From the NCBI GenBank assembly GCA_002812745.2, contig NCSJ02000020.1, forward strand, positions 124,001 to 188,000: a stretch of DNA of 64,000 nucleotides, written 5' to 3'. Source of the DNA: Scytalidium lignicola. Its lineage: Eukaryota; Ascomycota; Leotiomycetes. The position numbers and the translations under genes were made by a program. Positions 1-64,000 of this stretch are shown here, one piece after another; position 1 is the stretch's first letter; each line of letters opens with the position of its first letter. The notes under the pieces were generated by a model. The model did not search any database, was not told where the DNA came from, and saw only the letters and a program-made list of their open reading frames with translations.

Positions 1-1017
1 GATGAATATACGCAGTTGGAGGAGTTGAAAAAGAAAGCTCGGCAAGATGAGGTTAAAGAGGACGAAGATGATGAGGACGGCGAAGGGATGAAGTATGCAG
101 AAGAATCGAATATGGGTAGGCAACAAAGTACGGCCACCAAGCAATTACGAATACGCGAGGATACGGCGAAGTATCTGCTAAACCTGGACCTTGATTCTGC
201 TAAATATGATCCGAAGACAAGATCAATGGTTGACAGCGGAGCAACTGCTGATACTGCTGCTGCCTTAGTAGCAGAGGAGGGATTCATGAGAGCGTCGGGT
301 GACGCCGCGGAGTTTGAGAAAGCACAAAAATATGCTTGGGAGTCGCAAGAAAAGACTGGTAGCACTAAGATACATCTCCAAGCCAATCCTACATCCGGGG
401 AATATTTTCGGAGGAAGGAGAAAGAAGAGGCAGAAGCGAAGAGACAGACACACATGAAAATGCTTATGGAAAAGTATGGCAGTGATATAAACCCAATTGC
501 AGCGACCTTGCGTAGTTCAGAAGTTGTGGAATCGGAGAAATATGTGGAATACGATGAATCCGGCTTTATCAAAGGTGTTCCAAAGGCGGTAGCAAAGTCA
601 AAATACCAAGAGGATGTATTGCTCAACAATCACACATCTATCTGGGGCAGCTGGTGGTCCGATTTTAAATGGGGCTATGCGTGTTGTCATTCTTTGGTTA
701 AGAACAGCTACTGTACAGGTGAAGCAGGGAAAAGCGCCTTCGAAGAAGCTAACCTTCTACGAAATGGCACGGCATTAGAGGAGGAAGAGTCAGCACCACC
801 TAAGAAGATTGACTGGCCTACGGCAGAAACAGACGCAACAGAAAGAAATGGGACTTCAAAAGAACCAAAAGAACCAAAAGAACCATTGAAGAAAAGAACA
901 ATTGAAGAAATGAAAGGTGGAGTATCGGAGGAAGACATGGACGAGTATAGAAGGAAGAGAACCGCAGCTAATGACCCTATGGCTGCGCTTCTTGGGAAGG
1001 ATGAGTTGATATCATAA
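1..1017 (+). CDS. SLU7: Pre-mRNA-splicing factor SLU7, C-terminal part (5' end outside window)
   Basis: The reading frame is open from base 1 to a TAA at 1015-1017 and gives the last 338 residues. The stretch with [17 protein letters not shown] followed by YDPKTRSM, the W-rich segment with KWGYACCHS and the motif [10 protein letters not shown] are diagnostic of SLU7. In this family SLU7 acts in the second catalytic step of splicing, helping to select the 3' splice site together with Prp18. The CCHC zinc knuckle lies upstream and is not in the window. The visible part is acidic and lysine-rich near its start (about residues 8-30) and ends in a low-complexity lysine/glutamate tail. I see no intron in this part. 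The gene converges on RPS9, with 265 bases between the two stops. Confidence 0.95.
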
Positions 1018-1282
1018 TCACCTAGGCATTAGGACAATATTCTGCATTTATTGGAGTTTGGGGACAATCGCATGGCTAATGGCGTCAAGGATAGCAAAAC
1101 ACTGTCAGGAGCAATAAGCTCTTTGTAGTTCTTAGTTAATTTATGTCATATTTTATAATTCCGGAGAACTTGGTTGTATTTCGTGAACCCTGGAGCAAAC
1201 TTTTATGCTCAAAAGGACATTTTCAACACCATAAGATACATGCACGCCAGAGTGAACCCATACCAGTAAACCGCTAGTGCAT

Positions 1283-2077
1283 CTATTCATCATCCTCTTC
1301 TTCCTCCTCGTCATCCTTCTTCTCAGCCGCCTTGGCCTTCTTTCTCCGGACACGACCTGGTCGTCCACCACCAAATGGTGAGCTCAATGCAAAATCAATG
1401 TGCTTTTGGGAATCAAGACGGACAACGAAGGATGGGACGTTGACGATTTGCTTGCCAACACGGATGTGTCTTTGACGGATCAGGACTCGGGCATGGTGGA
1501 TAGACTTGGCAAGACCAAGCTTGTAAACGCAAGTCTGCAGACGGCGCTCCAAGAAATCTTCAATCTTCAAAGCCAACACGTAATCGAGCTTCATGCGGGA
1601 TTCGTCGAGAACACCAACACGGACGAGACGGCGAATGAGCGCATTACCTTCGAAAAGTCTCTTTGGGTCCTTCTCGTCGAGAGTGAGCAGTTGACTGTAG
1701 TGCATGAGTATTGTGCTAATTAAAATATGGCCGCTTTCTCATCTTACCGGGCAGCACGACGAATCTTAGAGAGGGTAAGTTGGACACGCCAGACCTCACG
1801 CTTGTTGCGGAGACCGTATTCACCAACAAGCTTCAACTCGGAGTCCCTGTATAGGGGTCAGTGACATGAACAGAGACAAGCTCATGAGCATTGGTCAGGT
1901 GGGGGTATCATACAGACGAGCACTTTCGAAGGCTGATATAAGTTAGCTTATCTGAAGTCTTGCGAGAAAATGTTCAAGGCACCCTTATTGAGAAGGCGCA
2001 AGAAGGGTTTCGGAGATCGGGAAATACTTACGACGACGAGGAACCTTCGCGACCTTGGAGTAGGATCGTGGCGCCAT
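1283..2077 (-). CDS. RPS9: 40S ribosomal protein S9 (uS4 family), 4 exons
   Basis: Exons on the minus strand are 2077-2032, 1932-1914, 1846-1748 and 1694-1283. All introns begin GT and end AG, and the phases join exactly to give 191 residues, the usual size. The N-terminus starts [15 protein letters not shown]. The S4 RNA-binding core includes [27 protein letters not shown] and [19 protein letters not shown]. The C-terminus is a basic then acidic tail ([11 protein letters not shown], then aspartate and glutamate). uS4 is a primary rRNA-binding protein of the small subunit and affects decoding accuracy. Exon 2 is only 19 bases. The gene is divergent from RPL21. Confidence 0.97.
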
Positions 2078-2351
2078 GATTGCAGTTCTCGAGTCGACTA
2101 CGAGAAGTTGGCGGAAATGTTGGCGTTGAGGTCGAGAATTGAAGAAGTTGTGAGGTTTTGCCGATAAAGTTAGCGCCCGCAGAAAACCAATTAGGAAAAC
2201 CTAGGGTCGGTGCCCTCGCTGCCAGAAACGCAGTGTGGAAGATTAAGCGAGATCAATTTGAAGGTCGCGCAAAAGACACAAGTCCAAAGCGACGACAACC
2301 TCGAAATATCCAACGACAACCTCCTCGACCCCCCCATACACCTAATTCAAG
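2078..2351. promoter_or_regulatory. Shared divergent promoter of RPS9 and RPL21
   Basis: The two ribosomal protein start codons lie 274 bases apart on opposite strands, so this interval must hold both promoters and both 5' leaders. It contains an AAACCTAGGG stretch near 2197 that resembles a telobox-like ribosomal-protein element, but the match is imperfect. The RPL21 side is C-rich just before its ATG. No TATA box is obvious. Confidence 0.6.
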
Positions 2352-2991
2352 ATGGGTCACCCAGCTGGTCTCCGCGCAGGCACGAGATATGCATTCTCAC
2401 GGGATTTCCGTAAGAAGGGTATGATCAAGTTGTCTACCTATCTACGTCAATACAAGTGAGATGGTCTGGACCATGATGTGGAATTGAACATATTCTAACA
2501 TTGATTTAGGGTTGGAGACATCGTTGATATCAAAGCAAACGGTGCTGTACAAAAGGGGTCAGTTTCAATTCCGGACAACCGATGAAGCAGATGGAAGAAT
2601 TAAATGGCCTTTCAATGGTCAAGCATGGCAAAGTATATGTTAAGCTGACTTTTTGCGCAGTATGCCACACAAGGTCTACCATGGCAAGACTGGAGTTGTA
2701 TACAACGTTACCAAATCTGCTGTCGGCGTGATTATCTACAAGAAGGTCAAGCACCGGTACATCGAGAAGCGCGTTAACCTCCGAATTGAGCACGTTTCCC
2801 TATCACGATCGAGAGAAGAGTTCGTCCGCCGAGTCAAGGATAACGCAGAGAAGAAGAGGAAAGCAAAGACAGATGGCACCAATGTTCACTTGAAGAGACA
2901 ACCAGCGATGCCACGGGAGGCGGTAACCGTTTCGATGAAGGAAAACCTGCCAGAGACTGTCGTTCCAGTCGCATACGAGACAACTATCTAA
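2352..2991 (+). CDS. RPL21: 60S ribosomal protein L21 (eL21 family), 3 exons
   Basis: Exons are 2352-2455, 2510-2557 and 2661-2991, giving 160 residues, which is the family length. The start MGHPAGLRAGTRYAFSRDF is typical. The middle has VGDIVDIKANGAVQKGMPHK and YHGKTGVVYNVTKSAVGV, and the end is PVAYETTI. eL21 is a structural protein of the large subunit next to the 5S rRNA. Both introns are GT-AG and phase-consistent: AA|G joins K to VGD, and GG|T joins G to MPHK. The gene pairs head to head with RPS9, a co-regulated arrangement. Confidence 0.97.
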
Positions 2992-5900
2992 GTAAGCTTC
3001 GGGGCGTGGGTTTTGCTTTGGGTTTTTTATGTGCGGGTGATCACATTGGGTCAAGAGGGCATTAGCGTTTTATGCTACATATAAAATATGTGCGATACCT
3101 CAAGAAATGAGAAGTGAAGTTCGCCATATCTTGCGTGTGCCTGTATGAAGGTGATGGACCGAATGCGGTATTCGAAGTGATAAAAAGTATAGGTCCCGGC
3201 AATTGGGTTTGCTGTTGAATCTCGTGAATATTCTCAAAATTTTCTCATCTTGTCATCTGATTCATTCCGGAACCGTATTTGTCACGCTTAAGCAGAAGAT
3301 TTCCCACTTCTCTTCAGGCCCTCACAAGTGTTCCTAGACAAATATGCACCATGGTGGGTGTCAATGACTTCGAATTGATCAACCTATCTCGAAGTCAAAC
3401 TCACTATGCTTACAAGACTTGCATTAATAATGTAATCCTTTTTTCCGGAGGTATAATTACTTTTCTGGCCCTTCTTGAAGAACAAGTTAGAATTTGTATT
3501 TCTAGTCCGGGATAGACTAATCCCTGATGAGTAATATCGGAACTATGGATCTCTAACTTAAGCTCTTAAAAGACTTAAATGGTTGTGCAATATGTAAATT
3601 ATTTCTCAGCATCAACTTCCACACCAGTTGCTAGCATATTTGGGGCCTTGGCTAGAATGATTGGCCTTGAGAAACACTGAATAATCGTCGATCTTAATTC
3701 ACTTTGTTTGGGCCAACTACCTCGGCCACTTAATCAGGGATCAAAAGTTTGAGACAACTTTCAGAATCTTTGCAAAAATGGCGAAAACTCTCCATTTTTC
3801 AAAACTTATGAACATTAGAAGCTAATAAATAAACAAGATATATAATTATAATAACGGGTAATGTTATTTTATTAGTTTTAGGTTAAATAATAAAGTAAGA
3901 ATATTTAAAGTGTAAAAGAATTTGCCCATTGATTTCCAAATTCTTGGCTTTAAACTTGAATATCCTTTATAGTTATAAAACAAGTACGAGAATTCCACTT
4001 AAGTATTATTCTCTTTGATAAGATCTCTAACTTTACGAACTTACATAATTTTAGTAAGTTTATTTGATTTTTGAGTGAACTTTTTAGCTATTAGTTTATG
4101 TCAGTGGAAGCGACCACCGAGTCGTGCGAGTGTAGTAAGTGAATTATTAAGTGTGAAAAGAGTGCAAGCAGTTTTCTTTTCAATTTGCACACAGACTTGG
4201 TAGATCAAATTAACAAGCTAATTGAGTAATCCAAGATGACATACCGGCTTGAATAACTGGAGAGGAATCGATGATATTTGCAAGGGGTTGATGATATTTG
4301 CAGTTCATCGATCTGGCAAGGCTGTCCGTTTGAAGTAATTTATTGGATAGAGGTGTTTATCGAGAGTGTGTATAGGCATAACATAATTGTTACTGATAAA
4401 ACCTTGGATCAACGCAGGAAAGAATTTGCGTGTGGGTAGTTAGATGAATGAATTTATTCTAAAATGCAATGGAATACGGAATTTCCTAGCCATAGTCTCC
4501 TGTAACAAAGTTTACCCTGAGATTGAGTCAGCTTCTCGCTCTGGGCTAAAACAGCTATATAAGGAGGCTGATTGGTTGGAAAGTTAAGGTTATGATGCTA
4601 ATGCAGGAACCTTGACGAGGGGCGCTTAGGCACGTTGACCTTGATTCCTTCATGCTAGAGAATACTACGCCACGGATATGTAAGCCTCTGGTGAAAGAGA
4701 AGAGCCTTAAGGCTTTGCAGTTTGTATTAACCAGATTCTAGATTCTTATTCAGTATCACAAGGCATCCGCACAGCATTGAGAGCTGCAGTAGTATACGTG
4801 ACCTTCTCTGACCATCTTAATCGTCATGTAGTACTACTAACTATCCACCGCTACGGAGGTACTTAGGCATTACGTCTTCCTAGTAGCGAAAGGATGTTTC
4901 GTTCATCCCAACATTACGAGTTTCTGGTCACGTTTCCCTCCTTACCGTGCTTACCCAACCGAGAGGACATGCTGTTTTTGTTGTGTTTCCAATGTTGTCT
5001 CCTCATCCACTCAATACCTTTGTCATATTTGAGTAATGTCTTAGCCCACTCGGGCATCTCCTTCGAAGCCTGCGCCTTCTCCTTACGCTTTATCTACTTC
5101 CCGTATCCTATGTCGTATTCTCTAACATATTCAAGTAAGAATATAAGTTTAAAAGAGACGAAGAGAACTTAGGACAACATACCAGGAAATAATTCCACTG
5201 GTCATTATCTAACCACTGCTCATATCCGGTAGCGTTGGAAATAGCTGTCCGAAATGAGGTAGTTGAAGAACGCTTAGGATCTATGATAAGATCTGCAGTA
5301 ACCTGCGAGCTTAGGCTTTCTTCCGCCATTTTTCATTAATGTCGTCGTGTCGTGAAGAATCTTTGCTCATGCATGCGGTCGTAAAGCGGGGTAAGGTTAA
5401 AACAACGAGTGAGATCTGCAACATGGGTCCCCTAGAATTTCCTCAATCTAGGGGAAATCAAAGAGTTGTAGGACATTGTAGATGTCGCGAATGTTTATAC
5501 CAAGTAGTAATATGAGAGCATGTGTAGCTCGCTAGAGACAGTGGCGGGGGCTTGAGTTTGACTGGGCAGAAGATTCTGACGAATTGTATTTCGAGATGGG
5601 GCGCTGGCTGATGTTTGAAACTAGAAGCGTCGCAAATTACCATAAACGTTCATTCTGGAATTCAATGATTCCAAAGGTCAGATTCAGATGATTCCAAAGA
5701 GTTGCTTCGGATGATTCCAAAAGCTATTTCCCTAACTCCTTCTATGGGTGAAAGGCGCGAGTTTAGACTCCTATGGGAACACGGCAGGTAATAGGGGAAT
5801 CTCATGAATTGAATCTTAATTATAAGTATCCAGCATCTGCATCAATAATGATGGCTCTCATTAACAGCAGGCTGATAAATTCTTTTCTATTCTACTTTCT

Positions 5901-6020
5901 TTATCTTTCAAAGGAGCAGGTTTCTCCTCATTATTTTCGTTTTTCAATTACTTCTTATACAATACAGCCTTTAGTTCTATAAAGTGCAGACCGAGAGTTT
6001 GTCCGCAAGGAATAATCAAG
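2992..6020. other. 3-kb AT-rich interval without a supported gene
   Basis: About 3770-4090 is strongly AT-rich and holds a small inverted repeat (AAAAATGG ... CCATTTTT, about 3774-3799). At 4100 there is a CAGTGGAAGCGA sequence that recurs at 38237, where it precedes transposase-like coding sequence. A TATATAAGG box near 4557 and a segment around 4740-4770 containing GTATCACAAGG look like pieces of a retrotransposon LTR, but I cannot find a second LTR. On the minus strand, 5329 down to about 4890 reads as two protein-like segments with a plausible intron between them and one in-frame stop (see findings). The rest shows nothing recognisable. Confidence 0.5.
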
Positions 6021-7484
6021 ATGGTTTATCTATGGTCAAAATTGGCGCTCCTTGCCCTCATCACGCGCATTTCCGCTGCTCCAATCTCTATACCTCTTGG
6101 AAAGACAGGTCAATCGTTAACCATCAACGATAATGGCGAGCTATCGATCGCAGGCCGAACCATCAATATTGCTGAGATAATTCGCACAGAGACAAGTTGT
6201 TCTAGTAGTAGCCACAGAGGAGGTCATCATAGAGGCGGTGGCAAAAATAGTACTTCAACAGCAAATGGACCGAAGGCTGTATACTTCATAACAAATGCAG
6301 CAAACAATTCAATTGTGGCTTTGAAAGTCAACGATGATGGTACCCTATCGAATGGCTCTATGACATCAACGGGAGGTGTCGGTCTGAGTGGCCTTGATGC
6401 TACGGGGGGACCGGCTGCTCCAGATTCTCTCTTCAGCCAAGGATCGATCAAAGTTGCGGGCAATGTAAGTAATCATCTTGTCTAGTTATCTTCTTTTCAC
6501 CTAACCGTTTAGAACTTGGTTGCTGTTAACCCTGGCTCCAACACAATCTCAATGTTCTCAATTGATCCAAATGACGCTACACGCCTTACAATGGTTGGCA
6601 AACCGGCCAACTCTTTAGGAGAATTTCCCATCAGCGTAACTCTTTCAACCAAGCTCAATCAAGCCTGTGTTGCAAATTCAGGTGCCAAGGCTGGAGTTGC
6701 TTGTTTCTCCATGTCTGCAACAGAAGGATTAACGCCGCTCGATACATCTCTTCGAGCATTCAACATCAACCAAACAACTCCTCCAGTGGGTCCCACGAAC
6801 ACTGTTTCTCAGGTCTTCTTCAACTCAGATTCCACGGCCCTCCTGACTACCGTAAAAGGAGACCCAACAGTCAACAACACTGGCTTCCTCTCCATTTTCC
6901 CAGTCGCCAACGGCAAGGTCTCAACTCAAGATATTCGAAGTTCCCCAGCCGGCACAGCCGTCCTTTTCGGAACCGCTCTCCTTCCAAATACAAACAACAT
7001 TTTCGTGACTGATGCCTCATTCGGCAGCGCCACGCTAGCCATCTCAAACAACGGCATCGCCAGCGTAGCTGCGCAGACGAAGATCGCAGATCAAGCTGCT
7101 ACTTGCTGGGCTGCCTTCTCTGACGTGACCAACTCCGCCTTCGTCACGGACGTTGCCGTTAACCATCTAGTCGAAGTCGATACGACGAGCGGTGCTTTGA
7201 TCAAGGAGACGAATCTCACGAATGGTAACCCTGGCATGATCGACTTGGTATCTGCAGGGAACTTTATCTATGCCTTGAGTCCTGGAAACGCCACTACTAA
7301 AGCCACTGTTACAGTTTTTGATGTCAGTGGTGGTCAAGGAAGTAGGTTTACCCTCCGTCTGAAATCAATTTGACCATTATGAGATAAGTTGCTAATTCTT
7401 CCTTTCTTTCTAGGTGCGAGACAGATTCAGAACTTTATCGTTGAGGGAGTACCGGATAGTGCACAGGGCATGGCATTTGTTTGA
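6021..7484 (+). CDS. Secreted lactonase-like beta-propeller protein (3-carboxymuconate cyclase-like), 3 exons
   Basis: Exons are 6021-6464, 6513-7341 and 7414-7484, giving 447 residues. The N-terminus MVYLWSKLALLALITRISA is a signal peptide, with likely cleavage before API. A short His/Gly/Ser-rich linker (about residues 57-75) leads into repeated blade-like segments such as AVYFITNAANNSIVALKV and NLVAVNPGSNTISMFSI. This matches the seven-bladed lactonase / 3-carboxymuconate cyclase-like family, whose fungal members are often secreted glycoproteins. Several N-x-S/T sites are present. An enzymatic activity has rarely been shown for such homologues, so I infer fold and secretion rather than a reaction. 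It converges on the TauD-type gene, 300 bases away. Confidence 0.85.
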
Positions 7485-7784
7485 AGTGATTTATTATGAA
7501 ACTTATTTTTTCTTCTTTTCTTCTGTAAATAAAGAGAACGGGGGGCGCGGGCTGGGGAAGCCGTGCTACCATTGGTATCTGGACTTTTCGGTATAGACTC
7601 GATAGGGGCTACGCTAACCAAAGCATTAAGAAATTCCAGGGATCTTATTTAGAGTTTGGGAAATTCACCATAAGAGGGAGGGGCCATTCACTTAAGAACA
7701 GGTACTGTACATATCACAATGCATAAGTCAGGTGGTAGTAGTAGGTTTTAGATAGAAAACTCTTTATTTTTTTAATATCTAAAT

Positions 7785-9023
7785 CTATGCATTCTGCGCC
7801 GCAGCAAGCGCCTCCTGCCGGCTAGTGCTCGAAGGATCAAAGTATGGACGCTCACCCAAGCTCACGGCTCTCTGTCCCGTCCGCTCGCCGAGACCTTGAT
7901 CAAGATAGTCTGGGGTAGCAGCATGGTACACGCTTCTGTTATCCCAAATAGCGAGATCATTTTCATTTTGCCATCTGTGTCTGACCTGTAGATCGTGATT
8001 ATCAACGATTAAGCGGACAAACCAGTCGAGGAGCGACCGAGATTCTTGCTCAGCAAGACCATTGATGTATTGCACGTGGTGACCAACGGCGAAAACGCTC
8101 TTCCAGCCTGTGACGGGGTTGGTACGAATAACTGGGTGGACGGCTTCGAGCACTTCGCCCACGTTTTCAGGGGCTCCTCGTTCGCCGGAGTAAATTTTGA
8201 AGCCGTTTCTCTCTGCGGCCTCGTTGAATTTTGGCTGAGCATAAGTAGCAGTCAAAGTGTCGAGGAATTTCTGGTAAGGTGCTGAGATACGGTCGTAGAG
8301 CTCGTAGCCAGATGCCCAGAGGGTGTCACCACCAGTCTTTGGTAGCTGAGTTAAGCGAAGCAGGGCATAATCACTGGGAATAGGCTCGAATGTGATGTCA
8401 GAGTGCCATTGTTCCTTGCCGTTCTGCTTCTTCTCTTGCTGTTTCCAAATACCGCCTCGGTAGATCTTCTTTGCTTGTTCGGAGCTGATGACGCTAATCT
8501 CGTCATCCTTACCTCCGAGTTCTCTACTGGAGTTGGAGACGGGGTGAATATGTAGTTTGGAAGTTTTAGGCTTGCCAGAGAGCTCTCCTAATCGCTGGAC
8601 GAGCTCCTTCTGGAGCTCATTGGTAACCTCATCTTGCTTTCGGAAGAAGACAACACCACGTTGAGAAACTTGGAATAAGAAGTTAGCAAACCAATGCGAT
8701 CGGGGTATTCTCGGCATTCTTTTCTTACTAGTAATGGCTAGATCTCGGAGGAGCTCATCAGAATTTGGAGCCCTTAACCATTTTGCAAGGTTGACACCAA
8801 CGAATTCACGGCCAATGACTGGGGTAACATCGAAATGCTCGAACTGGTCCAAAGCACCGCCCAGTTTCAGAGGTTCCTTGTGTTGGGTTAGGAGCTGCGG
8901 TGGTGGTTGGACAGCTGGAGCTTCCGTCTGTGGAGCTTTTGGTTGTTCCGTCGTGAGGGCAGCAAGCTTTTGCTGGATGTGTTCAGTCGTCTGAGAGACG
9001 GTTTCCTCGACAGAAGGAGCCAT
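7785..9023 (-). CDS. TauD/TfdA-type 2-oxoglutarate-dependent dioxygenase, 2 exons
   Basis: Exons are 9023-8729 and 8668-7785, giving 392 residues. The 60-base interval 8669-8728 can be read through in frame. However, it has a GTAAGA donor, a GCTAAC branch site and a CAAG acceptor, and removing it restores the conserved DLAITISQRGVVFFR, so it is an intron. The Fe(II) ligands are in QWHSDITFEP and NRSVYHAATPDY, and the 2-oxoglutarate-binding arginine is in GQRAVSLGERP. In fungi this family includes sulfonate/taurine dioxygenases (yeast JLP1) used for sulfur scavenging. The exact substrate cannot be read from the sequence. The first 60 residues are a Q/P-rich extension. Confidence 0.9.
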   Translation of the reverse strand: MAPSVEETVSQTTEHIQQKLAALTTEQPKAPQTEAPAVQPPPQLLTQHKEPLKLGGALDQFEHFDVTPVIGREFVGVNLAKWLRAPNSDELLRDLAITSKKRMPRIPRSHWFANFLFQVSQRGVVFFRKQDEVTNELQKELVQRLGELSGKPKTSKLHIHPVSNSSRELGGKDDEISVISSEQAKKIYRGGIWKQQEKKQNGKEQWHSDITFEPIPSDYALLRLTQLPKTGGDTLWASGYELYDRISAPYQKFLDTLTATYAQPKFNEAAERNGFKIYSGERGAPENVGEVLEAVHPVIRTNPVTGWKSVFAVGHHVQYINGLAEQESRSLLDWFVRLIVDNHDLQVRHRWQNENDLAIWDNRSVYHAATPDYLDQGLGERTGQRAVSLGERPYFDPSSTSRQEALAAAQNA

Positions 9024-11097
9024 ATTTACAGAAAGTCTGGGTATATGTGCTAGGCAGTAGTATCTTGGGCGATTGGATTGCTTCTACTAGAAGAATGTAA
9101 CATGCAAATAGTTGGAAGAAAATCAAGATGATATATGACAAGAGAATCAAAGGTAATGAAGAAAATTCCTACCTTCTGCTTAGATTTTGGAGAATCTAGA
9201 CAGGAGATTGTATCAGAACCTTCATCTATGACACCATCTGGAGGTTAAGAAGAAGAGATGCCGTCTTTTCCATGGTACTTCCCCATTCCTGCAGGTCGTC
9301 AACTGGAGGAATGCTATAGCTACAATATCTGCCATTGTAGGCCACTTTAGTGCATGCCATATGCACTGGACACAAGTGACATGCAGTGGCAGTGCCAAGC
9401 CTCTGAATACCAATCCCAAGCAAATACGGTCTTTGCCCAGCGGATAAGCAGCTGCAACGGAGAGTATCAGAATGGGCGAGAGAGGAACCAGGCTGGATCT
9501 TTAGGAACCCCCATCAAGTTGTCACCCAGCGCGGGATACCACCTGCAAAAGGAGATGATGACAGAAATCGCATGACTGACGTGCGAGGATGTGCGAGGAT
9601 GTGGAGGAGGGGGAACACTCTCTTGTATTGATGTGCTCTCGCTCTCGTTCTCACCTAATTATTGCCACCAATACCACTGCTGCGATAATAGATGTTCCTC
9701 TTGGTTGATGCGCCCCGCTACCAAGAAAAGGCTCCGGCCATACAACGGGCGTAGATTGTCATTAATTTATTGCTGAGCTGCGCAGTGGCCGATGGCCGTG
9801 TTGGGAGAGTTGGGAGAGTTGCGGGAGTTGGGGGGAGCAATTGGCAGTCGCGATTGCGCAAGAGTGTGCAATAACCAGGTTGCAAGTCGTGATGCCTTCA
9901 AAAGTGTTACACGCATCTTAGATGCACCCCTTTTCTCCGACTACGCGGGGTACCCGATGCGAGATACCGGGCGACGCCTTGCCACTTTGGGCCATTCTAA
10001 GGCAGGCTTGAGTTAACTTACACCCACGTGATTCCATTCTAATTCTAATCCTAGGACCGTCAAGAGTTCAGGTAAGAGTGTCCTGGTTCTGTTTGGTCTT
10101 GTCCTGCCTTCTCTTGCTTTTTTCTTAGCTTTCTTCTGTTTGCTTGGCAGATCATTGTCTCATTGTGGTGGATGATGCGTGTTGCATCAGGGGGTTGCTC
10201 CACGCCCCTAGAAGCATCCAAGCTTGGCTACAAGATGGATTGATGGGTTGGCCTTTTCTTTCTGCTGTACTCCAATACTTTGAGGTCATGACAATGGTGA
10301 CGGGTTGGAAACATACTCCCGCAACATCTGGGACATTCCCAGTTTTCAGAGCTGTCACACCACGGAATTCGATAGCGTTGGATCTCCTGTCTTGCAGACA
10401 CACACCAAGTACCCCCAAGGTGGTACTGTAGTATCTCGGCCGTAGTATGCCCTGCTAGATTATGCTGGCCATGTTTGCCCGCCGGCTATGACGCTCGGTT
10501 TTTTGTTCGCTGCTACATACCTCTTGCTCAAAACTACAGTGCCATACGTACCTCTCTGCTAGACGGCAACGGTGTGTGCAGGGTGGCCAGCGCGGGCAAA
10601 AGAGCAGAGTTAGGGAATAATTTGCAGGTGCCATGTGGATCGATATTACACTCGTGGGCTGCATACAATACAACTCCAACCCTTGAATGGCTGCAATGAG
10701 CAGCGGTGTTGCCATGGACGCGGATCCAGTCCTGTGCCGGGCCTCTTCTTTCCTCCCGGCCTCCCGCAGCAAGGAATCTGATCGCTCTGAAGCCAAGTGA
10801 TCCCAGAGACGGGAGATTTACTTATGTTGTGGCGAGCCCGTGTTGATGAAATCTAAGCCGAGGATCACGAATCCATCAAGGCCCCTCTCTACAACCGACG
10901 TCGTCTGGTTGGATTGCTATTGCTCCCCTTATCTCCACGTTCAGGTACCAAGAGACTAGGTTGAACAACTTTTGTTAGTCTGACTTTTCTCATTATGTAT
11001 ATAAAACTATCTGGCCTGCACCAGGAACGAGTTTTCAACATGACCCTGTTCCTTCAATCTCCATTGCCTATATCCATACAGATCTTGGAACGGCATC
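9024..11097. other. 2-kb intergenic region, divergent promoters, no gene seen
   Basis: This lies between the starts of the dioxygenase (-) and the transporter (+). I see only scattered short ORFs on both strands with no protein-like character, a short direct repeat TTGGGAGAGTTGGGAGAGTT near 9799, a CACGTG E-box near 10026 and a TATA box just before the transporter. Confidence 0.6.
10998..11005 (+). promoter_or_regulatory. TATA box of the MFS transporter gene
   Basis: TATATAAA lies 93 bases upstream of the ATG at 11098, a normal distance for a fungal TATA promoter. A pyrimidine-rich stretch follows. Confidence 0.5.
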
Positions 11098-13270
11098 ATG
11101 GCCACCGCTCTTGCAAGAGAGATCAATCTCCAAGCACGCACTGATGGGGTACTCGAGTCCAATTCTACCTCTAGAGACTCTTCCTCGGAAGACTCCTTGA
11201 ACAATCTAGGGGACAGCAAAACCTCCAAAGAGCCAACAGTCACTGCCGTAACCTATGTTGCTGCTCCTTTGGGCGTACCTGGGGAGGAGAAGCGCTTCTG
11301 GTTTCAACGTCGAAAGGGTGTTTATGATCCTAATGCTATTGCAACACAGCCATCTGTCTTCGATGACCCGGAAACCTTAAAAGAGTACCACCCTCCTTCT
11401 AATTGGGAAAATTTAAAACGCTTTGATCCTTCGGCGAGATGGACCTGGGGGGAGGAGAATAAGCTCATCCGGAAACTCGACTTTAGAATCATGGTTTGGG
11501 CTTGGTGAGTTTCACCTTACTCTTCTGACCTCGCTTGCCTTCTAACGCTTTACTTATAATTTAGCATCATGTTCATGGCCCTCGAACTGGATCGTGCCAA
11601 CCTCACCCAAGCTCTAACAGACGATTTCTTACCAGATCTTCACATGGACACTAATGGTATGTTCTCTCCAAATATTTATTTTTGTTACCGATATATCCTC
11701 CTACGTGTCGCTTCTGGCATTGCACGAGATACTAACTAGCATGCCAGACTACAATCTCGGAAATACTGTATTCAAATTAGCATTTCTATGTGCCGAGTTG
11801 CCCTCACAGCTAGTCTCAAAATGGGTCGGACCAGATCGATGGATCCCAACTCAGATGGTCCTGTGGTCTATCGTTGCCTGCTCTCAGTTCTGGTTGAGTG
11901 GCCGAACAAGCTTCTTAGCCACCAGGGCACTACTTGGCATACTTCAGGGGGGGTTCATTCCCGATGTAAGTCTTCATGATTGCCTTTGATCGTATTTGCC
12001 TGGCTTTCATGCTCAATATTGATACTCCTCAATAGATTATCTTGTATCTCTCCTACTTTTACAAGCATCATGAACTCTCCATCCGCCTCAGTTTCTTTTG
12101 GACTGCAATGTCTATTGCCGACGTTCTGGCTTCTTTCCTGGCATTCGGTATTCTGCACCTGAGACAGCAAACAAACCATGCTGGCTGGCGATGGATGTTT
12201 CTTATTGACGTAAGTTTTTATTTTTATTATGTTTATTATTTTTAGAGGAATACCATTTAATACTGACCTGTTGTTTAGGGTTTACTTACCTTTGTGGTCG
12301 GCATGGCTTCCTATGCGCTTATGCCTGCCAGTCCAATCCAGACAGCCAGCTTCTGGCGAGGGAAAAAGGGGTGGTTTAGTGAAAGGTATGATAATCCGTT
12401 CTGAAGTATTAACCAACTAATGCTTACCCTATAAAAGAGAAGAAATAATCATGATAAACCGCGTTATTCGAGAGGATCCAAATAAGAGTAGCATGCACAA
12501 CCGTCAACCAATCACTCCAAAGCTTCTCTGGAAAAGCATGTGCGATTATGATCTTTGGCCGATCTACATTCTTGGATTAACATTCCAGATCCCAGAAACA
12601 ACACCGCAGCAGTACCTGACCCTGTCGCTCAAAGGACTTGGATTCAGCACGTTTAAGACCAATCTCTTGACAATTCCCAGTACGGTCTTACACATGATAA
12701 CCATGTTAATCTTGACCTATCTAGCAGAGATATGGAACGAATTAACACTCACTTCCATGCTTGGCCAGATATGGGCACTGCCTATCCTCGTATACTTATA
12801 TAAGGTTGATATCAACAAGATCAATAAGTGGTCCGCATGGGGTATTATAACTACACTTCTTTGCTATCCATCTGGTATGTGACATTGCCTCCCATTTTTT
12901 CAGATCAAACTCTAACCTCAGTTCAGCCCACCCCATTCAAGTCGCATGGAATTCTCGGAACTCTAATGCCGTTCGTTCACGCACCGTTTCCGCTGCCCTC
13001 TACAACATGACCGTGCAAGCCGGTGCTATTATTGCTTCAAACATTTACCGAGCAAGTGATGCCCCCCGATATAAACGCGGAGACCGTGCATTGGTTGCCA
13101 TTTCCGCAACTAATATTGCCCTGTACATCTTGACCAAGATTTACTACGTCTGGCGCAACAAGACTAGAGAAGCAAAATGGAGTGCTATGACTGAGGAGCA
13201 GAGGCTGGAGTACTTGGCTACCACAAAGGATGAGGGAAATAAGCGTCTTGATTTTAGGTTCGCGCACTGA
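11098..13270 (+). CDS. MFS transporter, allantoate permease / anion:cation symporter type, 7 exons
   Basis: Exons are 11098-11504, 11565-11656, 11748-11965, 12036-12209, 12279-12385, 12438-12874 and 12927-13270, giving 592 residues with all phases consistent. A 130-residue hydrophilic N-terminus contains [20 protein letters not shown] and ends in the family pattern [19 protein letters not shown] at the first membrane helix. [28 protein letters not shown] and [14 protein letters not shown] are hallmarks of the DAL5/TNA1/SEO1/FEN2 group. These plasma-membrane symporters carry small organic anions such as allantoate, nicotinate and pantothenate. The substrate is not readable here. The second half begins after a cytoplasmic loop ([14 protein letters not shown]). 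Confidence 0.92.
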
Positions 13271-13914
13271 TTTTCTCGTTCAGAGTACGATCTGGTTAGA
13301 GAAATCTTTTCGGAGACGCAATGGGTCTGGCTTTGATCTTAGAAAGCGGCAACTGGAGTTAGGAGGTCAAGTTCAGTGGTGTGTAAGTGGGCCTATCACG
13401 CTCTTTTTAGTCTTGGAAACAGGAGTTATGATACATGAAGATTCTAATGGCGTATTCAAATCGGTTATGCATTGGTAAATATTTAAAAAATAGATTGGCG
13501 TTGCTGTATATAAACATATATATATATATATATCCTTTATCATTATCATGAGAACGCAGAGCCAAGAGAAAGTCTTTATTAACTGATTCCTATCTATGTC
13601 ATGACTCATGGGTAACTCGTATTTCGTATGTTCAGTTAACCGCCTTCAATAATATTTCGAGAAGAAAATATGTCTCTAGAAAAAAAANTACCCCCTCGAC
13701 AGCACAAACGTCCATAAACATGGGGCTTGTTTCTGCATTTCTAGGTAATCATCAAGAGAAAGTTGTCATCTCCCGTAATCTACTAGATAGTCTGTCCATT
13801 CATAAAAGTAAAGGAAAGGAAAGGAAAGGAAAAAAATGATGTGGTCATGATGCGTCACGCCATGCAAAAAGTTAAATTATGCGTTCGGTATACGGATTGA
13901 GGAAGTCCGTAAGA
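13271..13914. other. Intergenic region with simple repeats
   Basis: This separates the 3' ends of two convergent genes. It holds a TA-dinucleotide run near 13517-13532, four AAAGG units at 13810-13829 and an N at 13688 after a run of A. No gene is seen. Confidence 0.6.
13810..13829. repeat. AAAGG microsatellite (4 units)
   Basis: Four perfect AAAGG units are followed by an A-run. They lie in the intergenic space downstream of two convergent genes. Confidence 0.8.
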
Positions 13915-15950
13915 TTAAAAAAGCTTGGGCTTCCGGCCATAAACAACCCGGCTAGATTCGAGAAGTATGAATCAGTACCTGAAAGCAGGGAGTTAAGCGT
14001 CAGAGATAATAGAGACTGCGACTTACACTGGTATGTATATATGCAGTTTGTTGCTTCTAATTTCCTCCCTCACTTGAACTAGAAGCAACTCAACCTCCTC
14101 GGTGGTCATCTTCAGGCCTCTTGTAAAAACAGCCATACTGAATGCCTGTAGTCCAGATAAAAGGTCTTCTCGATACTTTATTGCTTAGAATTAGCATGAA
14201 TGGCCACCAATATATAAGGGTGGAACTAGAAATCTAACATACCCATAGACCAAGAGTCTTCATCTTCTTACCACGAACCCAAGTACCGACAGGCCACTCA
14301 TATCTCTGCTCAACAACATCTTCAAACCCGGCTTCTTGGAGATACCGCTTGTACTTGCCAACTCGAGTCCAGTCTTTTCCGAGCACGGCGGTTCCTTGCA
14401 TCATAAGGTTCACCCATCGCTCGGTTTGCGTGCCTTTGAGACTATCATCGATAGCGCGAAATGGGATGATGCAGTCCTGGAGCTCCAAATATCCTCCTGG
14501 TGTTAATGCATCGAAGGCTGACTGGATTACTGTGACATGCGACTTGAAACAGGTTGCTAGTGCTCTGCCATGAATGTAGTCGAATTGGTGGGAAAATGTC
14601 CAGGTATCTTCCGCATCATCAACTTCAAATTGGCAATTTGGAGGTATACTGATAATATTAGACTCTTCTTCATTGCTTTCAAGAGAAAAGAAAAGAAAGT
14701 TGACAGAAGAACTTACAATGCAGGTTGGATAGGACTTAGATCAGTGCCAATAACCATTGCGGAAGGGAACTCGGAAGCTAAGGTTGATTAGAGAATTTTT
14801 AAAAGAAGTACAGAATCAGAAAATTGACTACCAACCAAATTCTATGGGCCAAATACCAGTGCCAGTCCCGATATCGAGAACGTTATGCACACCGTTAGGA
14901 AGATCTTTAAGTGGTGCAACATAGAGTTGGTTGTCAAAAGTCAATAAGAACAAGTGATGTTGAAGATCTGTACTTTCATTAGTAGTTGAATCTTCAGCCA
15001 TTGAGTAGAAAGGGTTTTTTACCCAATCTCTCCTGTTCTCTCTAATGGACCGTGAGCTAAGTGCAAATAGACTACGTATCAAAGGGACTGACCTCATCGT
15101 TAGGGAAATAGTACACTAGATGATGATGAGCAGGTTTCTTTTGTAAGTTGATTCTATGTATCAAATTACTTACCTCCCTCTCTATATCGATGATAGGTGC
15201 GACCATTCTCTTCAATAAACTCATACACGCTAGATCGAGCAGAAAACGTCGATGACCTAGGAATTAATCTGTTGAGCTACACAAACCTAATGGCAAAGGA
15301 AAAGTAAAGTAAAGTAAATTCATACTGGATGCTATCTCCGTCACCCAAAGCGGAGTCGCTGTCTTGATCTGTATCTATCTTGAGTCGAATTTAGCATGAG
15401 TTTTGAGCCTAGATGCGGAGATTTTTAGAGGCAATACTGACGGGTAGCTGCGGGTTGTAGCTTGACTGAGCTCCAGATGACACAGACGCAACTTCAGCAG
15501 CCTCAGCAGAAGCCCCAGCTGGTGGCTGTGACTGCTGAGGTACATCTACATCGGGCGAGGGCGGTGTGGTTGTCTGGACTGCGATGGAGGACTCTGGGAC
15601 AGGTTCGACAGGGTTGCCGTCATCCTGTGGCGGGGCATTGTCTAGTATACCTAAATTTGTTAATTGGATTTCTCGTTCATGTGTGCTAGAGGCATGTTCC
15701 ACAGCAGATGTACGATGTACTATACTGTACCTGTCATATGGTCCGGGGTAGAATTGGGATTCCCCGCAGAAGCAGATTGATCTACAGGTACGTGTAAACG
15801 CGCATCGGTTTCTGGTGGAGCAGAGTCGTCTCCTGCAGCTAGAACGATGTAACGATATTAGCGCATTGATTGTTTAGCTATAATTAATGGTTGAAATCAC
15901 TGACTGTAATGCTCAGGGGCTTGATGGCTCGGGACTGGTGGTTCTGCCAT
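13915..15950 (-). CDS. LaeA-like SAM-dependent methyltransferase, 12 exons
   Basis: Exons (minus strand) are 15950-15905, 15838-15731, 15641-15442, 15378-15326, 15256-15174, 15115-15093, 15041-15023, 14967-14836, 14777-14717, 14648-14243, 14175-14027 and 13951-13915. They sum to exactly 439 codons (438 residues plus stop). SAM-binding motif I is NVLDIGTGTGIW, followed by MVIGTDLSPIQP (motif II) and ELQDCIIPF. The N-terminal 125 residues are P/S/Q-rich and disordered. SSVYEFIEENGRTYHRYREG and YFPNDE precede LQHHLF, as in fungal LaeA-like/TAM proteins. The end is VVYGRKPKLF. LaeA itself regulates secondary metabolism, but this large paralogous family has many members of unknown substrate. The acceptor of exon 3 could also be 15650, which adds three in-frame residues. 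The intron density is unusually high. Confidence 0.88.
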
Positions 15951-16398
15951 GTTTATATGAGCAGTCCTGAGTATTAATTGAGAAACAAAGAGATACTTCC
16001 GTGAGGACGTATGGCGTAGATTGCTAGTCACCTACAGTAGCGGGGCCTCGGCGACTAATCTCTCTAGTGTCAATCTGTCATTACAAGCTCCCGCCTCCGT
16101 TGATAGGCTGTGCTGCTAAATATTGCGTCAGTTGGGCTTGGGCAGGAACTAGTCCCGGAGAAAGAAATGTCCCGTCAAGTGGTACAAATGCTAAATGCTC
16201 ACAAATACTAGTCGTATAGTGAATAGTCATGATACTCTTATTGAAACAAGTCTTTCATCGTATATCTAGATCCTGTATATTCCTATAGAGCGAGGATGTG
16301 TATAGATTACTATCTCTATCGGACTGGGTGGTGTTGGTACAGTGCATTTACAGTACAGCCTTTATATTACACTAGGTTTGTTCGCTTTCTTGAATCTT
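15951..16398. other. Intergenic, methyltransferase promoter and SCO1 3' side
   Basis: These 448 bases lie between the methyltransferase ATG and the SCO1 stop. I see no further ORF or RNA gene. Confidence 0.5.
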
Positions 16399-17493
16399 TC
16401 ATTTCTTCCAGTCTCCAACATGCTCGAGAATGATTTTCGCAGCCTGTTCTGGACTGTGCTGCCGACCAATGGCCTCCACAAAATCCCCTTCCGGATCCAT
16501 CAGGTAGAAATATATACTGTGGTCGACCAGATAGTCCTGTCCTTGCTTGACGTTCTCTGGAGTGCTGAAATACACCCGGTACTTCTTACACACGTCTTTG
16601 ATTTGTGCCCACGTACCAGTGAGACCGATTATGTCGGGGTGGAATTCACCGAGATACTCTTTGAGTACAGCGGGTGTATCCCGCGCCGGATCACAGGTTA
16701 TGAAGATGGGGAGCAGAGACGGCATCGAGGCGGATTTGGACTTATTTACCACGTCTATCATGGTAGCCATTTTATCAAGCTCCTCGGGACATATATCCGG
16801 GCAGTGTGAAAAGCCAAAATAAACCTGACAAGAAACGTTAGCATTGACAACTTTGCAGCCAGCTCATTTGCCAAATCATCCATTAATACTATTGTAAGCA
16901 GTCCAAGCTTAAAAGAGATATATCCTGTTCCTCCTGTACTCTCGGAGTTGGGGCGACTAACCAGAGAATATTTACCCTTCATATCACCATCGCTGAAAGT
17001 TTTCCCATCTTGATCGAGTAATTCGAATGGACCGCCAACCTTCGGTCTTCCAACACCTTTCGCAGCTTCTGCAACACGCAGCCGTTCCATTCGAGCCTTC
17101 TCATATCGAAAGTAGAAGATAAGACCAGCTCCAGAGGCGAGGAAAACAAGTCCAGCTTTCCATGAGAATGGCTATTCACCGGGTCAGTATGTCCAGCGAT
17201 AGCAAGCTGGGGGGACTCCAACTCACCCCAGAACGATACCGCGATCGTTGCTCTTCGACGGTTTTGTATGATCTAGACTGGCTTGTGCTGAATTGCTTCC
17301 TCTCGACGGTCTTTGTCGTAGTGGAGGTGTTCAGCCGAGCGCAAGGTTGTGTATGAGCACATTTATTGAGCGCCATCAAGGACCTTCGTTGACATTGGCT
17401 GGAAAAGAGCGACTGATTGTTGTGTTGGAGACTTCGAGATATACTTGATAGCAGTGCCCGACTGGGAACCAATTGCTTCGCCATGATGCCCAA
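16399..17493 (-). CDS. SCO1: SCO1 copper chaperone for cytochrome c oxidase, 3 exons
   Basis: Exons are 17493-17227, 17171-16962 and 16824-16399, giving 300 residues. The first 75 residues are rich in R, S and Q, as expected for a mitochondrial presequence. A single membrane segment follows (WKAGLVFLASGAGLIFYFRY, about residues 93-112). The copper site CxxxC is in FGFSHCPDICPEELDKM, and the third ligand His is in DYLVDHSIYFYLMDPEG. The thioredoxin-like core includes FITCDPARDTP. SCO1 delivers copper to the CuA site of COX2 in the inner membrane. Two starts are possible, MGIMAKQ (17493) and MAKQ (17484), and both keep the presequence. Confidence 0.95.
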
Positions 17494-17945
17494 TTGGGGT
17501 GAAAACTGCGTTCCAAAAGTTTGGTTTGCAAAATATCATGATCATTCAGACGCCGCATTCGATCATATCCCGCCAGCCTGCTAGCGCAATTTCATTTGTG
17601 CCTGAACTTATCACTGATATATCAGGCAAACATTCATTTCATTTCTACAGTGTATGAGCGCCATGAATTTACGGTAAAAGTCCCAAGATAAAGATTAAAA
17701 AAGCAAGGTAGTCATTAGGCTCTAAAAACTCGCTGAAAATGCTCTAGAAGTACAGAGTCATATTCGCTATGCTGTGAGACCTTCTCGCTGAGCTCGCCGG
17801 AAACCATTGACGCCAAAAAAATGCACCCCCTATGACCAACCTCCTGAATCTGATTACTAGCCATGAACCACCCATGTACTCCGTCTCCCATCTCAAAACT
17901 TATTACTTCAGGCAAATTCCTGTCTCCAGTCTCCATTGTCCTCCC
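17494..17945. other. Intergenic; SCO1 promoter and a 73-residue ORF of doubtful status
   Basis: An ATG at 17936 on the minus strand, ten bases after the stop of the next gene, opens a 73-codon frame ending at 17715. Its composition is protein-like but I recognise no family. It may be 3' UTR or an alternative last exon. Nothing else is seen. Confidence 0.4.
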
Positions 17946-20327
17946 CTATTCCCGTCTGCTCACTTGACTTGCACTGGTCCTGCTCCGCTCATCTTCTTCT
18001 AAAACGTCGCTAAGTCTAGTGGGATGATGATGACGTGGAACTGCCTCCCAGCCAGGGCCAGAACCATATCCTTGACCAGAATAGTCTACTGGTGGTGCCT
18101 GACTAACTGAGGCTGTAGTGGAGGATGAAAACGCTGGGTGAGACGCCGCCGGTCCATAGCGATTCAAGTACGCTAGTTCGCGCTCCCGCTCTGCAGCCAC
18201 ATCATATTCGTCTGTATCCTCGTCCGAACCAGGCGCCTGATATCGGATCCTATTTCCCCGTGAGTCCCGGACGAATTGACCATGAGAATCTATTTCATAC
18301 TCTTCCTCGCCAGATTCAGAAGCTCCATATGAAGGATCATGTTCAGTACGACTGGTAGGATTAACTGGATGGAGAGATACTCCCTGTTGCTGCTGATAGA
18401 AGGCAGATGTAGATGCGGGCTGCACAGCTGGGGCTTGAGAGTACTCCATTGGCTTGGAAGTTGGCGAGTCTTGAGCACCATCACCAGTTCGAGCTCTAGA
18501 TTGTCCTGAACTAGCATGCGTCTCCACGAATGGATCAACTGGGTCGGCCTTTTGGTTGCGAGCGTACGCTTGATAAGATGTGTCGCTATTGTCGATGGGT
18601 CCTTCTGGGATAGTGGGTTCCTGGGAGACGAACGGGCCTTCCCTAGTTGGAGGGACATCACGAGTGCTACCTTGTCGGCTAGGCATGCCCTGCATCATTG
18701 GAACAACTTGGACTCCGCCAACAAGTGTTGGTCTTCCATCTCGCAATGACATGGTTCTGTCTCGTTCCTCTTGCTCCCGGCGTCCAAGCTCCTCCCATGC
18801 TCGCCTTGCCTCCTCTTTGGAGATTTGCAGCTCACGCTTCATTTCGGCGAGTCTCTTATCCGAATTGGACCTCACCTTCTCCATCTCTACTGCTTCAGCT
18901 ATAGCTGCGGCCCTTCCTCGTCTTTCTTCTTGCAAGTTAAACTCAAGCATCGCCTGTACTTCTTGTGCACGCTCCTGATCCTGTCGAGTTTCGAAAAACC
19001 ACCGCTGGAACTTGCGTTCTGACGAGGCTCTGAGGCGCTGAAGTTCCACAACTGCATGGAATAGGTTTGCACCAGCAGCGGATAGGTCTGTGACTTGACG
19101 TGCAAGTTGTTGAGACAATGGATCTTTATCAATCTCATTAGTGTTCTCCTGAAGCCTCCGGATCCAGAAGGAAGTTAATCCTTCCCAGTGGGCTGATAAA
19201 GTCTCCCAACGCTCAAAGGCATGTGGAAAAGATGATCGCGTTGGACCACCAGCGGTAGTAGTTCCTGCTTGTGGAGCATTTCCAGAAGGCGCGGTTGCTG
19301 AAGGTCCCGTATCTCCCTGACCTGGTACAACTCCTGCTGCTGTGGGTTCAGTCCTAACTGGTCTTGGCATGCCCTGAGACTGACTGGGACCTCGAGGTCT
19401 AGCTACTGCAGGCTCACCTCCCCCTACAGCCCGGCCTCCTGTTCCACGTCCTTGCAGAGTTTGTTCTGCAGGTCTAGTTGTTTTGTCATCAGCCACTGTG
19501 GCAGCTCTGTCTCCAGATCTGCGTTCTGATCTCTGCGAATTATCAGAGATTCGTTGTCCAGTTATATTACCAGATTCTCTCTGTCCGCTACCTTCACCGC
19601 CTGCTCTCTGGGGTTGCGCAGCGCCAGCAGCTGCAGTTCTCCTCTCCGTACTCCTTCTCTTCTGTTCCTCCAGTAAGCGTGCCTCCTCCTCCGCCCGATT
19701 TCTCTCTAGTGCTTCCTGGTCCGCTTTCCTTTTAGCATCCCTTGCAGCACGCTCTCTCATAATATCCCTTGGGCTTCTGATGCCTGGTGAGCCAGTGCTG
19801 GTAGGGGCAGCCTGAGCTGCTCTCAGACCGCCACCGTTTGTTCCGGTTTTTCCATTGCCAGCGGCTGATGGGTCCCCAGCGAACAGATCTGCCATCGAGG
19901 CGTTCTCCTCGATCAAGTCTGGAGTGAAGGGGTATGGCCGTCGAAGGGCTTCTTCGAGTGCGTAGAGGATAGCACTGGATCTATTCTTTGAAATGCGTAC
20001 TGCACGATGAGGACGTCGTTCTGCTCTGGGGGAATGTCCTTGAGAACTTGGTACTAGTTGAGTGGATGAAACAAGGTCGTCTTCGAAGTCATTCGTGAGC
20101 TGTTGCTCGCTTCGTTGTGCCTGAGCAAACCTGACACGAAGAGGCGGTGAAATACCAGGTACTACTGCTTCGATATGAGTCCTTTGGAGTGGCCGTGGCT
20201 GCTGGCGCTGTTCTGAGTTGGGTGTAACTGGGTCGTGAACGTCGTAATCGTAACGGTCGTTAAATGGATGTGGTGTTTCTCTCGTCACTGCTGCGGCCTC
20301 AGAAACCGGATGACTCGTGGGAAACAA
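17946..20327 (-). CDS. Conserved fungal protein, disordered with central coiled coil; 5' exon not resolved
   Basis: About 790 codons are open. I do not recognise a named function. The N-terminal part (HPFNDRYDYDVHDPVTPN) and SSAILYALEEALRRPYPFTPDL look conserved. A long Q/R/G/S-rich disordered stretch contains a charged helix (about residues 190-230, RERAARDAKRKADQEALERN). The central block WETLSAHWEGLTSFWIRRLQ and KFQRWFFETRQDQERA begins a coiled coil running to about residue 530. The C-terminus is again disordered, with an acidic YEIDSHGQFVRDSRGNRIRY segment. The frame begins only with a TTG and has a TGA four codons upstream. The first in-frame ATG is near residue 145, inside apparently coding sequence, so a short 5' exon probably lies upstream. 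Confidence 0.75.
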   Translation of the reverse strand: MFPTSHPVSEAAAVTRETPHPFNDRYDYDVHDPVTPNSEQRQQPRPLQRTHIEAVVPGISPPLRVRFAQAQRSEQQLTNDFEDDLVSSTQLVPSSQGHSPRAERRPHRAVRISKNRSSAILYALEEALRRPYPFTPDLIEENASMADLFAGDPSAAGNGKTGTNGGGLRAAQAAPTSTGSPGIRSPRDIMRERAARDAKRKADQEALERNRAEEEARLLEEQKRRSTERRTAAAGAAQPQRAGGEGSGQRESGNITGQRISDNSQRSERRSGDRAATVADDKTTRPAEQTLQGRGTGGRAVGGGEPAVARPRGPSQSQGMPRPVRTEPTAAGVVPGQGDTGPSATAPSGNAPQAGTTTAGGPTRSSFPHAFERWETLSAHWEGLTSFWIRRLQENTNEIDKDPLSQQLARQVTDLSAAGANLFHAVVELQRLRASSERKFQRWFFETRQDQERAQEVQAMLEFNLQEERRGRAAAIAEAVEMEKVRSNSDKRLAEMKRELQISKEEARRAWEELGRREQEERDRTMSLRDGRPTLVGGVQVVPMMQGMPSRQGSTRDVPPTREGPFVSQEPTIPEGPIDNSDTSYQAYARNQKADPVDPFVETHASSGQSRARTGDGAQDSPTSKPMEYSQAPAVQPASTSAFYQQQQGVSLHPVNPTSRTEHDPSYGASESGEEEYEIDSHGQFVRDSRGNRIRYQAPGSDEDTDEYDVAAERERELAYLNRYGPAASHPAFSSSTTASVSQAPPVDYSGQGYGSGPGWEAVPRHHHPTRLSDVLEEDERSRTSASQVSRRE

Positions 20328-22145
20328 AGTGAATATTCAGATTGACCAGCAAGGAGATCTGTATTCGTAGGCTGAGTGTGATTAATGTCACACTAAGATA
20401 ATTTCGGCGTCGGGTAACCTCGATAGATCAAGTGATGATAAAATCACCTTTACTCGAAGTTGATGAAAGGTTGTGAATGAGAACAAATGTGACAAGGGAA
20501 GATCCGACGATCTAGTCCCAGTCCGAGAATAATTATGCGTCGTAGAACTTGGGAGGTTGGGCCAATGGATGTGACCTTCGTGGTGGTGAAAACAAGATGG
20601 CTGGTCGAAGAAGAGACACAAGCGCACAACCCCAAAATGCCAGCTCGCAGCGCAAACGCAGAACAGCAAAAGCAAAAGCAAAACGAACGCACCAACATCC
20701 ACCCCAAAATTATCAGCTAAAAAGGAAGCAAAAGCAACTACAACGGTTCGCGCGAAATCTCAAATTAAGGCAGATCTAACACACAGGCTCAATTCCAAGC
20801 TTCAATTGACGATTTGGTCGCAGGCGCATGGGCGTGCAACGGGCGTGAAGGCCGCAGACTGTTTCAACGTCGTCAACTGTGCGACATGAACTGCATCTGC
20901 AAAAGTGAAACGGCGCAGGAGGACGAGATTAGATCCTTTGTAGGTTGCGTTTGGCATTGGACCTGTCATTGTTTGTACAGTACATTCATTCGTACAGGTC
21001 AATTGAGAAGTTATGAAAGAGAGTTAACAGGTCAAACGCGGATAAGGGGAGTCGGAGAAGGTCATTAAATTGAAAACGCCTCAGCTGCCAGCACTGAAAT
21101 TACAAGCAGGGCATTGTGGAATATTCCTTGCATAAGCCGGAGATCAGCTCTCCAGCGTCAGACTGCTCATTATTAGTGTCAGCATGGGGGCGCACAAAGA
21201 TGCACAACTAAGAAGAGTGGTTATGACAAGGGCAGCTTCTGGATTGTGGAGGCAAGCTCCATTGACTTGACGGAGACATCACCGGCGCTCCAGTCTAACT
21301 AATCGCATTTCCATCTGATCTAATATAGAACCAACGATATTATTCTCAACAACTAAAAGTTACTCTCACCATACGTTTTGGTCAGTCTCAAGCTGATTTC
21401 GACGCCTCTTAATATTAGATTGCTTGTTCGCCAAAAAAAATCGGGAGGCTGGGAGCGAGCGAACCTAAGGGCCGTACCTTTTCCTTTCGCCTGAGCTTGC
21501 CAACGCATCACTTCAGATTATCCCCTTTTTGGTATCGCGCGCAGCCTTACAGAGACCCAATCTGCGTCATTGCAACATGGAACCTGGTGGAAGAGCGTGA
21601 TGATGTGTTGTCGCTTCTACTGATAGGATTGCAGACTTGCAGAGTCGAGACGTTGTGCAGTAGTTGGTAGTTATTGCATCAGGAAATCGAGATGGCATCC
21701 TGATACATGGCGTGTTGCCTTCGCTATGATGCCACGTGCAGTGGGTGAAAGCTGTGCATCCTTGCAGATCGCACGCAAAATTCACGGAAAACATGAAAAT
21801 TCTGCCGGTACCTATCGAAGGATCTATCAGAAATGATAAAGCAATAAAGCACCTCAAAATTTGAGATTAAGGTGAATAACAGCAGTGCTTAGGAAGCTTT
21901 AGTTGACATAGCGCTACATGTGACACTTCTCTCAAGGCGTCCCTGGCGTACCTGGGAAACAAACTGTCACACACTCTTTTGCTAGAAGCCAGGCACCCTA
22001 GCTCTCAACCATGATCTTTGCGACGCTGTAATTATACCATAAGAAAATATTGGTTAAAGCCTTCACTCCTTATCAGCATTGAATACAAGCTTCAGCCATT
22101 GTATCCACTCGTGCCACTTACACCCGAGGTCATTATGAGAATTGG

Positions 22146-22433
22146 TTCCGAATCGGAGCCCAACTTTAATTTTTACTTAGCGGCGGGAGCTCCCGCCATT
22201 AGCGAGAACAGCCAAAAAATCATCACGTGATTGCGCCCGTCACAAATGGCAGCAGGTCCTGAGCAGCCAGCACGATGGTGAATGGGATAAGATAAAGTTC
22301 TATTATCACGCCCTACAGTTAAAACTCTATACTATTTAACAATTTAATATGTTATAGCTATAGGAACCTTCTAGAGAAGGGATATACATTGTGATCAATT
22401 GTGGTTGAATTAGCATTTTTTGGTGTGACGTCA
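22146..22433. promoter_or_regulatory. Cluster of palindromic candidate transcription-factor sites
   Basis: Within 290 bases there are four perfect palindromes. They are TTCCGAATCGGA (22146-22157 region, a CCG-N3-CGG zinc-cluster-like site), GGCGGGAGCTCCCGCC (22182-22197), TCACGTGA (22223-22230, E-box type) and TGACGTCA (22426-22433, CRE/ATF type). They lie upstream of the TATA box at 22540 and the small ORF at 22643. The factor assignments come from consensus sites only. Confidence 0.45.
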
Positions 22434-22539
22434 AAGTCACAGTGACATATCTTCGGAATTTACCTCGGTGAGGTTGGATCGGAGAAATTTCGCAGAAGGT
22501 CGGATGAGCAACAGGGATCAGATTTTGCAATGCAAATAC

Positions 22540-22547
22540 TATATATA
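22540..22547 (+). promoter_or_regulatory. TATA box before the small ORF
   Basis: TATATATA lies about 100 bases upstream of the ATG at 22643 and 107 bases downstream of a TGACGTCA site. The spacing suits a regulated fungal promoter. Confidence 0.4.
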
Positions 22548-22642
22548 TACCATGCTCATATGCATCGATCATATCTTTTCATTTCATATTCTCGCAATTC
22601 TTGAAATCCTGACTTAGAGTGAAGCGTCCAGGCGAAGCAGCA

Positions 22643-22825
22643 ATGTTCGGGTGGTTAAAAGATTTCTGGAAGACAATTAGCACTGGCTGGGTCGTCGAAT
22701 ACCCTGACTCAGATAATGGACCGCGTGATTTCTTCGAGAGACAAAAGGGCCATACATGGCCTGAGAAACAACACGCGAAGGCAGAGAAATATCGACAAGC
22801 GGTCGAAGAGAGGGATAAACTTTAA
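22643..22825 (+). CDS. Candidate small protein, 60 residues
   Basis: The ATG at 22643 opens 60 codons ending in TAA. The protein begins MFGWLKDFWKTISTGWVVEY and ends with a charged helix (KQHAKAEKYRQAVEERDKL). It is tryptophan-rich and acidic in the middle (PDSDNGPRDFFE). I do not recognise a family and see no signal peptide. Support comes from the protein-like composition and the promoter in front of it (CRE-type site and TATA box). A GTG 24 bases upstream is in frame but unlikely to be the start. It could also be a chance ORF in a long intergenic region. Confidence 0.35.
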   Translation: MFGWLKDFWKTISTGWVVEYPDSDNGPRDFFERQKGHTWPEKQHAKAEKYRQAVEERDKL

Positions 22826-23697
22826 AGATACTGCGGAAACAAACAGAGCAATGCAATTCACAGCATGGATAATTCCTTCAAGACTATTATGATAAGAAAG
22901 GAAGTTTTCAGCCCTGGTTGTGGCAGGTTAGTAGACCAACCGTAATGGCATACTCCGTTGCATTAATGCTGACTCTTCTGTTAGAACTCAAAGATTGGAA
23001 ATCATTTTATTAGCCATTTGATTGAAGAAAAGTACTTTGGCGTAAAGCAATGAGCAAGGCGTTGAGAAGAATTCTCAAGGATCGACCTTACGGGGACTGA
23101 AAGTAATTTGCTTCAAATAATTATCTTTGGGAATTTTGATTGATTGATTGATTGTTCGCGCGAGAGAAATTGTCCTGTTCGCGCGAAAAGATCGTCGCCA
23201 CAGGATGACATTTTTTCTTCTTCTCCATATGTAGGGGAGGCTACCGAGGCTACTTGGGTCTTGTACCGTATTGATAGTATTTTGGCATGGAAAATTTAAT
23301 GTTCGCGCCGTGTTGGAGTGTAAGCTTGCGGTTCTATAACAACTTCTTCTGTGAGGACAGTATTCGTGTTAGTATTGATCTAGTAGTCCCCTTTCCTTAC
23401 TCCTTGCATGAAACAGGCCCGCCTAAATTTTGTTTAGTCATGAACCGACCGTTTAAAGATGGTTGAAGTATTTACTGTACCCTGCACGCCATAGTATTAA
23501 GCTTGAAAAGCGGTACCTCCGTTCAGTAGATTTGCCCCACCGTTCCGGCGAAATGTATCTCCGCAATACATTTAGTAACTAAGGCGCGCCGAACGCGTTG
23601 AGACAAACAATCCTGTATTCACACTTCTGGGTTTCTGAAGTAGTTCTTAAAAAAATGCTACTCATCAATAGTAACCTGCTCCACCACTCTATGCAAT
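22826..23697. other. Intergenic, REV3 promoter
   Basis: It contains a TTGA tandem run near 23137-23152 and two GTTCGCGCGA-type copies near 23154 and 23176. An MluI-like motif ACGCGT is absent, but AACGCG occurs near 23593, as expected loosely for DNA-replication or repair genes. No gene is seen. Confidence 0.4.
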
Positions 23698-26600
23698 ATG
23701 GATCTCTTTCGAGTCCAGTTAAATTGCATAGATAGCTACCAAGCTACGCCAACACCCCTCGATCCACAACTTCGAAAAGGTGTGCAACCTTCGCAATTGC
23801 ACAAGGAACCTAAAGTCCCGGTTATCAGAGTATTTGGAACCACTGAAACCGGGCAGAAGGTTTGCGCTCATATACATGGAGCATTTCCGTACTTGTATAT
23901 TGAATACGATGGGAGTTTAGATCCAGAAGAAGGTAGGCACTGTACTATTCGACGAACATAAGGTCTTGACTCACCGAAGTTAGCTGGAGCGTATATGCAC
24001 CAACTTCATCTGTCAATCGATTATGCTCTCTCCGTCAGTTATAGAAAAAATCCTTTTGATGGGAGTTCGAGATATGTTGCTCGGATTACCCTTGTCAAGG
24101 GCATTCCCTTTTACGGATTCTATGTCGGCTATCGATACTACCTGAAAATATACATGCTTAATCCCATAGTTATGACGCGCCTCGCGGATATATTACTACA
24201 GGGATTAGTTATGAATAAAGTTTTTCAGCCCTATGAAGCACATCTTCAATATCTTTTGCAATGGATGACTGATTACAACTTGTATGGCTGTGGATATATT
24301 AACTGTGGGAAGGTAACCTTTCGAAGTCCAGTGCCGGCATATGAAGAAATAGATTCCACTTCACACCTATGGCATGATGGTTCAATACCAGATGACATTA
24401 TCACACAAGATCCCGCCTTTCCTCGGGTCAGTCACTGCGCAATTGAGGTAGACATATGTGTTCAAGATATTCTCAATCGTCATGACATTAAGTCAAGGAA
24501 CATTCATCATGATTTTATTGAGTATCTCTACCCACAATCTTCGGACGAGAAACTAGTCAACAGTATGGCCGGCTTATGGCGGGATGAAACTCGCCGGCGC
24601 AAGCTACAAATCGGCGATCTAGACCCAGATAGTAGTCCATTCCCTCCGGAGGTCCTCATATCAATGTCGGCAGATACTCGTAATTCTAGCCCCGGCGGTT
24701 GGATACATGAGAAGGAATACAGGGAGAAGATCTTATCAATTATTCGGCAGGAGAAAGAGAATAGTAGCGCTGATTCTGTATCGTTTGAAACATTTGTTAA
24801 GCCATCACCATTAGATGCAGATGTCAAAACCAGTCTAGAGGCTGTAGAGGATTTATATCCAGAAAATCTTCTTCCCGCGCTCGGGCTAATACAAGAGAAG
24901 ATAGATGATGCAAGAGATGGAAATCCGATTGGGCAAGAGGATATGGAGGTTGATGAGAATCGAATTAGGGCTTTTATCTTTGAAGAAGACGATGAATTCA
25001 ACTATGACTCGGAGGAAGATTTAACGAAGGAAATCGAGCTATCTCAGAAGAGAACTCATCATATCAGCGAGGATGAATTCCCATCACTAGATGATGCTGC
25101 AGCTGTCAAAGACCATCTAAATATTGACACCGATGTAGAGGAACAAATACCTACAGTCAACAAATCATATTCTGCTGACCGGCCGGCTGCTATAGGGTCC
25201 CGGGAGCTTGACGTGTATTCTGTACGGCAGCGACCATACTCAACGGAACAGACTAAGGATCCTAGGTTGTCAGAGAACTTAACAAAACAACAACTAGGTC
25301 TACACAAGCGCCAGAAAGTGGCCTTCGATTTTCCTGATAGCTCTAACTCTCAAGACGATGCCATGAACTCTGAAGCCGTTACGCCATTAACTGAGTCAAT
25401 GATGGATATTGAGCATTCCAATAACGCATCAATAAACGAAGTGCCCAATGCATTCGACGAAAGGAACAGTAAACTCTATTATTCAAAATTACATTGTCTG
25501 GCTAGCGATCGCAATACAGCAACAACCTTGAACAAAACATCCCTCCAGCTACCCAAGAAACCCAAAGATAGCTCCCAGAATCAGACCTTGAACTTTTCTG
25601 TTGTAAAAGATCCAAATGACCCGAGCACTATATCGAGATTGAGTCAACGGACTGCATCACAATCTTCAAAATTGACCTCGTCGCAAGACCCACCGTTATC
25701 CCAAAAGCTACCGAGTAAGAGGGATTTATCAGATACGCTGAGCAGTGCCTCTAGCTCTGCTGACTCCTCGTTATCGGTTCAAAAAGTTCTGGTCAACATG
25801 AAAGAAAGCTACCTTTCCTATGATACTGCTATCTTAGCTCTTAAAGAACGACCTCCTTCCTGGCACGATGTTGTTTCCACTGTGGAACATTTTGGGCTGC
25901 CCCCAGTTATATATCAGGATGCTTTCTATGGCAATGAATTAGATGTTCCGGAGCGCCCGAGAGAATGGGCGGGGAGAGAGTTTAAGTTAGGTAGCAACAC
26001 TGTTCCATTTCTCCCGGATTTTGACCCTACTGGTATGTCGGACGCCACTTATGGGAAAAGACCCACCATCCTGCCAGATAAACTCAAGGAAGAGCAAAGT
26101 TACGAACAAAGAAGACTAGGCTGCAGTCTTCGCAGCTGGTCCATCGATAAGCCCCCTCCAACATTTTCTGAAGTAGAGTCTTGGCAACGCGGAAACAAGG
26201 TATACACAAAGGGAAGTAATATGATCAATCGCACCTCATCAAAATTAGAGGGGGGCCTTCAAACAAAGAGCAAACTATCACAGATTGAAGGCCCAACTCA
26301 GAAAACCCAGCAGAAATTTAAGTTTTCAGAGGGCAAGAGTGAGGTGTACCATGAGGCGCAGTACATGAGCACAATGAGTCTGGAAGTTCACGTCAATACG
26401 AGAGGGAAGTTGTTTCCAAATCCTGAACAAGATGAAGTGCAGTGCATATTTTGGTGCTTGCAGTCTCCCGAGGAAGGCCTTGAAAGAAACGGCATAGAAG
26501 TCGGAACTCATATAGGTATCGTTGTTCTTTCAGAAGATGGCATAATTGCAAAACAGGTTGGCAGACAGGCTGTATTAGATATCGATGAGGAGACTTCTGA

Positions 26601-28914
26601 ACTTGATCTCATGATACGAATTGTAAACATTGTCCGACGATACGACCCCGATATCCTGACCGGGTTTGAAGTTCATGGAAGTTCATGGGGATATCTTATC
26701 GAACGTGCCCGCCTGAAATATGACTACAATCTTTGCGATGAACTCTCAAGGATGAAGTCACAATCCTATGGCCGTTTCGGGAAAGAGAATGACAGGTGGG
26801 GCTTCAACACCACATCCACCATTCGTGTTACTGGTCGTCATATGATCAATATCTGGCGAGCAATGCGAGGCGAATTGAACTTGCTCGGATACACAATGGA
26901 AAATGTCGTCTTTCACGTTCTACAGCGACGCATTCCTCATTATACCTGGGCTGATTTGACTAAATGGTACACTAGTGGGAAACCGAGAGATTTGACAAAA
27001 GTAATCAACTATTTTGTTTCCAGAGTCCAGTTGGATTTGAGGATTCTGGAGAAAAACGAATTGATTGCTCGAACGAGCGAGCAGGCCCGCCTCTTGGGTG
27101 TTGATTTCTACTCGGTTTTCTCTCGTGGTTCTCAATTCAAAGTGGAGTCACTCATGTTTCGCATTGCAAAGGCTGAAAACTTCATGCTAGTATCTCCTAG
27201 TAGAAAACAGGTTGGTGGTCAAAATGCTCTAGAGTGTTTGCCTCTTGTCATGGAACCTCAGAGCGCTTTTTACAACGGACCCTTGCTTGTTCTGGATTTC
27301 CAGAGTTTATATCCAAGTGTTATGATCGCATATAATTACTGTTATTCGACATTCCTTGGTCGCATAGTTAACTGGCGCGGTGCAAGTAAGATGGGCTTTA
27401 AGGACTACCAAAGACAAAAAAGACTGCTAGAGCTCATTCAAGACCATATCAATATCGCGCCAAATGGTATGATGTATGCCAAACCAAACATTCGAAAGTC
27501 TCTCTTAGCCAAGATGTTAACTGAAATCCTCGAAACTCGAGTAATGGTTAAAAGTGGCATGCAAATCGACAAAGATAATATATCGTTACAAAGGTTGCTC
27601 AATAACAGACAACTTGCTCTTAAACTAATTGCCAATGTTACCTACGGATATTCTTCTGCCTCGTTTTCTGGTCGCATGCCTTGTTCCGAGATAGCTGATA
27701 GCATTGTACAAACTGGTCGTGAGACCCTTGAAAAGGCCATTGCCCTTATCCATTCGGTCAAGCGTTGGGGGGCTGAGGTAGTTTATGGCGATACTGACAG
27801 TCTGTTTATTTACCTCAAGGGCCGCACCAAAGATCAAGCTTTCGACATTGGTAACGAGATGGTAAAGACGCTCACTAACATGAATCCGAGACCTGTCAAA
27901 CTCAAATTCGAAAAGGTATATTTTCCTTCCGTGCTACTGGCTAAGAAACGGTACGTTGGTTTCAAGTATGAGAGCAAAGACCAGATTGAACCGGAGTTCG
28001 ACGCTAAGGGAATCGAGACCGTACGACGCGATGGCACAGTTGCTGAACAAAAAATTGAGGAAAAGGCGCTCAAAATATTATTTCGAACGGCTGATTTAAC
28101 TCAAGTTAAAAGTTACTTCCAAAAGCAATGCGAGAAAATCATGAAAGGATCCGTCTCGGTTCAGGATTTTTGCTTCGCAAGAGAGGTTAGACTTGGTACT
28201 TATAGTGATAAAGGCCCGCCTCCAGCAGGTGCTCTTATTAGCACTAGGCGGATGCTTGAGGATCCTCGATCAGAGCCTCAATATGGGGAACGAGTACCGT
28301 ACGTTGTCATCACAGGAGCGCCCGGGTCACGACTAATAGATCGCTGTGTTGCTCCGGAGGAGTTACTCGAAAACGACCAGTTGGAGCTAGATGCTGAGTA
28401 CTACATATCAAAAAACCTCATCCCTCCTCTCGAGCGTATTTTCAACTTGATGGGCGCTAATGTTCGCAATTGGTATGATGAAATGCCCAAATTCCAACGG
28501 ATCCGCAAAGTAGATATGAACATCAACCTGTCACGACAATCCAGAGGCGCGGGAACAAGCATAATGACGATCGAGTCTTATATGAAGTCTTCATCTTGCA
28601 TTGTCTGCAAGGAAAAGCTTATCGACTCTGAAGGTCCTATTTGCGCCTCGTGTTCAGAAAATTCCCCAACGTCAATTTTGGCTATCCAAGCAAGGCTCTC
28701 GGATGCAGAGAACAAAGTTTTAAATATCCAAAAGGTCTGTCAGAGTTGTTCTGGGATCTCACCTCTTGAAGAAGTTAGGTGCGATAGCAAAGACTGTCCT
28801 GTTTTTTATACTAGGGTAAAACAGGCAGCTCATCTACGATGTGAACGGGCGATTGGTGATCCTATCATCCGCAAGTTGCTTGATGAAGAAGATGCAAACA
28901 CTCTGGAATGGTAA
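23698..28914 (+). CDS. REV3: DNA polymerase zeta catalytic subunit REV3, 2 exons
   Basis: Exons are 23698-23932 and 23984-28914, giving 1721 residues. The N-terminus (MDLFRVQLNCIDSYQATPTP and VPVIRVFGTTETGQKVCAHI) is the B-family N-terminal domain. A long disordered middle (about residues 300-760) is typical of REV3. The polymerase motifs are DFQSLYPSVMIAYNYCYS (motif A, near 1182), KLIANVTYGYSSASFSGRMP (motif B) and VYGDTDSLF (motif C, near 1345). The C-terminus has two cysteine clusters: CxxC...CxxC in CIVCKEKL/CASC (zinc) and CQSC...CDSKDC (the [4Fe-4S] site that binds the accessory subunits). Pol zeta extends mismatched and damaged primers in translesion synthesis. The exonuclease acidic residues look degenerate, as in the family. 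Confidence 0.96.
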
Positions 28915-29397
28915 AAGGAAATGTCGTTTCGGGTAGATGTTCCGAATTGAGGACCATCAACTTTTCGAGGATTTTACGGAACTGTATGAATATGAGGTTT
29001 GTGAATGTAAAGTTACAAGGGTCTTAACCCCAGGCGAAGGCCACTGATGTAATAATTAGTAGAAATACCACACTGTACATAAGGATTGAAATATGAAGGG
29101 TATTATCATAAGCTTGTATGCGTGACTACATTTGAAACAGATTATCCTTATAATACTGCCTAGTCGACGCCCAGAATAATCTATTTCTGAATCACGTTTA
29201 TCTTGGTTGGTGCTAAGCGCTTTATTCGGAACGGTGCGGCCGCTTTAAGGCTGAGCTACCACCGAGCTCACCAAGCTGTCATCTACTGTAATACTAAACC
29301 AACTTAAATTAAGCTACAACAACCTACCAGCATCTGCACTCATTCGTTTTCATTGTGCGGACTGTGAATCTCCTACACTTTATATACAAATGCCATA
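28915..29397. other. Intergenic between REV3 and the SMP-domain gene
   Basis: Nothing coding is seen. A segment at 29216-29275 looks superficially like part of a minus-strand tRNA (TGGTAGCTCAG as an A box), but it lacks a matching acceptor stem and is not called. Confidence 0.5.
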
Positions 29398-32300
29398 ATG
29401 GGTGGTTTGGCAGGGTTCCTGCTAGGATATATTATCGGCGGGCTCACCTTGCTTCCACTAATCGTCATCGGTGTCCTCATTCACGCTTACCTGACCTTTC
29501 CAATCAACGACGACAGGTCCTCGCAAGAACGCTGCAGCTCCTCGATTGTCCAACCAGGCGACGATGTGGAGGCTATAAAATTTGCAGAGAAGTCCTTAGT
29601 AGAGAACTTCCGGCCTTCCGGCAATCATGAAGCAGAAGTCGCCGCGGGGTACTTTGCCGTATGTCGGGAGTATGTCCCAGGCGGAGTAAATGGGAAACCA
29701 CCAGAGCGGACTACGCCAGTGGGTTCGACGACGGTATCTGCGCCTAGTCCGAGTGTCTACCAGAGCATGTACAGGAGTATATTTGATCGGAAGCAGAGTA
29801 ATAATCCGCTAGACAACAAGGCAGCTGGGAAGTCGCCGAGGAGAGGTGGCAATGTATTTTATGTGGTCCTGAGGTATGTGCTTCCTTCGAGGATTTATTC
29901 TTGGGTAATATCATACTAATACATATGGCAGACATGGCCATCTAATGCTTTTTGATGATGATGAGCAGCTCGAGGTTCGACATGTAATATCGTTAGCACA
30001 CCATGTTGTCAGCATATATTCGGGAGGCGATGAAACACCTGAGGGGGAGTTATTTATCAAGAGGAATGCACTATGTCTTTCAAGGAGGGTAGATACGCTG
30101 GATATCACACCTGATGGCATAGTCTCGAAGCCATTCTACTTGTTCTCTGAGAACTGCTCTTTCAAGGAGGATTTCTATTTCGCCTTACTACGAAATCAGG
30201 AGAGAGTTCCCGGGGCGCCAAATAATCCGCCACTACCGTTACCATACGAAGTAAGTGATATTATTACGTTGGTTCAGAGATTACATTCTTCAGAGGAGCA
30301 TCTACAGACAAGATGGATCAACGCGGTTATTGGGAGGATTTTTCTTGCATTGTACAAGACGCCAGAGATGGAGAACTTTTTCCGGTCTAGGATTACCAAG
30401 AAGATATCTCGAGTTAAGACGCCATCCTTTCTTTCGAAAATATCATTACGAAATATTGACATGGGAAATGCGGCCCCGGTCATAACCAACCCGCGGCTAA
30501 AGGATCTGACCGTAGATGGCGAGCTAGTTGTGGAAGGCGATATCCGGTATACAGGGAACTTAAGAATCGAAGTTGCCACTACCGCCCGTATCGACCTGGG
30601 CTCTCGTTTCAAGGCCCGTGAGGTTAATCTGGTTCTGGCAGTTGTCGTAAAGAGACTTGAAGGTCATGGAATGATTAGGATCAAGCCGCCTCCATCGAAC
30701 AGGCTGTGGATTTCGTTTGCTACGATGCCAAAAGTTGAGATGACGATTGAACCAATTGTTAGCTCTAGGCAAATTACTTATACGCTTATTCTTCGACAAA
30801 TCGAAAATAGGATTAAGGAGGTTATCGCCGAGAGTTTAGTGTATCCAAATTGGGACGATATACCGTTCTACAATAGCGATTCGAAGAAGTGGAGGGGGGG
30901 AATTTGGGTAGATGAGGAACATCCAAAGCCTCAGGTAAATGCCGAAGAAGCGGCTACTCAGGAAGGCGATGTGGAAGAAGTTCAACACCTAGAAGGGGAT
31001 ACGGAAGAATTGTTTCAAGACTTGCCACAAGTTGAGCGCAGTATAAGCATGCCAGTTATGGAAAGTTCAACCCCTGTCACAGCTCATGCGCGAAAAGCAG
31101 CAAAATCTGCTATGAATCTAGTCAGTGGCAAGTCCACTGGAGTTTCTTCTAGTGTTGAGACGAGAACGACAGAGGTTGAGAGGCCGAGGGCTTTAAGATC
31201 TGGATCTCTTGCTGCGGCATCCACCCCAGTCGTTGCAACGGATGTTACAACTGTTGATGCGTTTAAACCATCCAGCCCGCCCGATGTTAGCCATGCAGCT
31301 AGTGCTATGGCAGCAATTTCGGCACTATCACAATCAGCTTCGCCACCCCAGACTCCCGTAGGATCACCGTCGAGACCCCCNAATTATTCATAAATCCAGA
31401 AGCCAATCTTCCGCTTCCTCAAGAGAGTCGACAAAATCTGAGAAAAACGGTAAGAGCGGACAGCATACTCAATCAATGACCAACGCTCCTGAATCGAGCA
31501 GCATGCAATCTGCATCGCTTCCACCAACCCCCAGTAGTGCCAGCGTATCTTCCTTTCAAGGTGATGCTACCTCAACCAGATCCTTTGGGTCAGTTAAGTT
31601 TGATCCAAGGAAGGATAACTCGTCATCGGCTTCAATAAAATCAGTCAGCGCCGAGACAAAACGGATCTCTCTGGCTGCTGTACAAAGTGCGGCAGCAAGT
31701 GCGAAGAAGTGGGGTTGGAATGCCCTTCAACGACACCCTGATTCCAGCAAAGATAGCATACCGGAAACCAATGAGACGATGTCTCAGCCCATGGGTCGAG
31801 GACGACCACTCCCTCCTCCTGGAACGCCTCTTCCACCACCGGATAGGAGGACTAAAACAGCGCCCATCCCAGTTCCAAAACGGAAACCCGTAGCACCGCA
31901 CCTACCAAAGAAATCACCCGAATCGGAGTCGAATCATAGCAACAGTAGCAATGAGATTCAACGACGACCTGTTCCTCCGCCACCACTGCCTGCAAGACCA
32001 CGACATGTTATTGATGAGCAGGCGGAGGGAATGATGGATGATGATGGGTTGTTGGTGGTAGCGGCGCCGATTGTAGATTCCCAACCAGGCACACCGTTAA
32101 GTGAGCAGCACCCTTCGTATATAGAGGCGTGGGCTGAGGATGACGGCGAAGGCGAGACTTCGGAACCTGCGCCGCGACCCGTCAGTGCTCAGACTGACAA
32201 ATCAATGCCCGTGATTGTTGAGAGTGAAAAGGGGGAAGTAGCTCAAGTTGTGACTACCAGTGATGGGGATCCGATCCCTATACCGATCGCCAGGTCATCC

Positions 32301-32438
32301 CCTCCCGAGCTTCCGATACGAAGACACATGTCGACGAGTCCAGAGGAGGACGGGCAAGAGTTGCCCAGCTGGATGGCGGCACAAGAAGAGGAGGCGAGGA
32401 TCAAGAGCGCATATGTCGATGAGGATGTGGGGATGTGA
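29398..32438 (+). CDS. NVJ2: NVJ2-like SMP-domain lipid-transfer protein, 2 exons, frame broken by an N
   Basis: Exons are 29398-29873 and 29932-32438. The N at 31381, after a run of C, breaks the frame; counting it as a surplus base gives 993 residues. The N-terminal membrane segment is GFLLGYIIGGLTLLPLIVIG. A PH-like region (about residues 160-240, GHLMLFDDDEQLEVRHVISL) is followed by the SMP lipid-binding domain (about 280-480). That domain includes LQTRWINAVIGRIFLALY and LVVEGDIRYTGNLRIEV, and ends in YPNWDDIPFY. The C-terminal half is disordered and S/P-rich with polyproline. The yeast homologue is at ER-organelle contacts, including the nucleus-vacuole junction, and moves ceramide and other lipids. 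Confidence 0.9.
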
Positions 32439-34179
32439 GGAGGGTAAGGAGGCATGGTGCGTAGGTTCGAACTTGTACTATTTTTATTTTTTNATCTGTG
32501 GCAAGGGAGGAAAGGGGGGAGGGGAGAAGGCAAGAGTCACGGGACACCAGGATGGAAAGTGGTAAAGGGGGAAACATAAATGGAGTTCTGGCTCTCATCT
32601 GGAAAATGGGTAGCGGCATTTGCGGGTGTTTACATGGACAAGTGCTCTTATGTGTTTTATGTGTTTTNACGTGCTCTTTTTTTTTAGACTGATGGGTTTT
32701 CGTGTCTTGTTTGCGTAGTGGATATATATATATGGATACCCAGACTCGCTCGTGGAGAGAATTAAAGAAATGAATAGCATTTCCATCACACCACAATGTC
32801 TTAAATCTTACAGTTATTGTTTTTCGCGTCCAACGTGCCAAAGAAAAAGGAATATTGAATGATGCTAGGCCAAGCAAAAGTTCATTTGTGCTTGTCGGAA
32901 AGAAGCTTCGCCTCAATATGCAGCCTAGCGGAGATTGCCCAATAATTATTAGCTTTTACGGTACGGAGGTACTCTGTAAAACATCAAATGAAATAATCTG
33001 GCGGATGAATTATTAGACCGATGAGAAAATGAAAAGAAAAAGGATTCAATTTCCCAAAGAACAAAGGATTCATTCTGATCTTTGCCGCTTGGATTCAACC
33101 TCCCTAATTTTGCAGCCTTGCGGTTATGCCTTGGTAGCCTTGGCAAGCCCTTGGCAGCACCTGTACACGCGCTAACTAAATCCTTTCGGATATCGGTATT
33201 GTTGTGATTTGCGATGTTTTTTGTTCTCTCTTAGAGTAGAGTACTCTGCTGCATATAGAAGAACGAACGATGATGCACAGGACGAGTAGGATGTGCGGAA
33301 TAGAACACGATGCTGTTGACTCTGGTGGATTAGAACTTGTCTCTCTCTTGGATAATATACCTGTAAAGTGCCTTGCCATCAGAAGTTGTTACTTGTAGCG
33401 ACAGGAAAAGTCCAGCTCTGTTGATGCCAAGAGACGAGCGATTTCCACCATGGACAAGGCAGCAGCTTTTTTGATACTTTGCGTGCTTTGGTACTTTGGC
33501 CGATGTCGATGTTTATGGTTACGGGTAAAGTTCTTACTGTGCTTCTCCAGACAAATGACGATCCCCAAAATGTCCCCTGGCTTGTGCGCTTCTTTGGTCC
33601 GCAAATCTATATCTGGATAGTTGCTGTACTTGGCGGTACAGTCACCAGACTAGGAAGCACAGTGGGTATTTTTGTAGCTAGATGTACCAATACCTGCCCC
33701 CATCCTCCCTCGCCTGCACGATCCTTCCGGTCCCTGGCGGCGCCGCAGTTGGCTGCCATTGGTTTCACCTCCAAGGGTCCCGCGCCCCGTGGCTTGGGGG
33801 GCGTTTTTGGCCATAACAGTCCAAGTTCAAGTACAAGTATATATTCATTCTGACTTCCTTGCTTGATCTCCCACCTCGGCTTCTTGCTTTCTCTTTTCTC
33901 TTCCTCACTCCCTCACTTCCTCTCTTTGCTATCATCCTTCCTTTCTTCTTATCTTTTGCTTTCCTTTTGCTTTATTCGCTCTCTCGCTTCCCTTTGCCAC
34001 GGTGTTTCAGCTTGTTCTAGGTTAAAACACCGCCCCAAAGGCGAAATCTTAGAACCGGGTTGTGGCATTGAAAAGCTTGGAATTGGAATTGGAGTTGAAA
34101 TCAAAGCCCTCACCACCGAAGGAAGGGCTTTCCATTCTTTCTTTCTTTTCCTCCCTCTCTTCTTCAAGTCCGCCTCACA
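32439..34179. other. Intergenic; protease promoter and leader
   Basis: Two Ns (32493, 32668) lie in T-runs. Around 33124-33160 CCTTGGCA-type words repeat, and these contain the PacC-like core CTTGGC. From 33870 to 34020 the strand is a long C/T-rich leader, common before highly expressed fungal genes. An open frame at 33479-33853 starts with TTG and has no protein-like character. Confidence 0.5.
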
Positions 34180-35935
34180 ATGAAGGCGACAACCGCGCTC
34201 TCCCTCCTCGCTGGCGTTGCTTGCTCCCCTGCCGTCCTGGCAGCTGTCACCATCAACATCGCCAAAAACCCCGCCATCAACCGCTCTTCTCAACAGCAAC
34301 GCCACTTGCAGCAGCGCGCAACTATCACCGAGTCCTTGGCCAACAACTACACCGGCGGTAGCTATGTCGCATCCGTTCAGGTCGGCACCCCGCCGCAGAC
34401 CCAGACTCTGGTGATTGATACCGGTAGCAGTGATGTCTGGCTGCTCTCCTCCGACGCCGATCTGTGTTCCGACCCCTCTGAGCAGGACAGCGCTGGCGGT
34501 GGATGTTCTACCACCTGTACGTATTTATTTTTGTTTCTCTGCGCGGGATTGCTGGCATGGGTCCTCATTCCGGGGCGTCAATTAGTTGACTCATTAATTG
34601 GTTGATTGGTTGGCTCACGAGCTGTACAGTACATGGCTAATAATGGTGCTATCGATAGTTGACCAGACCAAGTCCTCGTCATTCAAGGTTGTTAGCCAGG
34701 GATCATTCGAAATTCAATATCAGGACAACTCGGGTGCTTCGGGCGACTATGTCTCGGATAACTTCAAAATCGGCGACATTACCATCAAGGCCCTCGAGAT
34801 GGGGCTGGCCAATCTTACCACAATCCCATCGGGCCTCATGGGAATTGGCTATGACACCAATGAGGCAGCTAAACGTATCTACCCGAACATTATCGACGAT
34901 TTGGCCACCCAGGGCTTGATCACCAAGAAGGCCTACAGCCTCTTCCTGAACGATCTCGACGCCTCCACGGGCTCCATCATCTTCGGCGGCATCGACACCC
35001 AGAAGTTCCACGGTTCTCTCGTCACCGTCCCCATCATACCGGACGAGACCCAGGATGGTACCGAGGTCTTTGCTGAGTTCAACGTTGCTCTCACTGGCTT
35101 GACCGTTACCTTCTCCTCATCAAACTCCACAGATGTGGCCGGGCCTGCCTACAGCGAAACCGTTATCCTGGACTCCGGAACCTCCATAACCTATCTCCCT
35201 GACGAGCTTGCGGCGGAAGTCTTTGAGCATATCGGTGCTTTTGACGATACAGAGCGATCGGGAAATGTCTACGTCGACTGTGGCATGCTGAGCCAATTCC
35301 CAGACATGACCTTCAATTTCAGCTTCGGAAGTGCCCATGTTAGCGTGCCGATCTACGAACTGGTGTTTGACCTCACGGGGATCTTCACTGCCTTCCCACC
35401 GGACGACATAGGCATCTCCAATCCCTGCGCATTTGGTATCCAAGGTGCTCTCGGAGGTCCCAATCTCTTTGGAGACACCTTCCTTCGCTCCGCATATGTC
35501 GTATACGACCTTGACGATAACCAGATCGGAATTGCCCAAACGAACTTTGGCAGCTCCAAGTCCAATATAGTAGAGTTCGAGGCTGATGCATCCAGTATCC
35601 CGGCCTTAACAGGTGTTGCGGCGAGTGCACAGGCTAAGCCCACACAAACCGTCCCCTTCGGAGGCTCCGTAAGTAGTGCGACACCGTCTACAACTGCTGT
35701 TGTAGGTGCAGGTGGGGGAGATGGAGGAGATGGGACCGGAAGTGGCAGCGGTGGCAGTGGAATTGGAAGCGGAAGCGGAAGCGGAAGTGGAAGCACACCG
35801 GCGAGTGGGAGTGGCTCTACTGGATCACCAAATGCTGGAATGGCCACGGTACCTCCAATGGGATGGTCTGGGTTGATGGTATTTGGAATCTCGCTGAGCT
35901 GTGCTGTTTTAGGGGGTGGTTGGTTTTTAGCGTAG
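34180..35935 (+). CDS. Yapsin-like pepsin-type aspartic protease, probably GPI-anchored, 2 exons
   Basis: Exons are 34180-34516 and 34659-35935, giving 537 residues. The signal peptide is MKATTALSLLAGVACSPAVLA. A short propeptide leads to YVASVQVGTPPQTQTLVIDT with the first catalytic motif DTGS (Asp near residue 80). The second catalytic motif is in VILDSGTSITYLPDE (near 283). The flap region and GLMGIGYDTNEA fit the A1 peptidase fold. After the domain comes a Ser/Gly repeat spacer (GSGSG units) and a hydrophobic C-terminus (SGLMVFGISLSCAVLGGGWF), the pattern of a GPI-anchor signal. Fungal yapsin/opsin-type enzymes act at the cell surface and cleave after basic residues; the specificity here is not known. 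Confidence 0.92.
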
Positions 35936-36224
35936 CGGAATGGATATGATTGTGGATGACGATTGCTCTATACCCTTGTTGAGGAATAACCATGTGACGG
36001 AGTAAAAGATTGGGATTGATGCTCCTGTTTTATTAAAAAAGGAAAACAGTATACGAGATACATAATCGGCACGAAGTGCTAGCTAGATAATATATAAGGC
36101 TATTGTAATGAATAATGCCATAGTATAGATAGAGGTATGCTACGGTGAATGCCACTAGCTCTGGCGTATGGAGAGTTGAAGTAACTTATTATCGTACCTA
36201 CCTTAATGAATCTAACTTGCAAAG

Positions 36225-36858
36225 TCTGGGGGTATCCTGATGTCGGACAGTAGTAAGGTATCACACCTATAATGTAGCAAGCTCTAAAGGAGCGCCTGCT
36301 ACAGAAGCCTGAGATATATGTAGACGAGATGGCTTTTTTTTTTAAATAAGATAAGTTCAAGGGACACCTCTCAACTTCTACCATTAGGAGAGAGCTAAAA
36401 CGTAAAGGTTTGACCAAGAAGAAAATTCGCCATGCCATAAAGGAACGAAATGCTAATCTACAAGACTTATACCTGTACAATACGTCAAATATCCTTCTAG
36501 AATAGTATGTTTTTATAGGTGAATTAGGCTGTGACACACAAAATGGATATAGACGGACTAGGTGAGCTCCTTTTAGTGTGACTTTAATTCGGGTTGGTAA
36601 ATTTCGACGTAAACAGCAATATCATATATTGACAGCTTATACATGCCAATGATTTACAGATACCGCCGTATTTGAAGATTTTATAAAGCAACTCCTACCT
36701 TTGTATGGTAAATGGTCAGAGAAGAATTCGGTTCTCGGAATGGATAATGCATCTTTCCATCATTCCGAGCGTATTGAACAAATGAAAACTTAGTTATACT
36801 GTTCACAATACTTTAGTGCAATTCCTAATCCTGACGCATTACGATCATTCTTTATCCC
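36225..36858 (+). mobile_element. Degenerate Tc1/mariner-type transposase relic
   Basis: Read in shifting frames with several stops, the plus strand gives a collinear match to fungal mariner-type transposases. The order is ALKERLLQKPEIYVDEMA, then STIRRELKRKGLTKKKIRHA and KERNANLQDLYLYNTS. Next come a damaged first-catalytic region (GCDTQNGYRRT in place of the usual GCDxRxGxRRTGW), TAVFEDFIKQLLPLYGKW and the second-catalytic region MDNASFHHSERIEQM. The last piece is NPDALRSFF, at the position of the family's NPIEEFF. At least four stop codons and a lost first aspartate context show that it is dead. It stops against the 3' end of the BTB gene. I could not define its terminal inverted repeats. 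Confidence 0.85.
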
Positions 36859-36867
36859 TTAATTTCT

Positions 36868-37848
36868 TCATTCATGCAGAAATCCGCAGGGCATCCCTCG
36901 TACACAGTCAAGACAGATACTAACTTTCTTTTTTATAATTTCCAGTTTTCCGGCAAATGTTTCGCTGTGCATTGGTAGTTCATGATAGTAGCTACCAAAA
37001 CCTGGAGAATGTAATTTCTGCTCCAGCTCTTCACACGGAACCGCTTCCATCTCTTTAATGAATTCCGATATAGGGACCTCAAGCATCCTCAATGGTTTGA
37101 ACATAGAGTGAAGATTTTTGTATCTATCACTTCGTTTTGCCCCCCAGCCGCAGGAACAGCTAGCATTCATACCATTGATCAATAATTGGGCCAGTTCTGC
37201 TCGCATTCGGCTCCTTCGCTCTTCCAATAGGCCTAGGAAAGTTAATTGTTAGCCTAATATCCGAAGCGCCCGAGCTATCACTCACAGAATATGTTGGAAG
37301 GTAAAAATTTGCTTATGATTGTATGTTCTAGAAGCTCCAGATATGATCCTTTATAATGAATAATGAGCTGCAGCGTATGTGCTACAAACATCTCCATATC
37401 GCCAAACAAGAAGGCTGCGGCCATGAGGTATCCCATGTCTACTTTATCGGTGTTGCCTCTGGGCTGCAGCCACTGTATACTGGCGTACTTAAGAGCAACA
37501 CCAAAACTGTATTTATCGGCCTCGATAGCAATTTGAAGAACTTCTCGTGGAGTAAGCATTTGTGGCACAGCATCATTGTGATGGTGGATAATTAACACAA
37601 CAGATTGTGCGCAACGCATCAGCATCGTCCTCCACCAGAGTCAATTCCTTTGGGTATTTCTCGGAAAGATCTTCACCTTCACTCCAACTAGACCCAAACA
37701 TGGCACAAAAGACTTTTGAAGCACACATAAGACATTGGGAATGAACTCTCAATCGTGCTTTCTCTGGCCCGACTAGTAGGATAACATCACCATTCGGGGA
37801 AATCTCTGACAGTGGGACTGACTTGGAACTATCCTCTGTTGTCTCCAT
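36868..37848 (-). CDS. BTB/POZ-domain protein, interrupted by one frameshift
   Basis: The first coding block runs from ATG 37848 to 37286 and the last exon from 37232 to 36868, joined by a GTGAGT...CCTAG intron. The N-terminal BTB domain begins NGDVILLVGPEKARLRVHSQ and continues VFCAMFGSSWSEGEDL. It breaks near 37588-37595 after DADALRTICCV, and the expected continuation IHHHNDAVPQMLTPREVLQI is in another frame. Removing one or four bases restores about 307 residues. The C-terminal part (NASCSCGWGAKRS, MLEVPISEFIKEMEAVPCEE, SPGFGSYYHELP, CLDCVRGMPC) matches a multicopy family of fungal BTB proteins of unknown role. The break is not in a homopolymer. The gene is flanked by two transposase relics, so it may be a recent pseudogene. 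Confidence 0.75.
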
Positions 37849-38235
37849 CTTTCTATAAAAAAAAAAGTGGCTACGAGTAGTTAATGGCCAAAGAGCAATA
37901 TGACGACGTAGCAACGTAGTCACTGTTGGCAGCGAATATTTGGCTTTGTCAGCAATTGTATGCCATCTAACTCAGACAGCAATGAGTTTTTCATGTGACA
38001 TACTGATTACGGCAATAATTCGCATGAAGCCTTCATACTATCTGGCTAAGTTTTCCAAAACAAAAAAAAANGCTTTTCAAAGGTATATAATACAGTAATT
38101 GCAAATTCGCTTCCCAAAACCTCAATTATTTTGGTCTAGTCCCATAAATCTTTTGTTTTAACAAACCGAGGCTAGAAAAGTTCACTAGTCATCGGGCCTC
38201 AGGAACGCGCATTGCTCGACTTTCGTCGCGTGCGC

Positions 38236-38535
38236 TCCTAGTCAGTGGAAGCGAGTGACACATTCTTAAAGTTCTATGGAAATCGCATCCAAATTAAATA
38301 TAATTAACCCTCTATTTAATTTTACCTCCAATTATGCAAAGTGACCAATTCACTGAACCGCTTTAAGAGCGCTTAGCTCGAGCGAAACAATGGCTTTGGG
38401 ACAATCCTCGAGAAACCCATCATGCGATAGCTAAAATATTCAAAATCAATCGATTAAGTGTAGTTACATCTATCAAATGGGACAAATACGCTCTAGGACC
38501 ACGTGGGGGCCTGATTAAAATCCTTACTTATACGG
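38236..38535 (+). mobile_element. Relic of a pogo/Tc-type transposon: terminal repeat-like start and N-terminal DNA-binding segment
   Basis: TCAGTGGAAGCGAGTGACAC at 38236 has the look of a terminal inverted repeat, and a shorter copy (CAGTGGAAGCGA) occurs at 4100. From about 38384 the plus strand encodes RAKQWLWDNPRETHHAIAKI, then FKINRLSVVTSIKWDKYALG and PRGGLIKILT. This resembles the helix-turn-helix N-terminus of fungal DDE transposases, with the G-G-x-N-K-(I/V)-L-(S/T) pattern degenerate. No catalytic part follows; the next ORF begins at once. The assignment to a superfamily is tentative. Confidence 0.5.
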
Positions 38536-38594
38536 AGTACGTACCTATTTTGAATTCGATTGGAAGAGCTAGCGGAATCCGGAACCTGAAGATC

Positions 38595-40910
38595 ATGAGG
38601 GTGTCACAGCCTTCTGAACCACTTTTAGGCGGTAATGACAACAGTGCAATCAATAGTCCAACCTCCCTTAAATATCCAGTCACTGCATACTTATCTGAAT
38701 TAACACTTATCAATATGACACTTGTTTTCAAAACTCCACTTGGATCGCTTACCCAAGTCCAAATCGGACCAGCCGATTTACTGACGACTTTCTCTGCTGC
38801 ATATTCTGCAGCAGGTTGGTTGGGAAGCTTAGATGGTGTACGTTTCTTGGTTTCGGAGGCCAAGAGACTGATTCTTCCAGGAAATAAGCCACACTACACT
38901 GGTTTCAAGGATCTTATTGAAAATCAACCTCGATTTCAGGATTCTAGTTTCTATATCCTTACAAGTGATCACGGCCCATTGCTAGGCAGTATCTCAAACG
39001 CTGATGATGCCTTCGGAGGGGATACAGTCACCCAGGTGATTGGTATGACAATATGTGCATTAGCCCACGAGCTTGGAGGATCTTGTGCCGTCGACTTGTT
39101 TTTAAAATTTCTGGCCCCTAGCGTCTTTGAAATTGCCGAAACTATAGACGCATTACGTGACATACTTCATGAAGAGGAAGTACTGCAGAAGCTTCTCAAC
39201 GAAGGTGTCACACGCGGCCTTCCAGAACAATTTTTGAAGTCAGTTGCAAGCGCAGGGTTACCGGCAGTCAACAGGGAATCGTACTACAAGACACCTCACC
39301 CGGATGATAACAACGAGCCCAACATGGTTGGCGGCCTCCTGAAATGGATTACAGAACGTAAAAGAGACTCATATTGGACAAGGAGCGGCCTAGTTGCCCG
39401 CATTGCTCTCTATCTGAAAGATGTTGGGTACAATATTCGCTCAATTCAACCCTGGGGTGGTTTTCCTCCTACTCCTCGAGCTTCTGCTTCAAGAGCAGTC
39501 ATCCTTGTTCTTGGAGGCTCTGAACAAACCGACCATTTGATGACTGATCTGACTGATACCACTGGTCTCGATTTACAGCTGCACTACACGTTCCAAACTG
39601 TAGGGAGTATGCTACACCAGTCGCTGGCTCCAGAGGTGATAATACGACCAGAAATACTTCAAACAGAGTTTGAATTTATCTTCGATTCGATTGCGTCTCG
39701 TCTTCATGCCTCTTATAGCGCGCCTTTACCTCCAAGAATTCCTGAAACAATGGAAGTCACTTTCGTCTGGTCCAGTGCCAAGAAACCTTCAAGCTCTATT
39801 GAGGCTAAGCTCGCTTCCTTGTATTTTCCGCTGATCGCGGAGCATATTGCTCCATGCTATAGCAAAATAGCAAATGAGAAAATTCTAAACCAAGCTTTAA
39901 AGAGTATTGGCAAAAGAGGTGATGTCAGTGTGTTCACGGAAGAGGAAGCTCAATTTCGTACAACAACTACAGCAATCATTATCTGTCTTGTCTCACGTCT
40001 TTGTGTAACAGATTTTAAGTCCGTTCGCCATTCTACATGTTTAGAATTGCTTTCCCGATTTGGTCAGGACCAAATTTGTGGGATCATCAATCATGGATTC
40101 TCTAGCTCATTAAGCTTGAATGAAGCGGTGGGCCTGATAGCCATAATACACACCGGTATTATGAATTTATCAAAAGTACTCAAGCGAATTGATTCAGCAG
40201 ACCGGGTCATTGGGTGGCGGAACGGGATATACTGCGTACTCCCTTCCCTTCTTCTCAATATGAAGCCATCGGCTTCCTCTGTCGCTATGGAGTGCAAGGA
40301 TGTCTTTTTTGCCAATATTCGTACTCATAATGATGGCTCGATCCGTGATTCATATTCCCCTGCTCGTTCCCCAGAGCTCCACTATCTTCAGCATAATCCC
40401 TATGATACATCTCAACAATCTATAGTCACAACATTGCAGAGCGTCAATCCCTGGATTGGCCCTGTTCAGGTGAGACCTCCAAATCAGCCTCTTTACATTA
40501 ACATCGAACGCCCAATTCAGTTTCGTGAAAGCGATATCTGTCTCGCTGGGCGTCTGGATGGTAATCGTATTGGTGTTGTCTCAATCATCGATGTCTTAGT
40601 TTCCATTGCTCGAAGCGTTGAAATTCCCCCGAAATGTATCCATAAAAATACCGCTAATACTCAGACTGTTCTTAACATTAGCACATCTGAATGGTTAGCA
40701 AATCCAAATGAAAGGCCAGCTGGGACGGCAGAAATTCCAGCATATTTAGCTGTGCATGACAACCCAGCCTGGGCGCTCTTTGCTGCAGGGGAATGTGCGA
40801 ATTTCCACAACGCCATTGTTTTCGAATGCGTAAGCTGCACAATAGAGGCAGTGGCCCGTAGAGTCGATCCTAGTCGAGAGGATGCTGTGGTTCTTATTGG
40901 GTATCAATAG
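38595..40910 (+). CDS. Uncharacterised fungal protein, 771 residues
   Basis: A single uninterrupted frame runs from ATG 38595 (MRVSQPSEPLLGGNDNS) to TAG at 40908-40910. The frame is also open 15 codons further upstream, so an upstream exon is possible. I do not recognise a domain. It is a mixed alpha/beta globular-looking protein with few low-complexity stretches. Segments such as FGGDTVTQVIGMTICALAHE, HPDDNNEPNMVGGLLKWITE, AVILVLGGSEQTDHLMTDL and ASRLHASYSAPLPPRIPE should be useful for a search. No signal peptide or membrane helix is evident. It begins directly after a transposase relic and lies in a relic-rich tract, yet is fully open, which argues that it is functional or recently active. 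Confidence 0.8.
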   Translation: MRVSQPSEPLLGGNDNSAINSPTSLKYPVTAYLSELTLINMTLVFKTPLGSLTQVQIGPADLLTTFSAAYSAAGWLGSLDGVRFLVSEAKRLILPGNKPHYTGFKDLIENQPRFQDSSFYILTSDHGPLLGSISNADDAFGGDTVTQVIGMTICALAHELGGSCAVDLFLKFLAPSVFEIAETIDALRDILHEEEVLQKLLNEGVTRGLPEQFLKSVASAGLPAVNRESYYKTPHPDDNNEPNMVGGLLKWITERKRDSYWTRSGLVARIALYLKDVGYNIRSIQPWGGFPPTPRASASRAVILVLGGSEQTDHLMTDLTDTTGLDLQLHYTFQTVGSMLHQSLAPEVIIRPEILQTEFEFIFDSIASRLHASYSAPLPPRIPETMEVTFVWSSAKKPSSSIEAKLASLYFPLIAEHIAPCYSKIANEKILNQALKSIGKRGDVSVFTEEEAQFRTTTTAIIICLVSRLCVTDFKSVRHSTCLELLSRFGQDQICGIINHGFSSSLSLNEAVGLIAIIHTGIMNLSKVLKRIDSADRVIGWRNGIYCVLPSLLLNMKPSASSVAMECKDVFFANIRTHNDGSIRDSYSPARSPELHYLQHNPYDTSQQSIVTTLQSVNPWIGPVQVRPPNQPLYINIERPIQFRESDICLAGRLDGNRIGVVSIIDVLVSIARSVEIPPKCIHKNTANTQTVLNISTSEWLANPNERPAGTAEIPAYLAVHDNPAWALFAAGECANFHNAIVFECVSCTIEAVARRVDPSREDAVVLIGYQ

Positions 40911-41639
40911 ATCAGGTCCGAAAACCGAAACGGAATTTAGAGAGGCCGATTGGGACGTGAAACTCATATAATATTGTTGCAGTACGACTTATCGTCTGGT
41001 ATATAGGTCTGGCCGTCACAACTATTAGCTTAAGTAGTTGGCCGAACTCTCGTTCTGGCCGTTGTCAATCAATCATCAAGCCATCATGCATTCATTAGAT
41101 ATGGTATCGACTTGCCTAGTGAAGGACAGGCTGGCCTGCTGCTGTCTTGCCATCACTGGCATTCTTCCTTGGTAATGATGGAATGCCTGGGAGAACTAAG
41201 CGTATATATTTCTTTGTCAAGTCCGTATAACCTCTTGACGGCAATTTCAACCATGGTGCGGACGCTAATCTGTGAGACCATGGCTTCTTCACATGTTATA
41301 TTGCGCGATTTGTCAACACTGCTTAAAATTTCACCCTTAGATGAAAGTGGAAATGGTAATTGACGTGGCTGATCAAACACGTATCATGTAATATTGGGTA
41401 TGAACCATTATGTCGGAGTGGATTCTTAAAGTGATAGTAATTATCGATGCCAGTACAGCCGAAATGACCTTCTCCCAAAAATGACTGACTGACGAGGAAG
41501 CCAACACACATAGTAGTGTAGGGATCCTGTTTTGGCTCCCGTATGTCCTTAATTGGTTCTCATGGAGAGCCCACCATGGGTGGTGATGATGACAACAACT
41601 CAACTTCAATTTTCGTCCCCTGTCTATGTTTTGAGAATC
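40911..41639. other. Intergenic between the 771-residue ORF and the motif array
   Basis: I see no gene, and no clear copy of the array motif, in these 729 bases. A GAACTCTCG at 41045-41053 is at most a chance echo of the motif. Confidence 0.5.
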
Positions 41640-43374
41640 AGCGCTATTTCTCTCGGCATATATCACATATATCACTAGTTGATAGTCTTTGAATTTTCGT
41701 TGCCGTTCGGAATCCTTAGTCCTTTCTATAAAGCTCGGCGTGTTTCATTTCCCCTTATTGTCTTTGTATATACATCCGTCATTGCTTGTCTATATCTCAA
41801 CAACCAACGCTATATATCTCACCATACTACACTATCCATGATAATTTGCATAATCGTTGCTTGTCTGTATTTCTAAATCAACGCTATATGTCTTGACATC
41901 TTGCATCAGATGTTTGTCTTCTGTCTGCTTGAGAAAATATGCGCTATAGTTCTCGGCATGATGTTCTATCATGACAGTATCTGTATATACGTTGCTTGTC
42001 TTGATTTCTCAATCCTCACTATATTTCTCGACATATTATATTAATTTACGTTGTCTATCTACGTCAGATGATAGCGCTATATCTTTTGGAATGTTGGGGA
42101 TAACTGTTTATGCCTGTTGCTTATCTATACTTCCTGACCCAGCGGTAAAAGACTTAGCACATCCTGTCTGATATCCTCAAAGGTAAGCGAAATGTCGTTG
42201 CACCTCTGCCTCCTTAGTTCGATCACTATAGGTCTCGGCCAGTTCAAATCTCCACTGCAGTTTTAATCTCGTTGCTTGTCTGAATCTCATGCATTAGCGC
42301 TATAGATCTCGGCACATCTAGTACAACGGTTTGTGAGTTGGATGTCTGTTGCATCTCTATTTCGACATTCTAGCGCTATAACTCTCGGCATGCAATGCAA
42401 TGTAAACCCCTAGTCAAGATCAACTCTTCGGATAGAAGGCTTCCCACGTTCTACGTCTCTAATGTGAAATATTGGCTGCACTCGTTCTTAGTATACTCTT
42501 TATCCCCATTCCCCAACTAGCACTATAACACTATGTAAACATGCCTGGCCACCTAGTTCTTCTATTAGATTTACCCCTTTTTTATAAGTTCATATAATCA
42601 CTTTCTTAAATGGAATATTCAACATCCTAAATTTTCAACTAAGAAATTCAAAGCCCTTTAGGTTCCTCTTTGTGTGCAAGGTAGCCCAGGATCTACTTGA
42701 TCTCTATTCCACACATTTAGTGCTACAACTCTTGCTCAATCCATGACAATTAAAGAATGACATTCCGTTGCATCTCTGATTTTATAAACCATCACTATAA
42801 CTCTCGGCACATGTTTGCAAGCCTCAGTAGGATTATGCGTTTAGATATGGGTACAAGATATGTGGAATCCGTTGCGTCTCTGCTCTACTAGTCTCAATGC
42901 TAAGGTCTCGGCACATCATAACTAGGAATAACAGTCCAGAGAATGAGACTCTGTTGCTTCGCTACCTTTGAGGAGCTAGTTTATAACAAAGTCTCAAAAT
43001 ATTTTATTGCTTATCTTGCTCCTAAATTAAGCGCTATATCTCTCGGCAGATCATGTCTTTAGAGTGTAAATGTCTGGACATAAATATTCGTCACATATCT
43101 AACCTTTGTAAACCAGCACTATAAACCTTGGCATATAAACTAGAATCGATTATTCTTGAATCCTTTATGTTGCGTCTCTGACTTCCCTATATGACGCTAT
43201 TACTCTCGGCGTGTTGTGTTTCCGTCTGTGAAGTTAGACACCAAAGATTTGTTACTTATCTAGCTTCTGAACAAGCGCTATAACTCTCGGCGTAATTTAG
43301 AGTTCACATTTAGGGATTGATTCAGAAATTGTTGCATCTCAGGGTTACCCAAACCATCACTATATAGGTCGGCA
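41640..43374. repeat. Degenerate array of about 21 copies of a bipartite motif, period about 77 bases
   Basis: The plus strand repeats a two-block module. Block 1 is near GTTGCWTSTCT (W = A/T, S = C/G; typical copies GTTGCATCTCT and GTTGCTTGTCT). Block 2 is near AGCGCTATAACTCTCGGCA. The blocks are separated by 12-14 bases of unrelated sequence. Block 2 starts near 41640, 41722, 41806, 41880, 41940, 42014, 42072, 42141, 42221, 42295, 42371, 42519, 42718, 42791, 42893, 42976, 43029, 43113, 43193, 43273 and 43355. Spacing is 53-102 bases except across 42391-42717, where copies are weak. The 20-50 bases between modules differ from copy to copy. Distances are not multiples of three and stops occur in all frames, so it is not a repeated peptide. 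It lies between two convergent genes. The function is unknown. Confidence 0.85.
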
Positions 43375-43665
43375 AGTTGCAGCGTAGTTCCTGAGAACAC
43401 CTAGCGGTATGATCTTGAATAACGCAATGAGTTGATTTATAAACATTTTGTGACACAGGGAATGAGGACATGTAATTGTCCGCCATTTCAACAGTACATT
43501 ATTTTCGGAGACGTCAGACCTAAGATTATACTAACAGCACATATGAACCAGACAAATGTTATTATGGACTAATCCCACATTATAGAGATAAACACTAATC
43601 TCTCTATCTTTTCTAGGGGTTGAAAGTCCCCAATTCTTAATTCTTAAGAAGCCAAACCTTGTGCC

Positions 43666-44734
43666 TCATCTCGCCACACACAAATCTGACCGTATAACCC
43701 ACTTCTCTCCCTCTTTTACCTCCCTACCCTCGTGCTAATTCCACCATAAGCAAGAGAAAATCCATGGAGAGCTCTAAATATCACTTACTAATAAACAATC
43801 ACTTCCGTGCTTATGCAACAATAGCATCCCCGTCTCAAGACCTACAACAACGGCGTTCTCATCAGAAGTATTGTTCTCATCTAAATAGAATGCTGTCTCT
43901 CCTCCAATGCAGCCTGTTGCAGGAGACGTGAGGTACAAGAGAATTGTCCAGGTTGTTCTGGCGGGCGTGGCGACAGGAGTGGTAGACAGGGTTACCAAAT
44001 TGGAGTCATCATCTGTTCGAGAAAGTAAGAACAAGAGATTTAGAATATTAAAAGATTAAAAACGAAATATCAACTCCCGGATCGCCAAAATAAGAAATGA
44101 GAGAAGAGAATAGAAATAAAACCCAAAAGCAAATCAGAAACAAGAAAAATAAAACCACCTACAATGACAATCGAAGAATTGCCCCTTGCCGTATCTATAA
44201 ATCCGAATATTCGGATTCAACCCAATGACTTCTCCTCCCCTAAATCCCGTTGCTCTTAGTTCAAAACTTTAAGGTTCAATTCAATTCAGTTCGTTGCAAG
44301 AAACTCACCACAACCGTCTCCTCTCCTCCTTACTCATCTCATCTTCTGTCTCCCCATCACCATCACCACAAACACACTCCCTCAACCCCGTCTCCGTCCA
44401 CAACCTCTCCGCAAACACCGGATCATCGACCTGAAACCGATCATTAACCCTCACTGCATGGCCCTTCTTTGGTCTTCCGGGCGTAGTGGTCAGCGGGAGG
44501 GTCTTGAGGAAGGAGACGTAGGTTTTGCAGAGCTTTGAGGTCCAGAAGTTGGGGATTGTGAGGATTTGGGATGGGAGGAGGATTTGGAGGGTTAATGGGG
44601 CTTGCTGGAATGGGGTGCGGAGTGGGAGGGAGATGAGAGGCCAGTTTGGGGGTGGTGGTGGGGTGGGTTTTGCGGGGGTGGTTGTTGTTGGTGGTGGTTT
44701 CTTGGTAGCTGGGTGCTTTTTNCTTGGTTGACAT
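43666..44734 (-). CDS. 2-oxoglutarate/Fe(II) oxygenase (prolyl 4-hydroxylase-like fold), 4 exons
   Basis: Exons are 44734-44309, 44239-44163, 44012-43789 and 43734-43666. Treating the N at 44722 (in an A-run on the coding strand) as surplus gives 264 residues with every phase consistent. The N-terminus is a K/P/T-rich linker. The fold begins LQILLPSQILTIPNFWTSKL, and a basic GRPKKGHAVRVNDRFQVDDP follows. IGLNPNIRIYRYGKGQFFDC leads to the iron site H-Y-D-D (HYDDSNLV). GGETAFYL, LLLHKHGSDC and the last exon's HEGREVKEGEKWVIRSDLCV complete the double-stranded beta-helix. Such fungal proteins hydroxylate proline or related residues; the target is unknown. Exon 4 lies 291 bases from the motif array. 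Confidence 0.88.
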
Positions 44735-46587
44735 GGTGGGCTTTTGGTTAGATCTCTGTTGTATTATGGTTTGTTTTATAGGAAACGGAGTTTGTTTGAA
44801 TGAGGCGTTAGGTGGGAATGTTGATGTTGGTGTTGATGTTGAAGTGCCTTGGTGTGGTTTTAATACTTTTGATAGATATACGGTCATTCATCGGTACTTT
44901 TTNCTTCATTTTTTACCTACGAAGCTTGGTAGATTTGGAGGTGCTTTTATTAACACAGCATATAATTGCCTTTTTGTCTAGATCAAGAAGTATTTAATAC
45001 GGTTAAGTTAGAAGTATATTTTGGCTTGTTAAGTCTCATGCCCCAAAAAANGTAAAAGATAAAAAGATGCTGGATCTCTGAAAGACTCAAATAAGCAGCA
45101 GTTACAAAATGCGACCCCTTTTATTTACCTCTTCTTTCTTTTTTTCTCTTCAATTGCTATAACAATCTAATTACAATGGGTATGCACACAAAGTTCCTGA
45201 TGGCAGCACAGTCTCCGGCAGTATGACGAGGTAATTTAATAACAGCCTGAAGTGTCATTATAGTCTCCTTCAAACCAGACTTAATTATGGCTGGAATCTC
45301 AGTTGGATGATGTTCTCTGAGCATTGATATCCTTAAGATACACTCCATCAAGTCATACGACCGATTAAATAAAGGTGTAATCGGACTTTGCTGGCTTTAT
45401 TTGGGCTGAGAGACCTTTTGAAAAGGAATAAGCCGTGCATCTAGACCTCGAGACCTTGAGACAAGCTACAGTTAAAACTAGCTCAAAGGTGCAGGTCTAA
45501 TTATATAAGTGGCTTGGTGGAGCGGCGCATGCGAGTAATTATCCTCGCACAAAAAGTAAAGTACAGTAGTGATGTTTCACTTGCTTTGTGCTAGCCTAGA
45601 CACACTTATGGTCATGATCAGAACGTGGCTGGTGTTGCAGAAACCACATTGATTTCTTCTATGCGGAGAAGGAAGAGAAATTGCTAATTAGGATAATGAT
45701 AATTGGGGTTTTCAAAAAGTATTGTAATCCTGCTCTTGGTATGAGGATTTTCTCATCGTGAGAGATGTACAGTAGTATTTGGCAAATGGTCGTAATTAAG
45801 AGGATAGAGTTTCATCAAGTTTGACTTGTATCTTTTTCGAAACAGGAACGGAAATTCTTGATGTTTGTGATGCACTAGCTCGAGTAGAGGGCTGTTGATC
45901 GATGGTTGATCGATACCTCATCATGACACATGTAAATTATTTACGTCAGGGGTTTAACTTATCGTCATGTGTTAGTTTTAGATTGGATTTGGGTTAGGTT
46001 GGAGGGAAAAGGTGCTTGGATCGAAGCAAGAAAGAGTAATAGTGTTAAGAGGTAACTTAGAAAGAGATTGTAAACTACAAGATAGCAGAAGAAAATAAAA
46101 CCGGGTTGTAGAAGGGAAGGTAGAAGTAATTACTAGACAAGGGGAATTACCTTGTTGAGAGTAGCGAGTGGATGTGTATTTGTGAAGATGCGACAAGCAG
46201 CGTTACGAGAGGGTCGGGTCGGGTCCCGGGTAAGATTGGATCGACTTTTGGCTGAAATTGATTGATTAATATTGATTATGCGATGGCGGGCCGTGGTTTG
46301 TGGTGTGTTACAGCAAGCGGGTTTGAAGAATACGAGACTGGTTACAAGTTTACATACATTGTACGATCTGTAGCAGTCTTGTTACGGTACTTGCAAAAAG
46401 GGACCAGCTCACGAGAATGAAGTCTGAGATTCCCTAGGAGGAGGAAGCTTGTTACAGTAGACCTGAATTGCTTATCTCTCCCAACGCTCTGGCACCGGCC
46501 AAGTTAAGTTGCCATCGCGCGACTCCACCGGGCGGACAGGTCCCATTCCCATTCCTGCTCCAATCCACCTGCCTGCAGCAGCGTAGA

Positions 46588-46640
46588 ACCACTCCCACTT
46601 GGCCCACGATTGGCGGCGGAGCCAAGTGGTGGGAGTGGGA
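46588..46640. promoter_or_regulatory. Imperfect inverted repeat with PacC-like cores upstream of palI
   Basis: CCACTCCCACTTGGC is followed after a 17-base loop by GCCAAGTGGTGGGAGTGG, the reverse complement with a 3-base insertion. Each arm carries the PacC core GCCARG (CTTGGC at 46598-46603, GCCAAG at 46621-46626), and a third core lies at 46498-46503. This sits about 1 kb upstream of a gene of the PacC pathway. Confidence 0.35.
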
Positions 46641-47217
46641 GTGGGAGCAGAAACGTGAAAGATGCATTGGCAGAAGGGGGTAGGATATCTTTATTGATTT
46701 TCTTTTTGGCACGGTACTTGCAGCAGTAATATACACCAGTTTATTGTAATAATACCAGACCAGATATCACGTCCTCGCTCGAGTCCAGGAATTGCAAAGA
46801 TGACGGCTTGTCCTTGGAATTATCACGGCAGAGATAAGAATCAGGGAAATGTCATGCGCAATCTACGAGGGAGAAGAGAGGGACGGCAGATGCTTACGAT
46901 TTTAATTACTGCACACCCACCCACACAAAACTAGCAGGTATCTTGGCTGATAACTTTCATGTGCGGTACACGAGCATGCAGGTTGGTGGCCATCGTGGCA
47001 TCTAAGCTTCGATCCTCATTCGGCAGGTGTCCGCATCAGGGCGGCCGCTGATTGGCCCGCTTCCGGTCCTTCCCCGCGGCCTTCCAGAAGTCTCGCTTGC
47101 GTGGCGTTTCAGAGCCAATCAGCACTCAGCAGCCCGCATGCGCCTGCGACTCGCGTTCCTGCCAGAGCGAGAGACCGTTCCAACCTACCTTCCCTTTCGC
47201 CATCAGCCCAGTCCGGC

Positions 47218-47237
47218 CTTGATTGATTGATTGATTG
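47218..47237. repeat. TTGA tetranucleotide repeat
   Basis: About four to five TTGA units lie in the palI upstream region. A similar run is present at 23137-23152. Confidence 0.7.
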
Positions 47238-47652
47238 AACTTCCATCCTTCGATCTCTTGTTGACGACGCTTCTCACTTTTCTTCCTCACTCTCGTTCAT
47301 CATTTTTTTTTCACCTCCTCTGATCCCAGCGCGGTCCATTGTGATCGCCTTCGAGCGACTGGTCGCTGCTCACTATTCCCCTTTCTTTTATTTCTCCTTC
47401 ATGCGATTCTCCTCGATCACGCCGACGCCCTAATTAAATGCCCTCGACCACGATCTCCAGACTTGCTTGAGATCACCGACTTCTCCTCCTCCTCCTCCTC
47501 CCTCTTCCGCCTTCACCACCATCACCATCTACCACCGATCGCTCGATTCGATATTTCACGTAATCGCGGCCGCGTCTTCGAGACGCTGGCAGGGCCACGA
47601 TCGCTCTTCTCGCTTTGACCCCGGGCAGCGCTGAGGCAACCGAACCGTCAAC

Positions 47653-50107
47653 ATGTTGAGACCAGCAACGCCGCTATCCATCCTGCTCTTTGCAGCCTTT
47701 GTGCTGCTGCTCATCTCTGTCCTCTCGACGCCAATCATCAAGAGTATCCCGCTTGGAACCTTCTCGGGTGTTGACTTTGGCGTGTTTGGTTACTGCAATG
47801 GAAATACGTGCACAGGCATCGAGATTGGTTATAACACGGGTGAGTGAAGATTAGTTGGATTATCTGCGAGAGCAATTGAAGAAATGTGATGCGAATGGAT
47901 CTCTACGATGATGCCGAGAGGGGCCCATGTAGGACTCCGGGCCTTGTTTGCGTCTTCTTTCCCCCACCAGCCCCGCCATCATATTTAGAAGATGACCAGA
48001 ACCGCAACTAACTCCTTGTGACCCATATAGCGAGCCTGTTTAACAATGCTGAAACCGCAAGCTTCGATCTCCCTTCCGACACGCGGAAGACGCTATCTGC
48101 CATCCTCATCATCCATCCTGTTGCTGCCTTGTTCACTCTCATCATGTTCACTCTTGCTGTCGCCGCGCACTTCCATGCACCTTCGCACTCGCCGCGATAT
48201 CTCTTGGGTGTCTTCATCCTGAGCATCTTGACCTTGATTTTGGCACTCCTCTCCTTCCTCATCGATGTCTTGCTGTTTGTTCCCCATATGGCATGGGGNC
48301 TCCTATATCGTGCTTGCTGCCACCGTTCTCATTGCTGCAAGTGGGGTGGTTTCTTGTGCAATGCGCCGGACGCTCGTCAGCCGCAAAGCTAGGAAGCGGC
48401 GCATCGCAGAAAACGCCGAGATGAACGGAGAGAACTACTATGCCCGCCAAAACCAGACACAGCTCTCCTCAATTCCTACGGCTAGCGGTGCTCTGGTTGA
48501 AAATGATAAGTCATCTTCATTTGCCACCTTTGAAGCCGCAAAGCCAGAACCCGACCGCACTAGCGACGAAAGAATACCTTTAACTTCCCGCACTCCTTCT
48601 AATCCACATAGCACTAGATCCGGAGGTCCAAATGACCCTGGAATGGCAGACGGAATTGGAGCTGCCTCCATGGACCCAAGACAAGGGCCGCCTCCTCCAA
48701 GAGACCAATACGGTAATCCAATACCGATGCCTCCTCAAGGACCATATGGACGTCCAGAACTAGGGCCAGGACCAGGTCCAGGTGGAGACCCATCATTCGC
48801 CATGAATTCAAGAGGTAGAGGTGGCATGGGACCAGGAAGCTTCCGAGGAAGAGGTGGTTTCCCTCCAAATGGGAGAGGTGGTGGATATGGAAGAGGAGGA
48901 TATGGCCCAGGACCTGGCAGAGGAGGTTACGGGCCCCCAATGGGCCGAGGGGGTTATGGACCAGGACCCGGTCCGATGGTAGGAGGAATGCGAGGTGGCA
49001 GAGGTCCTCCACCAGGCTATGGACCTCCCCAGGGCGGACGTGGCTTGGACCGTGGACAATCTCCCCCTGGATCATATGACACGTATAACCGTGGACCGTC
49101 GCCTCACGGACCTGCACCAGGCTATGGTTTTACTCGAGAGCCTTCACCATTTAACAACGATAACAGGAGAAGTAGTCTACCACGTGCAGAATCGCCTCCT
49201 CCATTGCCAGGCTTAGATGATGGGCCCGTTAGGCAAGCGGCAGAGCTGCCTTCACCTGTTGGCCAAGCTGTTGAGATGGATGCCTCGACTGGCAGTCCTT
49301 CACATGCGCCTCCAGGATTCGGCGCCCAATTTGGTGGCCTAAGAGCTAGTGATGGAGACGTCGCTGGCATGGTTGGGCTTCAACAGAAAAAGATAGAAAG
49401 ACATGAAACCGATATGAGTGAAGGGAGCAAATATAGCCAAGATGAGTGAGTCTACCGAGAATTCTCTCTGTTTTTATGTTTTGTTTTTTGAGATATTACA
49501 GCTGCTAATTAATCTTTCCAGGCCATACGTACCTCCTCGCCAAGCCTGGGCCGAAAATGGAAGATCCTCTCCACTGAACCCAGCTGCGCAGCCCTCCGCT
49601 CCTTCACGAAGTGGGAGCGCGACTCGTAATAAACGCGCCAGTGAGAACTACTATGAGGATGTTGATCCTCGTTTTGCAGCAGACGAACCTCCCGTTCAAT
49701 CCAATGCTCATGCCCTTCCGCCAGTTTTGGTGCCAGGTCCTCGTACCCCTCCAGCTGGTAGTGGCTTACTACCCATCGGTATGCAAAATGAGCTCCCCTA
49801 TGAAGAGTCTGGATCTCGTAGTCCTGCTGAATCAGACCGCTCAAACTTCACATCAGTTTCCCAGCGGGGTATAAACCCAAGATGGAACGGCCAACCTGGT
49901 TACGGGCCTCCATTGCCAGGACCTGGTAATAGACGTCCTGGGCCATCTCAACAACGTAATGAGATCCTGCTAAACTCGAATCCCGATTTTGAGTTACCTG
50001 GTGGTAGGGGTGGTAGGAATGGCGGACCTGGAAGAGGACCTCGACCGCCAAATCAGGGAGTAGGCATGATTCCGAACAGTGCATATCCTGGTAGCAGAGC
50101 CATTTAG
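47653..50107 (+). CDS. palI: pH-response regulator palI/RIM9, 3 exons, long Gly/Arg/Pro tail
   Basis: Exons are 47653-47839, 48031-49445 and 49522-50107. With the N at 48299 (in a G-run) counted as surplus the protein has 728 residues. The first 170 residues carry four membrane helices: PLSILLFAAFVLLLISVLS, AILIIHPVAALFTLIMFTLA, LLGVFILSILTLILALLSFL and GSYIVLAATVLIAASGVVS. They also carry the extracellular GVFGYCNGNTCTGIEIGYNT, which is diagnostic of the SUR7/PalI family. PalI assists the membrane pH sensor PalH in signalling to PacC. The long cytoplasmic tail is disordered, with RGG/GYG and GPGPG repeats (about residues 330-440). The length is in the range seen in Pezizomycotina. Confidence 0.93.
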
Positions 50108-53100
50108 AGGTTTTTTTTTTGTTTTTTGCGCGCAGCTCTAGGCATGTGTGCTAATCTACAATTATTTCGATATCCGTTCCGGCGTTTCGAGGGTTAAATT
50201 CTAATGTACAGCATTTCCGGCCCGGTTTTAATGGCTGGCTGATCTTCCAGCAAAAATTCCTTGGATGTTTCCAGATGTTGAGATGCTGTACTTAAAGTGA
50301 AGTGTGGGATTACAGTTTATGTCTCACTGCTGATCCAAAAGGTCTTTAGATATTTTTCTCTGAGGCCTTATTTTTTCCTACTTTTTTTTTTTGCTGTATA
50401 TACAGGGGAGCCTGCTACGTCCATTCTAATTTTTCCTTCCTGATATAAAAAGGATATCGATAGAATATCCAACAAAACGGAACCGCATCTGAGCGAACCG
50501 GGCTTTTTGAAGGACAAAAAGGCACATGCCTTGTGGTTGAGGAAGGAAACATGCCGTTGATTTGTTTGTTATATTTTCCTTTCCATGTAATGGAAAGGAA
50601 CTTTGGGTGGTTTTTCAAATAGCTGGAATTTTGGATGGCTTGGAATTGCCGCGTATACCTTATATTGGAGAGCCTGATCACGATGGATTGAGAGGTTGGA
50701 GGGAGGGACCTTTTCTTCATTTTAGGAGGGAACTTTTAGGTAGCTTCCGTCACGTCCATGAAATAGAGAGAGAGATGCTTGTTCTACTTGGTATATCCTG
50801 GATTGATTTTTGCAGCATGTCATTATGTATACTGTATACGTACGTCCCTGAACAATTGTAAAGTGCTTGAAACGCAATGGTTTGAGTTTAGGTAGGTTGA
50901 TTACCAGATTTGATGGATATCCTGGCGGTACAGGCTTTTGTCTGTACGGAGAACAAAAGAAAAAAAGACTGTTATTTTTATGATTGATATCTCCTTTGTG
51001 TAAAATCCCGCCACTGTATGTATGTATGCTGCCTGAATCTAGTTTAAATCGTGAAGATAGTCCTTCATGTAACTCCTCCATGTCGAGCTCTATAGTGAAG
51101 GATTTCCGACTCAGACTCGCAACGGAAAATGAAATGCAATGCAATGCAATGCTCTCCCTTTTTATGGCTTTCTTTTCTTTCTCTTTTGTCTCAGCAAGTA
51201 TGGAAAAGGATATGATATGTTTGATATTTCTTGACTATGATTCCTTACGCGTATGATGTTTGTTTGCTGGATATGGAGGGAAATAATGTTTGCTTTTGTA
51301 ATATTTGCCTTTTTTTTTGTATTTTGTTTCTTTTTGCTTTTTGTGCATGGGGCTGGAATGTATGTGTACTAATGATCCCTCGCCGCAGCCGTTGTTTCTC
51401 CTTACCCGTTTCAAGGATGGAGAGCAGGCATCCTTTACGGTAATTATTGTCTCAAAGCTAATTTTGATGTTGGTACTCCGTACTCTTGTCGCAAATCCTT
51501 GGTACTTATATAATTCATTTTTCTAGACTGCACAAGAGGTACAAATAGATTTGTAGATTTGTGGCTTCTCACACTAGTCTTCAAAGATTTTGTTTAGCCC
51601 CTTTCCCTTCCTGCGGATCTTTTGATGCGTTGTCTCTTTGTTAAAATTTCCGATTATGCACGAGAGCACATGAAAAGGGTTATCGAATGACAGGTCATTT
51701 CCCCCCTAACAGACCTTGGGCCACATCTAATCGTATTGCAAACCGCCTTTTTTTTGCGGAGAGGCGGAGAGGCTCCCTGGAGTAGTAGAACCTTTAAAAT
51801 TACAGTGTTACAATTACTCGGGCGTGAGGCGGTCAAGACGTCGAGTGATGATATTAAGTTATGCAGGGCGGTGTTGGTCTAGGTGCTAAGCCTGGCGACT
51901 TGACTTCTATTGAGATAGGAATACATGTCTTCACCACCAAACACATACATTTACTCTATGTAGAGCAAGAAATTATGTAGCGTATCCTATAGAGAATACT
52001 ATGTGTATGAGTTACCTATCTTTCCAAGATCGTTGCGGGCCACAAGAGTGTTCACGTGACCTTCTGATGGAAAAGCCCTGATGAGACAACTGCATTTCCG
52101 AGTCCTTCGTACTTACGTACACGAGCAATTAGAAAGAGACTATATTTTAGCTCCTGCGCCCGTTTTTGGCGTGGTTGGCGGCCGTTTCTAGTTTTGGGTG
52201 TTTTGATGGGTGTGTTCCACAGCATTATAGATGAGGTAAAGCGAGGTTCTCTATATGCAGGACTTAACTCCCTTTGTACTGTACCGTGGCGTCGGAATCA
52301 GATAGTGCAGCTGTACTGGTTTAGCCAATTGGCTATTTGGCCACTGTGAGAGGAACCTTTAGCATCTGGGGCTTCTTCAACCCATTGGTTGTACTGTACA
52401 TTCAGACCGCCTCTTTTACCCACCAATCCCATATAGCTTGATGCACTTTAAACGTCAGTCTGCGTGACCGAACGGATGATGGATGTTTAGCAGAGATAAT
52501 GCACAGCCATCTTCTCCGAGTGCATAAAAACAGAAGACCCTAGACTGTGGGCACAGTCTCTGGGCAAAATTAAATCCTATGCAATGCTGTAAACACCTAC
52601 TCAACAGAACATGCCTCCCCTCATCAATCTAGCTAAGCCACCACCTAGATCTTAATTGCCCGGATTTTGTCTCGTTCAACCTCTTGCTTGTAGCTATATT
52701 CTCCTTGTATAGTCCAGCAGACCAAATAAGGCGTTGTGGGCTACGCCGCATTTGATGGAGAGTAAGCCGCCAACACCAGACTGCTACCAATCCCATCTGA
52801 TATCGATGCAAGCCGACGCCTTGCCTCTGAACACGGGCTATGGTTACATCGTGGCACGCCGAGCAGGCGGTCGGAATGTGTAGCCATGGCTGTTTAACAG
52901 GCCTTTCAATACTCCGGTTGGGAGGCGTTGAAAGGTGATTCGCGTCATGCCCCTTGTTCTCAGCTGGATCCATGACGCCCGACAATCCGGTAATGGGACA
53001 TCAAGGCGCGCGTCATTGTAGGACTACAATGATCAATGCCACGAGGAACGAACACATAAACAATGGACCCTATCCGTTTCAATCGTGCCAACCCTGTCGG

Positions 53101-55483
53101 CCAGACTAGACATTTGCATTGGTGGAAAGACGCGAGGAACTGACGTCTTGCCGCATCTTCAGCCGCATCGAAAGCTTCTAGAATGGTGTCTGGGGATTCG
53201 TGTGGTGAATGTAGTTCTCATTGAGTTCCTAATTAGACCCTGCAGTTGCTCAACTGGAAACTGCGAGTGTTTTTTAGCTCATCCGATCTAGTTTTGATGT
53301 AGGGATAGTCTTCCTTTGCTGAAAAGGCTCTTTCAGTAGTGGAATTCGATTCTTGAAATTTACCTGAGCGCAACTGACAATTCCTCTAGATCTCCCCTTT
53401 AGCAGTATATTACCTGCTGTTGCAATCATACTGCCAAAATAAGAACGCCGGAATCTCTAAGAAACATTAGCTTAGAGCTATATCTTCACAGACGTTGTAA
53501 TGTAATGTTGAGTTTAAGCTGGCATCGTATATTTGTTGTTTAGCAGCGGAAATAGAATGTTGCCATATTTGTAAGTGTTGACTTTTTTTTGGTGGACAGA
53601 GCATTCTTGCATTCTCATCTCTTCTTTCGTGTCTTTTCATACCGACTGGAGCCATTTGAGTTCCTTCAGCGGTCAGTCGTTGTTTTGTTGCTATTCCATC
53701 GTTCACATGCTCATACTTGTCTTTAAGCTCCCTAGAGTTACGAATCAGCTCATAGTCTTCGTTTTCAGGCTGATGGGATGTGTTGCTCAGTCCCAGTAAG
53801 TTGGCAATGCATACGAGTTGGAGTAGGTAAGACATACAGCACATGTCTCACTTGGACGGGAGGCATGCGAGACCCCAGCTTTTGGTTATGGAGAAGCTAG
53901 CTGATACTGGCTCAAGAGATTGTGAATCTTACACACGCTGCTGATATCAACCGGTTTGCCTTGCAAAACAAAGATTAAGGACTAAATAGGAAAGTGAATA
54001 ATACCTCTGTATCGAATCCCGTTACTTTGGGCATGATTTTGCCTATCTCTGGAATTCACTCTTAGGTATTAGTCTATGCCTGCTGCATCCTAGCATCATA
54101 GTAGGCATCGATTCTCGACATAAGCGCCTGAACAAGTCACCTTCAAATGGTCCACTAGTGACCGGGCCGCTGCTATTGCGACCCGCGGAATCGATGATGC
54201 ATAGCCACGGCGACGATTATTAAAGGCGTGAGGTCTCCTCTGACAACGCGTCCACATCATGATGGGCACACTGGCTAGTCGCAGGGCTTGCTAGTGACTG
54301 CGACGGTAACGGGTTGGCCCCCAACCGACCGGGGAAGAAGCCAGAGGTTTTCCAATCGCGATGCATCTTGCTTGATATTTAGTTTCGATAGTTGGAAGTT
54401 GAGTTGGGTACTCTGTGACGGACAATGCCCGATTGCAGCGGGAACAATGTATTGTACATGCCGGTCCGGGGACAGGGCTGAGAGAGGGAAGAGGATTGGA
54501 GTTGCGGATGTCATGCAAGAGCGTGACGCCTCGCCATGCGGCAAACGATACGAGCATCTCTGTCCAGAACATTCCCAGACTTCTTGACTCACTCACTTTC
54601 TACCTGAGTAAGGCTAACAGAAATGCCCGAGTGCCAGCTGTCCGCACCTGCGGAGATATCAAATGCACCCATGTCTTACAGGCAATCTAGTTTCCTGCCT
54701 TACATTGCTCTGGCGTGGATGCCAAAAAAGGTGTACATTGGTTGACTCTCCATTGCTGTCAATGTTATCATGGCGATCAAGGTGGCTGCATCCAGGTAAA
54801 GGTAATCCTTCTGCTTTTATTTTCAACATTATGAATATATTTTGTCTTGAAAAGAAGGATCGCAGGAACTACAATATGTTACGATAGAAAAAGAGTTGCT
54901 ACTTTTTATACTACCTTGATCTGGCACAACAAAAACACTTGACTCAAACATTGTCACGACCCTGGCCATACCATCTGTCAACAACATACACAGCTGCATC
55001 TTACTGGAATCAGAGACTGCCACGCTTCCTTTCAAGTTGTTGGATATGCATCACTCCCTGGCAATGGCCGTGGACGCAGGGCGGGCTTCTGCTTCTCTAG
55101 AGCCGCGCGACTGGCCACAGCACCGCCCCACTAAGGGAATTGCAATACACCAACATACGGATTTCCTCACCACCCAAACGCTGGTAGACTGTGTTAGTTA
55201 TCCATGATAGGCCGCCGTTTTAGCCTCCATACACAGTTGAGATGACTATTTCAACTCGTGGAGGCCCACCCAAGGCTTGCAGTTTCACATTCCAGGATTT
55301 ACGCATTGGAATTTCTCTGGCTGCAGTCGATATAGCAAGGACCGAAGTTGACATGTCGCATTCAAGATCTACTCCTAGTCAAAGGATTGGAAGCTCTGGC
55401 TTTGGACAACTGTAAAGATCACGTTTTATCTGATGCAACTGCAAGGTGCTTACTTCCAATCTAGGATCCATACAGCGGATAAT
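50108..55483. other. 5.4-kb gene-poor region
   Basis: I find no supported gene. The first 1.5 kb after palI is T-rich, with a GCAAT microsatellite near 51131-51152. Overlapping ORFs on both strands at 52629-52985 and 54275-54596 do not look like proteins. A minus-strand frame at 53790-53467 does look protein-like (ELIRNSRELKDKYEHVND ... MKRHERRDENARM), with a possible acceptor before it, but I recognise no family and no start exon. No transposase or tRNA is seen. Confidence 0.5.
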
Positions 55484-56646
55484 ATGGGTGCAGAAGTTAT
55501 CTCCAATCCTCTCAATGCTGATTTTGAGTATGATGATCCCTGTATCTACCAATAAAATCATACTAAACGCATAATAGGATATGGCTTGTCCATGGATTAA
55601 CCGGCAATCGCACCGATACTTGGACCCATGCAGGAGGAAACTTTTGGCCACAACATCTCTTAGTTCAAGATTTTCCTCAAGCACGTATCATATCCTATGG
55701 ATATAATATTGATATTCCAAAGTTCGTGTCCGACTGGAAGATCCAGAAGTCAGACATTGTGCAGGATTATGGCTATTCCCTCGCTCGTGAAATCCAAAGC
55801 TTGAGGCAAGATCCCACATATGGATCAAGCTCTTGTCCAATATACTTTGTACCACATTCCTTTGGTGGCTTAGTTGTTGAACAAGCACTCTTGCTTTGTG
55901 CTGACCCTGGCCAAGGCTTTAATGCTATTGCCGATGCAGCTGCTGGGATCTTGTTCATGGGGACTCCACATAGCAGTTCCCACCTTGAAACCTGGGGGAA
56001 GGCCTTGAGAAAGCTTATTATGATCGAATATGATACTATACCAGATAATAATTTGAGAGATCTCAAGAACCATAGCAAGGCACTCCAATATGTCGAACAT
56101 AACTTCCAGAAACAGACCAAGAATGGAAACCTGAAAAACATAAAGCATTTCTATTTTTACGAAAAGAAGCTCCTACCTACCGTCGGGGTTCCCATTGTTC
56201 CACAACAGTCGGCTGTTTTAAAGGGCGACAATAGCCGCGCAATCAATGCGAACCATCTGGACATGGTCCGATTTAAGGGGAAAAGAGACCATGGCTATTC
56301 TGATTTCAAAGAACAGTTGATGCGCTGGGTTTCACCCGATGCCGAATTCCTAAAGGAAAGCAGTAAAAAGAAGAATAAATCCAACATGAGCTCAAATATC
56401 AGCGTCAATGGACCCACCTTCAGTGGAAATATCAAGGGTATGGTAAATGCTAATCAGAATACCACTTCTGGAACTCAGCATGTCCAAAATGGGCCGCATA
56501 GCCGACAGATGCACAAACATTATTACAGAGATGGACAACTCGAGTCCGACGCCGAGGATTCGAGTTTCGAAGAAGATAGCAGCAGCATGGAAGAGGAGAG
56601 CGGCAGTAGCAACGCTAGTGCGATGCAGGAGAGCGATGACGAATAG
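55484..56646 (+). CDS. Lipase-like alpha/beta hydrolase with Asn/Gly-rich C-terminal motif (SesB-like), 2 exons
   Basis: Exons are 55484-55527 and 55578-56646, joined by a 50-base intron with GTATGA donor, TACTAAAC branch site and TAG acceptor, giving 370 residues. The start MGAEVISNPLNADFEIWLVH runs into the oxyanion-region motif HGLTGNRTDTWTH. The nucleophile elbow is PHSFGGLVVEQALLL (Ser109). FMGTPHSSSHLETWG follows, and a late NHLDMVRF is a candidate for the catalytic His. This is the DUF676/SesB-like hydrolase found alone or at the N-terminus of fungal NLR-type proteins. Residues 285-320 (NISVNGPTFSGNIKGMVNAN onward) are Asn/Gly/Thr-rich and resemble amyloid signalling motifs. The end is an acidic serine-rich tail. 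The lipid substrate is unknown. Confidence 0.85.
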
Positions 56647-56937
56647 CCTTGTTTAGACCCATTTTTTGTTCTTTGCAATTCTTGTGAATTTATACCTTAG
56701 ACTAGATGTTGATATGAAAGATTGAATGCGCAACTAAAAAAAAANGACTCAGAATCGACCCGAACGAAACAAACGGGTATGTTGATTGCAGAATAAATGA
56801 AACCATCTCGCTCCGTTCAGCTGGACATAAAACTCCAAAACACCATGCGAAAGTATACATGTCTATGCAGTACAAACGGCTTCTTGAAGCCAGTCCAATC
56901 AAATGACAAAAGAAATGCTAGCCAACTCAACACCAGT

Positions 56938-59900
56938 TTATTTCAAACTTCCAACATGTGCATTCGGTTCCTCCTCCCCTCTCCTCTGTTTATTTACTAC
57001 CTCTTTAAGCAGTCGCAGTCTTTCCTCAGTGACGCGGATAGCATCATCAACTTCTCTAGCATCCATCTTCTCTTCCCTGAGTTTGTCACCCATGACTTTC
57101 GCCTCGACTGGCATCTTTCCAACATCCCTAAGTCGTTCCACGCCGATACGCTGGTCAAGCCAGTCCCACAGTTCACTCTCTTCTCTTCTCCACAATTCCT
57201 CATATGCAGCAAACCTCTCTGGAGTACCAAGATGGTACTCAACACCACGAAGCTCGCTTTTGCCTGACGATCCAAAGCGCAACCAGCTCGTAAGCAGCAA
57301 GGTAACAAGAATAGCATAGATGACATTGGCTGTAAGCAAAGGGCTCACGATGTCTACTGCCGGGCCGAGGATGGGTTTTAGCGGCTGTAGGACACCCCAG
57401 TTTGAAGCTGTGGGTTTGTTTTCTACTGCAGCATTTAGAGGCTCAGGTAGAGTTTTCAATTCTCGTCCTTTGCGTCCTTTCTTTTTCCCTTTGGTGGCAC
57501 CTGGTGTGATCGAGAGGCCACGACGATATAAAACTGCTGTCTTGATAGCGGCTATGATATCCTTCGCAAATTGAACCTGTCCATCATTTGCACCCTTTTC
57601 AATCGGACCTAGTTATCTTTGATTAGTGAACAATTTGGTTCGCAGTGCATTTAGGCATACCTTTAAGCCAACTCTTGCCAGTCCATTCGATTGTACAGTT
57701 CATTTGTAGTCTCGTACCGTTGCCTTCCGCCCATGATAAACAGTATTTTGTTTTGGTACTAAACACATTCCCGCTTGGAACATCTGGTGTCTGTGTTGAA
57801 ATCGTCACAGAGACAGCCTTTTCAAGGTCAATTGAGTCAAGAGTTTCCGTGCACACACATTTCGTTGACTTAGGTCCGATGGCCGCATATAGAGGTTTTA
57901 TATAAGAGTAGGTTCGAACCTTACTCTCTGCGGTAAGTATTTGTTTCTCTTCTAAGGTGACTTCCGTGCATTTTTGATCACCAGCCAACCATTGCCGCAT
58001 AAAGGTCCCGGAGGCCGGTCCAAACATGAGGTTATATACTTTGCCAAGTGGTGCCGGAATAATCTCGTCAGAAAGAATTTTATCATAATGTGTATCCCGG
58101 TCCGAACAGTCTGTTGGCGCATGCGTAGCAGGTCCAGGGAAGTCTTCGGCTGCACCACCGAGGCTTACCTCCTTCTTTTTCTCCGGCGAACCTCCATTAA
58201 CGACTGCTACAGCAGATGGCTTTCGACTAACCGCCTTTCCCATTTCGTCACTTCCAGTTATGCTTCCATCACCCTGGGTGGCGCTCATGCCGTCATCTTC
58301 TTCATCCTCGTCATAAACCTCCTCATCATCGCTCTCTCCCTCAGAATCGGATCCACTTTGACTACCGTTAGCCACAACATCATCCTTCTCAGTCTTGTCA
58401 CCCCCGCCTGCTCCATCTAGTCTGACACCGTTGAGGGAGCTATGTAGGCTGGGATGGCCTAACTTCCAAATACCAACGATGAGATCATAAGTGGAATCTC
58501 TACTGGTGAAGCTCGCAAAGATGTTCTTCGCATGTAATGTTGAGATCATGAGGCCATTTTTGAATACCAAAGCCGTACTTCGTTTTTCGACTGAGACTAT
58601 TTCATCGAAGCTCATCACTAATGTTGTGACCCAACCCAAGATGTTGCTACTAAAACAAAGGTGGCCTTCAGACACATAAAGTCGACCGTGAGCAAGAATT
58701 TCTCTCTGTAAGGCACAGCTGTAGTCTTCGATAAGGTAGTCATCATCTGGGACGCTTCTAAACAGTTGATGAAAATCTCGATTTCTTTTCTTACTAGCCA
58801 CCGCGAACCCAGTGATTTTGGGAGTGCTTGTTATAGCAGGATGTGCAACTGAAGCATTGGCGGCTGCAATTGCAGCTCCAATAGTAGTTGCTGCAGAGCT
58901 ACCTCTAGTTCTCCGCTTGCCTATTGCACTTCGTATGCTACCGGCCCTGTGTATATTATTTGGCTTAGGATCATAGACACTGCCATTCGGAGGCGTCTGA
59001 TCTCCGCCAGTGCTTGGCTCATGCACTGACCGCGGTCCTGTTAAACTTTGGACTTCATCAATAGTAGGCGTCGAGTTATTTTCGATACTATATCCAATTG
59101 TTGTCTGAGACCCGGTATGGCTGGAATCATAATCTAAACCGGACTTCTCCCGCACATCATCGGAGGATTTGGCTGCCATTGCCGTACTGTTATTGGTGTT
59201 GAACTCTGAAATTCCGAGTTGGCTTAGGCTCAAATCTCCCAAGCCCAGAGTCTTCACAGCCGGCTCCTTCTGCTCCGTCTGTTCCGTTTGACCCGACAAA
59301 TCTCCTTTTTCTCCAACAGTCTCAACCTCTAGAGTTTCAACCTTTTTGATCTCTTCTTTGCTACCTTTACCTTTTCCTCCAGATCCAGAAGATGTATTTA
59401 CAATACTGTTGCTAAACGTGTTCGCTGCGTTCTGGGCAGCAGAGATGACGTTGGAGAAGAACCCGCCTGGCTGACTAGGGGTGGGTAGAGCAGAGTTCTC
59501 AGGAGTCGGCGATAGAGGTGCCGGTGTTATGTTTGATAACTTACTTGGAACCAGAGTAGCTGACGAGGATCTCGTTCTTCGGTGCGAGATCATATTCCCC
59601 GACGGGGATATGACAACATCTGGATTTTTTGTGATTGACTTTGGCAGCTCTATTTCTCGAAGGGGAGTGAAGCGAGAGACTCCAGGCTCAGTTGGAGTCG
59701 GGGGAGTATTCACAATTATAGGGGCCGGATCTTCAGACGGTGGTGTTTGCGGCGGCGCTGTGGTTGTGTCTATCTTTTGGACCTTGCCCGTTCGTGGTCG
59801 CTCCGGGGAAGACGTCACTGAGCTGGTGACAGGATGCCCTGGCTGCTTTTCGGGGAATATCGAGCCAAACTTTGAGGCTACACTACCACGTCGGCTCTGG

Positions 59901-61020
59901 ACTCCACTCTTCTCCCTTGGGAGTGACCCCGCACCTGAGCTAGACGCACGCTCCGGACTTGTGTGTGGACTTGTGTTACGTCGATTCTTTAGAGCTTCTT
60001 TCAGTCTGCCAACAGGGGATGGACTCCTCTTATGAGATCCGTCGATGGGAGCTCTAAGGGTCCCCGAGTTGGATCCTGGGGTTGAGTCTGAGGTAGCCAC
60101 GGTGTCGACTGATGTTGAAGCTCTCGGTCGTGCCTCCAATTGTGTTTCGGAACCTCCAGGCGGCAAGCTTGATATTTGTATTAGCGGCAATGATGTGGTA
60201 CACAGTTCAGAATGCGGTGAGTAGTTCGAGAACGGAGGTCGGAGGTCAAGAGGCCTGTGGGGGCGCTTTAGTTAGTACATGAAGACGTTGTGCTCAGCGG
60301 GGCCGGCAGGACCGCTTTCCGCGACAAGAAGCTTATATTTCAAAAACCTCAAACGAAAGATATGGTGCGAAACGCATGTAAACTGAATTCTGCAAGAAAG
60401 AAGCGGTGGAAAACAATTGTGTGGTGCTGGGCTTGCAGAGGTGGATTCAAGGGGAGTACGCAAAAGAGGATTGGAAGGGCCGCGCGCTCGCTTCTGTACA
60501 CGTACGTACAGTTGGCGCCGTTCTCTGGCGCCAAGGAAAACCAAACAGCGATGATGAGGTTTGCAAAAGATATAACGGATAGGGAATCGCGAGCAACTTA
60601 CTCCTCAGTATCGGAATCGTCGGTATAGACACTGCTATCATCACCCGTGCCCTTCAAAACCCGATCATCATCGTTTTCCAGGGTCCCGCGTTCTGCGACA
60701 CTTCTGCCACGAGCGACCTCTTGACTGATGCGCAGTTCCTCCTCTCGTTTCTGTCGCCGCCTAGAGGTAAGGCTTCTAGACATGAGTTTCTTCAAGCCAT
60801 TGTGCTCTCCAGTGCCATCATCATGCGAGTGTCCATTGAGTTTATCATATGCGCTTTCAATTGATTCGCGTATGGCCGAATGCTCACTGCTAGCACTGCT
60901 TGAGACTCTTTCGATAGATATCTGCGATGAATTCCCTGACTTGCGGCCTAGACTGCGAGTCTTGGATAGAAGATGCGAAAGGCCGCCTCCACTTGAAGGC
61001 GACTCTGGATGGTCTGCCAT
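56938..61020 (-). CDS. YSP2: GRAM-VASt sterol-transfer protein (LAM/YSP2 family), 3 exons
   Basis: Exons are 61020-60602, 60254-57661 and 57608-56938, giving exactly 1227 residues. The first 620 residues are disordered and S/P/T-rich. The GRAM domain (about 628-731) contains FHQLFRSVPDDDYLIEDYSC and GRLYVSEGHLCFSSNILGW. An acidic linker follows. The VASt (START-like) domain (about 860-1030) contains EIIPAPLGKVYNLMFGPASG and MNCTIEWTGKSWLKGPIEKG. A membrane segment near 1085-1110 (LTANVIYAILVTLLLTSWLR) and a C-terminal coiled coil complete it. LAM proteins tether ER to plasma membrane or vacuole and move sterols. Only one VASt domain is present, so the symbol is a family label rather than a claim of orthology. 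It shares a divergent promoter with the MIT-domain gene. Confidence 0.9.
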
Positions 61021-61621
61021 TTTCAGGGCTCCTCCTACATATATAGCTATTTAACAAGCTATGAAATGCAATAATTCGGGATTCGAGAGACTGTAATTAT
61101 CCAAGCATGATAAGCCGTAGTAGAGCTAACTATGAGACTTCGGTCTGACTAAGGCTATATATAGCAATAGATGTTGGAATCTTGGAGTTCAGACCTGCTA
61201 GGGTCTAAGATGCCGAGGCCTCCGCATAGGTCAGAACTGTATTGAGGGCGATTGTTGGAAGATGTGTATTGAAGCTCTATATTCATGAAGGAGGATGACG
61301 TTAAGATCAACTATCGAAATGTCCAAGATCCCTATCAAAGCCACCTCCCGTCCCTTAATTGCCAATCAAGCAGGTGACTCTGGGGGAGGGGCAATCATCC
61401 ACACGTATGATAATCGCATTATATCATTGGCTGCCTGAATCGTTGCCCGAGTTCAAAGGCCACCAATGTCCGAGGACCTAACTTACCGAGATTTAGCCGG
61501 TCTGCCCGCCCTCATGACAACCTTTGTCCGAAGAGCTTAGGATCTCCTTAATTATATGCTTCATACGGAGGTACTATAGCATTCAACAGTGTCCTGCACT
61601 TGCAGGAGTTTGTAAACGGAT
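61021..61621. promoter_or_regulatory. Divergent promoter between the GRAM-VASt gene and the MIT-domain gene
   Basis: The two start codons are 601 bases apart and face away from each other. No strong TATA box stands out; TATATATAGC near 61154 is a candidate for the minus-strand gene. No other gene is seen. Confidence 0.5.
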
Positions 61622-63285
61622 ATGGAGGACTCTCCATTAACTTTGGTATGTTCACTGCTGACCATTGCCCCTTTTAACCTATCTAACTGCTGTTGTAGGC
61701 TCATGATCATGCCCGAGCTGCAGCCCTAGCTACCCATACCTCCGACACAACAGTCGCCGTCAGCGAACATACACTGGCCGCTGGAGAGTTTGCAAAAGCG
61801 GCCTCGGGAACTGGAAGTACTGAAGCTCTGAGAGTTCTACGGCTTTTAGAACAGCATCATCAGAAGCTATCCGCCTTGCTACGAGATCCGGTAGGCACCA
61901 CTACAACTGCCGCTCCTGAGGTGGAGGTACAGGCTGTGGAAGAGAAACCTCTGTCCACATCAGCCGCAGTCGCAGAACTCCGCGCTTCCAAATCTGATAT
62001 TGGAGTGCGCTCTCGATCTCCAGCTCGAAGTGTTCCGAGCCTCCAACAGCCCAGACGCCTTCCTTCGCGAGAGCTTTCGTCTTCTATAGCAAGCAATCTA
62101 GCCTCAGCTAGGGGTATAAGGTCAAATTATGTACGGCAGCCGCTATCGCCAAGTGTGTCGAGGGATCAGGCACCAGGCAGCTTAGAGATACCTCCAAGGC
62201 TTGAGGGGAAGCGGTCCAGAATCCCAAGTACTATCCCAGAAGATCCTCCCAAGAGGCCAAGTTGGGTGCCGCCGACACAAGCTAGTCCAAAAAACAAAGA
62301 CCTCCCAGCTCCTAGTTCACAGTTGTCAACAGCAGTAGCAGCAGCAGCTTCAAGCGGAGACCAGAAGACAGCGCGACCAACTGAAACAGACGAAGGCTTT
62401 TCAAAGTTCTACAACGTCTTTGAAAGCATTCTTTACAAACTATCTGCCCCACTTGCATTCGCCGGTTTGCCTCTGATATCAGAAGAGGAATCTACTACAC
62501 CAGCAGACCAAGCAGAACTGACTACCCCAACCCCACCAAAGCCCAAATCACGAAGCAGAGAAGAAAGACTAGGGCCAGAGCCAGATATCAGTAAATATAT
62601 ATCCCGCGCTGCTCTCCGTGCTACCGCTCGCGACGGCGGCAACGATTCGTTTTACGTGGTACCAACCACCGGCCACACAGTCTCCTACGCACACATACTA
62701 TCATACGCCGACAAAGAAAGAAGACGAATGGCAGCCTCAATGCACAGCGATGGTTCTGGAAATCTAGGAGACACCCACGACGACGACGACTTTGTCGATG
62801 CGAGAGAAACTCAACAACCCGACTCCCCTGGACTGCAGAAGAAATTCAGTGGCAAGAAGCGTTCCGAGAAGGGCGTGGAACACGTGGTTGAGGAACTCTT
62901 CATCGAGAACGTGAGTTTGAAAGAGTGCATTGATAAACTCAGCAAGCGACTGCATGCTTTCGAGATGAGTGCGCAGAATAGTACCTTGGCGCTGGCGGAG
63001 AGTATGAGGTTGATGCGGCCGCAATCTCCGGCCAGTGCGCATGGACAGCAGGATATGCGTGGGGGTCCGGGAGATGAGGGTTTGAAGAGGAAAGTTTCGG
63101 ATATGGAGGAGCAGATGAATGCGATGGCTAAGTATTTGGAGAGGTTGGAGAAGGAGAATGAAAAGCTTAAGAATGTGGTTGGGAGGTATAGGGAGAGATG
63201 GGAGAAGTTGAAGGAGGGAGCGAAGAATCGGAGAGAGGGAGCAACAACGGCGGCTGTGAAGGATGCAATTAATGCGGATAGCTAG
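61622..63285 (+). CDS. MIT-domain and coiled-coil protein, possible Atg38-like, 2 exons
   Basis: Exons are 61622-61645 and 61699-63285, giving 536 residues. The 24-base first exon MEDSPLTL joins AHDHARAAALATHTSDTTVA, and the segment to about residue 75 (RVLRLLEQHHQKLSALLRDP) reads as a three-helix MIT-like domain. A disordered S/P-rich middle contains one conserved-looking block, FSKFYNVFESILYKLSAPLA. From about 360, FIENVSLKECIDKLSKRLHA starts helical coiled coil, and a second coiled coil (EEQMNAMAKYLERLEKENEK) lies near the C-terminus. The order MIT then C-terminal coiled coil resembles Atg38/NRBF2, a subunit of the autophagy PI3-kinase complex. I cannot confirm that, and other MIT proteins of ESCRT-linked traffic are alternatives. 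Confidence 0.78.
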
Positions 63286-63527
63286 GGTCTGGTCTGGTTT
63301 AAAGATGGATCTCACACACCTTTTGTCTAACCATTCTTCTAGCGGGAGTACATAGTGCATAGTGCCTAATCAAGTATCATTTAATCTTAGAACTTGTTTT
63401 TGTCGACGTATTCACGTGCAGTAGTAACCCATTCGAGTAGTCACAATTCCCATCACAATTGATATAACGAGTATAGTATTCCATTGATAGCACACGATAG
63501 CCACTGAAAAAAAGAGAAGTTAGTTCC

Positions 63528-64000
63528 TTAAGAACGCAGAAGCTTCTCAACCTGTTTCTCCAAGCTCTCCTCATACCCAACAACCCCCCTATCAAGCACC
63601 CTCAACGCCCCCTTCTTCAACAAAAACAAANCTCCTCCTCCGACTACCTTCCCCCTCATCATCATCATCATCCTCTCCAGAATCACTATCCCCATCCCCA
63701 CCATAATCTTCCTTCTCCCCCTCTATAACCCTCTTCATCATGAACCGGTCATGGCTCACCAGCAGCACAGCCCCATCCCAAGTATTCAACGCATCCGCCA
63801 AGGCCGTTATGGTGTAGTAGTCAAGATGCGTGGTGATCTCATCGAGGACCAGCAACTGCGGCTGTTTCCAGAGCAGTCGAGCTAGTGCGAGACGGACGAG
63901 TTGGCCTCCTGAGAGTTTTGCGAGCGGGACGTCGGAGGCTGTTCGGCCTGGTAGACCTAGGGAGCCGAGCAGGCCTCGGACTTCGCCCTCGTCGAGTTCT
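63528..64000 (-). CDS. ABC-F family ATPase, C-terminal part (5' end outside window)
   Basis: The frame enters the window at 64000 as ELDEGEVRGLLGSLGLPGRT. It shows the ABC signature LSGGQLVRLALARLLW, Walker B LLVLDEITTHLD and the H-loop LLVSHDRFMM. This is the second nucleotide-binding domain of a soluble ABC-F protein; no membrane helices are seen. An acidic insertion (GDSDSGEDDDDDEGEG) follows. The N at 63631 then breaks the frame; counting it as surplus gives LFLLKKGALRVLDRGVVGYE and a stop at 63528-63530. ABC-F proteins act on ribosomes in translation or biogenesis. Which fungal subgroup this is cannot be settled from the C-terminus. Confidence 0.88.

Follow-up and report, generated by a model that had tools for sequence, protein, structure and literature searches.

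An array of oriented two-block modules

What keeps short blocks of noncoding sequence alike when the DNA between them has become unrelated? The question is raised by a locus in the genome of Scytalidium lignicola, a mould of wood and soil that belongs to the Leotiomycetes. The locus lies in a stretch of 64,000 nucleotides (hereafter the window), for which a preliminary description had reported about 21 degenerate copies of a two-block motif, all in one orientation and recurring about every 77 bases over 1.7 kb. Our scan used a two-block profile built from 65 modules at other loci, none of them taken from the window. It finds 17 firm modules, all on the plus strand, whose block 2 starts between 41,640 and 43,356; the one other site above threshold in the 64-kb window is a lone minus-strand module at 51,099. 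The array is thus real in its place, single orientation, spacing and two blocks, as judged by an independently trained model. As to the copy number, 17 copies hold firm, and the remaining four or so, near 42,515, 42,692, 42,871 and 42,951, are degenerate.

The same model gives no match in 20 windows simulated with an order-1 Markov model, where the top score is 7.2 as compared to 15.8-51.8 in the array. At no more than three mismatches, GCTATAACTCTCGGC occurs 11 times in the window, ten times within the array, whereas 1.15 matches are expected and 100 shuffled windows yield a maximum of four. A direct-repeat search of the window recovers a block-2 family (11 copies) and a whole-module family (five copies). 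Tandem Repeats Finder reports a single two-copy fragment in the array (41,791-41,835), because the unit is mostly unrepeated. The sequence between modules is indeed unrelated, as had been proposed: of 91 spacer pairs in the window array, one lies above the 99th percentile of pairs taken between loci. The features are listed below; each module is delimited at about 26 bp before and about 19 bp after the base with which block 2 begins.

41595..43400, plus strand: whole array, 17 firm and about four degenerate modules, unrelated AT-rich spacers
41614..41659, plus strand: module 1 (block 2 from 41640), score 32.3
41696..41741, plus strand: module 2, degenerate, score 15.8
41780..41825, plus strand: module 3, score 25.9
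41854..41899, plus strand: module 4, score 31.9
41914..41959, plus strand: module 5, score 22.6
41989..42034, plus strand: module 6, score 36.0
42047..42092, plus strand: module 7, block 2 degenerate, score 17.8
42115..42160, plus strand: module 8, block 2 degenerate, score 21.1
42196..42241, plus strand: module 9, score 37.2
42270..42315, plus strand: module 10, score 39.9
42346..42391, plus strand: module 11, GCTATAACTCTCGGC exact, score 46.5
42515..42538, plus strand: block 2 alone, degenerate (9.9 bits, block 2 from 42519), direct-repeat family D5
42692..42737, plus strand: degenerate module, direct-repeat family D3, 63% to module 11
42765..42810, plus strand: module 12, top match of the array, score 51.8
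42871..42917, plus strand: block 1 good (GTTGCGTCTCTG), block 2 damaged (AATGCTAAGGTCTCGGCAC), direct-repeat families D8 and D11
42951..42964, plus strand: remnant of block 1 (CTGTTGCTTCGCTA), direct-repeat family D9
43004..43049, plus strand: module 13, score 39.2
43089..43134, plus strand: module 14, score 33.2
43167..43212, plus strand: module 15, score 28.5
43248..43293, plus strand: module 16, score 35.1
43330..43375, plus strand: module 17, score 34.7
51080..51125, minus strand: lone, well-preserved module, opposite in strand to the array and about 8 kb away, score 45.1

Anatomy of the module

Across 143 modules, the consensus reads TTTT-CGTTGC-N3-TCT-N7..9-AAAnYC-A[G/T]C[G/A]CTATA-N3-CTCGGCAT, in which the T-tract is weak and AAAnYC and N3 are loose. 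Block 1 corresponds to CGTTGC-N3-TCT and block 2 to C[A/G]CTATA-N3-CTCGGC. The information content amounts to 43.6 bits over 45 columns, and outside a span from 8 bp ahead of block 1 to 22 bp past the start of block 2 no column rises above 0.1 bit. Measured between the first G of block 1 and the first base of block 2, the two blocks are 24 or 25 bp apart in 123 out of 143 modules, the scan admitting 23-27 bp; a separation fixed in this way would fit two linked contact regions. In about 20% of the modules CTATA is replaced by CTAAA.

Block 2 occurs in two versions, TCAC and GCGC, and its positions 1 and 3 are tightly coupled (67 T..A, 54 G..G and 10 G..A among the 143 modules). This coupling is no base pair; it fits two accepted versions of the site. 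The two module types do not alternate along the arrays beyond expectation (27 changes versus 24.3 expected, P 0.23). Helical phasing of the spacings was considered and rejected: a signal at 11 bp (p about 0.001) is lost when the 78-84 bp class is removed (p 0.29).

One resemblance to a known binding site deserves mention. The CENP-B box begins with TTCGTTG, its core continuing A..CGGG, and the T-tract and block 1 of the module likewise begin with TTCGTTG. The columns of block 1 then continue C-N3-TCT and are without the CGGG half, so that the CENP-B box (core NTTCGNNNNANNCGGGN) was discarded as a candidate.

A dispersed family in the genome

The genome searched, which matches that of the leaf-litter isolate S. 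lignicola DSM 105466, has 46.85 Mb in 664 contigs; this version is somewhat smaller than the published assembly of 47.7 Mb in 826 contigs (PMC6256649). Over the whole genome, 69 sites match the two-block pattern exactly, and none matches its reverse. With the two-block model we scanned 47 stretches, i.e. the window, 32 candidate loci and 14 small windows at weaker matches. Modules are present in 31 of them, 152 in total; the same stretches read in reverse contain none. Five of the positive stretches hold a single module, 26 hold at least two and 17 at least four, while the other 16 stretches show one-block look-alikes and no module. Nor is there a module in 18 further stretches outside the 47 (12 repeat copies and six snRNA loci). 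Very degenerate modules are missed because the profile was trained on a clear block 1 (75 out of 104 modules, with TTGC...TC); the census of lone or degenerate modules is a lower bound, and the family occupies at least 31 loci.

Neighboring modules lie on the same strand in 116 out of 120 pairs. Their spacing has a median of 81.5 bp over the 84 spacings of up to 115 bp, and a second group lies at 154-180 bp. The main exception to the rule of one orientation is the locus L014 (L014:2973-3723), whose sub-arrays diverge, with six modules on the minus strand and three on the plus strand.

Outside this genome, the module pattern has no match in viral contigs and one isolated match in 257 Gb of prokaryote DNA, which we take as chance. 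Among the papers that the literature searches listed, judged by titles and the openings of abstracts, we met no description of such arrays, which is weak evidence of absence. The preliminary description had stated that it would be refuted by a profile search revealing dispersed copies of a known satellite or transposon; dispersed copies were found, and no recognizable satellite or transposon is among them.

Genomic surroundings

The arrays are situated among ordinary genes. Pfam families are matched by 22 out of 30 longer flanking frames (one match lies below its cut-off) and include oxysterol-binding protein, Urb2, NAD kinase, Rap1, IFRD, P450, PP2C and others. Among these 30 frames, to which the analysis was confined, no transposon family is matched. 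A flanking NAD kinase is 100% identical to a protein of S. lignicola; among the matches listed for it, the nearest other named species is Xylogone sp. PMI_703 at 88%.

The nearest coding segments, some of them weak, turn their 3' side toward the array in 26 out of 35 cases (p 0.006 versus one half). Among random noncoding points of the window, a small null taken from one window, 39% are 3'-facing. The suggestion that the array sits between convergent genes gains some support from these figures, as far as so small a null allows. At the window array itself, a plus-strand gene ends at 40,910 on the left and a minus-strand coding segment extends from 44,323 to 44,754 on the right, so that the flanking pair is probably convergent. 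The left-hand gene (38550-40910, plus strand) is without a Pfam match; not counting itself, it has 15 relatives with identities of 31-64%, and those with a name belong to Penicillium, Pseudogymnoascus, Aspergillus and lichen fungi. A placement on the 3' side of genes would speak against promoters and enhancers.

Spacer divergence and the case for selection

Within arrays, 11 out of 199 spacer pairs exceed the between-array 99th percentile, and eight of these 11 sit in L009, L024 and L031. Spacers that are mostly unrelated, with a few related ones, fit local duplication followed by drift. A classical satellite, in which the whole unit would be alike, was rejected on the same count.

The most direct comparison is provided by the arrays of L014 and L016, which are homologous over about 300 bp according to a plain blastn match that also covers the spacers. 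The core is identical at 63 out of 65 positions (97%) and the spacers at 129 out of 162 (80%; Fisher p = 4e-4), the core figure being somewhat inflated because the core was defined within the same family and the pair is a single one. Non-core module positions are identical in 53 out of 71 cases. The difference between core and spacers points to selection on the blocks and not to satellite decay, which is what the preliminary description had supposed; the confinement of information to the module agrees with this, and uniform decay, which would have spoken against it, is not what this homologous pair displays, since it keeps its blocks.

It is nevertheless conceivable that the arrays are debris of an old satellite or transposon, i.e. 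of an 80-bp repeat that spread long ago and is now decaying, its blocks surviving by chance or by gene conversion. The related spacer pairs in L009, L024 and L031 resemble what young arrays would show; the array of contig C253 (L051), with one strong and four weak modules, looks as if it were decaying; L014 and L016 have a duplicated stretch in common; and stretches of 90-190 bp at 68-72%, spanning modules and spacers, connect L009, L014, L016 and L017. Neutral decay, however, would not be expected to leave the core at 97% beside spacers at 80%, nor module limits that are equally sharp across loci. The 30 flanking frames are free of transposon domains, and beyond the arrays nothing is common to the loci except a separate repeat (L009 and L026) and one 52-bp match, of L012 to a stretch that holds no module. 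We regard debris as quite unlikely and selection on the blocks as the better account.

Possible transposon links and a separate repeat

That the module matches no known transposon part, as had been stated, agrees with the 30 flanking frames and with the lack of shared ends or flanks other than these two matches; a transposon part was accordingly rejected. The separate repeat just mentioned is dispersed and about 246 bp long (L009:4080-4330, i.e. G000:C26:47,579-47,829), with 42 matches in the genome. Four module loci have copies of it within about 1 kb, five copies in all (L009, L026 twice, L036 and L039), which exceeds chance by rough arithmetic (expected under 0.1). As a partner of the module it was rejected, because 12 out of 12 copies fetched from elsewhere are module-free in the surrounding 1.4-1.5 kb.

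These observations bear on a further alternative, in which the modules are targets of the own DNA-binding protein of a selfish element, left or seeded in intergenic DNA. The model for such a system is VANC (PMC5735166): the VANC21 motif has nine bases (YAGTATTAY) and lies within Arabidopsis VANDAL transposons, where short VANC motifs occupy tandem repeats, noncoding ones, that undergo expansion and turnover. The points of resemblance are short conserved motifs, their accumulation as noncoding tandem repeats amid changing surroundings, the presence of two motif types side by side, and a conservation that is explained for VANC by protein binding. The proximity of the separate repeat to four loci could be read in the same direction, and so could the many CENP-B-type helix-turn-helix domains of the genome, for which a scan with HTH_Tnp_Tc5 gives 92 matches at E<=0.01 and singles out no binder. 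Unlike VANC targets, however, the module is 45 bp long with 43.6 bits, far longer than the nine bases of VANC21, and lies among ordinary genes; there is no transposon domain in the 30 flanking frames, and the separate-repeat copies elsewhere are without a module. Targets of a selfish element thus appear most improbable. Many of the HTH_Tnp_Tc5 matches contain in-frame stops, as would be expected of pogo/Fot1-type transposons in decay.

Coding, RNA and promoter tests

The array had been described as neither coding nor a tRNA array, and both statements are borne out. No segment inside the arrays of 27 loci obtains a coding score under a model whose noncoding background included array sequence; the module spacing is not in threes; and ARAGORN finds no tRNA gene in the window. 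The L013 array overlaps with one open frame of 136 codons.

A structured noncoding RNA, which had been listed among the candidate roles, finds no support in the tests made. At the gathering score, Rfam yields no match in the window and none in 20 loci (L048-L061 left out); a permissive scan of 10 loci (E<=1) gives a single match, MIR169_2, with 20.6 bits and E 0.58 against a gathering score of 50. RNAalifold predicts no consensus pair over 88 modules (those scoring at least 20 among 104). Of 5,995 possible five-pair helices over 122 columns none is convincing, the best reaching a z of 3.9 with 24% paired cells, and neither is any helix among the top 40 column pairs by corrected mutual information. 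Two helices proposed by eye, TTTCG/CGAAA and GAG/CTC, pair no better than shuffled sequence. The folding energy, computed on 120-nt windows, has a mean z of 0.17 for modules in sense and -0.15 in antisense (69 windows), close to the -0.02 of the flanks (64 windows); values below -2 occur slightly more often on modules (7% in sense and 10% in antisense) than they do in flanks (3%).

Each array could still be transcribed as one long, unstructured RNA, with the repeated blocks as sites for an RNA-binding protein. The coherent orientation (116 out of 120) would agree with this, as would those arrays that lie downstream of a same-strand gene (L015, L029 and L031, for example). Yet the orientation of arrays with respect to neighboring genes varies, L014 holds two oppositely directed sub-arrays, and there is neither an Rfam family at gathering score nor a helix nor a signal in mean folding energy. 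A long RNA of this kind is, in our judgement, quite improbable.

Another possibility is an array of small transcription units, with the module as a minimal promoter (an upstream element and the TATA-like CTATAA) and a short RNA produced from each spacer. The conserved two-part motif followed by unrelated sequence, the near-fixed distance from the upstream block to CTATA and the single orientation are all compatible with such an arrangement. A precedent is offered by the nematode Ruby-motif piRNA loci (PMC6436959), which have a conserved upstream motif followed by unrelated sequence in many dispersed or clustered units, the Ruby motif itself deriving from the snRNA promoter. Unlike the Ruby loci, the module arrays have no initiator signal, since no column from +22 to +59 on the 3' side of the module rises above 0.12 bit, and modules are absent from U6, U2 and U5. 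Within 1.5 kb on either side of six matches to these snRNAs (three U6, one of them below the cut-off, two U2 and one U5) there are no modules, so that these snRNA genes do not use the module as their promoter, and an snRNA promoter was dismissed. Moreover, CTATA becomes CTAAA in about 20% of the modules, and the 5' sides of genes seldom host arrays (9 out of 35 nearest segments). We consider small transcription units unlikely. The U6 matches are rather weak, with 69, 47 and 36 bits for L042 (G000:C33:222,316-222,428), L043 and L044 at a cut-off of 44.

A putative DNA-binding platform

No family that was tested explains the module arrays, and among the roles previously put forward a multi-site DNA-binding platform, still putative, fits best. 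The window array is one of at least 31 loci with an oriented 45-bp two-block site, and we propose with moderate confidence that the most likely reader of this site is a single protein of high specificity, which would bind it as double-stranded DNA. Most transcription factors need far fewer than 43.6 bits. With a value so far above the usual need, either shared ancestry of the modules must contribute, or what reads them would have to be an RNA or else a DNA-binding domain of very great length. A genome scan for C2H2 fingers gives 143 matches with up to six fingers per frame (C660) and singles out no binder; the six-finger frame we take to be perhaps TFIIIA.

The mechanism that we propose starts with one candidate protein whose two contact regions would read the module as double-stranded DNA. 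Arrays would lengthen as a unit of about 80 bp is duplicated locally in tandem, after which the spacers would drift and the modules be kept, in our proposal because cooperative, multivalent occupancy calls for many sites at each locus. In intergenic DNA on the 3' side of genes, the chromatin would thereby acquire a local state, be it boundary, silencing or anchoring. The coherent orientation may be a mere reflection of tandem duplication.

Two systems of chromosome organization in animals invite comparison. The dispersed pairing centers of Caenorhabditis elegans (HIM-8/ZIM) are clusters of a zinc-finger motif that serve as a chromosome platform; the dispersed clusters are alike in both cases, whereas the module is much longer than the motif of about 12 bp. 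Species of Scytalidium are generally without a sexual state (PMC6256649). The module arrays also resemble clustered CTCF or boundary sites of animals, being oriented recognition sites clustered in intergenic DNA. CTCF sites are long and partly bipartite. According to a 2023 review (PMC10246852), however, CTCF occurs in higher metazoans only, and the boundary elements of fungi are incompletely characterized.

It is a speculative and, at present, doubtful extension that the loci form a fungal system of chromosome architecture, in which about 30 oriented and mostly multi-site platforms would be occupied by a long-footprint protein other than CTCF and act as boundaries or anchors in intergenic DNA on the 3' side of genes. 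If true, this would be a boundary element of a kind not fully characterized in fungi. In any case, a noncoding module of 45 bp is conserved at no fewer than 31 places of one fungal genome while its surroundings drift. The module is itself a ready bait for its candidate protein, and hence the question is directly testable.
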